Origin: Hyphomonadaceae bacterium
GTDB taxonomy: Bacteria; Pseudomonadota; Alphaproteobacteria; Caulobacterales; Aquidulcibacteraceae
Direction: 5' to 3'
Assembly: GCA_016791385.1 (NCBI GenBank)
Contig: JAEUMR010000086.1
Coordinates: 1-47,798 of the forward strand
Length of the DNA: 47,798 bases
In this document: piece by piece, positions 1-47,798 of the stretch
How positions within the stretch are numbered: the stretch's first letter is position 1
Layout: the number at the start of each line of letters is the position of its first letter
Notes under the pieces: generated by a model
What the model was told of the DNA's origin: nothing
Databases searched by the model: none
What the model saw: only the letters and a program-made list of their open reading frames with translations
Position numbers and translations under genes: made by a program

Positions 1-114
1 GATCGCCGCGCGGATGTCTTTGCGCTCGGTCGGCCAATGCACGACCTCGTAATCGGCCAGCCGCGCCTCAAACGGGCCGAGCGGAGGATGAACGAGCAGC
101 GCGGGTTTGGTCAT
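1..114 (-). CDS. Partial CDS, possible D-2-hydroxyacid dehydrogenase N-terminus
   Basis: Only the first 38 codons lie in the window, and the gene continues past the left edge. The peptide starts MTKPALLVHPPLG and continues with an ARLADYEVVHW stretch. A short hydrophobic strand followed by a small helix and a second strand is how the substrate domain of D-isomer-specific 2-hydroxyacid dehydrogenases often begins. No catalytic or NAD-binding motif is visible because they lie outside the window. The ATG is at 112-114 on the minus strand, with no strong ribosome binding site. The family call is inference; that this is a gene start is more secure than its function. Confidence 0.45.
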   Translation of the reverse strand, partial: MTKPALLVHPPLGPFEARLADYEVVHWPTERKDIRAAI

Positions 115-204
115 GGCGCTTTATGGCGTGCGCGTACGGCGAGGGCTAGCGAGGGAGAGGCGGTGCGGGCGCTTTTCGCCGGTAGCGGACACACGAACTC
201 CCTG

Positions 205-747
205 TCAGCTCGTCGCCCCTGCGGGCCCCACGCCCAGCCAACCCAGGAAATCGCGCCTACGCTCGGCTAGCATTGGACCTGCGAGAAAATAACGTGATGG
301 CAGATCGCAGATTACGCCGGAACTGACCGCCAATTGAAAACCTTGCCGGTCTCTTGGGTAGGTTCTGACAATGTCCATATACGGCGCGAGCGCTTGTGCG
401 AGGCCGTGACTCAGATCGCTGCGCTCGATCCATGCTGAGCGGCTGAGCGTTGGGAAGTTTGCCGAAAAAGCGCCAAATACGCCCAAACTCTCTTGTGTGA
501 TGGCATCTCGGCCGCGAAGCCGCTCAAACTCCCGATCCACGAATGCGATAGTCGCGTTTAGTTGGAGCGCCCCGTAGGCAAGTCGGAAATACGGGGCGAT
601 CACTAGCGAAATCTGCCCCGTCGCGACAAACGCATCGATCTTATGAGGAGCTGCGCCCATCCTCACGAGGTCGCAGCTTTCGTTCGCGAATGCGTCTCGC
701 GTCGCCTGAATTGCGATCTTGCGCGCGTCGGGGCCGCTCGTTGCCAT
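205..747 (-). CDS. Hypothetical protein, 180 aa
   Basis: I do not recognise this protein. It has mixed composition with no signal peptide or membrane segment. Notable stretches are an Asn/Ser/Cys-containing helix near residues 18-27 and a C-terminal segment with SGVICDLPSRYFLAG. I placed the start at the ATG at 745-747 (MATSGPDAR); a TTG 17 codons upstream keeps the frame open but has no better support. The region is visibly less GC-rich than its neighbours, and the gene stands alone between a partial dehydrogenase-like gene and a REP-like repeat. This fits recent acquisition or a lineage-specific orphan. Its reality as a gene is supported mainly by frame length and protein-like composition. 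Confidence 0.55.
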   Translation of the reverse strand: MATSGPDARKIAIQATRDAFANESCDLVRMGAAPHKIDAFVATGQISLVIAPYFRLAYGALQLNATIAFVDREFERLRGRDAITQESLGVFGAFSANFPTLSRSAWIERSDLSHGLAQALAPYMDIVRTYPRDRQGFQLAVSSGVICDLPSRYFLAGPMLAERRRDFLGWLGVGPAGATS

Positions 748-814
748 GCGTGACGCTAAGCGATTTCTGATCCGGGTGTCATGTCCGCTTTGGGCCAAGA
801 GCGGGCTCCGCGTT

Positions 815-961
815 CCTTCTCCTGGCTAAGGAGAAGGTGGCCGCGAAGCGGCCGGATGAGGTTTACCGGCGGTGCAAGATGTGACGCCAACCTTCATGCG
901 CCGCAAACCTCACCCGCCGTTCGCTTCGCTCACTGGCACCCTCTCCCTAACCGGGAGAGGG
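815..961. repeat. REP-like bipartite inverted-repeat element
   Basis: Both ends are hairpins. At 815-837, CCTTCTCC pairs with GGAGAAGG over a 7-nt loop. At 939-961, CCCTCTCCC pairs with GGGAGAGGG over a 5-nt loop. Between them, GGCCGC-GAA-GCGGCC is at 839-853. The arms continue as inverted relatives: GGATGAGGTTT near 854-864 and AAACCTCACCC near 905-915. Such paired palindromes in intergenic DNA are typical of alphaproteobacterial REP/BIME-like elements. It lies between the carA 3' end (1018) and the hypothetical gene at 747, so it could also end or stabilise the carA transcript. Confidence 0.8.
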
Positions 962-1017
962 AACATCCGTGTTCAATCATTGTCCGCTTAGGGCCACAAC
1001 CCGCCGCCCGCGGCCCC

Positions 1018-2196
1018 TTACGCCGCCTTGCCCTTCTTCGCCATCAGCCTGGCGAAGCGTTCGAACAGGTAGTGGCTGTCTTGCGGGCCGGGCGAGGCTT
1101 CGGGGTGATATTGCACGCTGAACACCGGCTTGCCTTCAAGCTCGATGCCGCAATTGGAGCCGTCGAACAGCGAGACGTGGGTTTCCTTCACGCCCTTCGG
1201 CAGCGTCGCAGCATCAATGGCGAAGCCGTGATTCATCGACACGATCTCGACCTTGCCGGTCGATTTGTCTTTTACCGGATGGTTCCCGCCGTGATGGCCT
1301 TGCGGCATCTTCTGCGTCTTGGCGCCGAGCGCCAGGCCCAGCATCTGGTGGCCGAGGCACACGCCCATCACCGGCTTGCCGCTGTCGACCAGCTTGCGGA
1401 TTTCAGGCGCGGCGTATTTGCCGGTGGCGGCCGGATCGCCGGGGCCGTTTGAGAGCAGGATGCCGTCCGGCTTGTGCGCGAGCGCTTCTTCCGCCGTCGC
1501 GGTGGCGGGCAGCACGATGGTCTTGGCGCCGATGTCGCCGAGCGCGCGCAGGATGTTGCGCTTGACGCCATAATCCATGACCACGACGGTGAATTTCGGC
1601 TTGCTGATTTGCGGCACGCCATCGGGCCATTGCCAGCGGCCTTCACTGACGACGTAGCTCTGCGCGGTGGTGACGTCTTTCGCTAGATCGAGCCCTTCGA
1701 GCCCCGGCCACGCCTTCGCTTTTGCTTTCAAGGCGTCGAGATCGAACTTGCCGTCGGGCGCGTGCGCGATGATCGCGTTCGGCATGCCGTGCTCGCGGAT
1801 GCGCCGTGTCAGCGCGCGCGTGTCGATGCCGGCGAGCGCGACGACGTTGCGCTTCTTCAGCCACGCATCGAGATCGTCATTAGCGCGCCAGTTCGATGGT
1901 TGCGTCGGACGCGCGCGAAACACTGCGCCGCGTGCAGCCGCAGCCGCCGCCGGCGAGGAGGTCTCGATGTCCTCGGAATTGGTCCCGACATTGCCGATGT
2001 GCGGGAAGGTGAAGGCGATGATCTGGGCGGCGTAGGAAGGATCGGTGAGGATCTCCTGATAGCCGGTCATCGAGGTGTTGAAGCAGACCTCGCCCTCGGC
2101 GGCGCCAACAGCGCCCAGGCCTTCGCCCAGGAAGACGGCACCATCGGCGAGAACGAGAGCGCCGGTGGCGGTGGGGAGATGAGTCGATTTGGCCAA
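1018..2196 (-). CDS. carA: Carbamoyl-phosphate synthase small subunit
   Basis: This is the glutaminase subunit of carbamoyl-phosphate synthase. It releases ammonia from glutamine for CarB, feeding arginine and pyrimidine synthesis in the cytoplasm. The 392 residues match the usual family length. The N-terminal CPSase domain has the characteristic [18 protein letters not shown] stretch (residues 38-55). The C-terminal class I amidotransferase domain has SNGPGDP (249-255), the nucleophile in GVCLGHQ (Cys280), and VQYHPEA with His364 and Glu366 completing the triad. carB is not next to it: downstream is only a REP-like repeat and an orphan gene, so the two subunits are probably encoded at separate loci. 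It is divergent from the S9-family gene, with 152 bp between the starts. Confidence 0.97.
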
Positions 2197-2348
2197 AGCG
2201 GCAGGGAGATAGGGCCGGTTGCCTGGGGTGTCAAAAGTGGCCGCCCGGGCGAACCTGTCGCACCCCTCGCCTAACCCCTGCCGTAAAGGTGAACACCTTG
2301 TCAGGCATACGCGTTGGATCGGGGATGACGAACCTGTAAGGTTTTGAG

Positions 2349-4508
2349 GTGGGGCCGAGAGCGACCAGATCCTGGGCCGGAGCCGCCGCGGCTTTATGGC
2401 TTGCCTTCGTGCTGGTCGGCTGCGACCGGCAGGGCGACACCGCGCCTGCGCCCCAGGCGGCGGCCCCGCCCAGCATTTCCCGCGCCGATCTGTTCGGCGA
2501 TCCTGTCCGCCAGGGCGGCCAGCTCTCGCCGCGCGGCGACCGCGTCGCCTTCCTGGCCCCGCGCGACGGGGTGCAGAACCTCTGGGTGCTGTCCGTCGAT
2601 GCGATGGATGAGGCCCGGCCGGTCACCGACGACCGCACCCGCGGCGTGCGCCGCTTCTTCTGGGCCCAGGACAACGCCACACTGCTGTTCCTGCAGGACG
2701 AGCAGGGCGATGAGAATTGGCGGCTCTACGCCGTCTCCGCCGATGGCGGGGCGCAGCGCGCGCTGACGCCGGCTGGCGTGCGCGCCGAGGTGCTGGCGCT
2801 GTCGCCGAACGATCCGGGCGGCGCCGTCATCACGCTAAACCAGCGCGACCGCGCTTGGCCTGACGTGGTGCGCATCGACATCGCCAGCGGCGAGCGCACG
2901 CTGCTCCAGCGCAACAGCGGCGGCTTTGCCCGCTTCGTGCTCGACCGCGACAACCGCGTGCGCCTGGGCCTGCGCGCAACGCCGGACGGCGGCGCCGAAC
3001 TGAACGCGTTCGCGCCGAACGGACGCGCAACGGCGCTGTTCGAGATTCCCTACGCGGACGCGCTGGCTTCGCAGCCGATTGCATTCGAGGCGGACGGCCG
3101 CAGCTTCCTGATGTTCGATTCCACCGGGCGTGATCGCACCGCGCTGGTGCGCGTCGACGCCAGCACGGGCGCCAAGAGCGTGCTCGGCGAAAGCACGCGG
3201 GCGGACGTCGTCGACGCCTGGCTCGATCCTTCGACTAATGCGCCGGAAGCGTTCGCCACCGAATATCTGCGCCGCGAATGGCGCGCGCTCGATCCCGAAG
3301 CGCAAGCCGATCTCGATTTCCTCGACCGCCAGCTGACCGGGGATTTCACCGTCGTCTCGCGCAGCAATGACGATGCGCGCTGGATCGTGGTCGAAGAGGG
3401 GCCGACGACGCCAGCGCGTTCGCTGTTGTACGACCGCGCCGATCGCAACGGCCGGCGCTTGACGCTGCTGTTCCGCCATCGCCCCGCGCTCGACCAGGCG
3501 CCGCTGCAACCGATGCGGCCGGTTGAGATCGAAGCGCGCGATGGGCTGACGCTCGTCTCATACCTGACGCTGCCGATCGGTTCCGATCCCGACAGCGATG
3601 GCAGGCCCTCGCAGCCGGTGCCGCTGGTGATCGCGCCGCACGACGGACCATGGTCGCGCGATTCCTACAGCTATAGCGCGCTGCACCAATGGCTTGCCAA
3701 TCGCGGCTATGCGGTGCTGAGCGTGAATTACCGGGGCTCGGCCGGCTTCGGCAAAGCCTTCCTCAACGCCGGCGACCGCGCGTGGGGCGGGCGCATGCAG
3801 GACGATCTCGTTGACGCCGTGCAATGGGCGGTGAGCAACGGCGTCGCTGAAGCCGATCATGTCGCCATCCTTGGCAACGGTTTTGGCGGCTACGCCACGC
3901 TGGCCGCGCTCGCTTTCGCGCCCGAGCGATTTCGCTGTGGCGCGAGCTTCGGCTCGACCGGCAATCTGTTCGCCATCGTCGATGGCGCGCCGGCCTGGAT
4001 GCGCGAGGCCTATTATGCGCGCGTCGGCGATACGCGCAGCGCCGCGGGCCGCCAGCTGCTGCGCCAGCAATCGCCGCTGTTCCACGCCACGCGCATCCGC
4101 AATCCGCTGTTGCTGGCGCTTGGCGGGCGCGATCAGGCGCTGGCGCGGCCGGAGGCCGATCAGATCGCGCAAGCGCTGCGCATCCGCCGCGCGGGCATCA
4201 CCTACATGGTGTTTCCCGATGAAGGCCGCGAACTGGTGCGCCCCGCCAACCGGCTTTCGTACCTCGCCGTGCTTGAGCACTTCCTCGGCGATTGTTTGGG
4301 CGGCCGGGTCGAGCCGGTGGGCGCCGCGTTCGAAGGCGCGGCGATCAATGTCTATGATGGGGCCGTGAACGTGCCGGGCCTCAGCGCGTTCGCGCGCCGA
4401 TTGCCGCCGCCGCCTGCGGAAACTGCGCCCACGGTGGAGAGCGAAGACGCCGCCGCGATCGACGAAGCATCCACAACGCCGCAGGCGAGCGCCGATACGC
4501 CGCAATAA
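2349..4508 (+). CDS. S9-family (prolyl oligopeptidase) lipoprotein, catalytic residues lost
   Basis: This is a predicted outer-membrane or periplasmic lipoprotein: a hydrophobic leader ends in LVGC, with Cys25 the lipid-attachment site. Residues about 45-380 carry beta-propeller-like repeats ([19 protein letters not shown]). Residues about 395-650 form an S9 alpha/beta-hydrolase domain with [12 protein letters not shown] (460-471). Where active members have GxSxGG, this protein has GNGFGG, with Gly511 at the nucleophile position. The Asp motif GGRD (Asp595) remains. The His motif EGH has become EGR (Arg627). With Ser and His both replaced, it is unlikely to hydrolyse peptides and may bind or scaffold instead. 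A Pro/Ala/Glu-rich tail follows. The start is GTG, and the stop abuts glpX, which runs convergently. Confidence 0.88.
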
Positions 4509-5459
4509 TTAGAGCGGATATTCCGAGCGCACGCGGCTCTTGCGGCCGGTGAAGGAATCCCACACCAGCGTCTCCACCGTGGCGTGGTGATCGGTGAAGC
4601 GCACGCCTTCGAACATCGAGCCGTCCGTGACGCCCGACGCGGCGAACACGACATCGCCCTTGACCATGTCTTCCAGCATCAGCTTGGCGTTCACATCGCG
4701 GCCCATCTTGCGCGCGCGTTCGGCTTCCTGCTCGTTCTCCGGCTTGAGCCGGGCTTGCATCTGCCCGCCAGCGCAGCGGATCGCCGCCGCCGCCAGCACG
4801 CCCTCGGGCGCTCCGCCTGAACCGAAATAGATGTCGACGCCCGAGCGCGCCACTTCCGTGGTCCAGAACACGCCGGCGACATCGCCATCGGAAATGAGGC
4901 GGATGCCAGCGCCGGCGCGGCGCAATTCTTCGATGATGTGCTGGTGCCGGTCGCGGTCGAGCAGGCAGGCGCGGATCGCGCTCACCGGCACGCCCTTGGC
5001 CTTGGCGAGGCGGGTGACGTTTTCCGTCGGCGACGCGTCGAGATCGATGAGGCCGGCCGGATAGCCGGGGCCGATCGCCAGCTTGTCCATGTACATGTCC
5101 GGCGCGTGCAAGAGATCGCCGGCGCGCGCCAGCGCCACCACCGTCATCGCGTTCGGCGCATCGTTTGCGCACAGCTTGGTGCCTTCGAGCGGATCGACGG
5201 CGATGTCGGCCTTGACCCCGCCGGCGCCGAGTTCTTCGCCGATATAAAGCATCGGCGCTTCGTCAATCTCGCCTTCGCCGATCACCACCTTGCCGGAGAA
5301 GGGCGCGGTCTGGAACGAGCGACGCATGGCGTCAACCGCGGCCTGGTCAGCATCGTTCTTGCGGCCGAAGCCGCGCAGCCGCGCGCTGGCGATGGCCGCC
5401 ACTTCAGTGCCCGCTTGCGCGATTTGAGAAAGGATGAGGCCGGTTTGCGCGTCGCCCAC
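4509..5459 (-). CDS. glpX: Class II fructose-1,6-bisphosphatase GlpX
   Basis: It hydrolyses fructose-1,6-bisphosphate to fructose-6-phosphate in gluconeogenesis (metal-dependent, cytoplasmic). In related proteins it may also act on sedoheptulose-1,7-bisphosphate. The 316 residues fit the family. Diagnostic motifs are VVIGEGEIDEAPMLYIGE (residues about 58-75), the metal/phosphate motif DPLEGT (about 89-94), SDGDVAG, and GSGGAPEGVLAAAA. The start chosen is GTG at 5457-5459 (MGDAQTGLILSQ), which gives the expected N-terminus. The gene meets the upstream S9 pseudo-peptidase gene tail to tail with no spare base. Gluconeogenic capacity agrees with a peptide-using lifestyle suggested by the exported peptidases elsewhere in the window. 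Confidence 0.95.
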   Translation of the reverse strand: MGDAQTGLILSQIAQAGTEVAAIASARLRGFGRKNDADQAAVDAMRRSFQTAPFSGKVVIGEGEIDEAPMLYIGEELGAGGVKADIAVDPLEGTKLCANDAPNAMTVVALARAGDLLHAPDMYMDKLAIGPGYPAGLIDLDASPTENVTRLAKAKGVPVSAIRACLLDRDRHQHIIEELRRAGAGIRLISDGDVAGVFWTTEVARSGVDIYFGSGGAPEGVLAAAAIRCAGGQMQARLKPENEQEAERARKMGRDVNAKLMLEDMVKGDVVFAASGVTDGSMFEGVRFTDHHATVETLVWDSFTGRKSRVRSEYPL

Positions 5460-5539
5460 GGATTTACTCTGCCGCTATGGATCCAAGCGCCCGTACTTAG
5501 CGCCTGGCGCGGCCACGGCAAGCGAACCCGCGCCGCAGG

Positions 5540-6040
5540 CTAGTCAAGCGTCAGAAGATCGGCGCAGATGGCTTCCAGGCCCGCCTGGTCGGTCTCGTCG
5601 AAGGCGTTGAACTGGGTGGAGTCCACGTCCAGCACCGCCGCCAGCACGCCGCTTCTGTCGAACACCGGCGTGACGATCTCGGAATTGGAGCGGCTGTCGC
5701 AGGCGATGTGGCCGGGGAAGGCGTGTACGTCGGGCACGATGATGGTCGCACACGCTTGCGCCGCCGCGCCGCAGACGCCCTTGCCGAAAGGAATGCGCAG
5801 ACAGCCGAGCGTGCCTTGGTACGGGCCGACGACGAGTTCGTTCCGCTTGGCTTCGTCCACCAGATAAAAGCCGGTCCAGAAGAAGCGATCGGGGAAGGCT
5901 TGGGCCAACAGCGAGGCGGCGCTGGCGTAGCGGGCGATGCGAGAGGGTTCGCCGGCGATGACCGCCGCGATCTCTGCGCGCAGCGCCGCATAGCGCTGCG
6001 CTTTATCCTCTGGCAGCGGCGCGCGCGTGGCCTCGGCCAT
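5540..6040 (-). CDS. msrC: Free methionine-(R)-sulfoxide reductase (GAF domain)
   Basis: This single-GAF-domain enzyme reduces free methionine-R-sulfoxide back to methionine, a cytosolic oxidative-damage repair step. The 166 residues match the family. The three redox cysteines have the characteristic spacing: Cys80 (TLGCLRIPFGKG), Cys90 (KGVCGAAAQ) and Cys114 (HIACDSRSNSEIVTP), equivalent to the set known in E. coli fRMsr. The FFWTGFYLVD strand and the C-terminal VLAAVLDVDSTQFNAFDETD are also typical. The start lies 2 nt after the stop of the small membrane protein at 6043-6216, so the two are probably co-transcribed. Proximity to dps suits an oxidative-stress neighbourhood, but that is inference. 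Confidence 0.93.
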   Translation of the reverse strand: MAEATRAPLPEDKAQRYAALRAEIAAVIAGEPSRIARYASAASLLAQAFPDRFFWTGFYLVDEAKRNELVVGPYQGTLGCLRIPFGKGVCGAAAQACATIIVPDVHAFPGHIACDSRSNSEIVTPVFDRSGVLAAVLDVDSTQFNAFDETDQAGLEAICADLLTLD

Positions 6041-6042
6041 AT

Positions 6043-6216
6043 TTAGCGGTTCGACTTCCGGTGCTGCATGGCGCCGGACATCTTCAGCGCTTCGACCTTC
6101 TGCGCGCGCGACATGGGGTCACGCGTGCGCGGCGCGCGCGGGCTCATCATGCGCCCGATCAGCACCGAGACGCCGATCACGAACAGGATGACGAGGGCAA
6201 TCCACAAGAAGAACAT
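6043..6216 (-). CDS. Small single-pass membrane protein, 57 aa
   Basis: The frame reads MFFLWIALVILFVIGVSVLI, then a basic tail rich in Arg/Lys/Met (SPRAPRTRDPMSRAQKVEAL) ending in RKSNR. One N-terminal transmembrane helix (residues about 3-21) with a positively charged cytoplasmic tail is the whole protein. It is too short for family recognition, and I do not know its role. Support for it being a gene: it ends 2 nt before the msrC start on the same strand, has a clean ATG, and has a membrane-helix-plus-positive-inside layout unlikely by chance. It is probably the first gene of a two-gene unit with msrC. Confidence 0.7.
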   Translation of the reverse strand: MFFLWIALVILFVIGVSVLIGRMMSPRAPRTRDPMSRAQKVEALKMSGAMQHRKSNR

Positions 6217-6239
6217 CAGAGCCTCACGCCAACATAATA

Positions 6240-6278
6240 GGTGCGCCGGCAGCCGCTGTCACGCGGCAGGGGCGCACC
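6240..6278. other. Stem-loop between the msrC unit and dps
   Basis: GGTGCGCC (6240-6247) is exactly complementary to GGCGCACC (6271-6278), and an inner CCGC/GCGG pair lies within. It sits between the divergent starts of the 57-aa gene (6216) and dps (6382). It could be an operator or leader structure for either side. No T-run follows, so it does not look like a terminator. Confidence 0.4.
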
Positions 6279-6381
6279 GCGGCGCTCAATCGCAAGCAGG
6301 GCGCTTTTGACGCTTGATAGGCCGCATTGGCGCGCAAGCGCCGAACCCCTAGATTTATAGAAGGATTAGAGGAGCATGAGC

Positions 6382-6876
6382 ATGGCGAAGGCAGCAGAGC
6401 CGCGGCACATCGATATTGGCGTTTCGGAAGAGCATCGGGCGAAGATCGCCGCGGAACTCTCGAAGCTCTTGGCGGACACCTACACGCTTTACCTGACCAC
6501 GCACAATTTCCATTGGAACGTCACCGGGCCGATGTTCAACACGCTGCACGCGATGTTCATGACCCAATACACGGAGCTGTGGAACGCGGTCGATCCGATC
6601 GCCGAGCGTATCCGCGCGCTGGGGCATGCCGCGCCCGGCAGCTACGCTGAATTCGGCCGCCTGAGCTCAGTGCCCGATGCGCCGGCGGCGCCGCCGAAGG
6701 CGATGGAAATGGTGCGCCTGCTGGTGCAGGGCCACGAAGCGGTGGCGCGCACCGCGCGCAACATCTTCCCGCTGGTGGAAAGCGCAGACGATCAGCCCAC
6801 CGCTGATCTGCTGACGCAGCGCCTCAACGTGCACGAGAAGACGGCGTGGATGCTGCGTTCGCTGCTGGAGGATTGA
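6382..6876 (+). CDS. dps: Dps-family ferritin-like DNA-protection protein
   Basis: This is a ferritin-like mini-ferritin that oxidises Fe2+ with H2O2, stores iron in a dodecamer, and may shield DNA. The family signature THNFHWNVTGPMFNTLH carries the first ferroxidase histidines (His44 and His56 in this numbering), and VDPIAERIRALG carries Asp71 and Glu75. The acidic ligand normally four residues after the second His (Glu/Asp) is Met60 here, so the ferroxidase site may be altered. I chose the second ATG (6382) because AGGAG at 6370-6374 is 7 nt away; the ATG at 6376 is only 1 nt from it. The gene ends 1 nt before the feoB stop, convergent with the iron-uptake operon. Confidence 0.93.
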   Translation: MAKAAEPRHIDIGVSEEHRAKIAAELSKLLADTYTLYLTTHNFHWNVTGPMFNTLHAMFMTQYTELWNAVDPIAERIRALGHAAPGSYAEFGRLSSVPDAPAAPPKAMEMVRLLVQGHEAVARTARNIFPLVESADDQPTADLLTQRLNVHEKTAWMLRSLLED

Positions 6877-6877
6877 G

Positions 6878-8701
6878 CTAGAGCCCGGCCCAGGTGGCGA
6901 TCCAATAGGTGGCGCCGGCGGCCAGATAGGCGAGCACGAACAGGTAGACGATCAGGAGCGTGGTCCAGCGCCAGGAATTGGTCTCGCGCCGCGCCACCGC
7001 CAAGCTCGCCAGACATTGCGGCGCGTAGACGTACCAGGCCAGGAAGGCGAGCGCGGTCGGCAGCGACCAGGCGTGCTGCAACGCGCTCGCCAAGCCTTCA
7101 TCCGAGCCGCCTTGCACGGCGTAAACGGTCCCCAGCGCGCCGACGGCGACTTCGCGCGCGGCCATGCCCGGCACCAGCGCCATGACGATTTCAAGGTTGA
7201 AGCCGATCGGGCGCAGGATCGGCTCTAACACCGAGGCGATCATGCCGGCGAACGAGCCGCGGATGCCCTCAGGCGATTGCGGATAGCTGGCCAGGAACCA
7301 CAAGATCACCGACACCGAGAAAATGATGGTGCCGGCGCGGCGCAGGAACGCCCAGGCGCGCGCGAACAGGTTGATGAAGAAGTCGTGCGGGTCGGGCAGC
7401 TTGTAAGTCGGCAGCTCCATCAGGAACGCTTGCGGCGCGCCCTTGGTCACCGTGCGCTTCAGCACGAAAGCGACGATCAGCGCGCTGACGATGCCGGCCA
7501 GATAGAGCGCGAACATCACCAGGCCCTGCAGTCCGAACGGGCCGACGCTCGCTGGCGGAATGAAGGCGGCGATGATCAGCGTGTACACTGGCAAGCGCGC
7601 CGAACAGGTCATCAGCGGCGAAATCAGAATGGTGGTGAGCCGGTCGCGTTCGTTTTCGATCGTGCGCGCCGCCATCATGCCGGGAATGGCGCAAGCAAAG
7701 CTCGACAAGAGCGGAATGAAGGCGCGGCCATTGAGGCCCACGCGCAGCATCAGCTCGTCCATCAGGAACGCCGCGCGCGCCATGTAACCTGACGCTTCGA
7801 GCAGCAGGATCAGCGCGAACAGGATCACGATCTGCGGCAGGAACACGATGACGCTGCCGACGCCGGCGATCATGCCGTCGGCGATGAGGCTGCGCACCCA
7901 GGTGTCGGGCAGCGTCGCCTTCACCCAGTCGCCGAGGGCGGCGAAGCCCGCATCGATCAGGTCCATCGGCGCGGTGGCCCAGGTGAACACGGCCTGGAAC
8001 ATCAGGAACAGGATCGTCGCCAGGATGATCGGGCCGGCGATCTTGTTAAGCACGACGCGGTCGATGGCGCGCGTGATGCGGTTCATCGGCGGCTCGGCCA
8101 GGATCACCTCGCGCGCGATCTGCCGCGCTTGGCGCTGCAGATCAGAGAGCGAAGGCTGGGAGGGCTGATTGGCGCTACGCCAGCGGCCCGCCGCGATCTC
8201 TTCATCAAGCCGCGCAAGCAACGCCGCGCGTCCGCTCGAGCGCGTCGCGCGCGTGGGCACGACTGGAATCCCGAGTCGCTGCTCCAGCGCGGCGACATCG
8301 ATCTTCACCCCGTCGCGCTCGGCCAGGTCGATCATGTTGAGCGCCAGCACCATGGGTTTACCCAGGGCGCGAACCTGCAGGATGAAGTGCAGCTGGGTGC
8401 GGATGTCGCCGGCATCGACCAGCACCAGCAGCCCATCCGGCGCTTTCTCATCCGGGTTGCGGCCGAGGATCGTATCTGCGGCGACCCGCTCATCGAGCGA
8501 GCGTGCGGTGAGGCCATAAATGCCCGGCAGATCCAAGAGCTCGACATGGGCGCCGGCCGGGGTGGTGAACCAGCCGGTGCGCCGCTCGACGGTGACTCCG
8601 GCATAGTTCGCCGTCTTGGCGCGCCCGCCCGTGAGGCCGTTGAACAGCGTGGACTTGCCGCAATTGGGCGCGCCGACCAAAGCGAGTTTCAGGCTGCTCA
8701 T
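6878..8701 (-). CDS. feoB: Ferrous iron transporter FeoB
   Basis: This is the inner-membrane Fe2+ permease with an N-terminal GTPase domain. The G motifs are clear: G1 GAPNCGKST (10-18), G3 DLPG (57-60) and G4 NMID (122-125). The membrane part carries two Gate-like motifs, SFACAIPGMMAARTI and TCSARLPVYTL, and about eight to eleven hydrophobic helices. At 607 residues it is shorter than the roughly 770 of E. coli FeoB; the missing part is the long C-terminal tail, as in many alphaproteobacteria. Its start overlaps the feoA stop by 4 nt, indicating translational coupling. It is convergent with dps. A candidate Fur box lies upstream of feoA. Confidence 0.96.
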   Translation of the reverse strand: MSSLKLALVGAPNCGKSTLFNGLTGGRAKTANYAGVTVERRTGWFTTPAGAHVELLDLPGIYGLTARSLDERVAADTILGRNPDEKAPDGLLVLVDAGDIRTQLHFILQVRALGKPMVLALNMIDLAERDGVKIDVAALEQRLGIPVVPTRATRSSGRAALLARLDEEIAAGRWRSANQPSQPSLSDLQRQARQIAREVILAEPPMNRITRAIDRVVLNKIAGPIILATILFLMFQAVFTWATAPMDLIDAGFAALGDWVKATLPDTWVRSLIADGMIAGVGSVIVFLPQIVILFALILLLEASGYMARAAFLMDELMLRVGLNGRAFIPLLSSFACAIPGMMAARTIENERDRLTTILISPLMTCSARLPVYTLIIAAFIPPASVGPFGLQGLVMFALYLAGIVSALIVAFVLKRTVTKGAPQAFLMELPTYKLPDPHDFFINLFARAWAFLRRAGTIIFSVSVILWFLASYPQSPEGIRGSFAGMIASVLEPILRPIGFNLEIVMALVPGMAAREVAVGALGTVYAVQGGSDEGLASALQHAWSLPTALAFLAWYVYAPQCLASLAVARRETNSWRWTTLLIVYLFVLAYLAAGATYWIATWAGL

Positions 8702-8931
8702 GTCAACGCTTCCACCTGCACCGCCGCCGCCTCGTTCTTGCGCATGGCAATGACCCGCCGGTTCAGCCGGACCGCAAGCGGCTGGCCGCCGAGCGGACCG
8801 CGGGTGAGCAATTGCACCTCATCGCCTTCGCAGAATCCGATCTCGCGGAGCTTTGCTTCCAATTCGGGTGAGGGGGCGGCGATGGCCACGACGCGCGCCC
8901 GCTCGCCCTCGGCCAAGTCCGCGATGTGCAT
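8698..8931 (-). CDS. feoA: Ferrous iron transport protein FeoA
   Basis: This 77-residue SH3-like cytoplasmic partner of FeoB is thought to modulate its GTPase or complex assembly. The typical FeoA pattern is present: MHIADLAEGERARVV, then LEAKLREIGFCEGDEVQLLTRGPLGGQPLAVRLNRRVIAMRKNEAAAVQVE. It is the first gene of the feoAB operon and overlaps feoB by 4 nt (ATGA). The ATG at 8929-8931 is the only good start. The candidate Fur operator at 8967-8981 lies 36-50 nt upstream, a reasonable distance for iron repression. Confidence 0.95.
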   Translation of the reverse strand: MHIADLAEGERARVVAIAAPSPELEAKLREIGFCEGDEVQLLTRGPLGGQPLAVRLNRRVIAMRKNEAAAVQVEALT

Positions 8932-8966
8932 GAGTCGATCCGTAGCTGGCCCTCATTATGCCTAGT

Positions 8967-8981
8967 TGCGAGTCATTTGCA
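8967..8981. promoter_or_regulatory. Candidate Fur box upstream of feoAB
   Basis: The 15-mer TGCGAGTCATTTGCA reads TGCAAATGACTCGCA on the other strand. This is a 7-1-7 inverted repeat with five of seven positions matching, close to proteobacterial Fur sites of the TGCAAATGATTCGCA type. Its position 36-50 nt upstream of the feoA ATG fits repression of ferrous iron uptake when iron is sufficient. The alphaproteobacterial alternatives Irr and Mur have different or overlapping site preferences, so the regulator is inferred. Confidence 0.5.
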
Positions 8982-9096
8982 TATGGGGCGCGGTGTCTCA
9001 GCTGCAAAATCCGGCAGCGCCCGGGCTGGCGGCTGAATGGGCGCCCGGCTTGACGCGCAGTCCCAGCGCATCGCACATGCCCGCGGCGACTATTGG

Positions 9097-9169
9097 GGGC
9101 CCGTAGCTCAATGGTTAGAGCCGGCCGCTCATAACGGTCTGGTTACAGGTTCGAGTCCTGTCGGGCCTA
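9097..9169 (+). tRNA. tRNA with CAT anticodon (probably tRNA-Ile2, else tRNA-Met)
   Basis: A full cloverleaf can be drawn. The acceptor GGGCCCG (9097-9103) pairs with CGGGCCT (9162-9168) with one G-U pair. The D stem is GCTC/GAGC and the anticodon stem is GGCCG/CGGTC. The loop CTCATAA has anticodon CAT, and the T stem is ACAGG/CCTGT around TTCGAGT. The discriminator is A at 9169, and CCA is not encoded directly after it. CAT can be elongator Met or Ile2 (lysidine at C34). The C4-G69 and C5-G68 acceptor pairs resemble the TilS-recognised Ile2 type rather than Met, so I favour Ile2. A TTGACG hexamer at 9050-9055 may be its -35 element. Confidence 0.93.
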
Positions 9170-9227
9170 CGCCACCAAATCTTTTCGGAAGGGCGCCCCT
9201 GAGGCAGCCGCCGCGTTAAGATGCGGG

Positions 9228-10463
9228 ATGTCCGAGCTCTATGATGTGATCGTCATCGGCGCCGGCGCGGCAGGCATTGGCGCGGGCCGCAAGCTGCGCG
9301 AGGCCGGCGCACGCTTCGTCATCTTGGAGGCGCGCGAGCGCATCGGCGGGCGGGCGCAAACCTTGGCCGTTGACGACACCCCGCTCGATCTTGGTTGCGG
9401 CTGGCTGCATTCGGCCGAGCACAATGTGCTTGCCGCCATGGCTGAGGCATCGGGCTTTAACGTCGATCGCAGCGAAGCGCCGTGGCAGAAGCAAACCGCA
9501 GCGCACGGCATGAGCGGCGAAGAACAAGCCGCCTTTGGCCGCGCCTTCGGTGCGTTCGAGCAGCGCATCGGCGAGGAAGCCGAGCAGGATGGCGTGCGCG
9601 CGGCGAGCGCCTATCTCGATCCGGGCGGGCGCTGGAATGCGCTGATCGATGCGGTGTTCTCTTACATCAGCGGCGCCGCGCTTGATCAGATCGATGCGCG
9701 CGATTATGCGCGCTACGAAGACACCGGCAAGAATTGGCGCGTGCGCGAGGGCTATGGCGCGCTGATCGCCGCGCTTGGCGCGGGCTTGCCGGTCGAACTG
9801 GGGGTCAAAGTCGACGCGATTGATGTTGGCGGCGCGCATGTGCGCGTGCGCAGCGCGCGCGGCGCCGCCGAAGCGCGCGCGGCGATCATTGCACTGCCCA
9901 CCTCCGCCTACGCTCTGCTGCGCTTCACGCCCGATTTGCCGGAAAAGAAGCAAGCCGCCGAGGCGCTGCCGCTGGGCTATGCCGAAAAGGTGCATTTCGC
10001 TCTGGCCGAGCCGGAGGAGTTTTCCGCCGACGGCCATCTCTTCGCGCGCACCGATGCCGCGGACACCGGCTCATATCATTTGCGTCCGTTGGGGCGGGCG
10101 CGGATCGAAGCTTATTTTGGCGGCGCGCTGGCGCATGGCCTGGCTGAGGCGGGTGTGGCGGCGATGGCGGATTTCGCCAAGCAGGAGCTTGCGAGCCTGC
10201 TCGGCTCTTCGTTTCCAGCGCGGCTGACGACACTCGCGTCAACCGCCTGGGCGCGCGATCCCTACGCACGCGGTTCTTATTCCTACGCAAAGCCGGGTTG
10301 CGCTGAAGCGCGTGCAGCCTTGGCGGCGCCAGTGGGCAATCTCTTCTTTGCAGGCGAAGCCTGTTCGCGTGCGCGCTATTCCACTGCGCACGGCGCTTAT
10401 GAGACGGGCGTTGAGGCTGCGGAAAAGGCGCTGGCTCAGCTCTCGCCGTCGCCGCGCGCGTAA
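9228..10463 (+). CDS. FAD-dependent amine oxidase (flavin monoamine oxidase family)
   Basis: This is a flavoprotein oxidase acting on an unknown amine. The N-terminal Rossmann dinucleotide site is IVIGAGAAGIGAG (residues 8-20), followed by VILEARERIGGRAQT, the classic ADP-ribose/GG-doublet region of monoamine oxidases. The C-terminal FAD contact is FFAGEACSRARYSTAHGAYETG (about 376-397). At 411 residues with no signal peptide it is a compact cytosolic member. Substrate cannot be read from sequence. Its last 28 nt overlap, antisense, the 3' end of the TIR gene. It begins about 60 nt after the tRNA and has its own ATG start, MSELYDVIVIG. Confidence 0.9.
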   Translation: MSELYDVIVIGAGAAGIGAGRKLREAGARFVILEARERIGGRAQTLAVDDTPLDLGCGWLHSAEHNVLAAMAEASGFNVDRSEAPWQKQTAAHGMSGEEQAAFGRAFGAFEQRIGEEAEQDGVRAASAYLDPGGRWNALIDAVFSYISGAALDQIDARDYARYEDTGKNWRVREGYGALIAALGAGLPVELGVKVDAIDVGGAHVRVRSARGAAEARAAIIALPTSAYALLRFTPDLPEKKQAAEALPLGYAEKVHFALAEPEEFSADGHLFARTDAADTGSYHLRPLGRARIEAYFGGALAHGLAEAGVAAMADFAKQELASLLGSSFPARLTTLASTAWARDPYARGSYSYAKPGCAEARAALAAPVGNLFFAGEACSRARYSTAHGAYETGVEAAEKALAQLSPSPRA

Positions 10464-12232
10464 CCGACGATCGCGGCGCGGACGAAATCGTCGAAATTGA
10501 TTTCATCAAGGCTGGCCGGGTGCTTCGCCCAGGGCGGGCCGTCGAGCATCTGCACCGTTATCTCCGGCGTCTTGCCCTTGCTGCGCTTGTTCTTCGTCAG
10601 CGCGTATTGCGCTTCCTTTTCCACCCATTCGGACGCGGAGGCGGCCTTCGACCAGCACAGGTGGAACAGATCGGCGCGGTCGATTTCCGTGCGCAAGCGC
10701 GGATGCCATTGCTCGCCGGACTTGAGCGAGGTGCGATCCCAGAAGTGCGGCACGCCCGCACGCTCGTACGCGGTGGCGATCACCGCCACGGTTTCGCGGT
10801 CGTGGCTCGAATAGGAAAGGAAGACGCGCTTGTGCCGCTTGAGTCGCACGCGCTCTTCTGAGGCAGGCTTCTTCGCTGGCCCCGAGATTTTGCGCGTGAA
10901 GGCGACAACGCCGATCTGCGCATCGTCCACGAACACGCGGGCGAGAAACACTGCCTGCTTGGCGCCGTCTTCGGCTTCCACCGAGAAGTTGAAATCGATC
11001 GGCTCGCCGGTCCAGGTGCGCCGCTGCAGCGCGCCGTCACAGGTTGCGCCGCGTACATCGAGGGCAACACCAATGCTGGCGCCAAGCGCGACATCGCCGA
11101 TGCGCATGCCTTGCGGGGCCGCATCGGTGCGCGGGTCGATCTTCTTGGCCGCCTTGATCACGGCGGCGAGATCCTTGGGCTGGTGCACGACGAGACGCAC
11201 CAATTCCGGCGTGCCACGGCGCAGCTTCTTTGGCGCAAACGCTGTTGCGTCTGCTGGCGCTGTCGTTGCCGCCGCGCCGTCCATGCGTGCGGTCTCGGCG
11301 CTCCTCTTGGCCGGCGCTTGCGGCGGCGCTGCAGGCGCGGGTGCTGAAGCAGGCGGCGCAGGCATCGGCGCGGGCATGGGAACGGGCGCCGCTGGAGCGG
11401 GCGCTGCAGGGGGCGGCTCTGCGTGCGGCGGTTCTGACGGCGGCGCAGCCGTCGCCGCTTCGCTTTGGCGCTGCAGGGCGGAGGGTATGTCCAGCGTGTC
11501 TTCTGACGGCGCCTGTTCTGATGCAGCAGCGCCGCCGTCGCCGCCGTCGCGCTTGGCGAAGAAGCTATCGTCCGGCGCTGGTGCATCCGTGACGGCTTGA
11601 TCTTGCGCGGGCGGGGCGGCCGGTTCTTCTGCCGCCGCCGGTTCGTCCACGCTTTCAGCAGCGCTCAAGTCTTCTTGCGCGTGTTCTTCCGCAGGCGGCT
11701 CAGGCGCGCGCGGCGTTTCTGTTTCCGGCTCTTGTTGCGGCGGCGCTTCCTCGTGTGGTTCAGCGCCGACGGGCGCCGGCTCGGCTTGGTGCTCGGCGGG
11801 GGCCGGTTCAGGCGGCGCGGGCTGAGATTCAGGTGGCGCCGGCGGTGCGGGCTGAGCCTCGGCTGGCGCGGGCGCTTCCGCCTGGCGTCGGCGCGTGATC
11901 TCGGCGACGCGTGCGCGCGCCTCATCAAGGTTCATCGCTGGCCATTGCGCCGGCAGATACGAGAATGTCGCACGCACCTCGGCGCTGGAGACGATCAGTT
12001 GCGCGGCGCCGAGCTTTTGCGGCAGCGCTTGCATCAGCGCAACGAAGCGCGGATCGGCGGCGGCGGCTTCGGTGAGCAGGATGCCGACATTCGCCGCATT
12101 GGCGAGTGCGGTGGCCGCCGCATCGACATCGCCAACCGCATCGACCGTGATCAGATCAAGCCCGAATCCGTCGGCGATCTCGCGTCCCGTTTCGACGTCG
12201 GCCGCAGCAACGACGACATAGCCGTTCGACAT
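10436..12232 (-). CDS. TIR-domain protein with Pro/Ala-rich linker and beta-sandwich domain
   Basis: It has four parts. Residues 1-115 form an alpha/beta domain I cannot name (GYVVVAAADVETGREIA ... QLIVSS). Residues 116-335 are a low-complexity Pro/Ala/Glu linker. Residues about 340-450 are a beta-rich domain with the RTWTGEPIDFNFSVEAE and QIGVVAFTRKI strands seen in front of TIR domains in other bacterial proteins. Residues about 467-590 are a TIR domain: RVFLSYSSHDRE (469-480), HFWDRTSLKSGEQW, and ASEWVEKEAQ with Glu540 at the position of the catalytic glutamate of NAD-cleaving TIRs. It may be an NADase or signalling effector, as in anti-phage defence. No recognised defence partner is adjacent, so the role is inference. 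There is no signal peptide or membrane segment. Confidence 0.87.
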   Translation of the reverse strand: MSNGYVVVAAADVETGREIADGFGLDLITVDAVGDVDAAATALANAANVGILLTEAAAADPRFVALMQALPQKLGAAQLIVSSAEVRATFSYLPAQWPAMNLDEARARVAEITRRRQAEAPAPAEAQPAPPAPPESQPAPPEPAPAEHQAEPAPVGAEPHEEAPPQQEPETETPRAPEPPAEEHAQEDLSAAESVDEPAAAEEPAAPPAQDQAVTDAPAPDDSFFAKRDGGDGGAAASEQAPSEDTLDIPSALQRQSEAATAAPPSEPPHAEPPPAAPAPAAPVPMPAPMPAPPASAPAPAAPPQAPAKRSAETARMDGAAATTAPADATAFAPKKLRRGTPELVRLVVHQPKDLAAVIKAAKKIDPRTDAAPQGMRIGDVALGASIGVALDVRGATCDGALQRRTWTGEPIDFNFSVEAEDGAKQAVFLARVFVDDAQIGVVAFTRKISGPAKKPASEERVRLKRHKRVFLSYSSHDRETVAVIATAYERAGVPHFWDRTSLKSGEQWHPRLRTEIDRADLFHLCWSKAASASEWVEKEAQYALTKNKRSKGKTPEITVQMLDGPPWAKHPASLDEINFDDFVRAAIVGYARGDGES

Positions 12233-12341
12233 GGACGTTCCCCCTGCTTCGCGCTCGTGTGTAGGCCCTGGCCAGCGCCCGCCGCAAGGCTGTGCGCCCG
12301 GCAGGGATTGATGCTAAGCAGTCTCAAACAGGAGATGCCCG

Positions 12342-12656
12342 ATGCGCGCCGCCGCTTTGCTTGCCGCAGCTTTCACCCTCGCCGCGTGCCAGACGCCATG
12401 CCCCTCGCCAAGCACGGGGCCCGTGACGACAACGTTTCGGTGTGAGGATGGCTCCGACCTTCACGTGACTTTCACATCCTCGCCGGACACCGCTGCGGTT
12501 GTGCAAGAGGGCTTTGCGCCGATCAGCCTGCCGTCGCGGATCAGCGGCTCGTCCTATCGCTACGCGGCCGACGGCGCGGAGTTGCAGCGGCGCGGCGGCA
12601 TTGTCCGTTGGACGCGGCCGGGCGCAGCCGAGACGCTGTGCCGCCGCGTTCAATAG
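12342..12656 (+). CDS. MliC/PliC-like lysozyme-inhibitor lipoprotein
   Basis: This is a 104-residue lipoprotein: MRAAALLAAAFTLAAC gives lipobox LAAC with Cys16. The mature part has the MliC-type layout: an early FRCEDGSDLHVTF strand, LPSRISGSSYRYAADGAELQRRGG in the middle (the SGxxY motif of the family), and a closing Cys near the C-terminus that can bond with the RCEDG cysteine. Known members inhibit c-type lysozyme at the cell envelope. GGAG at 12331-12334 sits 7 nt before the ATG. The second MliC motif is less clear, so the function is likely rather than certain. It is divergent from the TIR gene. Confidence 0.72.
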   Translation: MRAAALLAAAFTLAACQTPCPSPSTGPVTTTFRCEDGSDLHVTFTSSPDTAAVVQEGFAPISLPSRISGSSYRYAADGAELQRRGGIVRWTRPGAAETLCRRVQ

Positions 12657-12747
12657 ATGGGCGGCGCAATCATTTGGTGCTAAGCGAGAGCGTCCGGGTA
12701 CGCGCGGCGCGAGGGCAGCGCGCGCGAACATGAACGGGAGTGTCACA

Positions 12748-13263
12748 ATGAAACTGAAGCTTATGAGCGCTGTGTTTGCCGCGGCGCTGGCGTTGTCGGC
12801 GTGCGAAACCACGGGCGGCTATAATGGCGGCGGCGGTTATGGCGCGCCGCGCACGCAATTGTCGCAATGCATGCGCAATGCGCTGATCGGCGCTGGCGTC
12901 GGCGCCGTGATCGGCGCAACGCAAGGCCCGCGCGAAAACCGCGCCGAGAACGCGGCGATTGGCGCGGCTGTCGGCGGCGCGGCCACGTACGGCGTGTGCA
13001 GATGGCTCTCCGCGCGTGAGCAGCAGCGCGTCGAGAACGCGTATTATCAATCGCTCAATTCCGGCCGGCCGGTTAGCGACAATTGGCAATCCGATCAGGG
13101 CGGCTCGCGTTCGCTCGCAGTGTCGCAACCTTCATCCGCGCCCGGCTACGGCCCCGAATGCCGGCGCGTGAACGCCACCATCAGCGACCCGCAATATGGC
13201 AACCAGCAGCTCCCGGCAGAAACCTTCTGCCGCACGCCCAGCGGCACCTGGGTTCCGGCGTAA
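12748..13263 (+). CDS. Glycine-zipper surface-antigen-like lipoprotein
   Basis: This is a 171-residue lipoprotein: MKLKLMSAVFAAALALSAC gives lipobox LSAC (Cys19). A Gly/Tyr-rich stretch follows, then a glycine-zipper hairpin ALIGAGVGAVIGA ... AAIGAAVGGAATYG resembling the 17-kDa surface antigen family. The C-terminal domain has CRRVNATI and ETFCRTPSGTW, with Cys residues likely to pair. I chose the ATG at 12748 because GGGAG at 12736-12740 precedes it by 7 nt and it gives a proper leader; the in-frame ATG at 12730 would put charged residues before it. It is probably an outer-membrane or periplasmic structural protein of unknown role. A strong terminator follows at 13286. Confidence 0.8.
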   Translation: MKLKLMSAVFAAALALSACETTGGYNGGGGYGAPRTQLSQCMRNALIGAGVGAVIGATQGPRENRAENAAIGAAVGGAATYGVCRWLSAREQQRVENAYYQSLNSGRPVSDNWQSDQGGSRSLAVSQPSSAPGYGPECRRVNATISDPQYGNQQLPAETFCRTPSGTWVPA

Positions 13264-13285
13264 GGGTTCGAATTGATTGACGCGG

Positions 13286-13317
13286 AAGGGGCGGACGCCG
13301 AGCGTCCGCCCCTTTTT
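13286..13317 (+). terminator. Rho-independent terminator
   Basis: AAGGGGCGGACG (13286-13297) pairs with CGTCCGCCCCTT (13303-13314) over a CCGAG loop, and a run of T follows to 13317. The 12-bp GC-rich stem plus T-tract is a textbook intrinsic terminator for the glycine-zipper lipoprotein gene. Confidence 0.9.
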
Positions 13318-13416
13318 CGTCGCGTGCGCTGCGATTGCCGGCGCGTTGCTCTTCATCCCTCACATCGCACTTGATTTCGACGCTAGGTTGTCTTTTCCTC
13401 TGCCGGGGGGAAGATC

Positions 13417-15387
13417 ATGCGAATTCTGACGGCGCTCGTATTGTGGCTGCTGGCATTGCCCGCAGCTGCGCAGACACTGCCGGCTGAGGTGTTCGGCCGC
13501 TTGCCTGATGTTCAGGACGTTTCGATTTCGCCGGACGGGCGGCGTATCGCGCTCGCGCGCAACAGCCTGTCAGCCGGCGGCGCCGTCTTCATCATGGATC
13601 TCGACAACCCGGCGGGACAAACGGGCTATCGCGTCGGCGCTGAGACAAATTTGCGCGACGTGCGGTGGATCGACGGCACGCATGTCAGCTATCTGCTGAA
13701 CCAGACGATGCGTCCAGATCAGGTGTTGCCGCCGGGATTTCACTTCTCCGGCCGGCCGCGTCGCGTTGATTACTGGCGCCACGGCGTCATCAATACCGCC
13801 ACCGGCGAAGCCCGCACTCTCGTGGCCAATACCGAGGAGCCGTGGGCCGACACCAGCTCCAACCTGATTGCGCCGATCGCCGGTGATGATGGTTATGCCC
13901 GCATGATTGGGCTCAGCGCCGACATTCAATCGGCCAACGCTGTGATTTATCGCGTCAGCCTCGACACCGCGCGCACGCGCAACTTCTGGCCCGCGGGCAC
14001 CAATCACGACACGGTCGATTTCGTGCTCGACGGCCGTGGGGAATCGATCGCGCGGATCGACACGGACCGCGCGACCAATCGCTGGCGTCTGTTCGTTTAT
14101 GACGGCACCACCCCGCGCCTGTTGATGGAGGATGTGTCAGAGTACGGACAGCCCATCGACATCGATGGCTTGTTGCCCGACGGACGCTTGGTGGCGCAGC
14201 GTGATGACGAGGCCGGATTTTCTGGTCTTTACGCGATCGATCGGCAGAGCGGTGCGGTCGAGCCGCTGTTCCGGCGCGACAATGCAGATGTCAGCAATGC
14301 GATCAACGATCCCTGGACGCGCGAAGTAGTCGGCGTGTCGTGGATGGAAGTGGAAGCACGCACGCAATACTTCCAGCCTGACCTGGAGGCCGCGCGTCAA
14401 GCCTTGGAAGCACGAACGCAGGGCGCGGCGGCCAGCATTCTGACGTGGTCGCAAGATCGCACGCGTTTCATCGTCTATATTGAGCAGGGGCTCGATGGTG
14501 GCGCGTATTTTCTGTTTGAGCCGTCGACGAACGCGCTGCGCTTCATCGGCGCGCGCTATCCCGATCTCGTCCAAGCCCAGGTCGGCCAGCGTCAATCGAT
14601 TACCTACCGGGCGCGCGACGGTACGCGCATTCCCGCGTACCTGACGCTCCCGAACGTGGCTGAGGCGCACAATCTGCCGTTGGTGCTGCTCGTGCATGGC
14701 GGTCCGCACAATACGCGCGATACGATGGATTTCGATTGGTGGGCGGCGTTCTTGGCTTCGCGCGGGTACGCGGTGCTGCAGCCGAACTATCGAGGCTCGG
14801 GTGGCTACGGCAAGGCCTGGGAAGATGCGGGCCGTCGCCAATGGGGCGGCCTGATGCAGACTGACCTGGAGGACGGCGCCGCCGCCATTGTCCGCGCCGG
14901 CATCGCTGACCAAACACGCATGTGCATCGTCGGCGCTTCCTATGGCGGGTACGCAGCTCTTGCCGGCGCGACGCTGACGCCGGACCGCTATCGCTGCGCG
15001 GTCAGTGTGGCGGGGGTCTCTGACCTCATCAGCATGTTGAACGACACCATCAATCAGTCCGGCGGCGGCAACAGCTTCAGCGCCGATTGGTGGCGCGCCT
15101 CGATCGGCGACCGCTCCGAGGACCGCGCCGCCATTCGTGATGTGTCGCCGGCGAACCTGGCCGACCGCGTTCACATCCCGATTCTGCTGATGCACGGCAC
15201 CGAGGACACCGTGGTGCCGATGGAACAGTCGCGACGCATGCAGCGGGCGCTCACCGCGGCCGGCAAGGACGTCCGCTTCGTCGAGTTGCGCGGCGACGAC
15301 CATTGGCTTTCCGACGCGTCGACCCGCATCCAGATGCTGCAGGAGATGGATGCCTTCCTGCAGCAGAACCTGGCGCCGGCGCGCTAA
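13417..15387 (+). CDS. Exported S9 family peptidase (intact triad)
   Basis: This is a prolyl-oligopeptidase-type serine peptidase, probably cleaving dipeptides or acylated amino acids from peptides in the periplasm. The leader MRILTALVLWLLALPAAAQ ends in an AxA site at about residue 19. A beta-propeller region (SPDGRRIALARN onward) runs to about 385. The catalytic domain has NYRGSGGYGKAWEDAG (457-472), GASYGG with Ser508, HGTEDTVVP with Asp597, and GDDHWLS with His629. All triad residues are present, unlike the other S9 protein at 2349-4508. The ATG follows a GGGGGGAAGA ribosome binding site. Its stop overlaps the convergent S41-like gene by a few bases. Confidence 0.94.
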   Translation: MRILTALVLWLLALPAAAQTLPAEVFGRLPDVQDVSISPDGRRIALARNSLSAGGAVFIMDLDNPAGQTGYRVGAETNLRDVRWIDGTHVSYLLNQTMRPDQVLPPGFHFSGRPRRVDYWRHGVINTATGEARTLVANTEEPWADTSSNLIAPIAGDDGYARMIGLSADIQSANAVIYRVSLDTARTRNFWPAGTNHDTVDFVLDGRGESIARIDTDRATNRWRLFVYDGTTPRLLMEDVSEYGQPIDIDGLLPDGRLVAQRDDEAGFSGLYAIDRQSGAVEPLFRRDNADVSNAINDPWTREVVGVSWMEVEARTQYFQPDLEAARQALEARTQGAAASILTWSQDRTRFIVYIEQGLDGGAYFLFEPSTNALRFIGARYPDLVQAQVGQRQSITYRARDGTRIPAYLTLPNVAEAHNLPLVLLVHGGPHNTRDTMDFDWWAAFLASRGYAVLQPNYRGSGGYGKAWEDAGRRQWGGLMQTDLEDGAAAIVRAGIADQTRMCIVGASYGGYAALAGATLTPDRYRCAVSVAGVSDLISMLNDTINQSGGGNSFSADWWRASIGDRSEDRAAIRDVSPANLADRVHIPILLMHGTEDTVVPMEQSRRMQRALTAAGKDVRFVELRGDDHWLSDASTRIQMLQEMDAFLQQNLAPAR

Positions 15388-16820
15388 CCCAGCGCGAATT
15401 CCATCGCTGCGTCGCGTCCGGCAGCGATGTCTTGGCGCGTCAATGCGATTGCGATGTCGGGCGCGATGCCGGAATCGGGTCTCTCGTTTGGCGGGAAGCG
15501 GGCGATGAGCGGCAGATCTGCTTCCAGCCCCGATTGGGGCAAGCGGAGAAAGAAGAATGCTCCGCCATTGATGCCGCGCTGATTGCCCCCGGTCGGTTGG
15601 CCGATCAGCCGCCCCAGCCGGTTGCGCTTGATGCAACTCGCGAACTGAAACGTTGCTGATGAATTCTGCGCGTCGATCAGCACGTCGACCTGGCCGGGGA
15701 AGCGCGGCCCGCGCGGTTCGATCTGGTCAGCATCGGTCTCGCCGCGGAGATCGTAGAACCCGTCCGGACGAGCGATCGCATCCTCGCCCCAATCGCGGAA
15801 GGAGCGATCCCAAGTGTCGAGGTAGGCATTGAGCCGCTCCGGCGTTTGGCGGTAGCGGGTGCGCCGGGCATAGCCCTCGCGTGCAATCGGCGCATCGATC
15901 AGGTGCGCGGCGATCAAGTCACCGCAATCGTTGCCGCCTTCATTGCCGCGGATGTCGACAACCAGCTTGTCGACGCCGCGCGCTGTTATCTCCGCGAAGC
16001 CCGCGTCGAGGAATCCTCGCCAATCCCAGTCCGAATTGTAAAGCGCCCAGGTGGGCATGGTGAGAAGGGCGACGTGATCGCGCGGATAGGTGAGCGTCCA
16101 GGCCGGAGCCGCGCTGTCGGGCGCAGCGGCCAGGACTGAGCGCCGTGCGGCGAGGTCGATGGTGGCGGCTTCTAACGTCTCGGTGCGCGTCGATCCGGGC
16201 GGGCGCACGCGCAGGCGCACCGCCGCTCCGGGCCTGAAGACGAGCCCGTAGAACACATCGAAGGTCTCGTAACGATCATAGCCGCGGACTTCGAGCAGCG
16301 CGCGCCGCTTGGCGTCGTTGCTCCCGTCCGCGCGCGCATATGGAAGCAGAGCCTGCAAAATGCTGCCGCTTGATCGGCCATCGATGCTCAGCACTTCGGC
16401 CCCGCGCTCAAGGCGCGCATCGTTCGACTGATTGGCCAGCACGACGATGCTCTCGCCGATCCATGCGAAGTGGAACGGCAGCAGACGCCGATTGTCGAAC
16501 AGCTCGGCCTGAACCGCATCCGACTGGTTGTAGAAATTAGCGTAGGTGTGCCCGCACCTGATGGTAGCGAGAAAGCGCGACAGCGACAGGTAGGCTTCAG
16601 CCCGCGTCTGCGACCGCGCCCAGCGTCGCGAAAGCGCGTCAAAACGCGCCGCCATTTGGCGGGGGCTGTTATACCGGTAGAGCCCGGGATGCAGCGTCTC
16701 GCAGGCGTCGCGCAGAATGGCGATGTCGCCCGAGGCATCGGCCAAGTCCGAGGCCCAGCCGGCCGCCGGCGCCAGCGCCGCGGCGGATGCGCCCAAAAGC
16801 ACGTTTCTCCGCGACCACAT
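15384..16820 (-). CDS. Tat-exported S41-family peptidase-like protein
   Basis: The leader SRRNVLLGASAAALAPAAGWA has a twin-arginine motif and AxA-type cleavage, so export as a folded protein is predicted. The C-terminal half is S41-like (tail-specific/C-terminal processing peptidase): KLVVDIRGNEGGND (285-298), then VDVLIDAQNSSATFQFAS with the likely nucleophile Ser388, then RLIGQPTGGNQRGINGG. No PDZ domain is obvious, although RGAEVLSIDGRS resembles a PDZ carboxylate loop. The usual Lys/Glu partner residues cannot be assigned with certainty by eye, so activity is probable but unproven. It is convergent with the S9 peptidase gene. Confidence 0.83.
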   Translation of the reverse strand: MWSRRNVLLGASAAALAPAAGWASDLADASGDIAILRDACETLHPGLYRYNSPRQMAARFDALSRRWARSQTRAEAYLSLSRFLATIRCGHTYANFYNQSDAVQAELFDNRRLLPFHFAWIGESIVVLANQSNDARLERGAEVLSIDGRSSGSILQALLPYARADGSNDAKRRALLEVRGYDRYETFDVFYGLVFRPGAAVRLRVRPPGSTRTETLEAATIDLAARRSVLAAAPDSAAPAWTLTYPRDHVALLTMPTWALYNSDWDWRGFLDAGFAEITARGVDKLVVDIRGNEGGNDCGDLIAAHLIDAPIAREGYARRTRYRQTPERLNAYLDTWDRSFRDWGEDAIARPDGFYDLRGETDADQIEPRGPRFPGQVDVLIDAQNSSATFQFASCIKRNRLGRLIGQPTGGNQRGINGGAFFFLRLPQSGLEADLPLIARFPPNERPDSGIAPDIAIALTRQDIAAGRDAAMEFALG

Positions 16821-16940
16821 CGCACCGCTCCCGCGTCAACGGAGTGGTTACGGCCTTGACGCGGCGCCGGATCGCTCGACGGGGGCGGATCGCATCGCTA
16901 TATCCGCGCTTCGATTTCCTGACAGAACGGATCACGACCC

Positions 16941-18611
16941 ATGGCGGCTCAGCCGGCGCAGTACATTTTCACGATGCAGGGCCTGACCAAGGCCTATCCG
17001 GGCGGCAAGAAGGTGTTCGAGAACATCTGGTTGTCGTTCTTCCCGGACGCCAAGATCGGCGTCGTCGGCGTCAACGGCTCGGGCAAGTCGACGCTGCTGA
17101 AAATCATGGCGGGCCTCGACAAGGACTTCACCGGCGAAGCCTTCGCCATGGCCAACACCAAGATGGGCTATCTGGAGCAGGAGCCGCAGCTCGATAACAG
17201 CCTCAACGTGCGCGAGAACGTCGAGAGCTGGTGCGCGGAGAAGAAGCTGGTCGCGCGCTTCAACGAAGTCAGCATGGAAGTCGGCGAGAACTACACCGAC
17301 GAGCTGATGGAGGAGATGACCAAGCTGCAGGAGCAGATCGACGCCGCCGGCGCCTGGGACATCGATTCCAAAATCGACATGGCGATGGACGCGCTGCGCT
17401 GCCCGCCGGACGATTGGCCCGTCGACAAGCTTTCGGGCGGCGAGCGCCGCCGCATCGCGCTGTGCCGTCTGCTGCTCTCCCGGCCCGACATGCTGCTGCT
17501 GGACGAGCCGACCAACCACCTCGACGCCGAAAGCGTCGCCTGGCTGCAGCATCACCTCGAGAACTTTCCCGGCTGCGTGATCCTGGTCACCCACGACCGC
17601 TACTTCCTCGATCAGGTGACGAAGTGGACGCTCGAACTCGATCGCGGCCGCGGCAATCCGTACGAAGGCAATTACTCGGCCTGGCTCGAAGCCAAAGCCA
17701 AGCGCGCCGAAGCCGAGCAAAGCGAGAGCGAAGGGCGCAAGAAGGCGCTGGCGCGCGAGCTGGAATGGGTGCGTCAGTCTCCGAAGGCGCGGCAAGCCAA
17801 GTCGAAGGCGCGTCTGTCGCGCTATGAAGAAATGGCGGCCGAGGCGGAGCGCGAAAAGCAAACCTTCGCCACCATCCAGATTCCGCCGGGCCCGCGCCTG
17901 GGGCAGAACGTGATTGCGTTCGAGAGCTTGAAGAAGGGCTTCGGCGAGAAGCTGTTGATCGACGGGCTCACCTTCAAACTGCCGCCGGGCGGTATTGTCG
18001 GCATTATCGGCCCCAACGGGGCCGGCAAGTCGACGCTGTTCCGCATGATCACCGGCCAGGAAAAGCCGGACGAGGGCAAGATCACCATCGGCGACAGCGT
18101 CAAGCTTGGCTACGTCGATCAGTCGCGCGACGCGCTCGATCCGAACAAGACGATCTGGGAAGAGGTGTCGGGCGGGCTCGACGTGCTCACCGTCGGCAAC
18201 CGCGAAGTGCCCTCGCGCGCCTATGTGTCGAGTTTCAATTTCAAGGGCAGCGATCAGCAGAAGAAGGTTGGATTGCTGTCAGGCGGCGAACGCAACCGCG
18301 TGCACTTGGCCAAGACGCTGCTCACCGGCGCCAACGTGCTGCTGCTGGACGAACCGACCAACGACCTCGATGTCGAAACGCTGCAATCGCTGGAAGCGGC
18401 GCTGGAAGATTTCGCCGGCTGCGCCGTCGTCATCAGCCACGACCGCTGGTTCCTGAACCGCCTCGCCACGCACATCCTGGCGTTCGAAGGCGATAGCCAC
18501 GTCGAATGGTTCGAAGGCGATTTCGACAGCTACGAAGAAGACAAGATGCGCAGGCTGGGCGTGAACGAGATCATCCCGAGCCGGATCAAGTTTCAGAAGT
18601 TTGGGCGGTAG
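16941..18611 (+). CDS. ettA: Energy-dependent translational throttle protein EttA (ABC-F)
   Basis: This cytosolic ABC-F ATPase binds the ribosomal E site and gates entry into elongation according to the ATP/ADP ratio. The 556 residues match E. coli EttA (555). There are two ABC domains: Walker A GVNGSGKST (43-51) with LSGGERRRIALCRLLLSRP and LLLDEPTNHLD; then Walker A GPNGAGKST (about residue 353) with LSGGERNRVHLAKTLL and LLLDEPTNDLD. Between the domains is the P-site tRNA interaction linker, with RELEWVRQSPKARQAKSKARL. Both catalytic Glu residues are present. There is no membrane segment. It starts about 120 nt from the divergent S41-like gene and is followed closely by the DUF1963 gene. 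Confidence 0.96.
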   Translation: MAAQPAQYIFTMQGLTKAYPGGKKVFENIWLSFFPDAKIGVVGVNGSGKSTLLKIMAGLDKDFTGEAFAMANTKMGYLEQEPQLDNSLNVRENVESWCAEKKLVARFNEVSMEVGENYTDELMEEMTKLQEQIDAAGAWDIDSKIDMAMDALRCPPDDWPVDKLSGGERRRIALCRLLLSRPDMLLLDEPTNHLDAESVAWLQHHLENFPGCVILVTHDRYFLDQVTKWTLELDRGRGNPYEGNYSAWLEAKAKRAEAEQSESEGRKKALARELEWVRQSPKARQAKSKARLSRYEEMAAEAEREKQTFATIQIPPGPRLGQNVIAFESLKKGFGEKLLIDGLTFKLPPGGIVGIIGPNGAGKSTLFRMITGQEKPDEGKITIGDSVKLGYVDQSRDALDPNKTIWEEVSGGLDVLTVGNREVPSRAYVSSFNFKGSDQQKKVGLLSGGERNRVHLAKTLLTGANVLLLDEPTNDLDVETLQSLEAALEDFAGCAVVISHDRWFLNRLATHILAFEGDSHVEWFEGDFDSYEEDKMRRLGVNEIIPSRIKFQKFGR

Positions 18612-18635
18612 TGCGGATGAGACGGCGGAAGTGAG

Positions 18636-19823
18636 ATGCTCTATAACGCTGAGCCAGATGAACCCGAATTTGCCGCCAAACGGCGAACGCGTCTCATCAT
18701 TCAGCGCGCTGCCGTCCCGCAGCCGAACGATCCGAGCCTAACTTATTTTGGCGGTCTGCCGCGTTTGCCGTCGCACCTCGATTGGCCAAGTTTGCCGAGG
18801 CGTCCCGAGGATGGCGACGGCGAGGGCCCGGTCGCGCTGACATTCATCGCGCAAATCCACGTCGCCGACCTGCCGCTATGGATCGGACGTGAATTCTTCC
18901 CGCTTGCGGGAACAATCTACATCTTCTGCAACACCCAATTCGTAGATGTCGGTGATCCGGGCTGCGTCGTGCTCTATCATAATGGTTCGCCATCGGGCTT
19001 CGAAGAGCGCCTGCCGCCATCAAATCTCATGCGCATCGGTGGGGACTACGATCACATCCAAAGATGCTGGCTTTCCGGCAGGGATGCTGGCGTAGATTTC
19101 AAGTACCCCATCGGCTTTGAAGTGTTCCCGAAAGCGCCGACAGTCGAAGACGATTGGGCGCCCGATTGGCTAAGTGCGTTGGGTTTTTACGGGCATGACG
19201 ATCTATCAGTGGCTTGGCCGCTAACACCGACGTTCGTCAACACATTCAAAGCGGCGTTGGCCGCAGCGTTTGAGCAGACGAAGACGAATTACGGCGGTGA
19301 GCCTTGGCTTGGGTATTCCGAGCTAGCGGCGCTTGCGAGGGAATTTCCGACTTGCGGCGGGGAGCCGTACGCCAAACTCTCCGACTCTGAGCGGACGCGA
19401 TTCCGCGAGGTGCTTGCCGCGCTGGCGAGTGAGGTTGACGTTAAGGCTAAGGGCGCTGCGCGCTTCTTCGGTAGGGTCAGTCTCGGCCATTTGCTGGACG
19501 AAGTCTCGCACTACTGCACGGCACAAGCCTTCGCTGAAGGTGTGTTCAATTCCGAGACCGACGGCGGGCACCTGTATGCAATCTTAGAGCGCGGCGCCAA
19601 TAAATGGCGTCAATGCGACTGGCCTCATCAATTGCTTGGCGCCGGTACAATCGTTCAAAATGCGCCGTATGATCACGCCGAAAAGGCTTTGCTGCTTCAG
19701 GTCAGCGGCGTGGACGTGTTGGCGGGATCATGCACGGACGGCATGCTTCAGTTTTGGATCCCGAAAGATGAGTTGAAGCGCGCAGAGTTCGAAAACGTCG
19801 TAGCTACGCTAGAGTGCAGCTGA
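18636..19823 (+). CDS. DUF1963 (YwqG-like) family protein
   Basis: The function is unknown. DUF1963 hallmarks are visible: SLTYFGGLPRLPSHLDWP (residues about 34-51), the ALTFIAQIHVADLP strand, and a C-terminal region KALLLQVSGVDVLAGSCTDGMLQFWIPKDELKRAEF, the typical LLQ...FWI..DL ending. At 395 residues it has an extra alpha-helical insertion (about 215-310) compared with simple YwqG proteins. There is no leader or membrane helix. It begins 24 nt after ettA on the same strand, so it could be read through from ettA. The sequence is clearly less GC-rich than ettA, with more AT-ending codons, which suggests separate ancestry. Confidence 0.82.
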   Translation: MLYNAEPDEPEFAAKRRTRLIIQRAAVPQPNDPSLTYFGGLPRLPSHLDWPSLPRRPEDGDGEGPVALTFIAQIHVADLPLWIGREFFPLAGTIYIFCNTQFVDVGDPGCVVLYHNGSPSGFEERLPPSNLMRIGGDYDHIQRCWLSGRDAGVDFKYPIGFEVFPKAPTVEDDWAPDWLSALGFYGHDDLSVAWPLTPTFVNTFKAALAAAFEQTKTNYGGEPWLGYSELAALAREFPTCGGEPYAKLSDSERTRFREVLAALASEVDVKAKGAARFFGRVSLGHLLDEVSHYCTAQAFAEGVFNSETDGGHLYAILERGANKWRQCDWPHQLLGAGTIVQNAPYDHAEKALLLQVSGVDVLAGSCTDGMLQFWIPKDELKRAEFENVVATLECS

Positions 19824-19838
19824 CAGGCGTGCGGTATA

Positions 19839-21668
19839 TTAACCCCGCGCCCCCGCCACATACGCATCGATCACGCGCCCGAGCACCGTCATCGGCACGT
19901 TGCCGCCGGTTACCACTGCGTCGTTGAAAGCGCGGAAATCGTAGTGGGGGCCGAGTGCGGTTTGCGCGCCTTCGCGCAGGCGGTTGATGGTGGAGTGGCC
20001 GACCTTGTAGCCGCAGGCTTGGCCCGGCCAGGAGCAATAGCGCTCGACTTCGCTCTGCACTTCGTTCGGGTTCGAGCCGTTCTCGCGCACGAAGAAGTCG
20101 ATTCCCTGCGCGCGCGTCCAGCGCTTTGCGTGCAGTCCGGTATCGACCACCAGCCGGCAGGCGCGGAACGCGAGCGATTGCAGATAGCCAAGCCGCCCGG
20201 CCGGGAAATCGTCATAGACGCCGAGTTCGTCGGCGATCTGCTGCGCATACAGCGCCCAGCCTTCGCTGTAGGCGTTGAAGCCGAGCAGCGAACGGATCAG
20301 CGGCTGGCGGAAGGTGTATTCGCCCTGCCAGACGTGGCCGGGGATGGCCTCGTGATAGGTGAGGTCGGCGAGATCGAATTTGCGGTGCAGATCGGGGGTT
20401 CGCAGGTTGATCCAGAAATGGCCGGGCTCGCTGCCGTCTATCGTGCCGGGGCCGCCATAGGCGCCCGGCGCGCCGTCTTCGACATCCGGCGAAATGCGCA
20501 CTACTTCGAGATAGCCGCGCACCAGCGTGTTGAACGCGCGCGGCAGGCGCCCGCGAATGTCGCCGATGCGCTCCTGGATGAAAGCCATGATCTCGGCCCG
20601 GCCCGCATCGCCATCGGCGAATTTGTAACGCGGATCGTCGGCCAGCGCGGTCATGCGCGCGCCGACGCTGTCTTGCGTGTAGCCGATCGAGCGCAGGATC
20701 GTGTCCATGCGCGCGTGCAGGGCGCGCAATTCGTCGAGGCCCATCTGGTGGACTTCGTCCGGCGTCATGGTGGTGGTGGTGCCAGCGCGCAGCGCCCAGG
20801 AATAATATTCTTCGCCGCGCGGCAGCGCCCACACGCCCGCATTGCTGCCCGCGCGCGGCTGCAGCGCTTCGAGCGCAGCGATCTGGCGGTCGAGCGCCGG
20901 GGCGATGCGCTCGCGGGCGATGTTTGCAGCATCGCTTGCATAGCGCGCATCGAGGTTGGCGCGTTGCGCACGCGTCGCCAGCGAGGTCACGATGCCCCAT
21001 TGTTCGATCGGCGCGGCCCGGCTGGTGCGCAATTGTTGCAACGTCTTGGCCAGCAGGAAATCCGGCAGCACCACGCCGCGCCCCGCATCGGCGCGCACCC
21101 GCGCCGTCTCGCCATCGAGCTGACGCGCATAAGCGCTCATGCGCGTGAGATACGCGTCCGCATCGGCGGCGGCGTTGATCGAGTGACTGGAGTCGAGGAA
21201 GGAGGGGATCTCGACAAAGGCGCCGACATTCTGCGCCACCGCATAGGGCGTATTGCGGTAGGACCAATTGCTGTCGAGCACCGCCACGTCGCCGTACGGG
21301 AAATCAAAGCCGTCCGACGCCAGTTCGAACGCCGTGCGCACGACGTCGACATCGAGCCGCTTCTCCGCGCTCAGCGCGCCGGTGTCGATCCGGCGCAGCT
21401 GCGCCAATGTCGAGCGCACTTGGTTTTTGATCCGGTGCTGGCCGGAAGGCGAGCGGTCGGACAGAAGCGCGCGCAGGCGGGCGCGCCCGTCCTTGTCGAC
21501 GCCCGCGCCGGTGGCGCTCTCGGGATAGTCGGCGAGCAATTGCTCGGTGATGCGCTGCAGCAGCGCGTCGGCGCGCGCGTCCGGCGAAAGCGCGGCCTGC
21601 GCCGGCAAGGCCTGCAGCGCCAGCGCAGCCGCGCCCCCTTGCAGAATAGCGCGGCGATTGAGCGACAT
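19839..21668 (-). CDS. Tat-exported DUF885 metallopeptidase-like protein
   Basis: DUF885 proteins resemble M32-type zinc carboxypeptidases in motif layout. The leader LNRRAILQGGAAALALQALPAQA has a twin arginine and AxA cleavage. The zinc-site motif TYHEAIPGHVWQ contains His439, Glu440 and His445 (HExxxGH), and SEGWALYAQQIADELG supplies Glu469 as the likely third ligand. The 609 residues and the WSYRNTPYAVAQNVG and FWINLRTPDLHRK segments are typical. The predicted role is hydrolysis of peptides or similar in the periplasm; substrate is unknown. It lies on the opposite strand 15 nt from the DUF1963 stop and is followed by the monoacylglycerol-lipase-like gene in a separate unit. Confidence 0.88.
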   Translation of the reverse strand: MSLNRRAILQGGAAALALQALPAQAALSPDARADALLQRITEQLLADYPESATGAGVDKDGRARLRALLSDRSPSGQHRIKNQVRSTLAQLRRIDTGALSAEKRLDVDVVRTAFELASDGFDFPYGDVAVLDSNWSYRNTPYAVAQNVGAFVEIPSFLDSSHSINAAADADAYLTRMSAYARQLDGETARVRADAGRGVVLPDFLLAKTLQQLRTSRAAPIEQWGIVTSLATRAQRANLDARYASDAANIARERIAPALDRQIAALEALQPRAGSNAGVWALPRGEEYYSWALRAGTTTTMTPDEVHQMGLDELRALHARMDTILRSIGYTQDSVGARMTALADDPRYKFADGDAGRAEIMAFIQERIGDIRGRLPRAFNTLVRGYLEVVRISPDVEDGAPGAYGGPGTIDGSEPGHFWINLRTPDLHRKFDLADLTYHEAIPGHVWQGEYTFRQPLIRSLLGFNAYSEGWALYAQQIADELGVYDDFPAGRLGYLQSLAFRACRLVVDTGLHAKRWTRAQGIDFFVRENGSNPNEVQSEVERYCSWPGQACGYKVGHSTINRLREGAQTALGPHYDFRAFNDAVVTGGNVPMTVLGRVIDAYVAGARG

Positions 21669-21758
21669 GTGCGACCCCTAGGAGATTGTGTTGCGGCGAT
21701 GAAAGGGCGGCGCGGGAGAAGGTCAAGGGCGATGCGACAGAAGCATTCGCTGCAATGG

Positions 21759-22580
21759 CTAGCCGCCGATCCGCTGCCGCAGCCAGCTCAGGACGACGTC
21801 CATCGCGGCGTCGCGGTCGAGGTCGTTCAGGAGTTCGTGGCGGCCTTCGGGGTAGAGCACGAGGCGTTTGTCGTCCGCTTTCACCATCGCGGTGAAGCGC
21901 TTGCTGCCTTCGGGGTCGGTGGCGCGATCCTGTTCGCCGTGCAGCACCAGCACCGGCGTGCGCCAATCGCCGTAGCGCTTCCAGGCTTGTTCTGCCACGG
22001 CGATCGCGGTGGCGCCCGTTTTCGCCGGCACGCGCGTATCGCTCACCATCGGATCGCTGCGATAGGCCGCGACTTCTTCGGGGATGCGCGAGAGGCCCTC
22101 CGGATCGAGCGGCGGCACGAGCCGCGCTGACGGCGCGAATACGGAAACGATGCCCGCGATCGCACGCAGATGCGCCGGTGCGCTGATCGCCAGCGCGGGC
22201 GAGCTCAAGATCACGCCAGCGACATCGCTTGCGTCTTCAGCGACGCTCGCAGCCGTCACCAGCCCGCCGAGCGAATGTCCGAACAGAAAAAGCGGTTTGC
22301 CTTGCGCTGCGAGCAGGCGCCGCGCGGCGCGATGATCGGCGACGGCTGCGTTCAAATCGGCGACGCCGCGCGCGCCCGGTGAGCGGCCGTGTCCGCGCAT
22401 GTCCCAGGCATAGACGTCAACGCCGAGCGCATTCAGCTTCGGAACGAGCGCGTGATAGTGCGCCACATAGCGCTCGGCGTATTCGGCAAAGCCGTGCGTG
22501 AGCAGCAGGTTTGCGCGCGCTTGCGGGCTTGGCCAGACATAACCGGCAAGACCGCGTCCGAAATCCCACGCTGCACTCAT
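21759..22580 (-). CDS. Alpha/beta hydrolase, monoacylglycerol-lipase-like
   Basis: This 273-residue cytosolic serine hydrolase has the nucleophile elbow GHSLGG (Ser103), an oxyanion LLLTHGFAEYAERY stretch (25-39), the WDMRGHGRSPGARG region characteristic of the monoacylglycerol lipase/lysophospholipase group, the acid HGEQDRATDP, and the base GRHELLND. I start it at the ATG at 22578-22580 (MSAAWDFGRG); the open frame continues 64 codons upstream, but that stretch has a poor protein signature and overlaps the promoter region of the divergent lipoprotein gene. Substrate is probably a monoacylglycerol or similar ester. Confidence 0.88.
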   Translation of the reverse strand: MSAAWDFGRGLAGYVWPSPQARANLLLTHGFAEYAERYVAHYHALVPKLNALGVDVYAWDMRGHGRSPGARGVADLNAAVADHRAARRLLAAQGKPLFLFGHSLGGLVTAASVAEDASDVAGVILSSPALAISAPAHLRAIAGIVSVFAPSARLVPPLDPEGLSRIPEEVAAYRSDPMVSDTRVPAKTGATAIAVAEQAWKRYGDWRTPVLVLHGEQDRATDPEGSKRFTAMVKADDKRLVLYPEGRHELLNDLDRDAAMDVVLSWLRQRIGG

Positions 22581-22689
22581 GTCCGCCCTCGCGCCCAGCG
22601 CACTCAACGCCGGATCGCGCAGCCGATCAAGGGCGGGGCTTTCGAAGTGCCGGCGAGCGCGGTTATGCTGGGCGGCAGGGGAGGCGCTG

Positions 22690-23070
22690 ATGCTGCGCAA
22701 GATGTCTGTGATGGTGTCGTTGCTGGCGCTGGCCGCCTGCGGGCCGGCGTGGGCGCCGGCGAATGCGCCCACGGCGCCATGCGAAACCGTCGACGAGGCG
22801 GCTTACCAGGCCGCGCTTGATGCTGGCGCTGCGTCAGCGCACGCCGAGATTCACGATGACGGCTCGGTGGCGATGGCCAACGGCCCGGGCGTGGTGCATT
22901 GCTCGACCTTCACCTCGGCGCTGCGCGTGTGCCGCCGTCCGGTCGATCTTGTCATCGCGTACACGCAGGTTGATGGGGGCAAGTTCTACGTGCGGGTGCC
23001 AGCGAACACGGAATACCGGTTCAATGCGCACGCCGTGCCGAACACCTGCCAAGTCGTGCAGGCGCCCTGA
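22690..23070 (+). CDS. Hypothetical lipoprotein, 126 aa
   Basis: The leader MLRKMSVMVSLLALAAC has lipobox LAAC (Cys17). The mature part contains CETVDEAAYQAALDAGAAS, a GSVAMANGPGVVHC strand, VCRRPVDLVIAYTQVDGGKFYVRVP and a terminal NTCQVV. Four further Cys residues could form two disulfides. I recognise no family. It may start at the ATG at 22690 or, less likely, the internal ATG four codons later. It is the first of several small exported proteins on this strand between 22.7 and 24.1 kb. Confidence 0.7.
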   Translation: MLRKMSVMVSLLALAACGPAWAPANAPTAPCETVDEAAYQAALDAGAASAHAEIHDDGSVAMANGPGVVHCSTFTSALRVCRRPVDLVIAYTQVDGGKFYVRVPANTEYRFNAHAVPNTCQVVQAP

Positions 23071-23189
23071 TTGCTGCGCGACTCGTTTCGCGCCCCCTGT
23101 GCATAAGCGGCAAATCAGTTCAAGCTCCACCTCCGTCAGCATCGTTACGGGTGCGAACCGTTGCGGTGCCAGCGGGGAGACGAAAGGAC

Positions 23190-23438
23190 ATGCGCAAGTA
23201 CGCCGCGCTGCATACGCATCTCAACCGGCGCAATGGGCGCCCGGAAATGCTCACCTTCGAAGACATCGAAGGGATCATCGGCAAGCCTCTGCCGCAGAGC
23301 GCCCAGAGGCACCGATCGTTCTGGGCCAACGACAATCAGGATCATCACAGCCACGCGCGCGCCTGGATGAAGGCCGGTTATCGCGTGGCGTATGTCGATC
23401 AGGACGAGAAGGTGGTGCGCTTCGAGCGCACGCACTAA
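23190..23438 (+). CDS. Small DUF7662-like protein, 82 aa
   Basis: The pattern is short and distinctive: RKYAALHTHL, LTFEDIEGIIGKPLPQSAQRHRSFWAND, then ARAWMKAGYRVAYVDQDEKVVRFER. The LPxSAxxxRxxWxN plus AWxxAGxxV plus VxFxR order matches small domains annotated DUF7662, of unknown function. I chose the ATG at 23190, with GGGGAGA at 23174-23180 as a ribosome binding site 9 nt upstream; a GTG 13 codons earlier is open but gives an unrelated N-terminus. It is cytosolic and basic. Confidence in the gene is higher than in the family name. Confidence 0.65.
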   Translation: MRKYAALHTHLNRRNGRPEMLTFEDIEGIIGKPLPQSAQRHRSFWANDNQDHHSHARAWMKAGYRVAYVDQDEKVVRFERTH

Positions 23439-23495
23439 GGCGGCCCTTGCCAAACCCTGGCGGCGGCGCAAAATCGCCGGCCAGGGAGCAAGATC

Positions 23496-24050
23496 ATGCG
23501 TTGGATCATCGTCAGCTTGGCGCTCGCGCTTGCAGCATGCGATCGCGCGGCCGAAACGAAGTCGCAGGACGATGCCAATGTCGGCGCCTCCGGTTACACG
23601 ATGGAAATCCGCGCCAGCGAGGCGGAACAGACTTACCTCATCACCGCGCCCGATGGCCGCGTTGTCGGCGCCCGCGCGGCCGAAGGCGCCTCCGCGCTGA
23701 TGGACGCCACGCGGGCGGCGGCGCTGTTGGCTGATCCGCCGCAACTTGCGAACGCGGAGGATGAGCGCGGCGATGTCTCGATCCGTCTGCCGGGCTTCTC
23801 GCTCAGCGCCAGCGGCGATGAGGAGAATCCCGAAGGCGAGAAGGGGCGTGTCGCCATTTCGGTCGGCGGCGAACGGGGCGAGCGCGTCACTGTCCATGCC
23901 GACGAAGGCGGCCCAGGCGAGGCGGACGACCGCGCCTATGTGCGCATTACCGGCGCCGACGAGGAATCGGTGCGCCACTTCATTGATGAAGCGGAACACG
24001 TCTCGCCGGAAGTGAAAGCGCAGATGCGCAGCGCGCTCGGCCTGCAATAG
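23496..24050 (+). CDS. Hypothetical acidic lipoprotein, 184 aa
   Basis: The leader MRWIIVSLALALAAC has lipobox LAAC (Cys15). The mature protein is strongly acidic (many Asp/Glu, as in SGDEENPEGEKG and VHADEGGPGEADD), with a YTMEIRASEAEQTYLITAPDGRVVGARAAEG beta stretch and a C-terminal helix DEESVRHFIDEAEHVSPEVKAQM. I recognise no family. It is spaced about 57 nt from the preceding small gene and 77 nt from the S46 peptidase gene. A role at the inner or outer membrane face is inferred only from the lipobox. Confidence 0.7.
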   Translation: MRWIIVSLALALAACDRAAETKSQDDANVGASGYTMEIRASEAEQTYLITAPDGRVVGARAAEGASALMDATRAAALLADPPQLANAEDERGDVSIRLPGFSLSASGDEENPEGEKGRVAISVGGERGERVTVHADEGGPGEADDRAYVRITGADEESVRHFIDEAEHVSPEVKAQMRSALGLQ

Positions 24051-24127
24051 CGTCGCTTCGACGCGAGGCGCTTGCGCGGCGGTGCGCTCCTGCGCCATTG
24101 CTGCGCGCCTGAGTTTCGAGGGGAATC

Positions 24128-26188
24128 ATGCATCAGAATGTGCGTGCGGCTGCCGCCGCCCTTTGCCTCCTTGCGCTCACCGGCGCGACGGCAACCGCCG
24201 AAGAGGGCATGTGGACGTTCGACAATTTCCCGACCGCGCGGATGCAGCGCGAGATGGGCTGGGCGCCGGATCAGGCTTGGCTCGACCGCGTCACGGCGGG
24301 CGCTGCGCGCCTGCCGGGCTGCTCGGCCTCCAATGTCAGCGGCCAGGGGCTGGTGCTGACGAACCACCATTGCGTCATCAGCTGCGTCAGCGCGCTCTCA
24401 GGCAGCGCCGCCAATTATCTCGATGACGGTTTCATGGCGCGCGCGCGCGAGGAAGAGCTGCGCTGCCCGAACATGCAGGTGCAGGTGCTGACGCGCATTT
24501 CCGATGTCACATCCCGCATCGACACGGCCACGCGCGGGGTGGCGCCCGAGGCGTTCGCCCGCACCCGCGATGGCGAAATCGCCCGCATCGAAAGCGAGTG
24601 TTCGAGCGGCGATCATCGCTGCGAGGTGGTGACGCTGTATCAGGGCGGCCGCTACGGGCTGTACGAATACACCCGCTACGACGATGTTCGGCTGGTGTTT
24701 GCGCCGGAGCATCAGATCGCCGCGTTCGGCGGCGACCCGGACAATTACAACTTCCCGCGCTACTGCCTCGATTTTTCGTTCCTGCGTGTCTACCGCGACG
24801 GCCAGCCGGCGGTGACGCCGGCGCACCTGCGCATGCGCTTCACGCCGCTGCAGGAAGACGAAATCGTGCTCGCCGTCGGCAATCCCGGCACCACATCGCG
24901 CAGGCTCACCTCGGCCGAGGTCGCGTTCGCGCGCGATGTGCAATTGCCTTGGACGCTGGGCCTGCTGGCCGAGACCCGCGGGCGGCTGCTTGCCTATTCG
25001 ATGCAAGGCCCTGAACAGGCGCGCATCGCGTCGAACGCGCTGCAAGGCGTAGAGAACCTCGTCAAACGCTATAGCGGGCAACGCCGGGCGCTGGTCGAAG
25101 GCGATGGCTTCGCCCGCATCGTCGCCGCCGAAACCGATCTGCAAACGCGGGTTCGCCGCAACGCCGCCGCTGCGCGCGAAGTCGGCGACGCGTGGGGCGA
25201 GATCGCGCGCGCGCAGCAGACCTATCGCGGCATGTTCACCCGTTACCAGATGCTCGAGGCTGCGGCCGGCCAACGCTCGCTGCTGTTCGGTTGGGCGCGC
25301 GACATCGTCCGCGCCGCCGCCGAGCACGAGAAACCCGATGCGGAGCGGATGCCGCGTTACACCGATGCGCGCATCGCTGCTGCTGAGCGCTACGTACTGG
25401 GGCGTCAGCCCGCCTATCCCAGCTTCGAGCAAGTCAATCTGCACATCTGGCTGATCAAGCTGCGCGAGTATCTGACCGTCGATGATCCGGCGACGCGCGC
25501 CGTCCTCGGAGCCGAAAGCCCGGAAGCGCTGGCGGCGCGCCTGTCGCAATCGCGGCTTGCCGATCCGGCCTATCGCGAACAATTGTGGCGCGGGGGCGCC
25601 GCCGCTGTCGCGGCCTCCGACGATCCGATGATCGTATGGGTGCGCTCGTGGGATAGCGAGGCGCGCGCGGTGCGCGATCGCTACGAGCGGGAAGTGGCCG
25701 GCCCATCTGCGGCGGCGCATGAGCGCATCGCGCGCGCCCGTTTCCGCGCCTTTGGCACAAGCACCTATCCGGACGCGACCGGCACGCCGCGCGTCACCTA
25801 TGGCCGCGTGCGCGGTTGGACTGAGAACGGCGTGGCGGTCCCGGCATTCACCCATGTGAGCGGCCTTTACCAGCGCGCCACCGGCGCGCCGCCGTTCCAG
25901 CTGACACAGCGCTGGCTCGATGCACGCGGCAGGCTTGATGCTGATGCGATCTACAATCTCGTCAGCACCACGGAATCGGTGGGCGGCGCCTCGGGCAGCC
26001 CGCTGCTTGATCAGCAGGGGCGCGTTGTCGGCGCTTCGTTCGATGGCAACAGCCACGCCACCGGCGGGACCTATTTCTACGACCTTGCGCTCAACCGCAC
26101 CGTCACCGTCGCCGCGACGGCGATCAAGCTCTCGCTTGAGCAAGTGTACGGCATGAACGCGCTCGTCGCGGAACTTGAGGCTGAGTGA
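24128..26188 (+). CDS. S46 family dipeptidyl-peptidase (DPP7/DPP11-like)
   Basis: This exported serine peptidase removes dipeptides from peptide N-termini in the periplasm. After a signal peptide (cleavage near TATAEEGMW, residue about 24), the S46 core begins with MWTFDNFP. The catalytic motifs are TNHHC (78-82; His81), FGGDPDNYNFPRYCLDFSFLRVYRDG with the Asp, and STTESVGGASGSPLLDQQGRVVGASFDGN with the nucleophile Ser in GASGSP. The 686 residues fit the family (about 700). Specificity (hydrophobic as in DPP7, or acidic as in DPP11) depends on one residue near the nucleophile that I cannot assign without alignment. It is part of the exported-peptidase theme of this window. Confidence 0.94.
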   Translation: MHQNVRAAAAALCLLALTGATATAEEGMWTFDNFPTARMQREMGWAPDQAWLDRVTAGAARLPGCSASNVSGQGLVLTNHHCVISCVSALSGSAANYLDDGFMARAREEELRCPNMQVQVLTRISDVTSRIDTATRGVAPEAFARTRDGEIARIESECSSGDHRCEVVTLYQGGRYGLYEYTRYDDVRLVFAPEHQIAAFGGDPDNYNFPRYCLDFSFLRVYRDGQPAVTPAHLRMRFTPLQEDEIVLAVGNPGTTSRRLTSAEVAFARDVQLPWTLGLLAETRGRLLAYSMQGPEQARIASNALQGVENLVKRYSGQRRALVEGDGFARIVAAETDLQTRVRRNAAAAREVGDAWGEIARAQQTYRGMFTRYQMLEAAAGQRSLLFGWARDIVRAAAEHEKPDAERMPRYTDARIAAAERYVLGRQPAYPSFEQVNLHIWLIKLREYLTVDDPATRAVLGAESPEALAARLSQSRLADPAYREQLWRGGAAAVAASDDPMIVWVRSWDSEARAVRDRYEREVAGPSAAAHERIARARFRAFGTSTYPDATGTPRVTYGRVRGWTENGVAVPAFTHVSGLYQRATGAPPFQLTQRWLDARGRLDADAIYNLVSTTESVGGASGSPLLDQQGRVVGASFDGNSHATGGTYFYDLALNRTVTVAATAIKLSLEQVYGMNALVAELEAE

Positions 26189-26252
26189 GCATGCAAGCGC
26201 CTGTCGGCGTCGCGGTTGCGTCTGAGACAGGCAGCCGTCCGAGCGCGGCGAA

Positions 26253-27209
26253 CTAACCGGCGTTGGCGCTGACGAACGCAGTCTGCGCCTTCAATGACGC
26301 GAAGGTTTGCGAATAGGGAAACGCAGTGAAGCCGTGACAGGCGCCGGGATAGATGTCGAGTTCTCCGCGATTGCCAGCGGCGACCCAGCGCGCGTGCATG
26401 AACAGGCTGTCGTCCAGCAGCGCATCGCGCGTGCCGATGGTGAACAGTGCGGGGCAAAAGCCTTTGAGATCAGCGTAAAGCGGCGACAGCGCGGGCGCGC
26501 GCTTTTCCTCGGCGCTCTTTCCCGGCAGAAACGCGTCGCCGAATTTCTCGATGTCGAGCGTACGCAGCACTAGCCGCTCGTTGCCGAACTGACGCGCACT
26601 CGGCGTCATGCCGAGATCGAACACGCCGAAGACGAAATTGGCACAATGAAACGGCATGCGCCCGTGCTTGTCGCGCAGACGCAGCATGGTCAGCGCCGCG
26701 AGATGCGCGCCCGCGCTCTCGCCGCCGATGGCTAGCGCATCGCCGCCAAAGTCGGCCAGATGATCGCTCACCCACAGAGCCGCGGCCTCGCAATCGTCCG
26801 GCCCGGCCGGATAGGGATCCTCGGGGGCCAGCCTGTACTCGACGCTGATCGCCGTGAGTTGGGTCGCGTCGGCGAAGATTTCGAGCAGCCGGTCCTGCAT
26901 GTCGGCGGCGCCGAGCACGTGCCCGCCGCCATGAAAGTGCAGATAGACGCCGCGGGATTTCTCAGGCGCGACGACGCGAAGCTTCAATTTGCCCGCCGGG
27001 CCGTCGATCTCGATCCAGCGCGCACGATCGGAGAAGACCGGCGCGGGAAACACGCCGGTTCCGGTGCGGCGGGCGTCGCGTGCGCGTTGTGCGCCGACCT
27101 CCCACCAATCCTTCAGATTGGCGGTGGCGGCGATAATGCCGTCGTTCAAAGCGCGCGTCTCTTCCGCGATGGCGCCGGCGCCGAACAGCTTGGGGTCGAG
27201 ATGGTTCAT
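26253..27209 (-). CDS. Alpha/beta hydrolase, hormone-sensitive-lipase type esterase
   Basis: This 318-residue cytosolic carboxylesterase of the HSL (family IV) group has oxyanion motif HFHGGG (91-96), nucleophile GGESAG (Ser165), acid GTRDALLDD and base ACHGFTAFP. The start at 27207-27209 ([10 protein letters not shown]) is chosen because it overlaps the EVE gene stop as ATGA, indicating translational coupling; a further-upstream start would lie well inside the EVE gene. The substrate is a short-chain ester of unknown identity. It is the second gene of a two-gene unit. Confidence 0.9.
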
Positions 27210-27616
27210 TTCAGTCCGCCCATTTTCCTGATCGCGCTCCACTCCGCCGCCGTCACCGGCTGCACCGAGAGGCGCGAGTTCTTCACCAGCACCATGTCGG
27301 CGAGCTTCTTGTCAGCCTTGATCGCCGCCAGCGTCACCGGATTCTTCATCGGCTCGACCGCCTTGAGGTCGACGCACACGAATGCAGCCGTCTTGTCGGT
27401 GGGGTCGGTGTAGGCTTCCTTCATCACCTCGGTGACGCCGACGATCTCTTTGCCTTCGCCGGAATGATAGAAGAAGGCCTTGTCGCCTTTCTTCATCGCC
27501 TTGAGATGGGCCTTGGCCTGATGGTTGCGAACGCCGGTCCAGGAATCGGCGCCCTTGGCGGCATGCTGCTCCCAGGACCAGGTTCCTGGTTCGCTCTTGA
27601 CCAGCCAATAAGCCAT
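27206..27616 (-). CDS. EVE domain-containing protein
   Basis: This 136-residue PUA-like EVE domain protein belongs to the group of human THYN1, which bind modified bases in DNA or RNA. The whole family frame is visible: [85 protein letters not shown] and [17 protein letters not shown]. The cellular role is unknown; in other bacteria EVE proteins can accompany modification-dependent restriction, but no nuclease is near. It is coupled to the downstream esterase by a 4-nt overlap. Confidence 0.93.
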
Positions 27617-27643
27617 TCGTTCGCCGACGCCCCGGTGTTGACG

Positions 27644-28705
27644 CTACGCGCGCGCCTCGAACACCAGGTTGAACGGGGTCTCGGCGGCGCGCCGAAACTT
27701 ACTGAATCCGGCGTTCTTGGCTACCTGTTTCAGGCGTTTCTCGCCGGCCTGCGCGCCAAGCCCGAGGCCCACTTCCTGGCTCAAGGACGCCGGCGTGCAG
27801 ATCATCGTCGAGGCGGCGTAATAGATGCGGCCGACCGGATTGAGATTGTCCTTGAGGTCATCGTGTGCGTAAGGCTCGACGATCATCCAGGCGCCGCCAT
27901 CGGCCAAGGATTCGCGCACGTGCTTGCCCGCGCCAACCGGATCGCCCATGTCGTGCAGGCAATCGAAGAACGCGACGAGATCATATCCCAGCGCTGGATA
28001 ATCCTTGGCGCTGGCCTGCTCGAATTTGATGCGGCGTGACACGCCGGCTTCCTTCGCCAATTGCTTGGCGCGCGCGATCGAGGGCGCGTGATAATCGAAG
28101 CCGTAGAATTTGGATTTCGGATAGGCGAGCGCCATCAGAATGGTGGAGGCCCCGTGTCCGCAGCCGACATCGGCGACGATTGCGCCTTTCTCAAGCTTCT
28201 CCTTCACGCCCTTCAGCGAAGGAATCCATTGCGAGACGAGATGCGCGTTGTAGCCGGGGCGGAAGAAGCGCTCGGTGCCGCGGAAGAGGCAGGTCGAATG
28301 CTCGTGCCAGCCGACGCCCTTGCCGCTCTTGAACGCTTCCGCCACTTTCGGTTCATCGAGCCAAAGCGATTGCGCGACTTCGAAGGCGCCGGCGAAGAAC
28401 GCCGGCCCGCCTTCGTCGGCGAAGGCGCTGATTTGCTCTGGGCTGAGTTTGAATTTCTTGCTCTTGGCATTGTACTCGACATAGCCCGCCGCTGCCTGCG
28501 CCGAGAGCCATTCACGCAGATAGCGCGCGTTGAGTTTGGTTTTCGCCGCGAGGTCTTCCGGCGTGACCGCTTTGCCGTCCGCCATCGCTTTGTAAATGCC
28601 GAGCCTGTCGCCGAGCAGCACCAGCGCCGCGCTCGCCGCCGCGCCGAGATCGCCGACGAGCTTGCCAAGCAGAGTGTTCAGTTTCTCCTGATCGGGCGTC
28701 TTCAT
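27644..28705 (-). CDS. Class I SAM-dependent methyltransferase with N-terminal winged helix
   Basis: This 353-residue protein has an N-terminal winged-helix dimerisation region (LGIYKAMADGKAVTPEDLAAKTKLNARYLREWL, about 35-67) followed by a Rossmann methyltransferase fold with motif I IVADVGCGHGAST (176-188), FYGFDYHAPSI, and DLVAFFDCLHDMGDP. The architecture matches the Rv2258c-like group of small-molecule methyltransferases rather than rRNA or protein methylases. Substrate is unknown. The ATG at 28705 faces the divergent ABC exporter operon across 225 bp that holds a perfect 14-bp palindrome. Confidence 0.88.
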   Translation of the reverse strand: MKTPDQEKLNTLLGKLVGDLGAAASAALVLLGDRLGIYKAMADGKAVTPEDLAAKTKLNARYLREWLSAQAAAGYVEYNAKSKKFKLSPEQISAFADEGGPAFFAGAFEVAQSLWLDEPKVAEAFKSGKGVGWHEHSTCLFRGTERFFRPGYNAHLVSQWIPSLKGVKEKLEKGAIVADVGCGHGASTILMALAYPKSKFYGFDYHAPSIARAKQLAKEAGVSRRIKFEQASAKDYPALGYDLVAFFDCLHDMGDPVGAGKHVRESLADGGAWMIVEPYAHDDLKDNLNPVGRIYYAASTMICTPASLSQEVGLGLGAQAGEKRLKQVAKNAGFSKFRRAAETPFNLVFEARA

Positions 28706-28757
28706 GGCTCACCCCTCCGCAAGGGGCGGAGCTAACGCCCGCGCACGCGAAACGGCA

Positions 28758-28771
28758 AGCGAAGCTTCGCT
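28758..28771. promoter_or_regulatory. Perfect 14-bp palindrome between divergent genes
   Basis: AGCGAAGCTTCGCT is its own reverse complement. It lies 53 nt upstream of the methyltransferase start and 160 nt upstream of the ABC ATPase start, in the longest gene-free stretch of this part (28706-28930). Apart from this and a small CTCCGC/GCGGAG hairpin near 28709-28735, I see nothing else there. It could be a repressor site for either side; the binding protein is unknown. Confidence 0.4.
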
Positions 28772-28930
28772 GATCTGGGTAAACTTTAGTCCCGCGTGGG
28801 TACGCGCGCCGCCCGCCCGCTTTCGGCTGACGATCTTCGCGGTTGCGAGAGCCCGAATGCGAGGTCGCGTCAACGCGCAGCAGCGTCAACAGCTTGATCT
28901 CGCAACAAAGGCCCCTAAACCTGACCCCGC

Positions 28931-29869
28931 ATGGACGAAGCGCTTGCAGCAGAAGGCCTAGTCAAGCGCTACGGCGCCCGCACCGCGGTGGAGGACCTGA
29001 GCTTTCGGGTTCCGCGGGGCTCGATCTATGGCGTGCTTGGTCCCAATGGCGCTGGCAAGTCGACAACACTGCGCATGCTCGTTGGCGTGCTGCGGCCGAC
29101 GGCGGGGAGCATCACGCTGCTCGGCGGCCCGGTCTCGCGGCAGACATTGCGCCGCGTCGGCTATCTGCCGGAAGAGCGCGGCCTTTATCGCTCGATGAGC
29201 GCACGCTCGGCGATCGCCTATCTGGCGCGTCTCAAAGGCACGCCATCGCGCGTCGCTTATAAGCGCGCCGACCAGCTGTTGACCGATCACGGCCTCGGCA
29301 AATTCCGGCGCAAGAAGATCAAGACCATGTCGAAAGGCATGGCGCAGAAGGTGCAGGTACTCGGCGCTATCGCGCACGAGCCGGACTTCATCATCTTCGA
29401 TGAGCCGTTCTCCGGTCTTGATCCGGTCAATCAGCGGGTGCTTGAAGACACGATCCGCGCGCAAGCGGCGGCGGGCCGGACGATCCTGTTCTCGACGCAT
29501 GTAATGGAACACGCCGAACGGTTGTGCGACCGCATCCTGCTTATCGCGCAGGGCTCGAAAGCGTTCGAAGGCACGGTGCCGGAAGCGCTGGCTCTGGCGC
29601 CGAGCGTGGCGATGCTGGAGACGGAGGGCGATTACGATCTCGCTGCCGTGCTTGGCCCACGCGGCTTCAACATCAGCTTCGACGGCGAAGAGCACGGCAA
29701 CAAGCGCTGGCGCGCCAAGTTGGAGAACGGGCACGGCGCGCGGCAATTGCTGCAAGCCTGCGTCGAAGTGGGTGCGCCGCTGTCGCTCTTCGAGCCGGCG
29801 CGCGCCAGCCTGCACGAAGCGTTCGTTGCGCTGGTCGGTGACAAGGCTGCGGTGAGGGCGGCGGAATGA
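28931..29869 (+). CDS. ABC exporter ATP-binding protein (NatA-like)
   Basis: This is the ATPase of a two-gene ABC exporter. Walker A is GPNGAGKST (37-45). The Q-loop region is YLPEERGLYRSMS. The signature region is MSKGMAQKVQ, a variant seen in NatA-type proteins rather than LSGGQ. Walker B is FIIFDEPFSGLDP, and the H-loop is FSTHVMEHAERL. A C-terminal extension of about 80 residues follows, as in DUF4162-containing members. The stop overlaps the permease start as ATGA, so the pair is translationally coupled. The likely cargo is Na+ or a small toxic compound, by family only. Confidence 0.93.
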   Translation: MDEALAAEGLVKRYGARTAVEDLSFRVPRGSIYGVLGPNGAGKSTTLRMLVGVLRPTAGSITLLGGPVSRQTLRRVGYLPEERGLYRSMSARSAIAYLARLKGTPSRVAYKRADQLLTDHGLGKFRRKKIKTMSKGMAQKVQVLGAIAHEPDFIIFDEPFSGLDPVNQRVLEDTIRAQAAAGRTILFSTHVMEHAERLCDRILLIAQGSKAFEGTVPEALALAPSVAMLETEGDYDLAAVLGPRGFNISFDGEEHGNKRWRAKLENGHGARQLLQACVEVGAPLSLFEPARASLHEAFVALVGDKAAVRAAE

Positions 29870-31305
29870 TTGCTCCGGTTCTGCTCGTCGCCCGGCGCGA
29901 CTACTTCGCCTATGTCGGCTCGTGGGGCTTCTGGATTGGCCTGCTGACGGCGCCTGTGATCATGGCGGTGCTGCTGTTTGCGCCGGTCTTGCTCGCGCGT
30001 GCGGAGCCGCCGCGCATGCTCACGGTGCTGGCTGAACGCGCCATCGACGGGCAGACCGTGCGCGCTGCCTTCGCCGAGCAGGCGCGTCAAGAGGCGCGCG
30101 CAATTGTCCGCGCCTTCATCGCCGCCACCGCGCCGCCTTTGGAAGAAGAGGCGCTTGCCGCTTTTGATGCGGCCGCCACGCGCGCCGAGGCGGTGAGCGC
30201 GGCCCGCGCCGTGGTCGCCCGCCGCGCGCCGAGCGCGCTCGCGGCGTTTCCGAACGCGCTGCCGCGCTACATCTTGGTTGCGCCGCCCGCCGACACGATC
30301 GCGGGCGTGAAGCCCTATCTGTCCGGTGAGCGGCGGCTGGAGGGCGGCGGCGTCCTTTATGGCGCGCTCAATCTCCGGCGCGACGCGGCCGGCGCGCCGG
30401 TGATTGAGTATTGGAGCGTCAATCTCAATCACAGCGACCCGTCCGACATCGCCCAGCGGGCGATGCGCCTCGAAATGCAGCGCGAGGCGCTGGCCGCGCA
30501 GGGCCTCGCGCCCGCCGAAGCCGATCGCTTGCAGGAATTGACGCCGCAAGTGGCGGCCTATGATCCACGCCCGAGCGCGGGCGGAGGCGAAGTCACGCTG
30601 CGCCAGCGTGCGCCTTTCTATGCGGCGCTGGCGCTGTCGTTCGTGCTGTGGAGCGTTGTCTTCTCGGTCGCCAACATGCTGCTCACCGGCGTGATCGAGG
30701 AGAAGTCGAACAAGATTCTCGACACGCTGCTCACCAGCGTCACGCCGCTGGAGATGCTGATCGGCAAACTGCTCGGCGTCGCCGCCGTCAGCGCGACGCT
30801 ATTCTTGTTCTGGGGCGCGTTGGGCGGCTTTTTGCTCTCGACCGCGGTGACGCAACTTGGCTCATCTATCTTCGGCCAGATCGCCGCTGCGTTCCTGGAG
30901 CCGCGCCTGATTGCGGCGTTCTTGATCGGCTTCGTCGCCGGCTATCTGATGTACGGCTCAATCTTTCTTGCGCTGGGATCGTTGTGCGATTCCTTGCAGG
31001 AGGCGCAGACGCTGCTCGGTCCGGTGGCGATGGTGCTGGCCATTCCGATGCTGCTGGTCACCCCGGCGATCGACAATCCGAACGCGCCGCTGGTTGAGAT
31101 GGCGTCCTGGGTGCCGCTGTTTACGCCCTTCTTGTTGCTGATCCGCGCGCCCACGGGGCTGGCTTGGACCGAGATCGCCGGCCAAGGCGCGCTGGTGCTG
31201 GTCTCCGTGTTCGTGATCCTGCTGCTCGCCGCCTGCGTCTTCCGCGCCGGCGTGGTCGATCAAGTCAGCCTGGCCAGCTGGCGCGGCCGCAAGGGGAAAG
31301 GTTAG
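29866..31305 (+). CDS. ABC exporter permease (NatB-like)
   Basis: This 479-residue membrane partner of the preceding ATPase has one N-terminal helix (FWIGLLTAPVIMAVLLFAPVLLA), a large periplasmic-facing loop (about residues 45-245), then about five helices from LALSFVLWSVVFSVANMLLTGV onward. The sequence EEKSNKILDTLLTSVTPLEMLIGKLLG is the conserved cytoplasmic coupling segment of ABC-2 type exporters. The last helix ends LLLAACVFRAGV. Substrate is unassigned. The exported unknown protein at 31336 starts 30 nt later, so it may belong to the same operon. Confidence 0.9.
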   Translation: MIAPVLLVARRDYFAYVGSWGFWIGLLTAPVIMAVLLFAPVLLARAEPPRMLTVLAERAIDGQTVRAAFAEQARQEARAIVRAFIAATAPPLEEEALAAFDAAATRAEAVSAARAVVARRAPSALAAFPNALPRYILVAPPADTIAGVKPYLSGERRLEGGGVLYGALNLRRDAAGAPVIEYWSVNLNHSDPSDIAQRAMRLEMQREALAAQGLAPAEADRLQELTPQVAAYDPRPSAGGGEVTLRQRAPFYAALALSFVLWSVVFSVANMLLTGVIEEKSNKILDTLLTSVTPLEMLIGKLLGVAAVSATLFLFWGALGGFLLSTAVTQLGSSIFGQIAAAFLEPRLIAAFLIGFVAGYLMYGSIFLALGSLCDSLQEAQTLLGPVAMVLAIPMLLVTPAIDNPNAPLVEMASWVPLFTPFLLLIRAPTGLAWTEIAGQGALVLVSVFVILLLAACVFRAGVVDQVSLASWRGRKGKG

Positions 31306-31335
31306 AGTGAGCACGCCTTCTTGGGGGAGAGGATC

Positions 31336-32658
31336 ATGATCCGTGTCTTGGCGGCGCTGGTAGCCGCATGTTCCTTCGCGACGAGTGCGCGCGCCCAAGC
31401 CGCGCTGGCGCCCTGGTTCGATGCGGATGGTTTCTACAATCGTCCCGGAGCTGCTGTTGAGAGCGTCACAACCGATCTCGCGACTTGCCGGGCGGAGGCT
31501 GTCCGTTTGCGGACTGTACGCAACACGCGCACGGCGACGGGCTCGGCGATGGCCTTCAATCCCGACGGCTCCTACAACCCAGTCATTTCAGGCGCCGCAA
31601 CCGGGATTGCCTCGATCATCTTCGCGATCCAGGACGCGCGCTATAATGGCAGCATCGAACAGGTGGAGTTCCGCGACTGCGCGATTGCACTAGGCTATCG
31701 CCACTTCCGGCTGAGCGAGCGCGAGCGCGCCAGCTTCAATGCGCAGGAAGATCATGGCTTCGCGGTGCTGATCGGGGCGGAGGCGCCGGCGCAGGGCCGC
31801 CTCAACACCGCTGAGAACGAACGCAATTATTACGACCCGCAATGGGCTTCGCCGGGATATGAGAATGCGGCTGTGCCGGCAACGCCGGGCGCTGACGCGA
31901 TCGAGCAATTGCCCGAGCCGACGGCAGTCGCAATCATCCCCGCACCGCCGGAAACGCCGGCGGTGATCGCTCGCCTGTCACCCGGGGAAGTCGCCACGCC
32001 GCAGCCGGGGATGGCGATCATCGTGACCTCGGCCCGTCAACTCGCGGGCTCAATGCAGATTCCGTGGGCAGGCGACACATTTCGCTTTCGCCGGGTCACT
32101 CCGGATGGCCGGTTCGCAGATCTGGTCCGTCCCGCGACGTCTTTCGGCTTGCGTTCGCACTTCAATCCTGATCGCCGCCGCGACGCCACGCTCGCCGGCG
32201 ATTTTGATGAGCCACGCTTCAGCACCTATCAGATTCCAGCGGGGCGCTACGTGCTCAGCGATTTTGGTCCGTTAAATGCTTGCCTTGGCACGCTGACCTT
32301 CGAAGTGACCGAAGGCGATGTCGTCTATCTCGGTGATTTCGTGCTGCGTCCGCAAAGCTTGCCGATGGCGCCCTTGTTCAATCCGGTCGCAAACATCAAT
32401 GCCAGTTTCGACAACAGCCTGCGCGACAATCTCCGTTTCGCGGTTGGCGACACCATCGAAGCCGCCCGCGCTGCGCTGCAAGCGGACGACGCGGCGAAGG
32501 CGCGGCTGAGCCGCGTCCAATACCAGAACGGCTATCGGATTCCCTGTGACGGGCGCTATGTCGGCCGCGCGTTTAACGTAAGCTGGCCAAGCTTTGACGC
32601 TGGGCAAGCGCGTGCGTTCAACACCGACCTCACTGCCGCGGTTGCAGCCGCGCAGTAG
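31336..32658 (+). CDS. Exported hypothetical protein, 440 aa
   Basis: I do not recognise this protein. A Sec signal peptide (MIRVLAALVAACSFATSARAQ) is followed by an N-terminal part with two Cys and SGAATGIASIIFAIQDARYNG, a Pro/Ala-rich middle (about 190-225), and a beta-rich C-terminal domain with GEVATPQPGMAIIVTSARQ, FSTYQIPAGRYVLSDFG and VVYLGDFVLRP. That last part recalls small periplasmic domains of the DUF2846 type, but only loosely. GGGGGAGAGGA just upstream of the ATG at 31336 decides the start. Its place directly behind the ABC exporter genes suggests an envelope role with the exporter, which is inference. Confidence 0.75.
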   Translation: MIRVLAALVAACSFATSARAQAALAPWFDADGFYNRPGAAVESVTTDLATCRAEAVRLRTVRNTRTATGSAMAFNPDGSYNPVISGAATGIASIIFAIQDARYNGSIEQVEFRDCAIALGYRHFRLSERERASFNAQEDHGFAVLIGAEAPAQGRLNTAENERNYYDPQWASPGYENAAVPATPGADAIEQLPEPTAVAIIPAPPETPAVIARLSPGEVATPQPGMAIIVTSARQLAGSMQIPWAGDTFRFRRVTPDGRFADLVRPATSFGLRSHFNPDRRRDATLAGDFDEPRFSTYQIPAGRYVLSDFGPLNACLGTLTFEVTEGDVVYLGDFVLRPQSLPMAPLFNPVANINASFDNSLRDNLRFAVGDTIEAARAALQADDAAKARLSRVQYQNGYRIPCDGRYVGRAFNVSWPSFDAGQARAFNTDLTAAVAAAQ

Positions 32659-32661
32659 GGG

Positions 32662-34401
32662 CTATTCCGCCGCCAGCGTCACCGGCGCGCGTTGCGGGCC
32701 GCGGATGAGGCGGCCTGGGTGCGCGTGCAGATATTCGCCGTTGCGGAAGGTCACTTCGCCCGACTTGATGGTGCAAACGTAACCATCTGCCTTCTGCAGC
32801 AGGCGTTTGCCGCCCGCGGGCAGATCGAACGCCAGCCACGGCTTGCCGAGTTTCAACGCGTCGAGATCGATCACGTTGATGTCGGCAAGGTAGCCCGGCG
32901 CGATCACGCCGCGATCGCCGAGGCCATAGAGCAGGGCGGTGTCGCGGCATTGGCGCTTGACCGCGTGTTCAAGGCTGATGCGCCCGCCTTTGCGGTCGCG
33001 CACCCAATGCTGCAGCATGAAAGTGGGCGACGCCGCATCGCAGATGGTGCCGCAATGCGCGCCGCCGTCCGAGAGCGAATTGACCGTGTCGTCGGCCTGC
33101 TGCAGCGCTTCGAGGAAGTTGAGATTGCCGTCCTGATAATTGAGCACGGGGAAATAGATGAAGCCCTTGCCGTCGTCCTTCATCAAGAGATCGTAGGCGT
33201 ATGCTTCCGGCGTCGCGCCCGCCGCCTTCGCCCGCGCCAGAATGGTGTCGTTTTGCGTCGGCTCGTAATTGAAGTCCGGCGCCATTTCGTATTGCACCGA
33301 CCAGCCGCAGGCGACCACCATCATCAGGCCGATCAGATCGCTCTGCGGGAAGACGTTGTCTTCGCTGATCATGCGCTGCTTGAAGGCGGGGTCCTTCAGC
33401 TTCTGCAGCTGCTCGCTCCAGGGCAGGTTGGCGATCTCGTTCCAGGCCGGGCGGAAGCGGAACGGATGCACCGTGCCTTGCCAAGCCATGATGATGCCGT
33501 TGCCGCGCAGAGCGATCTGCGCGACGATATTGGCGCCTTTCGCGTTGGCGGCGCGCATCGCTGCGATCTGCTCGTCGAGCGGCATTTCCTTGGCGATCGA
33601 TTGCAGCGCCGCGAACGTCACCGGCAGGCCGGTTTCGCGCGAAAGCTCGCCCATCCAGCCAAACTCGTCCCAGTCGCGCTTCATGTCCGAGGCCATTTCG
33701 AACACGCCGTAGCCGACGCGGCCCATGGCGCGGCCGATGCCGATCAGCTCTTCCTTGGTCGCGCTGGTGCCCGGCACCAGTTCGCCGTCGACCGATTTGT
33801 GCAGGATCGTGCGCGAGGTCGAAAAGCCGAGCGCACCGGCGCGCAGGCCTTCCTCAACGATGCGCGACATGCGCGCGATCTCATGCTCGGTCGGTTCATC
33901 GTCGCGCGCGCCGCGCTCGTCCATTACGTAAGCGCGCACCGCTCCGTGCGGCACGTGCGTGCCGACATCGACCGTGCGCGGCATGCGCTCGAGTTCGTCG
34001 AGATATTCCGGGAATGTTTCCCAGTTCCAGGTCATGCCCTCGGCGAGCGCGGTGCCGGGGATGTCTTCCACCCCTTCCATCAAGCCGATCAGCCAATCGT
34101 GCTTGTCGGGTTTGGCGGGGGCAAAGCCGACGCCGCAATTGCCCATGACCACGGTGGTGACGCCATGCCAGGAAGAGGGCGCCATTTCCTGATCCCAGGT
34201 GGCTTGCCCGTCATAGTGCGTGTGCACGTCGACCCAGCCTGGCGCGACGATCTTGCCGCGCGCGTCGATCTCCTGCTTGCCCGGACCCACATCGGGGCCG
34301 ACCTTCGTAATCAGCCCGCCATCGACCGCGATATCGGCGCTGAAGCGCTTGGCCCCCGTGCCATCGACCACCGTGCCGCCGCGAATAACCAGATCATGCA
34401 T
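32662..34401 (-). CDS. N-acyl-D-amino-acid deacylase-type amidohydrolase
   Basis: This 579-residue cytosolic amidohydrolase-3 family enzyme probably releases D-amino acids from N-acyl-D-amino acids or acts on related amides. The metal site begins with [14 protein letters not shown] (His60, His62). The NCGVGFAP loop carries the Cys typical of D-aminoacylases, and [17 protein letters not shown] supplies the later metal Asp. The opening [26 protein letters not shown] and the closing [15 protein letters not shown] are the usual composite beta-domain pieces. It is convergent with the exported hypothetical gene, 3 nt from its stop. Exact substrate is not readable. Confidence 0.9.
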
Positions 34402-34470
34402 CGCGCGTTCGCTCCCTTATGTTTTTCAGAAGCGTAACAGCAAAACCGGGGAACGGAACGGCAAACAGCG

Positions 34471-36384
34471 CTACACCGTGACCTGAGCGCCGAGTTCGAC
34501 CACCCGCGAGGTGGGGATATGGAAGAATTCCGTTGCGTCAGTGGCGTTGCGGGCGAGGAAGACGAACAGCAGATCCTGCCAGAAGGGCATCGCGCTCTTC
34601 CGCGTGGGCACCAGCGCGCGGCGGCTCAGGAAGAACGACGTCGTCATGATATCGAAATGCAGCCCCCGGTCGCGGGCGAGCGCCAGACCGCGCACGACGT
34701 TCGGCGTTTCCATGAAGCCGAAGGTGAGCGTTACCCGGTGGATGTCCGGCGCCAGAGTTTCGATCTTTATCCGCTCGCTCTCGCTAGCGCGCGGGGAGGC
34801 GGACGATTTAACCGTCAGAAGAATGATGTTCTCGTGCAGCACCTGATTGTGCTTGAGATTATGAAGCAGAGCCGTCGGCGCTGCCTGCGCGTCTGCAGTC
34901 AGAAACACCGCGGTCCCGCGGACACGCTTTGGCGGATTGAGCGATAGCATCTCCAGCAGACTGGCAAGATCGCCACGCTCACGCATGCGCTGCTCTAGCA
35001 AGGCCGAACCCCGCACCCAGGTCCACATGATCAGCACGAAGCCGGTGGCGATGATCAGCGGCGCCGCACCGCCGCTGGCGATCTTCAGCATGTTGGCGCC
35101 GAAGAACACCAATTCGAGCGCGATAAATGGCGTCATCACCACCAGCGCCATCCAGAGCGGCCGATGCGAAACCTTCCAGATGGCGATGACGGCGAGCAGG
35201 GAAGAGGTGATCATCGCGCCGATGACGGAAATGCCGTAGGCCGCGCCCAGCGCGCTCGATGAGCCGAAGGCGAAGGTCAAATAGAGCACGCCAGCCATCA
35301 GCATGTAATTGACCTGCGGCATGTAGATTTGGCCGAATTGCTTGGCCGAGGTCTGCATGATGCGCAGCCGCGGCAGCAGGCCCAGCTGAATGGCCTGTTG
35401 CGTTAGCGAATAGGCGCCGGAGATCACGGCTTGGCTGGCGATGATCGTCGCCGCCGTCGCCAGCACGACAAGCGCGGGCCGCCATGCTTCGGGCGGCATC
35501 ATGAAGAAGGGGTTCGACAGGGTCGCCGGATTGGCCAGCACCATCGCGCCCTGGCCGAGATAATTGATCGCAAGGCAAGGAAACACTAGCCAGATCCATC
35601 CCACCGCGATCGGGCCGCGGCCGAAATGGCCCATGTCCGCGTACAACGCTTCCGCGCCCGTGACGGTGAGGAACACTGACCCGAGCACGATGAAGCCAAG
35701 CAGGCCGTGGCTGGCCATGAAGCTCACGGCATGCAGCGGATTGAGTGCGCTCATCACGCCCCAATCATCGCTCAGATGAAGCAGGCCAAGCGCCGCGAGT
35801 GCGGCGAACCAAACAAGACAGATCGGCCCGAACCAGGCCCCCACGCCGCCGGAGCCATGCCGTTGCACCAGGAACAGCACGATCAGGATGGTCAATGTGA
35901 TCGGCATGATGAAGGGCTCGATCCGCCCTGCCAGCTGCGGCAGCGTCGCCAAACCTTCGACAGCCGACAGGACCGAGATCGCCGGCGTCAGCATCGCATC
36001 GCCGTAGAACAAGCCCGCGCCAAGGATGCCAAGCACGAACAGGTACGGGGTGCGCTTGCCCAGCGCACGCTGCACCAGCGCCATCAGCGAAAGCGTGCCG
36101 CCTTCACCGCGATTGTCCAGGCGCAGCAGGATAAACACGTATTTGAGCAGAACGATCAGAATGAGCGCCCAGAGCATCAGCGAAATGACGCCGATGACAT
36201 CCGCGCGCGCAACCGCGCCGTTCCGCGCGACGTGGAGGATGGACTCGCGGAAGGCGTAGAGCGGGCTGGTGCCGATGTCGCCATAGACGACGCCGATCGC
36301 CGCGAGCGCCAGCGTCCAGAACCCGGCCTTTGGGTGCGCGCCGGTTTCGCTGGATTGGGGTAGGGTTGCGCTCTGCACGCTCAT
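34471..36384 (-). CDS. kup: Low-affinity potassium transporter Kup
   Basis: This inner-membrane K+ uptake protein (KUP/HAK/KT family, proton-coupled) has 637 residues from the ATG at 36382-36384. The conserved first-helix motif GVVYGDIGTSPLYAF is at residues 31-45, followed by about 12 hydrophobic helices and a cytoplasmic C-terminal domain (VRGTAVFLTADAQAAPTALLHNLKHNQVLHENIILLTV). Frames open upstream to 36468, but the start at 36384 gives the usual short N-terminus (MSVQSATLPQ). It is divergent from a KdpD/KdpE-like two-component pair, 108 nt start to start, which may respond to K+ or osmotic signals and control it. Confidence 0.95.
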   Translation of the reverse strand: MSVQSATLPQSSETGAHPKAGFWTLALAAIGVVYGDIGTSPLYAFRESILHVARNGAVARADVIGVISLMLWALILIVLLKYVFILLRLDNRGEGGTLSLMALVQRALGKRTPYLFVLGILGAGLFYGDAMLTPAISVLSAVEGLATLPQLAGRIEPFIMPITLTILIVLFLVQRHGSGGVGAWFGPICLVWFAALAALGLLHLSDDWGVMSALNPLHAVSFMASHGLLGFIVLGSVFLTVTGAEALYADMGHFGRGPIAVGWIWLVFPCLAINYLGQGAMVLANPATLSNPFFMMPPEAWRPALVVLATAATIIASQAVISGAYSLTQQAIQLGLLPRLRIMQTSAKQFGQIYMPQVNYMLMAGVLYLTFAFGSSSALGAAYGISVIGAMITSSLLAVIAIWKVSHRPLWMALVVMTPFIALELVFFGANMLKIASGGAAPLIIATGFVLIMWTWVRGSALLEQRMRERGDLASLLEMLSLNPPKRVRGTAVFLTADAQAAPTALLHNLKHNQVLHENIILLTVKSSASPRASESERIKIETLAPDIHRVTLTFGFMETPNVVRGLALARDRGLHFDIMTTSFFLSRRALVPTRKSAMPFWQDLLFVFLARNATDATEFFHIPTSRVVELGAQVTV

Positions 36385-36492
36385 CTTAAGGGCTCCGTTG
36401 GCGCCGGGGCGTCGCACGGGTGGGCATAAAGATTCCATGTGGTTGAACGGGCCGCGCGGAGGGCGCATCTAAGCGGCGGGCCCTGGACCGAC

Positions 36493-37968
36493 GTGCCGTC
36501 ACATCAATCATCCGTTTTGGCCTTCGCAGGCCCTGCGCTCAGCGCCGGTTTTGGCGTTGCGCTTGCTGCGCTGGCTGCATCGGGGGCCGAACGCTGGCTC
36601 GATGCGCAGAGCCTTGCCTTGTTCTTCGTCGTGCCGATCGTTGTCGTGGCGATTCAGCATGGGCTGTGGGCCTCACTCGGCGCTTCGCTGCTGAGCGCGA
36701 TGGCGATGAATTTTCTGTTCGTCGCGCCGCGCTACACTTTTGTCGTGGCGCGGCCGCAGGACGCCGCTGCACTCATGCTCTTTAGCGTGGTTGCGGCGTT
36801 GTCGAGCGCGATTGCGGCGCGTGCGCGCGCGGCCGCACACAGCGCCGAGCAGCGGGCGCAACAGGCGCAGCTGCTGCAGGCGCTCGCAGTGCAGGTGGGC
36901 GGGTTGCAGACGGAAGCGGATGTGATCAGCGCCGCCGCAGCAGCGCTCGGCCGCGTGTCGGGCGGCCGCGGTCTTGCGGTGGGGGCCGACGATCGCCACT
37001 GGGGCGAGGGCTTTGATGAGACCGCACGGCTCGCCGCGCGTTGGGCGATGGCGACCAAGCAGCCGTATGGCGCCTCTGAAGAGGCGCCATACGAGACCAA
37101 TTGGCGCTTCTGGCCAGTCATCGTTGCGCATCAGCCAGTGCTCGCGCTTGGCGTCGATGCGCCGCTGAGCGGCGAGGCGGAAAGCGCCGCTGAACAGATT
37201 GCCGGGCTCGCCGGCCTTGCGCTGGCGCGTGTCTCCGCGACCGAGAAGGCGGAGCTGGCGCGCCTTGATGCGGAACGGGAGCGGCTGAAGAGCGATCTGC
37301 TCGCTGGCGTCTCGCATGATCTCCGTACGCCGCTCGCCACCATCCTGTTCAATCTGCAGAGCCTGCAGCGGTTCGCCGCCGATCACCCGCAAGAAGCGCG
37401 CGCTGAGTTGCTGGCGTTGGCCGAGCGCGAGGCGCGGCGGCTGTCTGGCATGGTGGAAGCGTTGCTCGACGCAAGCCGCATTGGCGCCGGCGGCGCGCCT
37501 GTACGGAAGGAAGCGTTGGAGGCGTCAGCGTTGATCGCGCGGGCGATCGAAAGCGCAGGCGCGGACGCCAAGCAAGTGACGGTGACGCTGACCGAGAGGG
37601 ATCTGCCTGCAATTTCGGCCGACCCTGAGCTTGCCGCGCGGGCCCTCGCAAATGTGATCGCTAACGCTGTCCGGCACGGCGGCGGCGTCGCGGAGGTGCG
37701 TGCGGAACGGGAAGGCGATGCCGTGCGCATCGAGGTGCGCGATCATGGGCCGGGATTGGGCGCAGATCCGGAAGCGATGTTTGCGCCGTTCGTGCGGGGG
37801 ACAGCCGGGGATCGGCGCGCGCCGGGGCTGGGCCTTGGTCTGTCGCTGGCGCGCAAGTTTCTGGAAGCGCAGAACGCCAGCATCGAGGCAGCGAACGCGC
37901 CGGGCGGCGGCGCGGTGTTCGTGCTTCGCTTCAGTATCGCCGCGGATGAGCCTGTCCATGCCGGCTGA
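36493..37968 (+). CDS. KdpD-like sensor histidine kinase lacking the KdpD/Usp N-terminal domains
   Basis: The N-terminal part has three to four hydrophobic segments (residues about 6-110) of the DUF4118 type found in the middle of KdpD. A GAF-like region follows (about 120-245), then HisKA with GVSHDLRTPLATI (His275 by this start) and a HATPase domain with NVIANAVRHG, DHGPGLG and GLGLGLSLA. Full KdpD has another roughly 400 N-terminal residues (KdpD and Usp domains), which are absent. The start is uncertain: GTG at 36493 gives MPSHQSSVLAF; a GTG at 36439 would overlap the kup promoter region. The stop overlaps the response-regulator start. A perfect 12-bp hairpin lies within it (37065-37092). 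Confidence 0.88.
   Translation: MPSHQSSVLAFAGPALSAGFGVALAALAASGAERWLDAQSLALFFVVPIVVVAIQHGLWASLGASLLSAMAMNFLFVAPRYTFVVARPQDAAALMLFSVVAALSSAIAARARAAAHSAEQRAQQAQLLQALAVQVGGLQTEADVISAAAAALGRVSGGRGLAVGADDRHWGEGFDETARLAARWAMATKQPYGASEEAPYETNWRFWPVIVAHQPVLALGVDAPLSGEAESAAEQIAGLAGLALARVSATEKAELARLDAERERLKSDLLAGVSHDLRTPLATILFNLQSLQRFAADHPQEARAELLALAEREARRLSGMVEALLDASRIGAGGAPVRKEALEASALIARAIESAGADAKQVTVTLTERDLPAISADPELAARALANVIANAVRHGGGVAEVRAEREGDAVRIEVRDHGPGLGADPEAMFAPFVRGTAGDRRAPGLGLGLSLARKFLEAQNASIEAANAPGGGAVFVLRFSIAADEPVHAG
37065..37092. repeat. Perfect 12-bp inverted repeat inside the sensor kinase gene
   Basis: GTATGGCGCCTC (37065-37076), TGAA (37077-37080), GAGGCGCCATAC (37081-37092): the arms are exact reverse complements. 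It encodes the near-symmetric peptide PYGASEEAPY in the GAF-like linker. A 12-bp, two-thirds GC stem with a 4-nt loop should be very stable in mRNA. No T-run follows. Confidence 0.9.
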
Positions 37969-38647
37969 GACCATTGTGCTTATCGTCGAGGACGATTCAT
38001 CGTTTCGCCGCTCGCTTGCCGCCACGTTGAAGGCGGCGGATTACAAGCCCATTGAGGCGGACACGCTCGCTGCTGCGGCGCGCGCCATCGCGCACTATCG
38101 GCCCGCGCTGATCCTGCTTGATCTTGGTCTACCCGATGGCGACGGCGTCGATTTCGTCGCCAAGCTGCGCCAGAGCGCGTTGACCCCGGTTGTGGTGATC
38201 ACGGCGCGCGACGCCGAGGCGATGAAGGTTGCCGCGCTCGATGCCGGCGCCGACGATTATGTCACCAAGCCGTTTGGCGTGGATGAATTGCTCGCGCGCA
38301 TGCGCGCCGCGCTCCGCCATGCGGTGCAGGCGAAAGGGGCTGAGCCGGTTGTGCGTACCGGAGCGTTGGAGATCAACCTCGCCACGCGCATCGTTCGTCT
38401 GGCCGGCGCTGAGATCGACCTGACGCCGAAGGAGTACGAGATTCTGGCGCTGCTCGCTGCACAAGTCGGCAAGGTGGCGCGCCACAGGGATGTGCTGAAG
38501 ACCGTGTGGGGTTCAGAGGGCGCGGACATGCAATATCTGCGCGTCTATGTCCGGCAGATCCGCGCGAAGATCGAAGCCGACCCCAGCGCGCCGCGCTACC
38601 TCATCTCCGAGGCCGGTGTCGGCTATCGCTTGGCGCAGCTTGGCTAG
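37946..38647 (+). CDS. OmpR/KdpE-like response regulator
   Basis: This 233-residue two-domain regulator has a receiver domain with the acidic pair IVEDDSS, phosphoacceptor LILLDLGLPDGDG (Asp59), Thr in VVVITARD, and Lys in DDYVTKPFG. The C-terminal OmpR/PhoB winged helix shows LTPKEYEILALLAAQVGKVARHRDVLKTVWG and YLRVYVRQIRAKIE, closest to KdpE-type wording. ATG at 37946 or 37958 overlaps the kinase stop (37968), so the two are coupled. No kdpFABC is present in the window; the divergent kup is the nearest plausible target. The stop overlaps the VOC gene stop. Confidence 0.92.
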   Translation: MSLSMPAETIVLIVEDDSSFRRSLAATLKAADYKPIEADTLAAAARAIAHYRPALILLDLGLPDGDGVDFVAKLRQSALTPVVVITARDAEAMKVAALDAGADDYVTKPFGVDELLARMRAALRHAVQAKGAEPVVRTGALEINLATRIVRLAGAEIDLTPKEYEILALLAAQVGKVARHRDVLKTVWGSEGADMQYLRVYVRQIRAKIEADPSAPRYLISEAGVGYRLAQLG

Positions 38648-39024
38648 GCCGGCCGCCAGCCGAGCAGGGCCAGGGTGTGGCCTTCGGGGTCTTTGAACGC
38701 GCGCAACGCCAGTTCGCGGCCGGGCGCGCGCTGCAACACCTGCGCGGGATGGGGGAAGGCGATGCCTTTGCCTTCGAGCACGCTTTCAGCGGTGCTCCAA
38801 TCGCGCGGTTCGAAATAGATCACGGCGTCGCCGCCGACGCTTTGATCCGGCTGCTTGGAGCCGATCATCAGCCGCGTGGCGCCGGACTGGAAGAATGTCA
38901 TGCCGCCAGCTTCGAACAACACAGGCAGGCCGAGCGTGTCGCGATAGAAGGCAACCAGCGAGACCGGATCGGCGCTGGCGAGCGCGATCTGGCAAATGCC
39001 GGAGAGCAGCGGGAGCGCATCCAT
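38644..39024 (-). CDS. VOC (glyoxalase/bleomycin-resistance fold) family protein
   Basis: This 126-residue single VOC module has ICQIALASADPVSLVAFYRDTLGLPVLFEAGGMTFFQSG, then DAVIYFEPRDWSTAESVLEGKGI, and the closing LRAFKDPEGHTLALLGWRP. The metal-type His/Glu positions are only partly clear, so enzymatic or binding function is open. AGGAGG sits ideally before the ATG at 39024. It is divergent from a MarR regulator across 63 bp with an AT-rich palindrome, so it is the likely target of that regulator. Confidence 0.88.
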   Translation of the reverse strand: MDALPLLSGICQIALASADPVSLVAFYRDTLGLPVLFEAGGMTFFQSGATRLMIGSKQPDQSVGGDAVIYFEPRDWSTAESVLEGKGIAFPHPAQVLQRAPGRELALRAFKDPEGHTLALLGWRPA

Positions 39025-39047
39025 AAATCGATCCTCCTGCCTAATAG

Positions 39048-39064
39048 TTAGTTTGACGAACTAA
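39048..39064. promoter_or_regulatory. Candidate MarR operator
   Basis: TTAGTT (39048-39053) and AACTAA (39059-39064) are exact inverted repeats around TGACG. The AT-rich palindrome stands out in GC-rich DNA and sits midway between the divergent VOC and marR starts, the usual place for a MarR autoregulatory site. Confidence 0.62.
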
Positions 39065-39087
39065 ATAATGTCAAGCAGCATCGGCGC

Positions 39088-39516
39088 GTGAGCAGGAATG
39101 ATTCTCTCGACCTAGCGACGCAGCTGCACGCCGCCGCCATACGGCTGTTGCGTGCGGTCCGGGTGGCCGACGACGAAACCGGCCTCTCGGCGCCGAAGCT
39201 CTCGGCGCTCTCGGTGCTGGTGTTCGGCGGGCCGCAGAGCCTCAAGGCGCTCGCCCGCGCCGAGCAGGTGACGGCGCCGACGATGTCCAAGCTGGTGGCC
39301 GATCTGGAAGCGGCGGGGCTTGCCGCCAAGCGCGCCGATCCGGCCGACAAGCGCGGCGTCGTCATCCAGGTGACGGCCAAGGGGCGGGCGCTGATGGAGG
39401 CGGGGCGGCGGCGGCGGCTGGCGCTGCTGCAGGAGCGGCTTGGCCGGCTCAGCAAGGCCGAGCGCGATCAGCTCGCGGCCGCAGCCGGGCTGATGGCGAA
39501 GCTGGCCCAGCCCTGA
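39088..39516 (+). CDS. MarR family transcriptional regulator
   Basis: This 142-residue winged-helix repressor has LSAPKLSALSVLVFGGPQSLKALARAEQVTAPTMSKLVADLEAAGLAAKRADPADKRGVVIQVTAKG, the helix-turn-helix plus wing of the MarR family, flanked by dimerisation helices. The DxRG motif of the wing reads DKRG. The start is GTG at 39088 (MSRNDSLDL); the nearby ATG at 39068 runs into a stop. It probably regulates itself and the divergent VOC gene; the ligand is unknown. A terminator follows at 39527. Confidence 0.9.
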   Translation: MSRNDSLDLATQLHAAAIRLLRAVRVADDETGLSAPKLSALSVLVFGGPQSLKALARAEQVTAPTMSKLVADLEAAGLAAKRADPADKRGVVIQVTAKGRALMEAGRRRRLALLQERLGRLSKAERDQLAAAAGLMAKLAQP

Positions 39517-39526
39517 TCGGAAAAAT

Positions 39527-39563
39527 AAAAGCGCCGCCCGGCACCCGGCCGAGCGGCGCTTTT
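39527..39563. terminator. Bidirectional Rho-independent terminator
   Basis: AAAAGCGCCGC (39527-39537) and GCGGCGCTTTT (39553-39563) are exact reverse complements, with T-runs on both strands. It ends marR from the left and rpsU from the right. Confidence 0.88.
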
Positions 39564-39587
39564 CCCCTGAAATTCTGCCGGAAACGC

Positions 39588-39818
39588 TTAGCGCTTCGGG
39601 GCCGGACGGGGCAGCAAGCCCTCGCGCTGGGCGCGCTTGCGGGCCAGCTTACGGGCCCGGCGCACCGCCTCGGCGCGCTCACGGGCGCGCTTTTCCGACG
39701 GCTTTTCGTAATGGTTCCGGCGCTTCATCTCGCGGAAAGTGCCTTCCCGCTGCATCTTCTTCTTGAGCGCCTTCAACGCCTGGTCGACGTTGTTATCGCG
39801 GACGAAAATCTGTACCAG
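39588..39818 (-). CDS. rpsU: 30S ribosomal protein bS21, apparent CTG start
   Basis: This 76-residue small-subunit protein helps initiation by contacting the anti-Shine-Dalgarno region. The conserved sequence [20 protein letters not shown], then [45 protein letters not shown], is complete. The residue in the invariant Met1 position is encoded by CTG (39816-39818), preceded by GGGAGA (39830-39825) at 6 nt. No ATG, GTG or TTG exists in frame before the TTG at 39776, which would remove the first 14 conserved residues. So either CTG is the start or the true start is shifted. It is flanked by a bidirectional terminator and divergent from coq9. Confidence 0.93.
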
Positions 39819-39966
39819 GACCGTTCTCCCGTAACCAAAACTGCCTTCGCCCGAGCGCCAGTGCGGGCCGGGGCGTTAATTTGAAGGCGCGGCAATAGCA
39901 AAACGCCGCGCCGCTGTCCATGCCGCCAGCGATGACGGATTGGCCATTTCGGCCTAGGTTTGCACT

Positions 39967-40620
39967 ATGGACGACGCCCCATCCGCCCGCTTCCGCGCCC
40001 GCATCCTAGAGGCCTTCCCGGCTCATGCCGCCCGGCTGGGCTGGACCGAGGCGGCGTTCAGGGCCGCCTACGAGGAGGTGCAACTCAGCGAAGGGCAGGC
40101 GCTGCTGGCCTGTCCGCGCGGGGCGTACGACCTCCTTGAGGCCTTCGCCGACCGGGCCGATCAGGCCATGCTCGACGCGTTGGACGAACTCGATCTCGGC
40201 AAGATGAAAATCCGCGAGCGGGTGAAGGCGGCGGTGCAGCTGCGGCTTGAAGCGCAAGCGCCGTACAAGGAAGCCGCGCGCGCCATGAGCCGTGCGCTCG
40301 CCCATCCGCTGCGCGCGCCGCAAGCCACGCGTATCGTCTGGCGCACCGCTGACCGCATCTGGCGCGCGCTTGGCGACACCTCGACCGACGAGAATTTCTA
40401 TTCCAAGCGCGCGATCCTCTCGGGCGTTCTGGCCAGCACCTATGCGCGCTGGTTCGCCGACGACAGCGAGGGTCACGAAGCGACCTGGAGCTTCCTCGAT
40501 GCGCGCATCGAGAACGTGATGCAGTTCGAGAAGCTGAAGGCGCAGCTGAAGCCGATCGCCGAGCGGGTGCAGGATGCCGTCGGCATCGCCGCCCGCGTCC
40601 GCTATGGCGGCGGAAGCTGA
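39967..40620 (+). CDS. COQ9 family ubiquinone biosynthesis protein
   Basis: This 217-residue TetR-like-fold lipid-binding protein is needed for ubiquinone biosynthesis (COQ9; it presents quinone precursors to the hydroxylase Coq7 in mitochondria). The C-terminal signature is strong: DENFYSKRAILSGVLASTYARWFADDSEGHEATWSFLDARIENVMQFEKLK. The N-terminal helical part carries AHAARLGWTEAAFRAAYEE. COQ9 is otherwise mainly alphaproteobacterial and mitochondrial, which helps place the organism. It stands alone, followed by a convergent methyltransferase gene 16 nt away. Confidence 0.92.
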   Translation: MDDAPSARFRARILEAFPAHAARLGWTEAAFRAAYEEVQLSEGQALLACPRGAYDLLEAFADRADQAMLDALDELDLGKMKIRERVKAAVQLRLEAQAPYKEAARAMSRALAHPLRAPQATRIVWRTADRIWRALGDTSTDENFYSKRAILSGVLASTYARWFADDSEGHEATWSFLDARIENVMQFEKLKAQLKPIAERVQDAVGIAARVRYGGGS

Positions 40621-40635
40621 GCGGCTCAGCCTCTA

Positions 40636-41451
40636 TCAATTCACGGCGACGCTGACGCGCAGATACGTTGCCGGGATTGACGTCGTGTTTTTGTCGCTGC
40701 TGCGGTTCTGGGCTGCGAACAGCGTTTCCAACTCTTGTTGCAGCGCCTCGGCGCGGCCGTTCGCTTCAGCGGCGGCGAAGGCGTTCATCGTCGGCCCATA
40801 ATAATTGCGGAATGTGGCCACGAATTCCGCAGGCGAGCCGGGGAAGTTGAACGTGTAGGTCTCGCGCGCGAACGAGATGTCTTCGGCTGGAACGCCGGCA
40901 TGCGCGAAGCGATCGCGCACATGCTCCTCCACGCCCCAAAGCATCGGGCTGATGAAGCCTTCGGGCGGCGGCGGCGAATAGGCCGAACTGATCTTCAGGA
41001 TTTGCGCGACGAGCGTCGGATCGTTTGGGATCCAATTGCCCATGACGATGCGTCCGCCCGGGCGCGTCACGCGCACCATCTCGCGCGCGACGTCAGCGGG
41101 CTTCGGCGCGAACATGGCGCCGAAGATCGTCAACACCAGGTCGAAGCTGTCGTCGGCGAGGCCGGCGAGATCGCAGGCGTCGCCGAGTTGGAAGCGGCAA
41201 TTGACGGCGCCGGCCTCGCGCGCGCGCTTTTCAGCGGCGGCGACCAAGTTCGAAGCGATGTCGACGCCCAGCACATTGGCGCCAAGCTTTGCCGCGGGCA
41301 GGGCCGTGGTGCCGTCGCCGCAGCCGAGATCAAGCATTGTCAGGCCGCGCCCAACATTGAGTTCGCGCACCAGCTGTTCGCCGCTCTCGCGCATGCTCAT
41401 GGCGATGCGCGTGAAGTCGCCTTTTTCCCAAAGCGCTTTGTTCGGATTCAT
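40636..41451 (-). CDS. Class I SAM-dependent methyltransferase (UbiE/COQ5-like)
   Basis: This 271-residue methyltransferase has motif I TMLDLGCGDGTTALPAAKLG, GVDIASNLVAAAEKRA, then DSFDLVLTIFGAMFAPKPADVAREMVRVTRPGGRIVMGNWIP, the wording of class I small-molecule methyltransferases. The start at 41449-41451 (MNPNKALWEKGDF) is preferred to one 11 codons upstream because it matches the common MxxxxALWEKGDFTRIA start. It is divergent from an HxlR-type regulator over a strong palindrome at 41521, so it is probably inducible. Despite coq9 nearby, a role in quinone methylation is only a guess. Confidence 0.88.
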   Translation of the reverse strand: MNPNKALWEKGDFTRIAMSMRESGEQLVRELNVGRGLTMLDLGCGDGTTALPAAKLGANVLGVDIASNLVAAAEKRAREAGAVNCRFQLGDACDLAGLADDSFDLVLTIFGAMFAPKPADVAREMVRVTRPGGRIVMGNWIPNDPTLVAQILKISSAYSPPPPEGFISPMLWGVEEHVRDRFAHAGVPAEDISFARETYTFNFPGSPAEFVATFRNYYGPTMNAFAAAEANGRAEALQQELETLFAAQNRSSDKNTTSIPATYLRVSVAVN

Positions 41452-41520
41452 GCAAACGTCCTTCAATAAAATATGCAGCCCCAATACGCGCGCTGTGCCG
41501 CGCCCGCGCCAGCGGCGCTA

Positions 41521-41556
41521 GTTCAGGAACTGAACCTGCTGATACAGATTCTGAAC
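41521..41556. promoter_or_regulatory. Candidate HxlR-type operator
   Basis: GTTCAGGAACTGAAC (41521-41535) is a perfect 6-3-6 palindrome. The half-site CTGAAC recurs at 41551-41556, 21 bp (two helical turns) after the copy at 41530-41535. The site lies between the divergent methyltransferase (start 41451) and regulator (start 41605), as expected for autoregulation plus control of the methyltransferase. Confidence 0.65.
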
Positions 41557-41604
41557 TGGCTCACGGCGCGCCCGGCGGCTAGAAAGAGCGCCGGAGAAAT
41601 TCCA

Positions 41605-42300
41605 ATGTCCGGCAGTTATCGGCAATTTTGCCCGGTCGCGATGGCGGCCGAGATTTTGTGCACGCGCTGGACCATCGTGCTGCTGCGCGAGCTGGTGTCC
41701 GGGTCGACGCGCTTCAACGATTTGCGCCGGGGCGTGCCGCGCATGTCGCCGGCGCTGCTGTCGCAACGGCTCAAAGAGCTGGAGGCGGCGGGAATCGTGG
41801 CGCGCAAGCGCGCCGCCGCCGACCCGAACGTGTTCGAATATCAATTGACCGAGGCCGGACGCGAACTGGAGCCGATCGTGATGGCGTTCGGCGCCTGGGG
41901 GCAGCGCTGGGTTGAAACGAAGGTTTCGCTACAGCACCTCGATGCGCAATTGCTGATGTGGGACATGCGCCGCAACCTCAATCCGGACCCGATGCCGGCC
42001 CGGCGCTGTGTCATTCACCTGCAATATCCCGAGCAGCCCGCTTCATCGCGCGCCTGGTGGTTGATCATCGAACCTGAAGAGGGCGTCGATCTTTGCTCGA
42101 TCGATCCTGGCTTTGACGTCGATCTTTTCGTCTCCTCTGATCTGCGCACGATGACGGCGATTTGGATGGGCCATGAGACGGTTCGCAAAGCGACCGCAGC
42201 GCGTCGCCTGCATCTGACCGGCGACAGGACGCTCGCCGCCAGCATGCAAACTTGGCTCGGTCTCAGCCCGCTCGCCAAGGTCGAGCGCATGGTCAGCTGA
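41605..42300 (+). CDS. HxlR-type regulator with C-terminal SCP2-like domain
   Basis: This 231-residue regulator starts with an HxlR winged helix: FCPVAMAAEILCTRWTIVLLRELVSG (with Cys9, often the redox or electrophile sensor in this family) and RMSPALLSQRLKELEAAGIVARK. Unlike minimal HxlR proteins (about 110 residues), it continues with a domain of about 110 residues (WWLIIEPEEGVDLCSIDPGFDVDLFVSSDLRTMTAIWMG ... RLHLTGDRTLAASMQTWLGLS) like a sterol-carrier-protein-2 fold, suggesting a hydrophobic ligand. The ATG at 41605 follows GGAGA. It is divergent from a methyltransferase with a shared palindrome. Confidence 0.86.
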   Translation: MSGSYRQFCPVAMAAEILCTRWTIVLLRELVSGSTRFNDLRRGVPRMSPALLSQRLKELEAAGIVARKRAAADPNVFEYQLTEAGRELEPIVMAFGAWGQRWVETKVSLQHLDAQLLMWDMRRNLNPDPMPARRCVIHLQYPEQPASSRAWWLIIEPEEGVDLCSIDPGFDVDLFVSSDLRTMTAIWMGHETVRKATAARRLHLTGDRTLAASMQTWLGLSPLAKVERMVS

Positions 42301-42373
42301 AGCTTAGCGCGAATTGAGCTGCATCTTCACGCGGCGGTGATAGCGTGTGCATCACTTCGTGATGGAGGCGCTG

Positions 42374-42721
42374 ATGCAAGCTGCTCCCGCACGTTTTCTC
42401 GGCGCTGTCCTGTGGCCGCTGACGATTTGGCCGAGTCTGCTCCGCTTTGAGGAGCACGGCGCCGACGATTACGTCGAACGTACATTTCCGATTGTCGCCA
42501 CGGCGATCGGTTTCTGGGCCTGTGTAGGGCTGCTCGTCTCCATGCTGGTGCAAGGCGGCGTCGCCAATGTGTCGCTCGGCGACGGCGGCGGCGACATTGC
42601 CGCCCGCTACGTGCCGCGCTGGGCCGGCGGCATCTCCAGCGTGCTCTGGTTCTTCCTGCCAGCGCTCTACATCATCGGCCTGTGGCTGTTCGCCAAGCGC
42701 GAGGATTTGTACCAGCGCTGA
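42374..42721 (+). CDS. Small integral membrane protein, 115 aa
   Basis: I recognise no family. Three hydrophobic stretches are visible: FLGAVLWPLTIWPSLL, IVATAIGFWACVGLLVSMLVQGG and ISSVLWFFLPALYIIGLWLF. Between them is a polar Gly/Asp-rich loop. I chose the ATG at 42374 because GGAGG at 42364-42368 precedes it by 5 nt; frames open further upstream to a GTG at 42347. It ends KREDLYQR. It is probably an inner-membrane protein; nothing in the neighbourhood suggests a role. Confidence 0.65.
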   Translation: MQAAPARFLGAVLWPLTIWPSLLRFEEHGADDYVERTFPIVATAIGFWACVGLLVSMLVQGGVANVSLGDGGGDIAARYVPRWAGGISSVLWFFLPALYIIGLWLFAKREDLYQR

Positions 42722-42817
42722 GAGGCGGCAGGACGGCAGCCGCAGTCGCGCGCCAAGTATTGACACATCAAGTGCCATAAGATAGAAGCCCGCGCTGGGC
42801 CAGAACCGAGGCGGGCG

Positions 42818-43273
42818 ATGCAAGTCATCAACGAGGTGTTTCCGAGCGATCCCGAACAACTCAAAGCGATGATGGAGCAGGGGCCGGAAGGGCCGATCTT
42901 CATGGTCAATCTGCTCAAGTTCAACGATCGCGCCGAGTATGACGACGGGCGCGAAACCAACCTCAGCGGCCGCGAAGCCTACATGATCTACGGCCGCGCC
43001 GTGACGGAGCTGTTGCCCAAGTTCGGCGGCCGCGGCGTGTTTGCGGCGGACGTGACTTTCCTCTCGCTCGGGCGCGTCGAAGAGCTGTGGGACGAAGTCG
43101 CCATCGCCATGTATCCCGCGCGCGGCGACATGGTGCGCATGTCGATGTCGGAGGAATGGCGCGCGATCGCCGTGCACCGCAGCGCCGGCCTCAAAGGTCA
43201 GCTCAACATCGAAACCGTGCTGCCGAAGAATGCGGTCTCGTCTGCGTGGCTGAAGGGGCTTGTTGGCGCATGA
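42818..43273 (+). CDS. DUF1330 family protein
   Basis: This 151-residue ferredoxin-like alpha/beta-barrel protein of the DUF1330 group has GPIFMVNLLKFNDRAEYDDGRE (residues about 25-46) and the YGRAVTELLPKFGGRGVFAADVTF region, both standard for that family; a biochemical role is not established. Its stop overlaps the next start (ATGA at 43270-43273), coupling it to the metallo-beta-lactamase-fold gene. Confidence 0.85.
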   Translation: MQVINEVFPSDPEQLKAMMEQGPEGPIFMVNLLKFNDRAEYDDGRETNLSGREAYMIYGRAVTELLPKFGGRGVFAADVTFLSLGRVEELWDEVAIAMYPARGDMVRMSMSEEWRAIAVHRSAGLKGQLNIETVLPKNAVSSAWLKGLVGA

Positions 43274-44352
43274 AATGGCTCGGCCGCATCTTTCTGGCGC
43301 TGATCGTGGTGGCGCTCGTCGCCAGCGGCGCGTTCGTGCTGTTCAAGCGCCGTATCGGCGAGACCTTGTTCGCGCACGCGGTGGAGGAAAATGTCGGTCG
43401 CGACCGCGCCGCTGAACTGCCCGATGGGCTGCACGTCTATATGTGCGGCACAGGCGCGCCGATGCCGGATCCGAACCGCGCCGGCGCGTGCCTTGCCGTG
43501 CTGGCCGGTCAGCGTGCCTTCGTGTTCGATGTCGGCTCCGGCAGCGTGCGTGTGCTGGGGCGTATGGGCTTTCCGATGCAGCGGCTTGAACGGGTCTATC
43601 TCACGCATCTGCACTCGGATCATTTCGACGGCCTTGGCGAATTGATGCTGCAAGCCTGGGTCGGCGGGGGACGCGATACGCCTTTGCCGATCGCTGGCCC
43701 GCCGGGCGTCAGCGAAGTGGTGGATGGCTTCAACCACGCCTATCGCATCGATAGCGGCTATCGCATCGCCCATCACGGCGTCGAGATCGCCAATCCGGCG
43801 GGCTATGGCGGCATGGCCGAGGAGATCGCGCCGCCGCCGCCGGCCGGACAAGTCGTGTTCCAGGACGGCGACCTGAGCATCACCGCGGTGCCGGTTTCGC
43901 ATGCGCCGGTCGATCACGCCTACGCTTACATCGTGCGCTACAAGGACCGCGCCGTCGCCATCAGCGGCGACACCACCTACAACGACAATTTCGTGGCCGC
44001 CGCCAATGGCGTCGACGTCATGTTCCATGAAGCGCTCAACGAGGAGATGGTGGCGCAGATCGGCGCGCAGGCGCAGGCCAGCGGCCAGCGCGCGTTCGCC
44101 AAGATCATGTCCGACATCCCCGGCTATCACACGCCGCCGCGCGATGCGGCGCGCGCTGCCGAAGCCGCACATGCGCGCGAACTCATCCTCTATCACGTCA
44201 TCCCGCCGATGCCGGGCGCGATCCTCTATGACGCTTATCTCGGCGATGCGCCGCGCGCGTTCAGCGGGCGCATGCGGATCGGCGAAGACGGCATGCTGGT
44301 CAGCTTGCCGGCGGGCTTGCGCGAGATCAGCGTCACGCAAGCGGTGCGCTGA
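43270..44352 (+). CDS. Membrane-anchored metallo-beta-lactamase-fold hydrolase (RNase Z-like)
   Basis: This 360-residue protein has an N-terminal membrane anchor (FLALIVVALVASGAFVLF, residues 8-25) and then an MBL-fold domain facing the periplasm: THLHSDHFDGLGEL with His113, His115, Asp117 and His118 as zinc ligands, VSHAPVDHAYAYIVRYKDRAVAISGDTTYND with a further His and Asp, and ELILYHVIPP with the last His. The wording resembles RNase Z-like MBL hydrolases, but export makes tRNA processing impossible, so it probably acts on a small molecule. The start is set by the ATGA overlap with the DUF1330 gene. TetR follows after 5 nt. Confidence 0.88.
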   Translation: MKWLGRIFLALIVVALVASGAFVLFKRRIGETLFAHAVEENVGRDRAAELPDGLHVYMCGTGAPMPDPNRAGACLAVLAGQRAFVFDVGSGSVRVLGRMGFPMQRLERVYLTHLHSDHFDGLGELMLQAWVGGGRDTPLPIAGPPGVSEVVDGFNHAYRIDSGYRIAHHGVEIANPAGYGGMAEEIAPPPPAGQVVFQDGDLSITAVPVSHAPVDHAYAYIVRYKDRAVAISGDTTYNDNFVAAANGVDVMFHEALNEEMVAQIGAQAQASGQRAFAKIMSDIPGYHTPPRDAARAAEAAHARELILYHVIPPMPGAILYDAYLGDAPRAFSGRMRIGEDGMLVSLPAGLREISVTQAVR

Positions 44353-44357
44353 CCGCG

Positions 44358-44936
44358 ATGGCGCACGCGGCCAAGACCGACGGGCGCCATCAGCGCTCGG
44401 AGCGCAGCCGGCGCCAGATTGTCGGCGCCCTGCTGAAGCTGATCGCCCGCGGCGAGATGAACCCGAGCGCCGCGCAGGTGGCGGAGGCGGCGGGCGTCGG
44501 CCTGCGCAGCGTGTTCCGCCACTTTGAGGAGATGGACACGCTCTACCGCGAGATGACCGCGCAGATCGAAGCCGAAGTGATGCCGGAGGTGATGGCGCCG
44601 TTCGTAGCCAAGGATTGGCGCGGCAAGCTCGGCGAAATGGTCGAACGCCGCGCGCGCGTGTTCGAACGGATCATGCCGTATCGTGTGGCGGGCGCGGCGC
44701 GGCGTTTCCAATCCGATTACCTGATGCAAGATCACAAGCGCGCCGTGGCGCTGGAACAGGCCGCGCTCAAAGCCATCCTGCCGAAGACGATCCTCAGTGA
44801 CAGCGACACGCTCGCCGCGCTCGATCTGGTGCTGAGCTTCGAGAGCTGGCGGCGCCTGCGCCAGGATCAGCGGCTGTCGCCTGCGAAAGCGGAAGAGGCG
44901 ATGCGGTTGGCGGTGCAGCGCATCGCGGGCGCTTGA
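44358..44936 (+). CDS. TetR/AcrR family transcriptional regulator
   Basis: This 192-residue regulator has an N-terminal helix-turn-helix, RRQIVGALLKLIARGEMNPSAAQVAEAAGVGLRSVFRHFEEMDTLYREM, followed by an all-helical ligand domain without a recognisable subfamily. It is the third gene after the DUF1330 and MBL-fold genes (5-nt gap), which suggests it controls this small unit. It is convergent with purK, the stops being directly adjacent. Confidence 0.9.
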   Translation: MAHAAKTDGRHQRSERSRRQIVGALLKLIARGEMNPSAAQVAEAAGVGLRSVFRHFEEMDTLYREMTAQIEAEVMPEVMAPFVAKDWRGKLGEMVERRARVFERIMPYRVAGAARRFQSDYLMQDHKRAVALEQAALKAILPKTILSDSDTLAALDLVLSFESWRRLRQDQRLSPAKAEEAMRLAVQRIAGA

Positions 44937-46007
44937 TCAGCTGAACTTCAGCTTCGTCACGTGGCCCATCTTGCGGCCGCCGCGCACATCGCGCTTGCCG
45001 TAAAGATGCAGCCGCACGTCCGGATCGGCGGCGAGCGCTTCCCAGGCGTTGGCGTCTTCGCCGATCAGGTTCAGCATTTCGATGCCCGCCACGCAATTTG
45101 TCGGCCCCAGCGGCCAACCGGCGACGGCGCGGATTTGCTGTTCGAACTGCGAGGTCAGCGCGCCTTCGATGGTCCAGTGGCCGGAATTGTGTACGCGCGG
45201 CGCCATCTCGTTGGCGACCAGCGAACCATCTGGCATGACGAAGAACTCGATCGTCAGCACGCCGACATAGTCGAACGCGTTCAGCACCTGCGTCACGGCA
45301 TGGCGCGCGGACTGGGTGACCTTGGCGTCCACGCGCGCAGGCAGCGTCGTGCGCGAGAGGATGCCGCCGGAATGTTCGTTTTCGCAGAGATCGTAAAACG
45401 CGATGGCGCCGTCCCAGCCACGCGCGGCGATGATCGAGACCTCGCGCTCGAACGCGCAGAAGCCTTCGAGAATGCCTGGCGCGCCGAGCTTCTCGTACGC
45501 GCCCGCCGCATCCGCGCCGCTGTTGATGCGGATTTGGCCGCGCCCGTCATAGCCGAGGCGGCGCGTCTTCAGGATGGCCGGCGCGCCGATAGCGGCGATC
45601 GCTGCATCGAGATCGGCTTGCGAAGCGATGGCGCGGAAGGGCGGGGTGGCGATGCCCATCGAGGCGAAGAAGCTCTTCTCGTCGAAGCGGTCCTGCGCGA
45701 TCGCCAGCGCGCGCGGATTGGGGGCAACGCGCGCGCCGGCCGCGATCAGCGCTTCGGCCGTCTGCGCCGGCACGTTCTCGAACTCGGTGGTGACGACATC
45801 GACGCGGCGCGCGAAATCAGCGAGCGCGGCGGTGTCGAGGTAGTTGCCGACCATGGTCTTCGCCGAAACCCGTCCGGCCGGGCTGTCGGGCTCATCGGTG
45901 AAGATGGCGACATCGAAACCAAGCTGCGCCGCCGCGATCGAGAGCATGCGGCCAAGCTGACCGCCGCCGAGAATGCCGATGGTCGAGCCCGGCGGAAGCG
46001 GCTTCAT
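44937..46007 (-). CDS. purK: N5-carboxyaminoimidazole ribonucleotide synthetase PurK
   Basis: PurK uses ATP and bicarbonate to carboxylate AIR to N5-CAIR in purine synthesis. This 356-residue ATP-grasp enzyme has an N-terminal [21 protein letters not shown] (residues 10-30), the central [20 protein letters not shown] loop, and [31 protein letters not shown], the catalytic signature of PurK. Its ATG overlaps the purE stop (ATGA, 46004-46007), so PurE and PurK are made in step. It is convergent with the tetR gene. Confidence 0.96.
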
Positions 46008-46501
46008 TTCGGTGTGTCAGCCACGGCGTCGGTGTTGGCTTGGCGATACGCATCGAGCCGCGCCGCCAGCGCCGTGTCGCTGAGCGCCAGGATCGAGGCG
46101 GCCATGATGCCGGCATTGGCCGCGCCGGCTTCGCCGATCGCCAGCGTGCCGACCGGCACGCCCTTGGGCATTTGTACAATCGAGAGCAGGCTATCGAGGC
46201 CTTTGAGTTCGCGGCTCTTCACCGGCACGCCCAGCACTGGCAGCGCCGTCATCGAGGCGGCCATGCCCGGCAGGTGCGCGGCCCCGCCGGCGCCGGCGAT
46301 GATCACCTTGAGCCCGCGCTCGCGCGCGCTTGTGGCGTAGTCGTAGAGGCGCTTGGGCGTGCGGTGGGCCGAAACGATCTTCGCTTCGTAACTCACGCCC
46401 AGCGCGTCCAGCACGTCGGCTGCGGCCTTGAGCGTTTCCCAATCGGACTGCGAGCCCATGATGAGCCCAACCAGTGCGCCGGATTTGGAATTCGCGGTCA
46501 T
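46004..46501 (-). CDS. purE: N5-CAIR mutase PurE (class I)
   Basis: PurE rearranges N5-CAIR to CAIR, acting right after PurK; together they mark the bacterial class I route. This 165-residue protein carries [57 protein letters not shown] and [27 protein letters not shown], all family signatures. The start at 46499-46501 gives a nine-residue lead (MTANSKSGA) before the first strand, and these codons form one arm of a 24-bp palindromic element (46472-46547). GGAG and the ATG both lie in its loop. The start cannot move inside: the next Met (15) is within the core strand. Confidence 0.96.
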
Positions 46502-46547
46502 TTGGGATCACGCTCCGTGCGAATTCCAAATCCAACAAGGCGCACTG
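46472..46547. repeat. Palindromic element A, overlapping the purE start
   Basis: The arm at 46472-46495 (CAGTGCGCC then GGATTTGGAATTCGC) is exactly complementary to GCGAATTCCAAATCC (46519-46533) plus GGCGCACTG (46539-46547), with only AACAA (46534-46538) bulged. This makes 24 bp of stem around a 23-nt loop. On the purE mRNA the loop holds the ribosome binding site (GGAG) and the start codon. Confidence 0.9.
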
Positions 46548-46559
46548 AACTCAAGGGTT

Positions 46560-46635
46560 CGCACGCGGCTTGTCCTTCGGAAATTCGATCGCGTTCTCCA
46601 TCACCCGCCGGCGAATTTCCGAAGGGCCGCGTGCG
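46560..46635. repeat. Palindromic element B, adjacent to element A
   Basis: CGCACGCGGC (46560-46569) and CCTTCGGAAATTCG (46574-46587) are exactly complementary to CGAATTTCCGAAGG (46612-46625) and GCCGCGTGCG (46626-46635), with TTGT (46570-46573) bulged and a 24-nt loop. Stem length, bulge, loop length and parts of the sequence match element A, 12 nt away. The rest of this 286-bp gap (46636-46787) holds no gene I can support; upstream of the cyclase gene there is a near match to a CtrA-type site at 46734-46748. Confidence 0.88.
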
Positions 46636-46787
46636 CGGGGTAGCCATGTGACGGCTGCTCCTAAAAAACGGCCCGATAAAGGAAGCCGCCGCGCCCGTCC
46701 AGCCCGATCGTTCCAGACGCGTGCAAGGGCCGGTTAATCCCGTCTTTACTCCAAGGGCGCATGCCTTCGGGGTAGAGGCGCATCCCT

Positions 46788-47444
46788 ATGGCGTTCGGCT
46801 TCGGCAAGGTCGCTCCCGAAACGAGCCAGCTCCTGACCGAGCTGGGCCTGTCTCGCCGCGACCTGACGCCGGCCGCTTTGGCGGCGCTGGAGCGACTCGC
46901 CGCCGAGCGCGATGTGCTGCGCGCCAAGCTCGAAGGCGCCGAAGCATTGGCGGATCGCGATCCGCTGGTTCCCGTCTCCAACCGCCGCGCCTTCCTGCGC
47001 GAGTTGCACCGGACCATGTCGGAGGTCGAGCGCTACAAGACGCCGGCCGCCGTCATCTATATTGATCTCGACGGCTTCAAAGCGCTCAATGACGGCTACG
47101 GCCATGCCGCGGGCGACGCCGTGCTGGCTCATGTCGGGCGCATGCTGCTCGACAGCGTGCGCGAGAGCGACATCGTCGGCCGTCTCGGCGGCGACGAATT
47201 CGGCGTCATTCTCAACCGCGCCACCGCCGAAGAAGCGCGCACGAAGGCGGCTTCGCTGAGCGAGGCGATCAATTCCGCCGCGATCCTCCATGCTGGCGTT
47301 GCTCACCGCATCCGCGCCTCGTTCGGCGTGCATGCGATCGCCATGGTCGAGGATCCCGAAACCGCGATCGCCCGCGCCGACGAGGCCATGTACGCCGACA
47401 AGTTCGCCCGCCGCGCCGAGGCGCAGGCCTTCTCCGCGTTCTAG
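46788..47444 (+). CDS. Diguanylate cyclase (GGDEF domain)
   Basis: It makes the second messenger c-di-GMP from two GTP. This 218-residue protein has a short helical N-terminus (residues 1-55, possible coiled coil LAALERLAAERDVLRAKLEGAEAL) followed by one GGDEF domain: DPLVPVSNRRAFLREL, IYIDLDGFKALNDGYGHAAGD, and the active-site loop GGDEF (134-138) with all residues intact. An RESD motif at 125-128 is the inhibitory I-site at the usual distance, so product feedback is likely. There is no sensor or membrane segment. It is transcribed away from purE. Confidence 0.93.
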   Translation: MAFGFGKVAPETSQLLTELGLSRRDLTPAALAALERLAAERDVLRAKLEGAEALADRDPLVPVSNRRAFLRELHRTMSEVERYKTPAAVIYIDLDGFKALNDGYGHAAGDAVLAHVGRMLLDSVRESDIVGRLGGDEFGVILNRATAEEARTKAASLSEAINSAAILHAGVAHRIRASFGVHAIAMVEDPETAIARADEAMYADKFARRAEAQAFSAF

Positions 47445-47445
47445 G

Positions 47446-47507
47446 GCTCAACCAAGACTTGTAGGACGCCGTGGTTGAGCTAAGCTCCCCCCAGGGTTGC
47501 GGGGAGC
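47446..47507 (+). promoter_or_regulatory. Two-hairpin leader that masks the ribosome binding site of the next gene
   Basis: Hairpin 1: GCTCAACCA (47446-47454) with TGGTTGAGC (47472-47480). Hairpin 2: GCTCCCC (47484-47490) with GGGGAGC (47501-47507). The GGGGAG of hairpin 2 is the ribosome binding site of the gene at 47513, so it is sequestered. The 3' arm of hairpin 1 (GAGC) can instead pair with the 5' arm of hairpin 2 (GCTC) across TAA, giving a competing fold. It could also be simply the terminator region of the cyclase gene, but no T-run follows. Confidence 0.5.
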
Positions 47508-47512
47508 AACAC

Positions 47513-47798
47513 ATGACGATGCCCGTCGGCATAGGCCGCCAAGTCGGCGTCTCCATCTTCGACGAAGACGGCGCCGCGCTCGAAGGCGCGACCATCCATG
47601 TGATCATCGACGGCCGCGAGGCCGCCACCATCAAGAGCAGCGGCGAAAGCTCGATCGAGATCGATCAGGCGGTGGCCAATCTCGAACTTGAAGTCGAGTA
47701 TGGCGGCCAGGTGCGCTCGTTCGATCTGTCGCGCGACGGGCCCGTCACCACGACATCGGCGATCTTCCAGCGGCGCAAATTCGCGCGCGGCTTTGCTG
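47513..47798 (+). CDS. Partial CDS, beta-rich protein of unknown function
   Basis: The first 95 codons are present and the gene runs off the right edge. The peptide (MTMPVGIGRQVGVSIFDEDG, then GATIHVIIDGREAATIKSSGESSIEI and LELEVEYGGQVRSFDLSRDG) alternates short strands and turns, like a small Ig or carboxypeptidase-regulatory domain. There is no signal peptide, so it starts in the cytoplasm. I do not recognise the family. GGGGAG lies 6 nt before the ATG inside a hairpin. Whatever catalytic part it may have lies beyond the window. Confidence 0.65.
   Translation, partial: MTMPVGIGRQVGVSIFDEDGAALEGATIHVIIDGREAATIKSSGESSIEIDQAVANLELEVEYGGQVRSFDLSRDGPVTTTSAIFQRRKFARGFA

What the first reader, a model, noticed from the sequence alone, without database searches (positions are those of the whole stretch)
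46472..46635. Two tandem 24-bp palindromic elements, one forming the purE translation start
Seen directly: elements A and B each have about 24 bp of perfect stem interrupted by one 4-5 nt bulge and a 23-24 nt loop, 12 nt apart. In one frame of the purE-sense strand, A reads ExxRxVxxNxxEF ([14 protein letters not shown]) and B the same spacing (SEIRRRVMENAIEF), so they are related, not coincidental hairpins. Element A supplies the purE ribosome binding site, start codon and first eight or nine codons, with start and binding site exposed in the loop. This resembles palindromic elements inserted into genes in Rickettsia. It raises two ideas: a mobile palindrome has been recruited as a start region, and the fold may control purine synthesis.
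Basis: partly seen in the sequence, partly recalled or inferred. Interest (0 to 1): 0.72.

Follow-up and report, generated by a model that had tools for sequence, protein, structure and literature searches.

The report
Mobile hairpin element captured purE's start
A short repeated piece of DNA that folds into two hairpins landed just behind the start of the purine-synthesis gene purE and now supplies that gene's start signal; a second gene in a related species shows the same kind of takeover.

Summary
The two hairpins are real (24 pairs each, 12 nt apart). They are the two arms of one element, not two separate insertions.

In 25 genus relatives whose purE starts were read, none has the insert; 24 start 6-13 codons before the conserved PurE core. 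The window's species and one relative (G032) carry a 161/164-nt insertion right behind the old start, ATG GCT ACC CC. A covariance model built only from these purE hairpins found the same two-armed unit elsewhere: of 29 units analysed, 27 lie outside purE, in 12 other genus genomes. The arms co-vary strongly. The closest known family is the Caulobacter intergenic repeats (CIR).

The insertion shifts the frame. The old start now opens a 49-codon leader whose TGA overlaps the new purE ATG (ATGA). SD, ATG and the first ten PurE codons come from hairpin A. Both carriers keep the open leader, the ATGA and A's pairing, but not the leader peptide. I infer that purE is translated by coupling to the leader.

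Second case: in G042 the same arm supplies the start of a methyltransferase gene (MANFKSGAL; Pur[11 protein letters not shown]).

Not supported: purine sensing, Rickettsia-element membership, other copies in the own genome.

The parts
46004..46501 (-). purE (5-(carboxyamino)imidazole ribonucleotide mutase), 165 aa, present start ATG 46501
   Evidence: NCBIfam TIGR01162 212.7 bits, cut-off 149.6; Pfam PF00731
46645..46662 (-). original purE start signal: AGGAG (46658-46662) and ATG (46645-46647)
   Evidence: same block in most genus relatives; 2 of 38 bases differ between window and G032 in the surrounding block, against 41 of 147 in the leader and 11 of 34 upstream
46472..46636 (-). inserted two-armed element, net insertion 161 nt (164 in G032); end bases approximate because the ends have drifted
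   Evidence: ATG-to-Val distance 176 (window) and 179 (G032) against 15 in L032; found in 2 of 30 genus genomes
46560..46635 (-). element B = arm 1 (hp1): 10 + 14 bp, 4-nt bulge on its 3' side, 24-nt loop
   Evidence: in G032 5 of 24 pairs are broken
46548..46559 (-). linker between the arms
   Evidence: 10-17 nt as parsed in the 29 units
46472..46547 (-). element A = arm 2 (hp2): 9 + 15 bp, 5-nt bulge on its 5' side, 23-nt loop
   Evidence: between window and G032 3 double compensatory changes, 1 G-U, 1 broken pair of 24
46498..46647 (-). 49-codon leader ORF from the original start through both arms; its TGA (46498-46500) overlaps the new purE ATG
   Evidence: 50 codons and the same overlap in G032 with a 3-nt indel
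46513..46516 (-). SD-like GGAG in the loop of A, 11 nt before the new ATG (G032: GAAGG)
46498..46501 (-). ATGA: new purE start overlapping the leader stop
46472..46501 (-). first ten PurE codons, encoded by the element ([10 protein letters not shown])

Best explanation
A and B are the two arms of one copy of a non-autonomous, two-hairpin repeat family of this genus (163-170 nt). A copy landed four codons into purE in the common ancestor of the window's species and G032. It shifted the frame, so purE was cut off from its native start. The native Shine-Dalgarno site and ATG still start translation, now of a 49/50-codon leader that runs through arm 1 and the 5' half of arm 2 and stops at ATGA. 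Shown by sequence: the insertion, its membership in the repeat family, the frameshift, the enforced new start in arm 2, the ATGA overlap in both carriers. Inferred: ribosomes translating the leader melt both stems, stop at ATGA and restart on purE, so purE is translated by coupling to the element-made leader. Direct initiation in the loop of A should be weak, because codons 3-10 are locked in a stem of about -41 kcal/mol. The peptide itself does not matter; the open frame, the overlap and the stem of A do. The same arm has captured the start of a second gene, a methyltransferase in G042, there without an ATGA overlap.
For: 25 of 25 genus relatives read lack the insert; 24 of 25 have an in-frame Met 6-13 codons before the PurE core. 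The insert is in 2 of 30 genus genomes by DNA search, one of them a single-contig genome, so it is no assembly fault. A model made only from the purE hairpins finds the same unit in other genomes. 29 units parse, 22 distinct, 96.6% of cells paired against 71.9% in column shuffles, maximum 75.2%. Arm 2 alone: 19 rows, 98.9% paired, covariation score 0.427 against 0.162, 0 of 500 shuffles as high. In-frame stop forces the new start; leader open and ending in ATGA in both carriers. Codon-position changes 16/14/11 in the leader against 16/11/74 in purE: no peptide constraint. Start block 2 of 38 changed, P 0.0005 at the leader rate. Second capture: 24 of 24 other MTase loci with a readable start lack the element, G042 has it with native ATG upstream and new ATG in arm 2.
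Against: No expression or ribosome data. A leader kept open by chance is not rare: P 0.26-0.29 after 41 random changes. Leader identity is weak and could follow from stem pairing. Compensatory changes could come from DNA-level palindrome correction instead of selection on RNA. Arm 1 is decaying in G032. In the G042 case the leader stops 51 nt before the new ATG, so coupling by overlap is not general. No other copy of the family in the own genome or, beyond weak hits, in G032.
Confidence: 0.72

Rival explanations
1. Tolerated scar: the element landed, purE survived only because its arm 2 happened to offer SD and ATG in the loop; ribosomes start there directly and the leader is an unused remnant.
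For: SD-like GGAG/GAAGG about 11 nt before the ATG in both carriers. The G042 methyltransferase must start from arm 2 without an overlapping leader. Leader peptide shows no constraint.
Against: Native SD and ATG block is conserved far beyond its surroundings (2 of 38 against 28%), which a dead start would not need. Codons 3-10 sit in a strong stem. ATGA overlap and open leader kept in both species.
Confidence: 0.3
2. Metabolite- or protein-controlled RNA switch: the hairpins sense purines and control purE.
For: Position over the start of a purine gene; stems kept by compensatory changes.
Against: The family sits next to unrelated genes elsewhere. Loops vary widely between units. No Rfam family at or near gathering score. 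Only 2 of 30 genus genomes have it at purE.
Confidence: 0.06
3. Protein-coding insert like the Rickettsia palindromic elements, read through in frame as part of PurE.
For: Palindrome inside a core metabolic gene; 10 PurE residues come from it.
Against: 161/164-nt insertion shifts the frame and the purE frame has a stop three codons before ATG. The G042 insert keeps frame but holds two stop codons in it.
Confidence: 0.02
4. The stems matter only at the DNA level (transposition substrate, or repeated correction of the palindrome by template switching); translation effects are incidental.
For: Arms co-vary across the whole family wherever it sits, so pairing is an element property, not a purE property.
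Against: In purE arm 2 keeps pairing while arm 1 decays in G032; co-location of changes P 0.008 for arm 2, 0.14 for arm 1.
Confidence: 0.25

Closest known systems
CIR, Caulobacter CcrM-associated intergenic repeats (described from passages of the review PMC2229807; the original 2003 paper was not held)
   Same: Alphaproteobacterial; two long inverted-repeat arms joined by a linker; TA at the ends; GANTC present in 25 of 29 units here.
   Different: About 166 nt against about 110; GANTC in 0 of 29 terminal loops, the place given for CIR; the review says CIR had not been found inside genes, this copy is. The purE copies have no GANTC.
RPE, Rickettsia palindromic elements (passages of PMC10969869 and PMC2229807)
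   Same: Palindromic repeat of similar length inside a core metabolic gene.
   Different: RPE keep the host frame and are read through; this one shifts the frame and replaces the start.
Enterobacterial RU-1/ERIC, RU-2, RU-3 (passages of PMC2759123)
   Same: Small mobile repeats that contribute N-terminal sequence to predicted proteins (RU-2 loci).
   Different: Those reports are ORF fusions; here a conserved core enzyme has lost its native start to the element, with empty sites in relatives.
Translationally coupled short upstream ORF, e.g. iraD (PMC5574718, title and abstract in a search listing only)
   Same: Short ORF whose translation governs the next gene.
   Different: Here the ORF and the overlap were made by a repeat insertion; coupling is inferred, not measured.

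Membership tests
CIR | two long stem-loop arms joined by a linker | tested here: met
   29 of 29 units parsed
CIR | length about 110 bp | tested here: not met
   163-170 nt in 29 units
CIR | GANTC at or in a terminal loop | tested here: not met
   GANTC in 25 of 29 units, 0 of 29 in a terminal loop; none in the two purE copies
CIR | sequence similarity to CIR1-CIR4 | not tested
   no CIR sequence was at hand; original paper not held
CIR | intergenic only | tested here: not met
   purE and MTase copies lie inside the original coding region; no coding-like frame runs through any of 27 other units
RPE | inserted in frame and read through | tested here: not met
   161/164-nt frameshifting insert with stop before the new ATG
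IS630/Tc1-type MITE | TA target duplication with terminal inverted repeats | tested here: inconclusive
   young G059 copies end TAGTGT...ACACTA, but two comparisons with G057 gave no clean empty site
IS630/Tc1-type MITE | matching transposase in a host with many copies | tested here: not met
   PF13358 (DDE_3) in 0 of 7 genomes, G059 and G057 included; other transposase types were not searched
Riboswitch or other Rfam RNA | match to a curated family | tested here: not met
   two matches only, E 0.55 and 0.69, far below gathering scores
Translationally coupled leader ORF | stop of the upstream ORF overlaps the start of the next gene | tested here: met
   ATGA in window and G032
Translationally coupled leader ORF | expression of the gene depends on translation of the leader | not testable with these tools
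   needs a reporter or ribosome profile

The most novel reading that the evidence does not exclude
The outward-facing arm of this two-armed family is a portable translation start: its loop can carry a Shine-Dalgarno-like CGGAG and an ATG, and its 3' arm an open frame (ANFKSGxL). When the element lands just behind a start codon it can take over initiation, which has happened at least twice (purE; a methyltransferase in G042). At purE it also turned the old start into a leader that now sets the translation of a core biosynthetic gene by termination and restart.
Probability: 0.4. Interest if true: 0.75.

Novelty: new variant of a known kind. Interest (0 to 1): 0.6.

Why it matters
Start codons of core genes are thought of as fixed. 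Here a small repeat moved in behind one, broke the frame and became the start itself, leaving the old start as a coupled leader. With 25 empty sites, two occupied species and a second gene captured in the same way, the origin of an overlapping leader/gene pair can be followed step by step. Gene callers may also miss this: PurE's true start lies in a repeat, and the old start opens an unrelated ORF.

Tried and rejected
Other copies in the own genome: none. BLASTN with A and with B gave only the element itself and weak partial matches that did not show the hairpin plan where I looked at them (15 such loci folded). The covariance model gave A, B and two hits at 15 bits. The held genome is 83% complete, so a missed copy is possible.

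Rfam: nothing. Programmed frameshifting from leader to purE: considered from the letters only; CCC AAA TGA (window) and CCC ACA TGA (G032) show no shared slippery run.

IS630-type transposase: 0 of 7 genomes. Target duplication: two sites compared between G059 and G057 were not clean (G059 has other repeats there), so left open. Range outside the genus: 150 genomes of the order gave hits in 5, four of the genus and G013; the G013 hit does not have the two-hairpin plan. That search used stricter filters and missed genus copies seen (for example G035), so absence elsewhere is not shown.

R1 also hits a different palindrome family (GGAACCCAGGG stem; L163, L165, L173, L195, L196), left out of the counts. 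Of 42 entries looked at were kept as units; 3 repeat the same copies, 5 are that other family, 2 (L156, L188) are truncated, 5 (L166, L167, L175, L176, L193) show no unit. Four further units (L199, L200, L204, L205) parsed later and 2 (L201, L202) did not; they are not in the 29. In the arm-2 count the number of further pair types did not exceed shuffles (23 against 22.0, 178 of 500), and that alignment had been padded with N to fit the structure. The purE set also includes the two purE rows.

One search used a badly cut query (arm 2 plus right flank instead of the whole unit); I use it only as a rough copy count. A notebook line gives '27 of 29' relatives without the insert; the right count is 25 read.

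Full report
What is there. On the minus strand upstream of purE (TIGR01162) lie two long hairpins, A (46472-46547) and B (46560-46635), each with 24 pairs, one 4-5-nt bulge and a 23-24-nt loop. The strand folds far better than shuffles (z -6.5). Nothing else in the window comes near the two-hairpin plan (highest score 30 of 48, element 48).

It is an insertion. I read the purE start region in 27 genus genomes (window, G032 and 25 others) and in 3 of other genera of the family. PurE was found in 29 of 30 genus genomes; for G041 and G053 no locus was fetched. All 25 other genus loci lack the element. In 24 of 25 an in-frame Met lies 6-13 codons before the PurE core, and AGGAG lies within 53 nt in 24 of 25 (the exceptions are L043, whose ATG is out of frame, and L036). 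The closest form is TTTTTTAGGAGCAGCCGAAAC ATG GCT ACC CCG CAG GTT GGG (L032). The window and G032 keep this block but have 161 and 164 more bases between ATG GCT ACC CC and the Val codon. A DNA search of all 30 held genus genomes finds the insert only in these two. G032 is a single-contig genome and its PurE is 84% identical, so the insertion is old and is not an assembly fault.

It belongs to a repeat family. A covariance model built from the inner hairpins of A and B of these two genomes alone found matches in 19 of 30 genus genomes at E up to 1. The weak ones are partly chance and partly another palindrome family. After reading the DNA, 27 units outside purE in 12 genomes show the same plan: outer arm 9, inner arm 15, loop, inner arm, 4-nt bulge, outer arm; linker; then the mirror arrangement. 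Lengths are 163-170 nt. G059 holds ten of these units, most nearly identical, so the family has spread recently there. Across the 22 distinct arm sets 96.6% of cells pair, against 71.9% (maximum 75.2%) when 3' letters are shuffled. For arm 2 alone the covariation score is 0.427 against 0.162 (0 of 500), and sliding the partner by one base drops pairing from 98.9% to 39-46%. One measure in that test, further pair types, did not exceed shuffles. So A and B are arms 2 and 1 of one copy.

Where the family sits. In 7 of 27 units a coding-like frame runs into the element and stops within its first 16 bases, four times on TAG and twice on TAA and once on TGA; no coding-like frame runs through any unit (composition criterion). 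Two of these neighbours tested are or may be real genes (a Mur ligase by Pfam; the other gave no match). The usual place is thus between genes; purE is an exception. No DDE_3 transposase was found in 7 genomes, copy-rich G059 and G057 included. Young copies end in TAGTGT...ACACTA, which recalls TA target duplication, but no clean empty site was obtained. How the element moves is open.

What the insertion did to purE. 161 is not a multiple of three. Translation from the native ATG (46647) now reads MATPRTRPFGNS... for 49 codons through arm 1, linker and the 5' half of arm 2 and stops at TGA 46498-46500. The first bases of that stop are the last bases of the new purE ATG: ATGA. PurE cannot start further up, as its frame has a stop three codons before. 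G032 has the same: 50 codons, a 3-nt indel in the linker that keeps the leader frame, ATGA again. An SD-like GGAG (G032: GAAGG) lies about 11 nt before the new ATG. PurE now begins [10 protein letters not shown] or MTANSNSGAQ, residues encoded by arm 2.

How it most likely works. Between window and G032 the leader changes equally at all codon positions (16/14/11 of 49 each), while purE changes mostly at third positions (16/11/74), so the peptide is not under visible constraint. But the native SD/ATG block is kept (2 of 38 changed, P 0.0005 at the leader rate), arm 2 keeps pairing through 3 double changes and one G-U with one broken pair (co-location P 0.008), and arm 1 does not (5 broken pairs, P 0.14). 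An open leader by chance is not rare (0.26-0.29 after 41 changes). The reading that fits all this is coupling: ribosomes from the old start melt both arms, end at ATGA and restart. A alone folds at -41.5 kcal/mol with PurE codons 3-10 in the stem, so direct initiation should be poor. This step is inferred. The main rival is direct initiation in the loop with a dead leader; the conserved native start speaks against it, the G042 case for it.

A second capture. In G042 a copy sits in the start of a methyltransferase gene (Pfam PF08241; below the BioC cut-off). Of 28 loci fetched for this protein from 30 genomes searched, 25 had a readable start: G042 and 24 others; the 24 lack the element and most begin with a short N-terminus such as MSDPALGPFEP. 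In G042 the native ATG ACC GAT CCC GCC is followed by the element; from it a 33-codon leader ends 51 nt before a new ATG in arm 2, after CGGAGG in the loop: MANFKSGALGPFEP. The purE copy reads [13 protein letters not shown]. The frame through the 3' arm is the same; the ATG differs by one codon. The two nearest relatives by this protein (G054, G058; 89%) are empty, so this one is young. There is no ATGA here, so capture of the start is the shared event and coupling by overlap is special to purE.

What it is called. By architecture it is closest to CIR of Caulobacter: two arms and a linker, TA ends, GANTC. I know CIR only through passages of a review (PMC2229807); the original was not held. Length (about 166 against 110) and GANTC position (0 of 29 in terminal loops, 25 of 29 somewhere, 21 of 29 at the linker by my reading) differ, and that review states CIR had not been found inside genes. 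I therefore call it CIR-like, not CIR. It is not an RPE: those are in-frame and read through (passages of PMC10969869). MITE-derived N-termini of predicted proteins are on record (RU-2, passages of PMC2759123). Ten paper searches in an open-licence library listed no report of a repeat capturing a core gene's start; the library lacks most subscription journals, so this is weak evidence of novelty.

The organism. An alphaproteobacterium. The named PurE relatives are distant (Hyphomonas 72%, Caulobacterales and Caulobacteraceae 73%), so the order is inferred only.

Noticed in passing
L033 and L042, between the purE start and the divergent gene: A different long palindrome (GTCATTCCGG...GGAACCCAGG...CCTGGGTT in L033; a related form in L042) sits upstream of purE in G056 and G039. 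The model R1 also hits this stem type elsewhere (L163, L165, L173, L195, L196).
   Followed up: partly
units L183, L154, L160, L162, L171, L174, L153: The ends of the element often supply the stop codon (TAG, TAA or TGA) of the neighbouring coding-like frame.
   Followed up: partly
29 units: GANTC, the CcrM methylation site as named in the review, occurs in 25 of 29 units, in 21 at the linker, across subfamilies with different arms.
   Followed up: partly
L153 and L205: Flanks of the unit in G045 and of the unit in G058 match at about 80%, so this copy seems to be kept at one place in two species.
   Followed up: no
L161 and L191: Units lie just upstream of frames that look like ZapE (35 nt by eye) and FabF (6 nt by eye); names are from recall, no family search was made.
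   Followed up: no
window 46788-47444: The gene divergent from purE is a GGDEF (diguanylate cyclase) protein.
   Followed up: no
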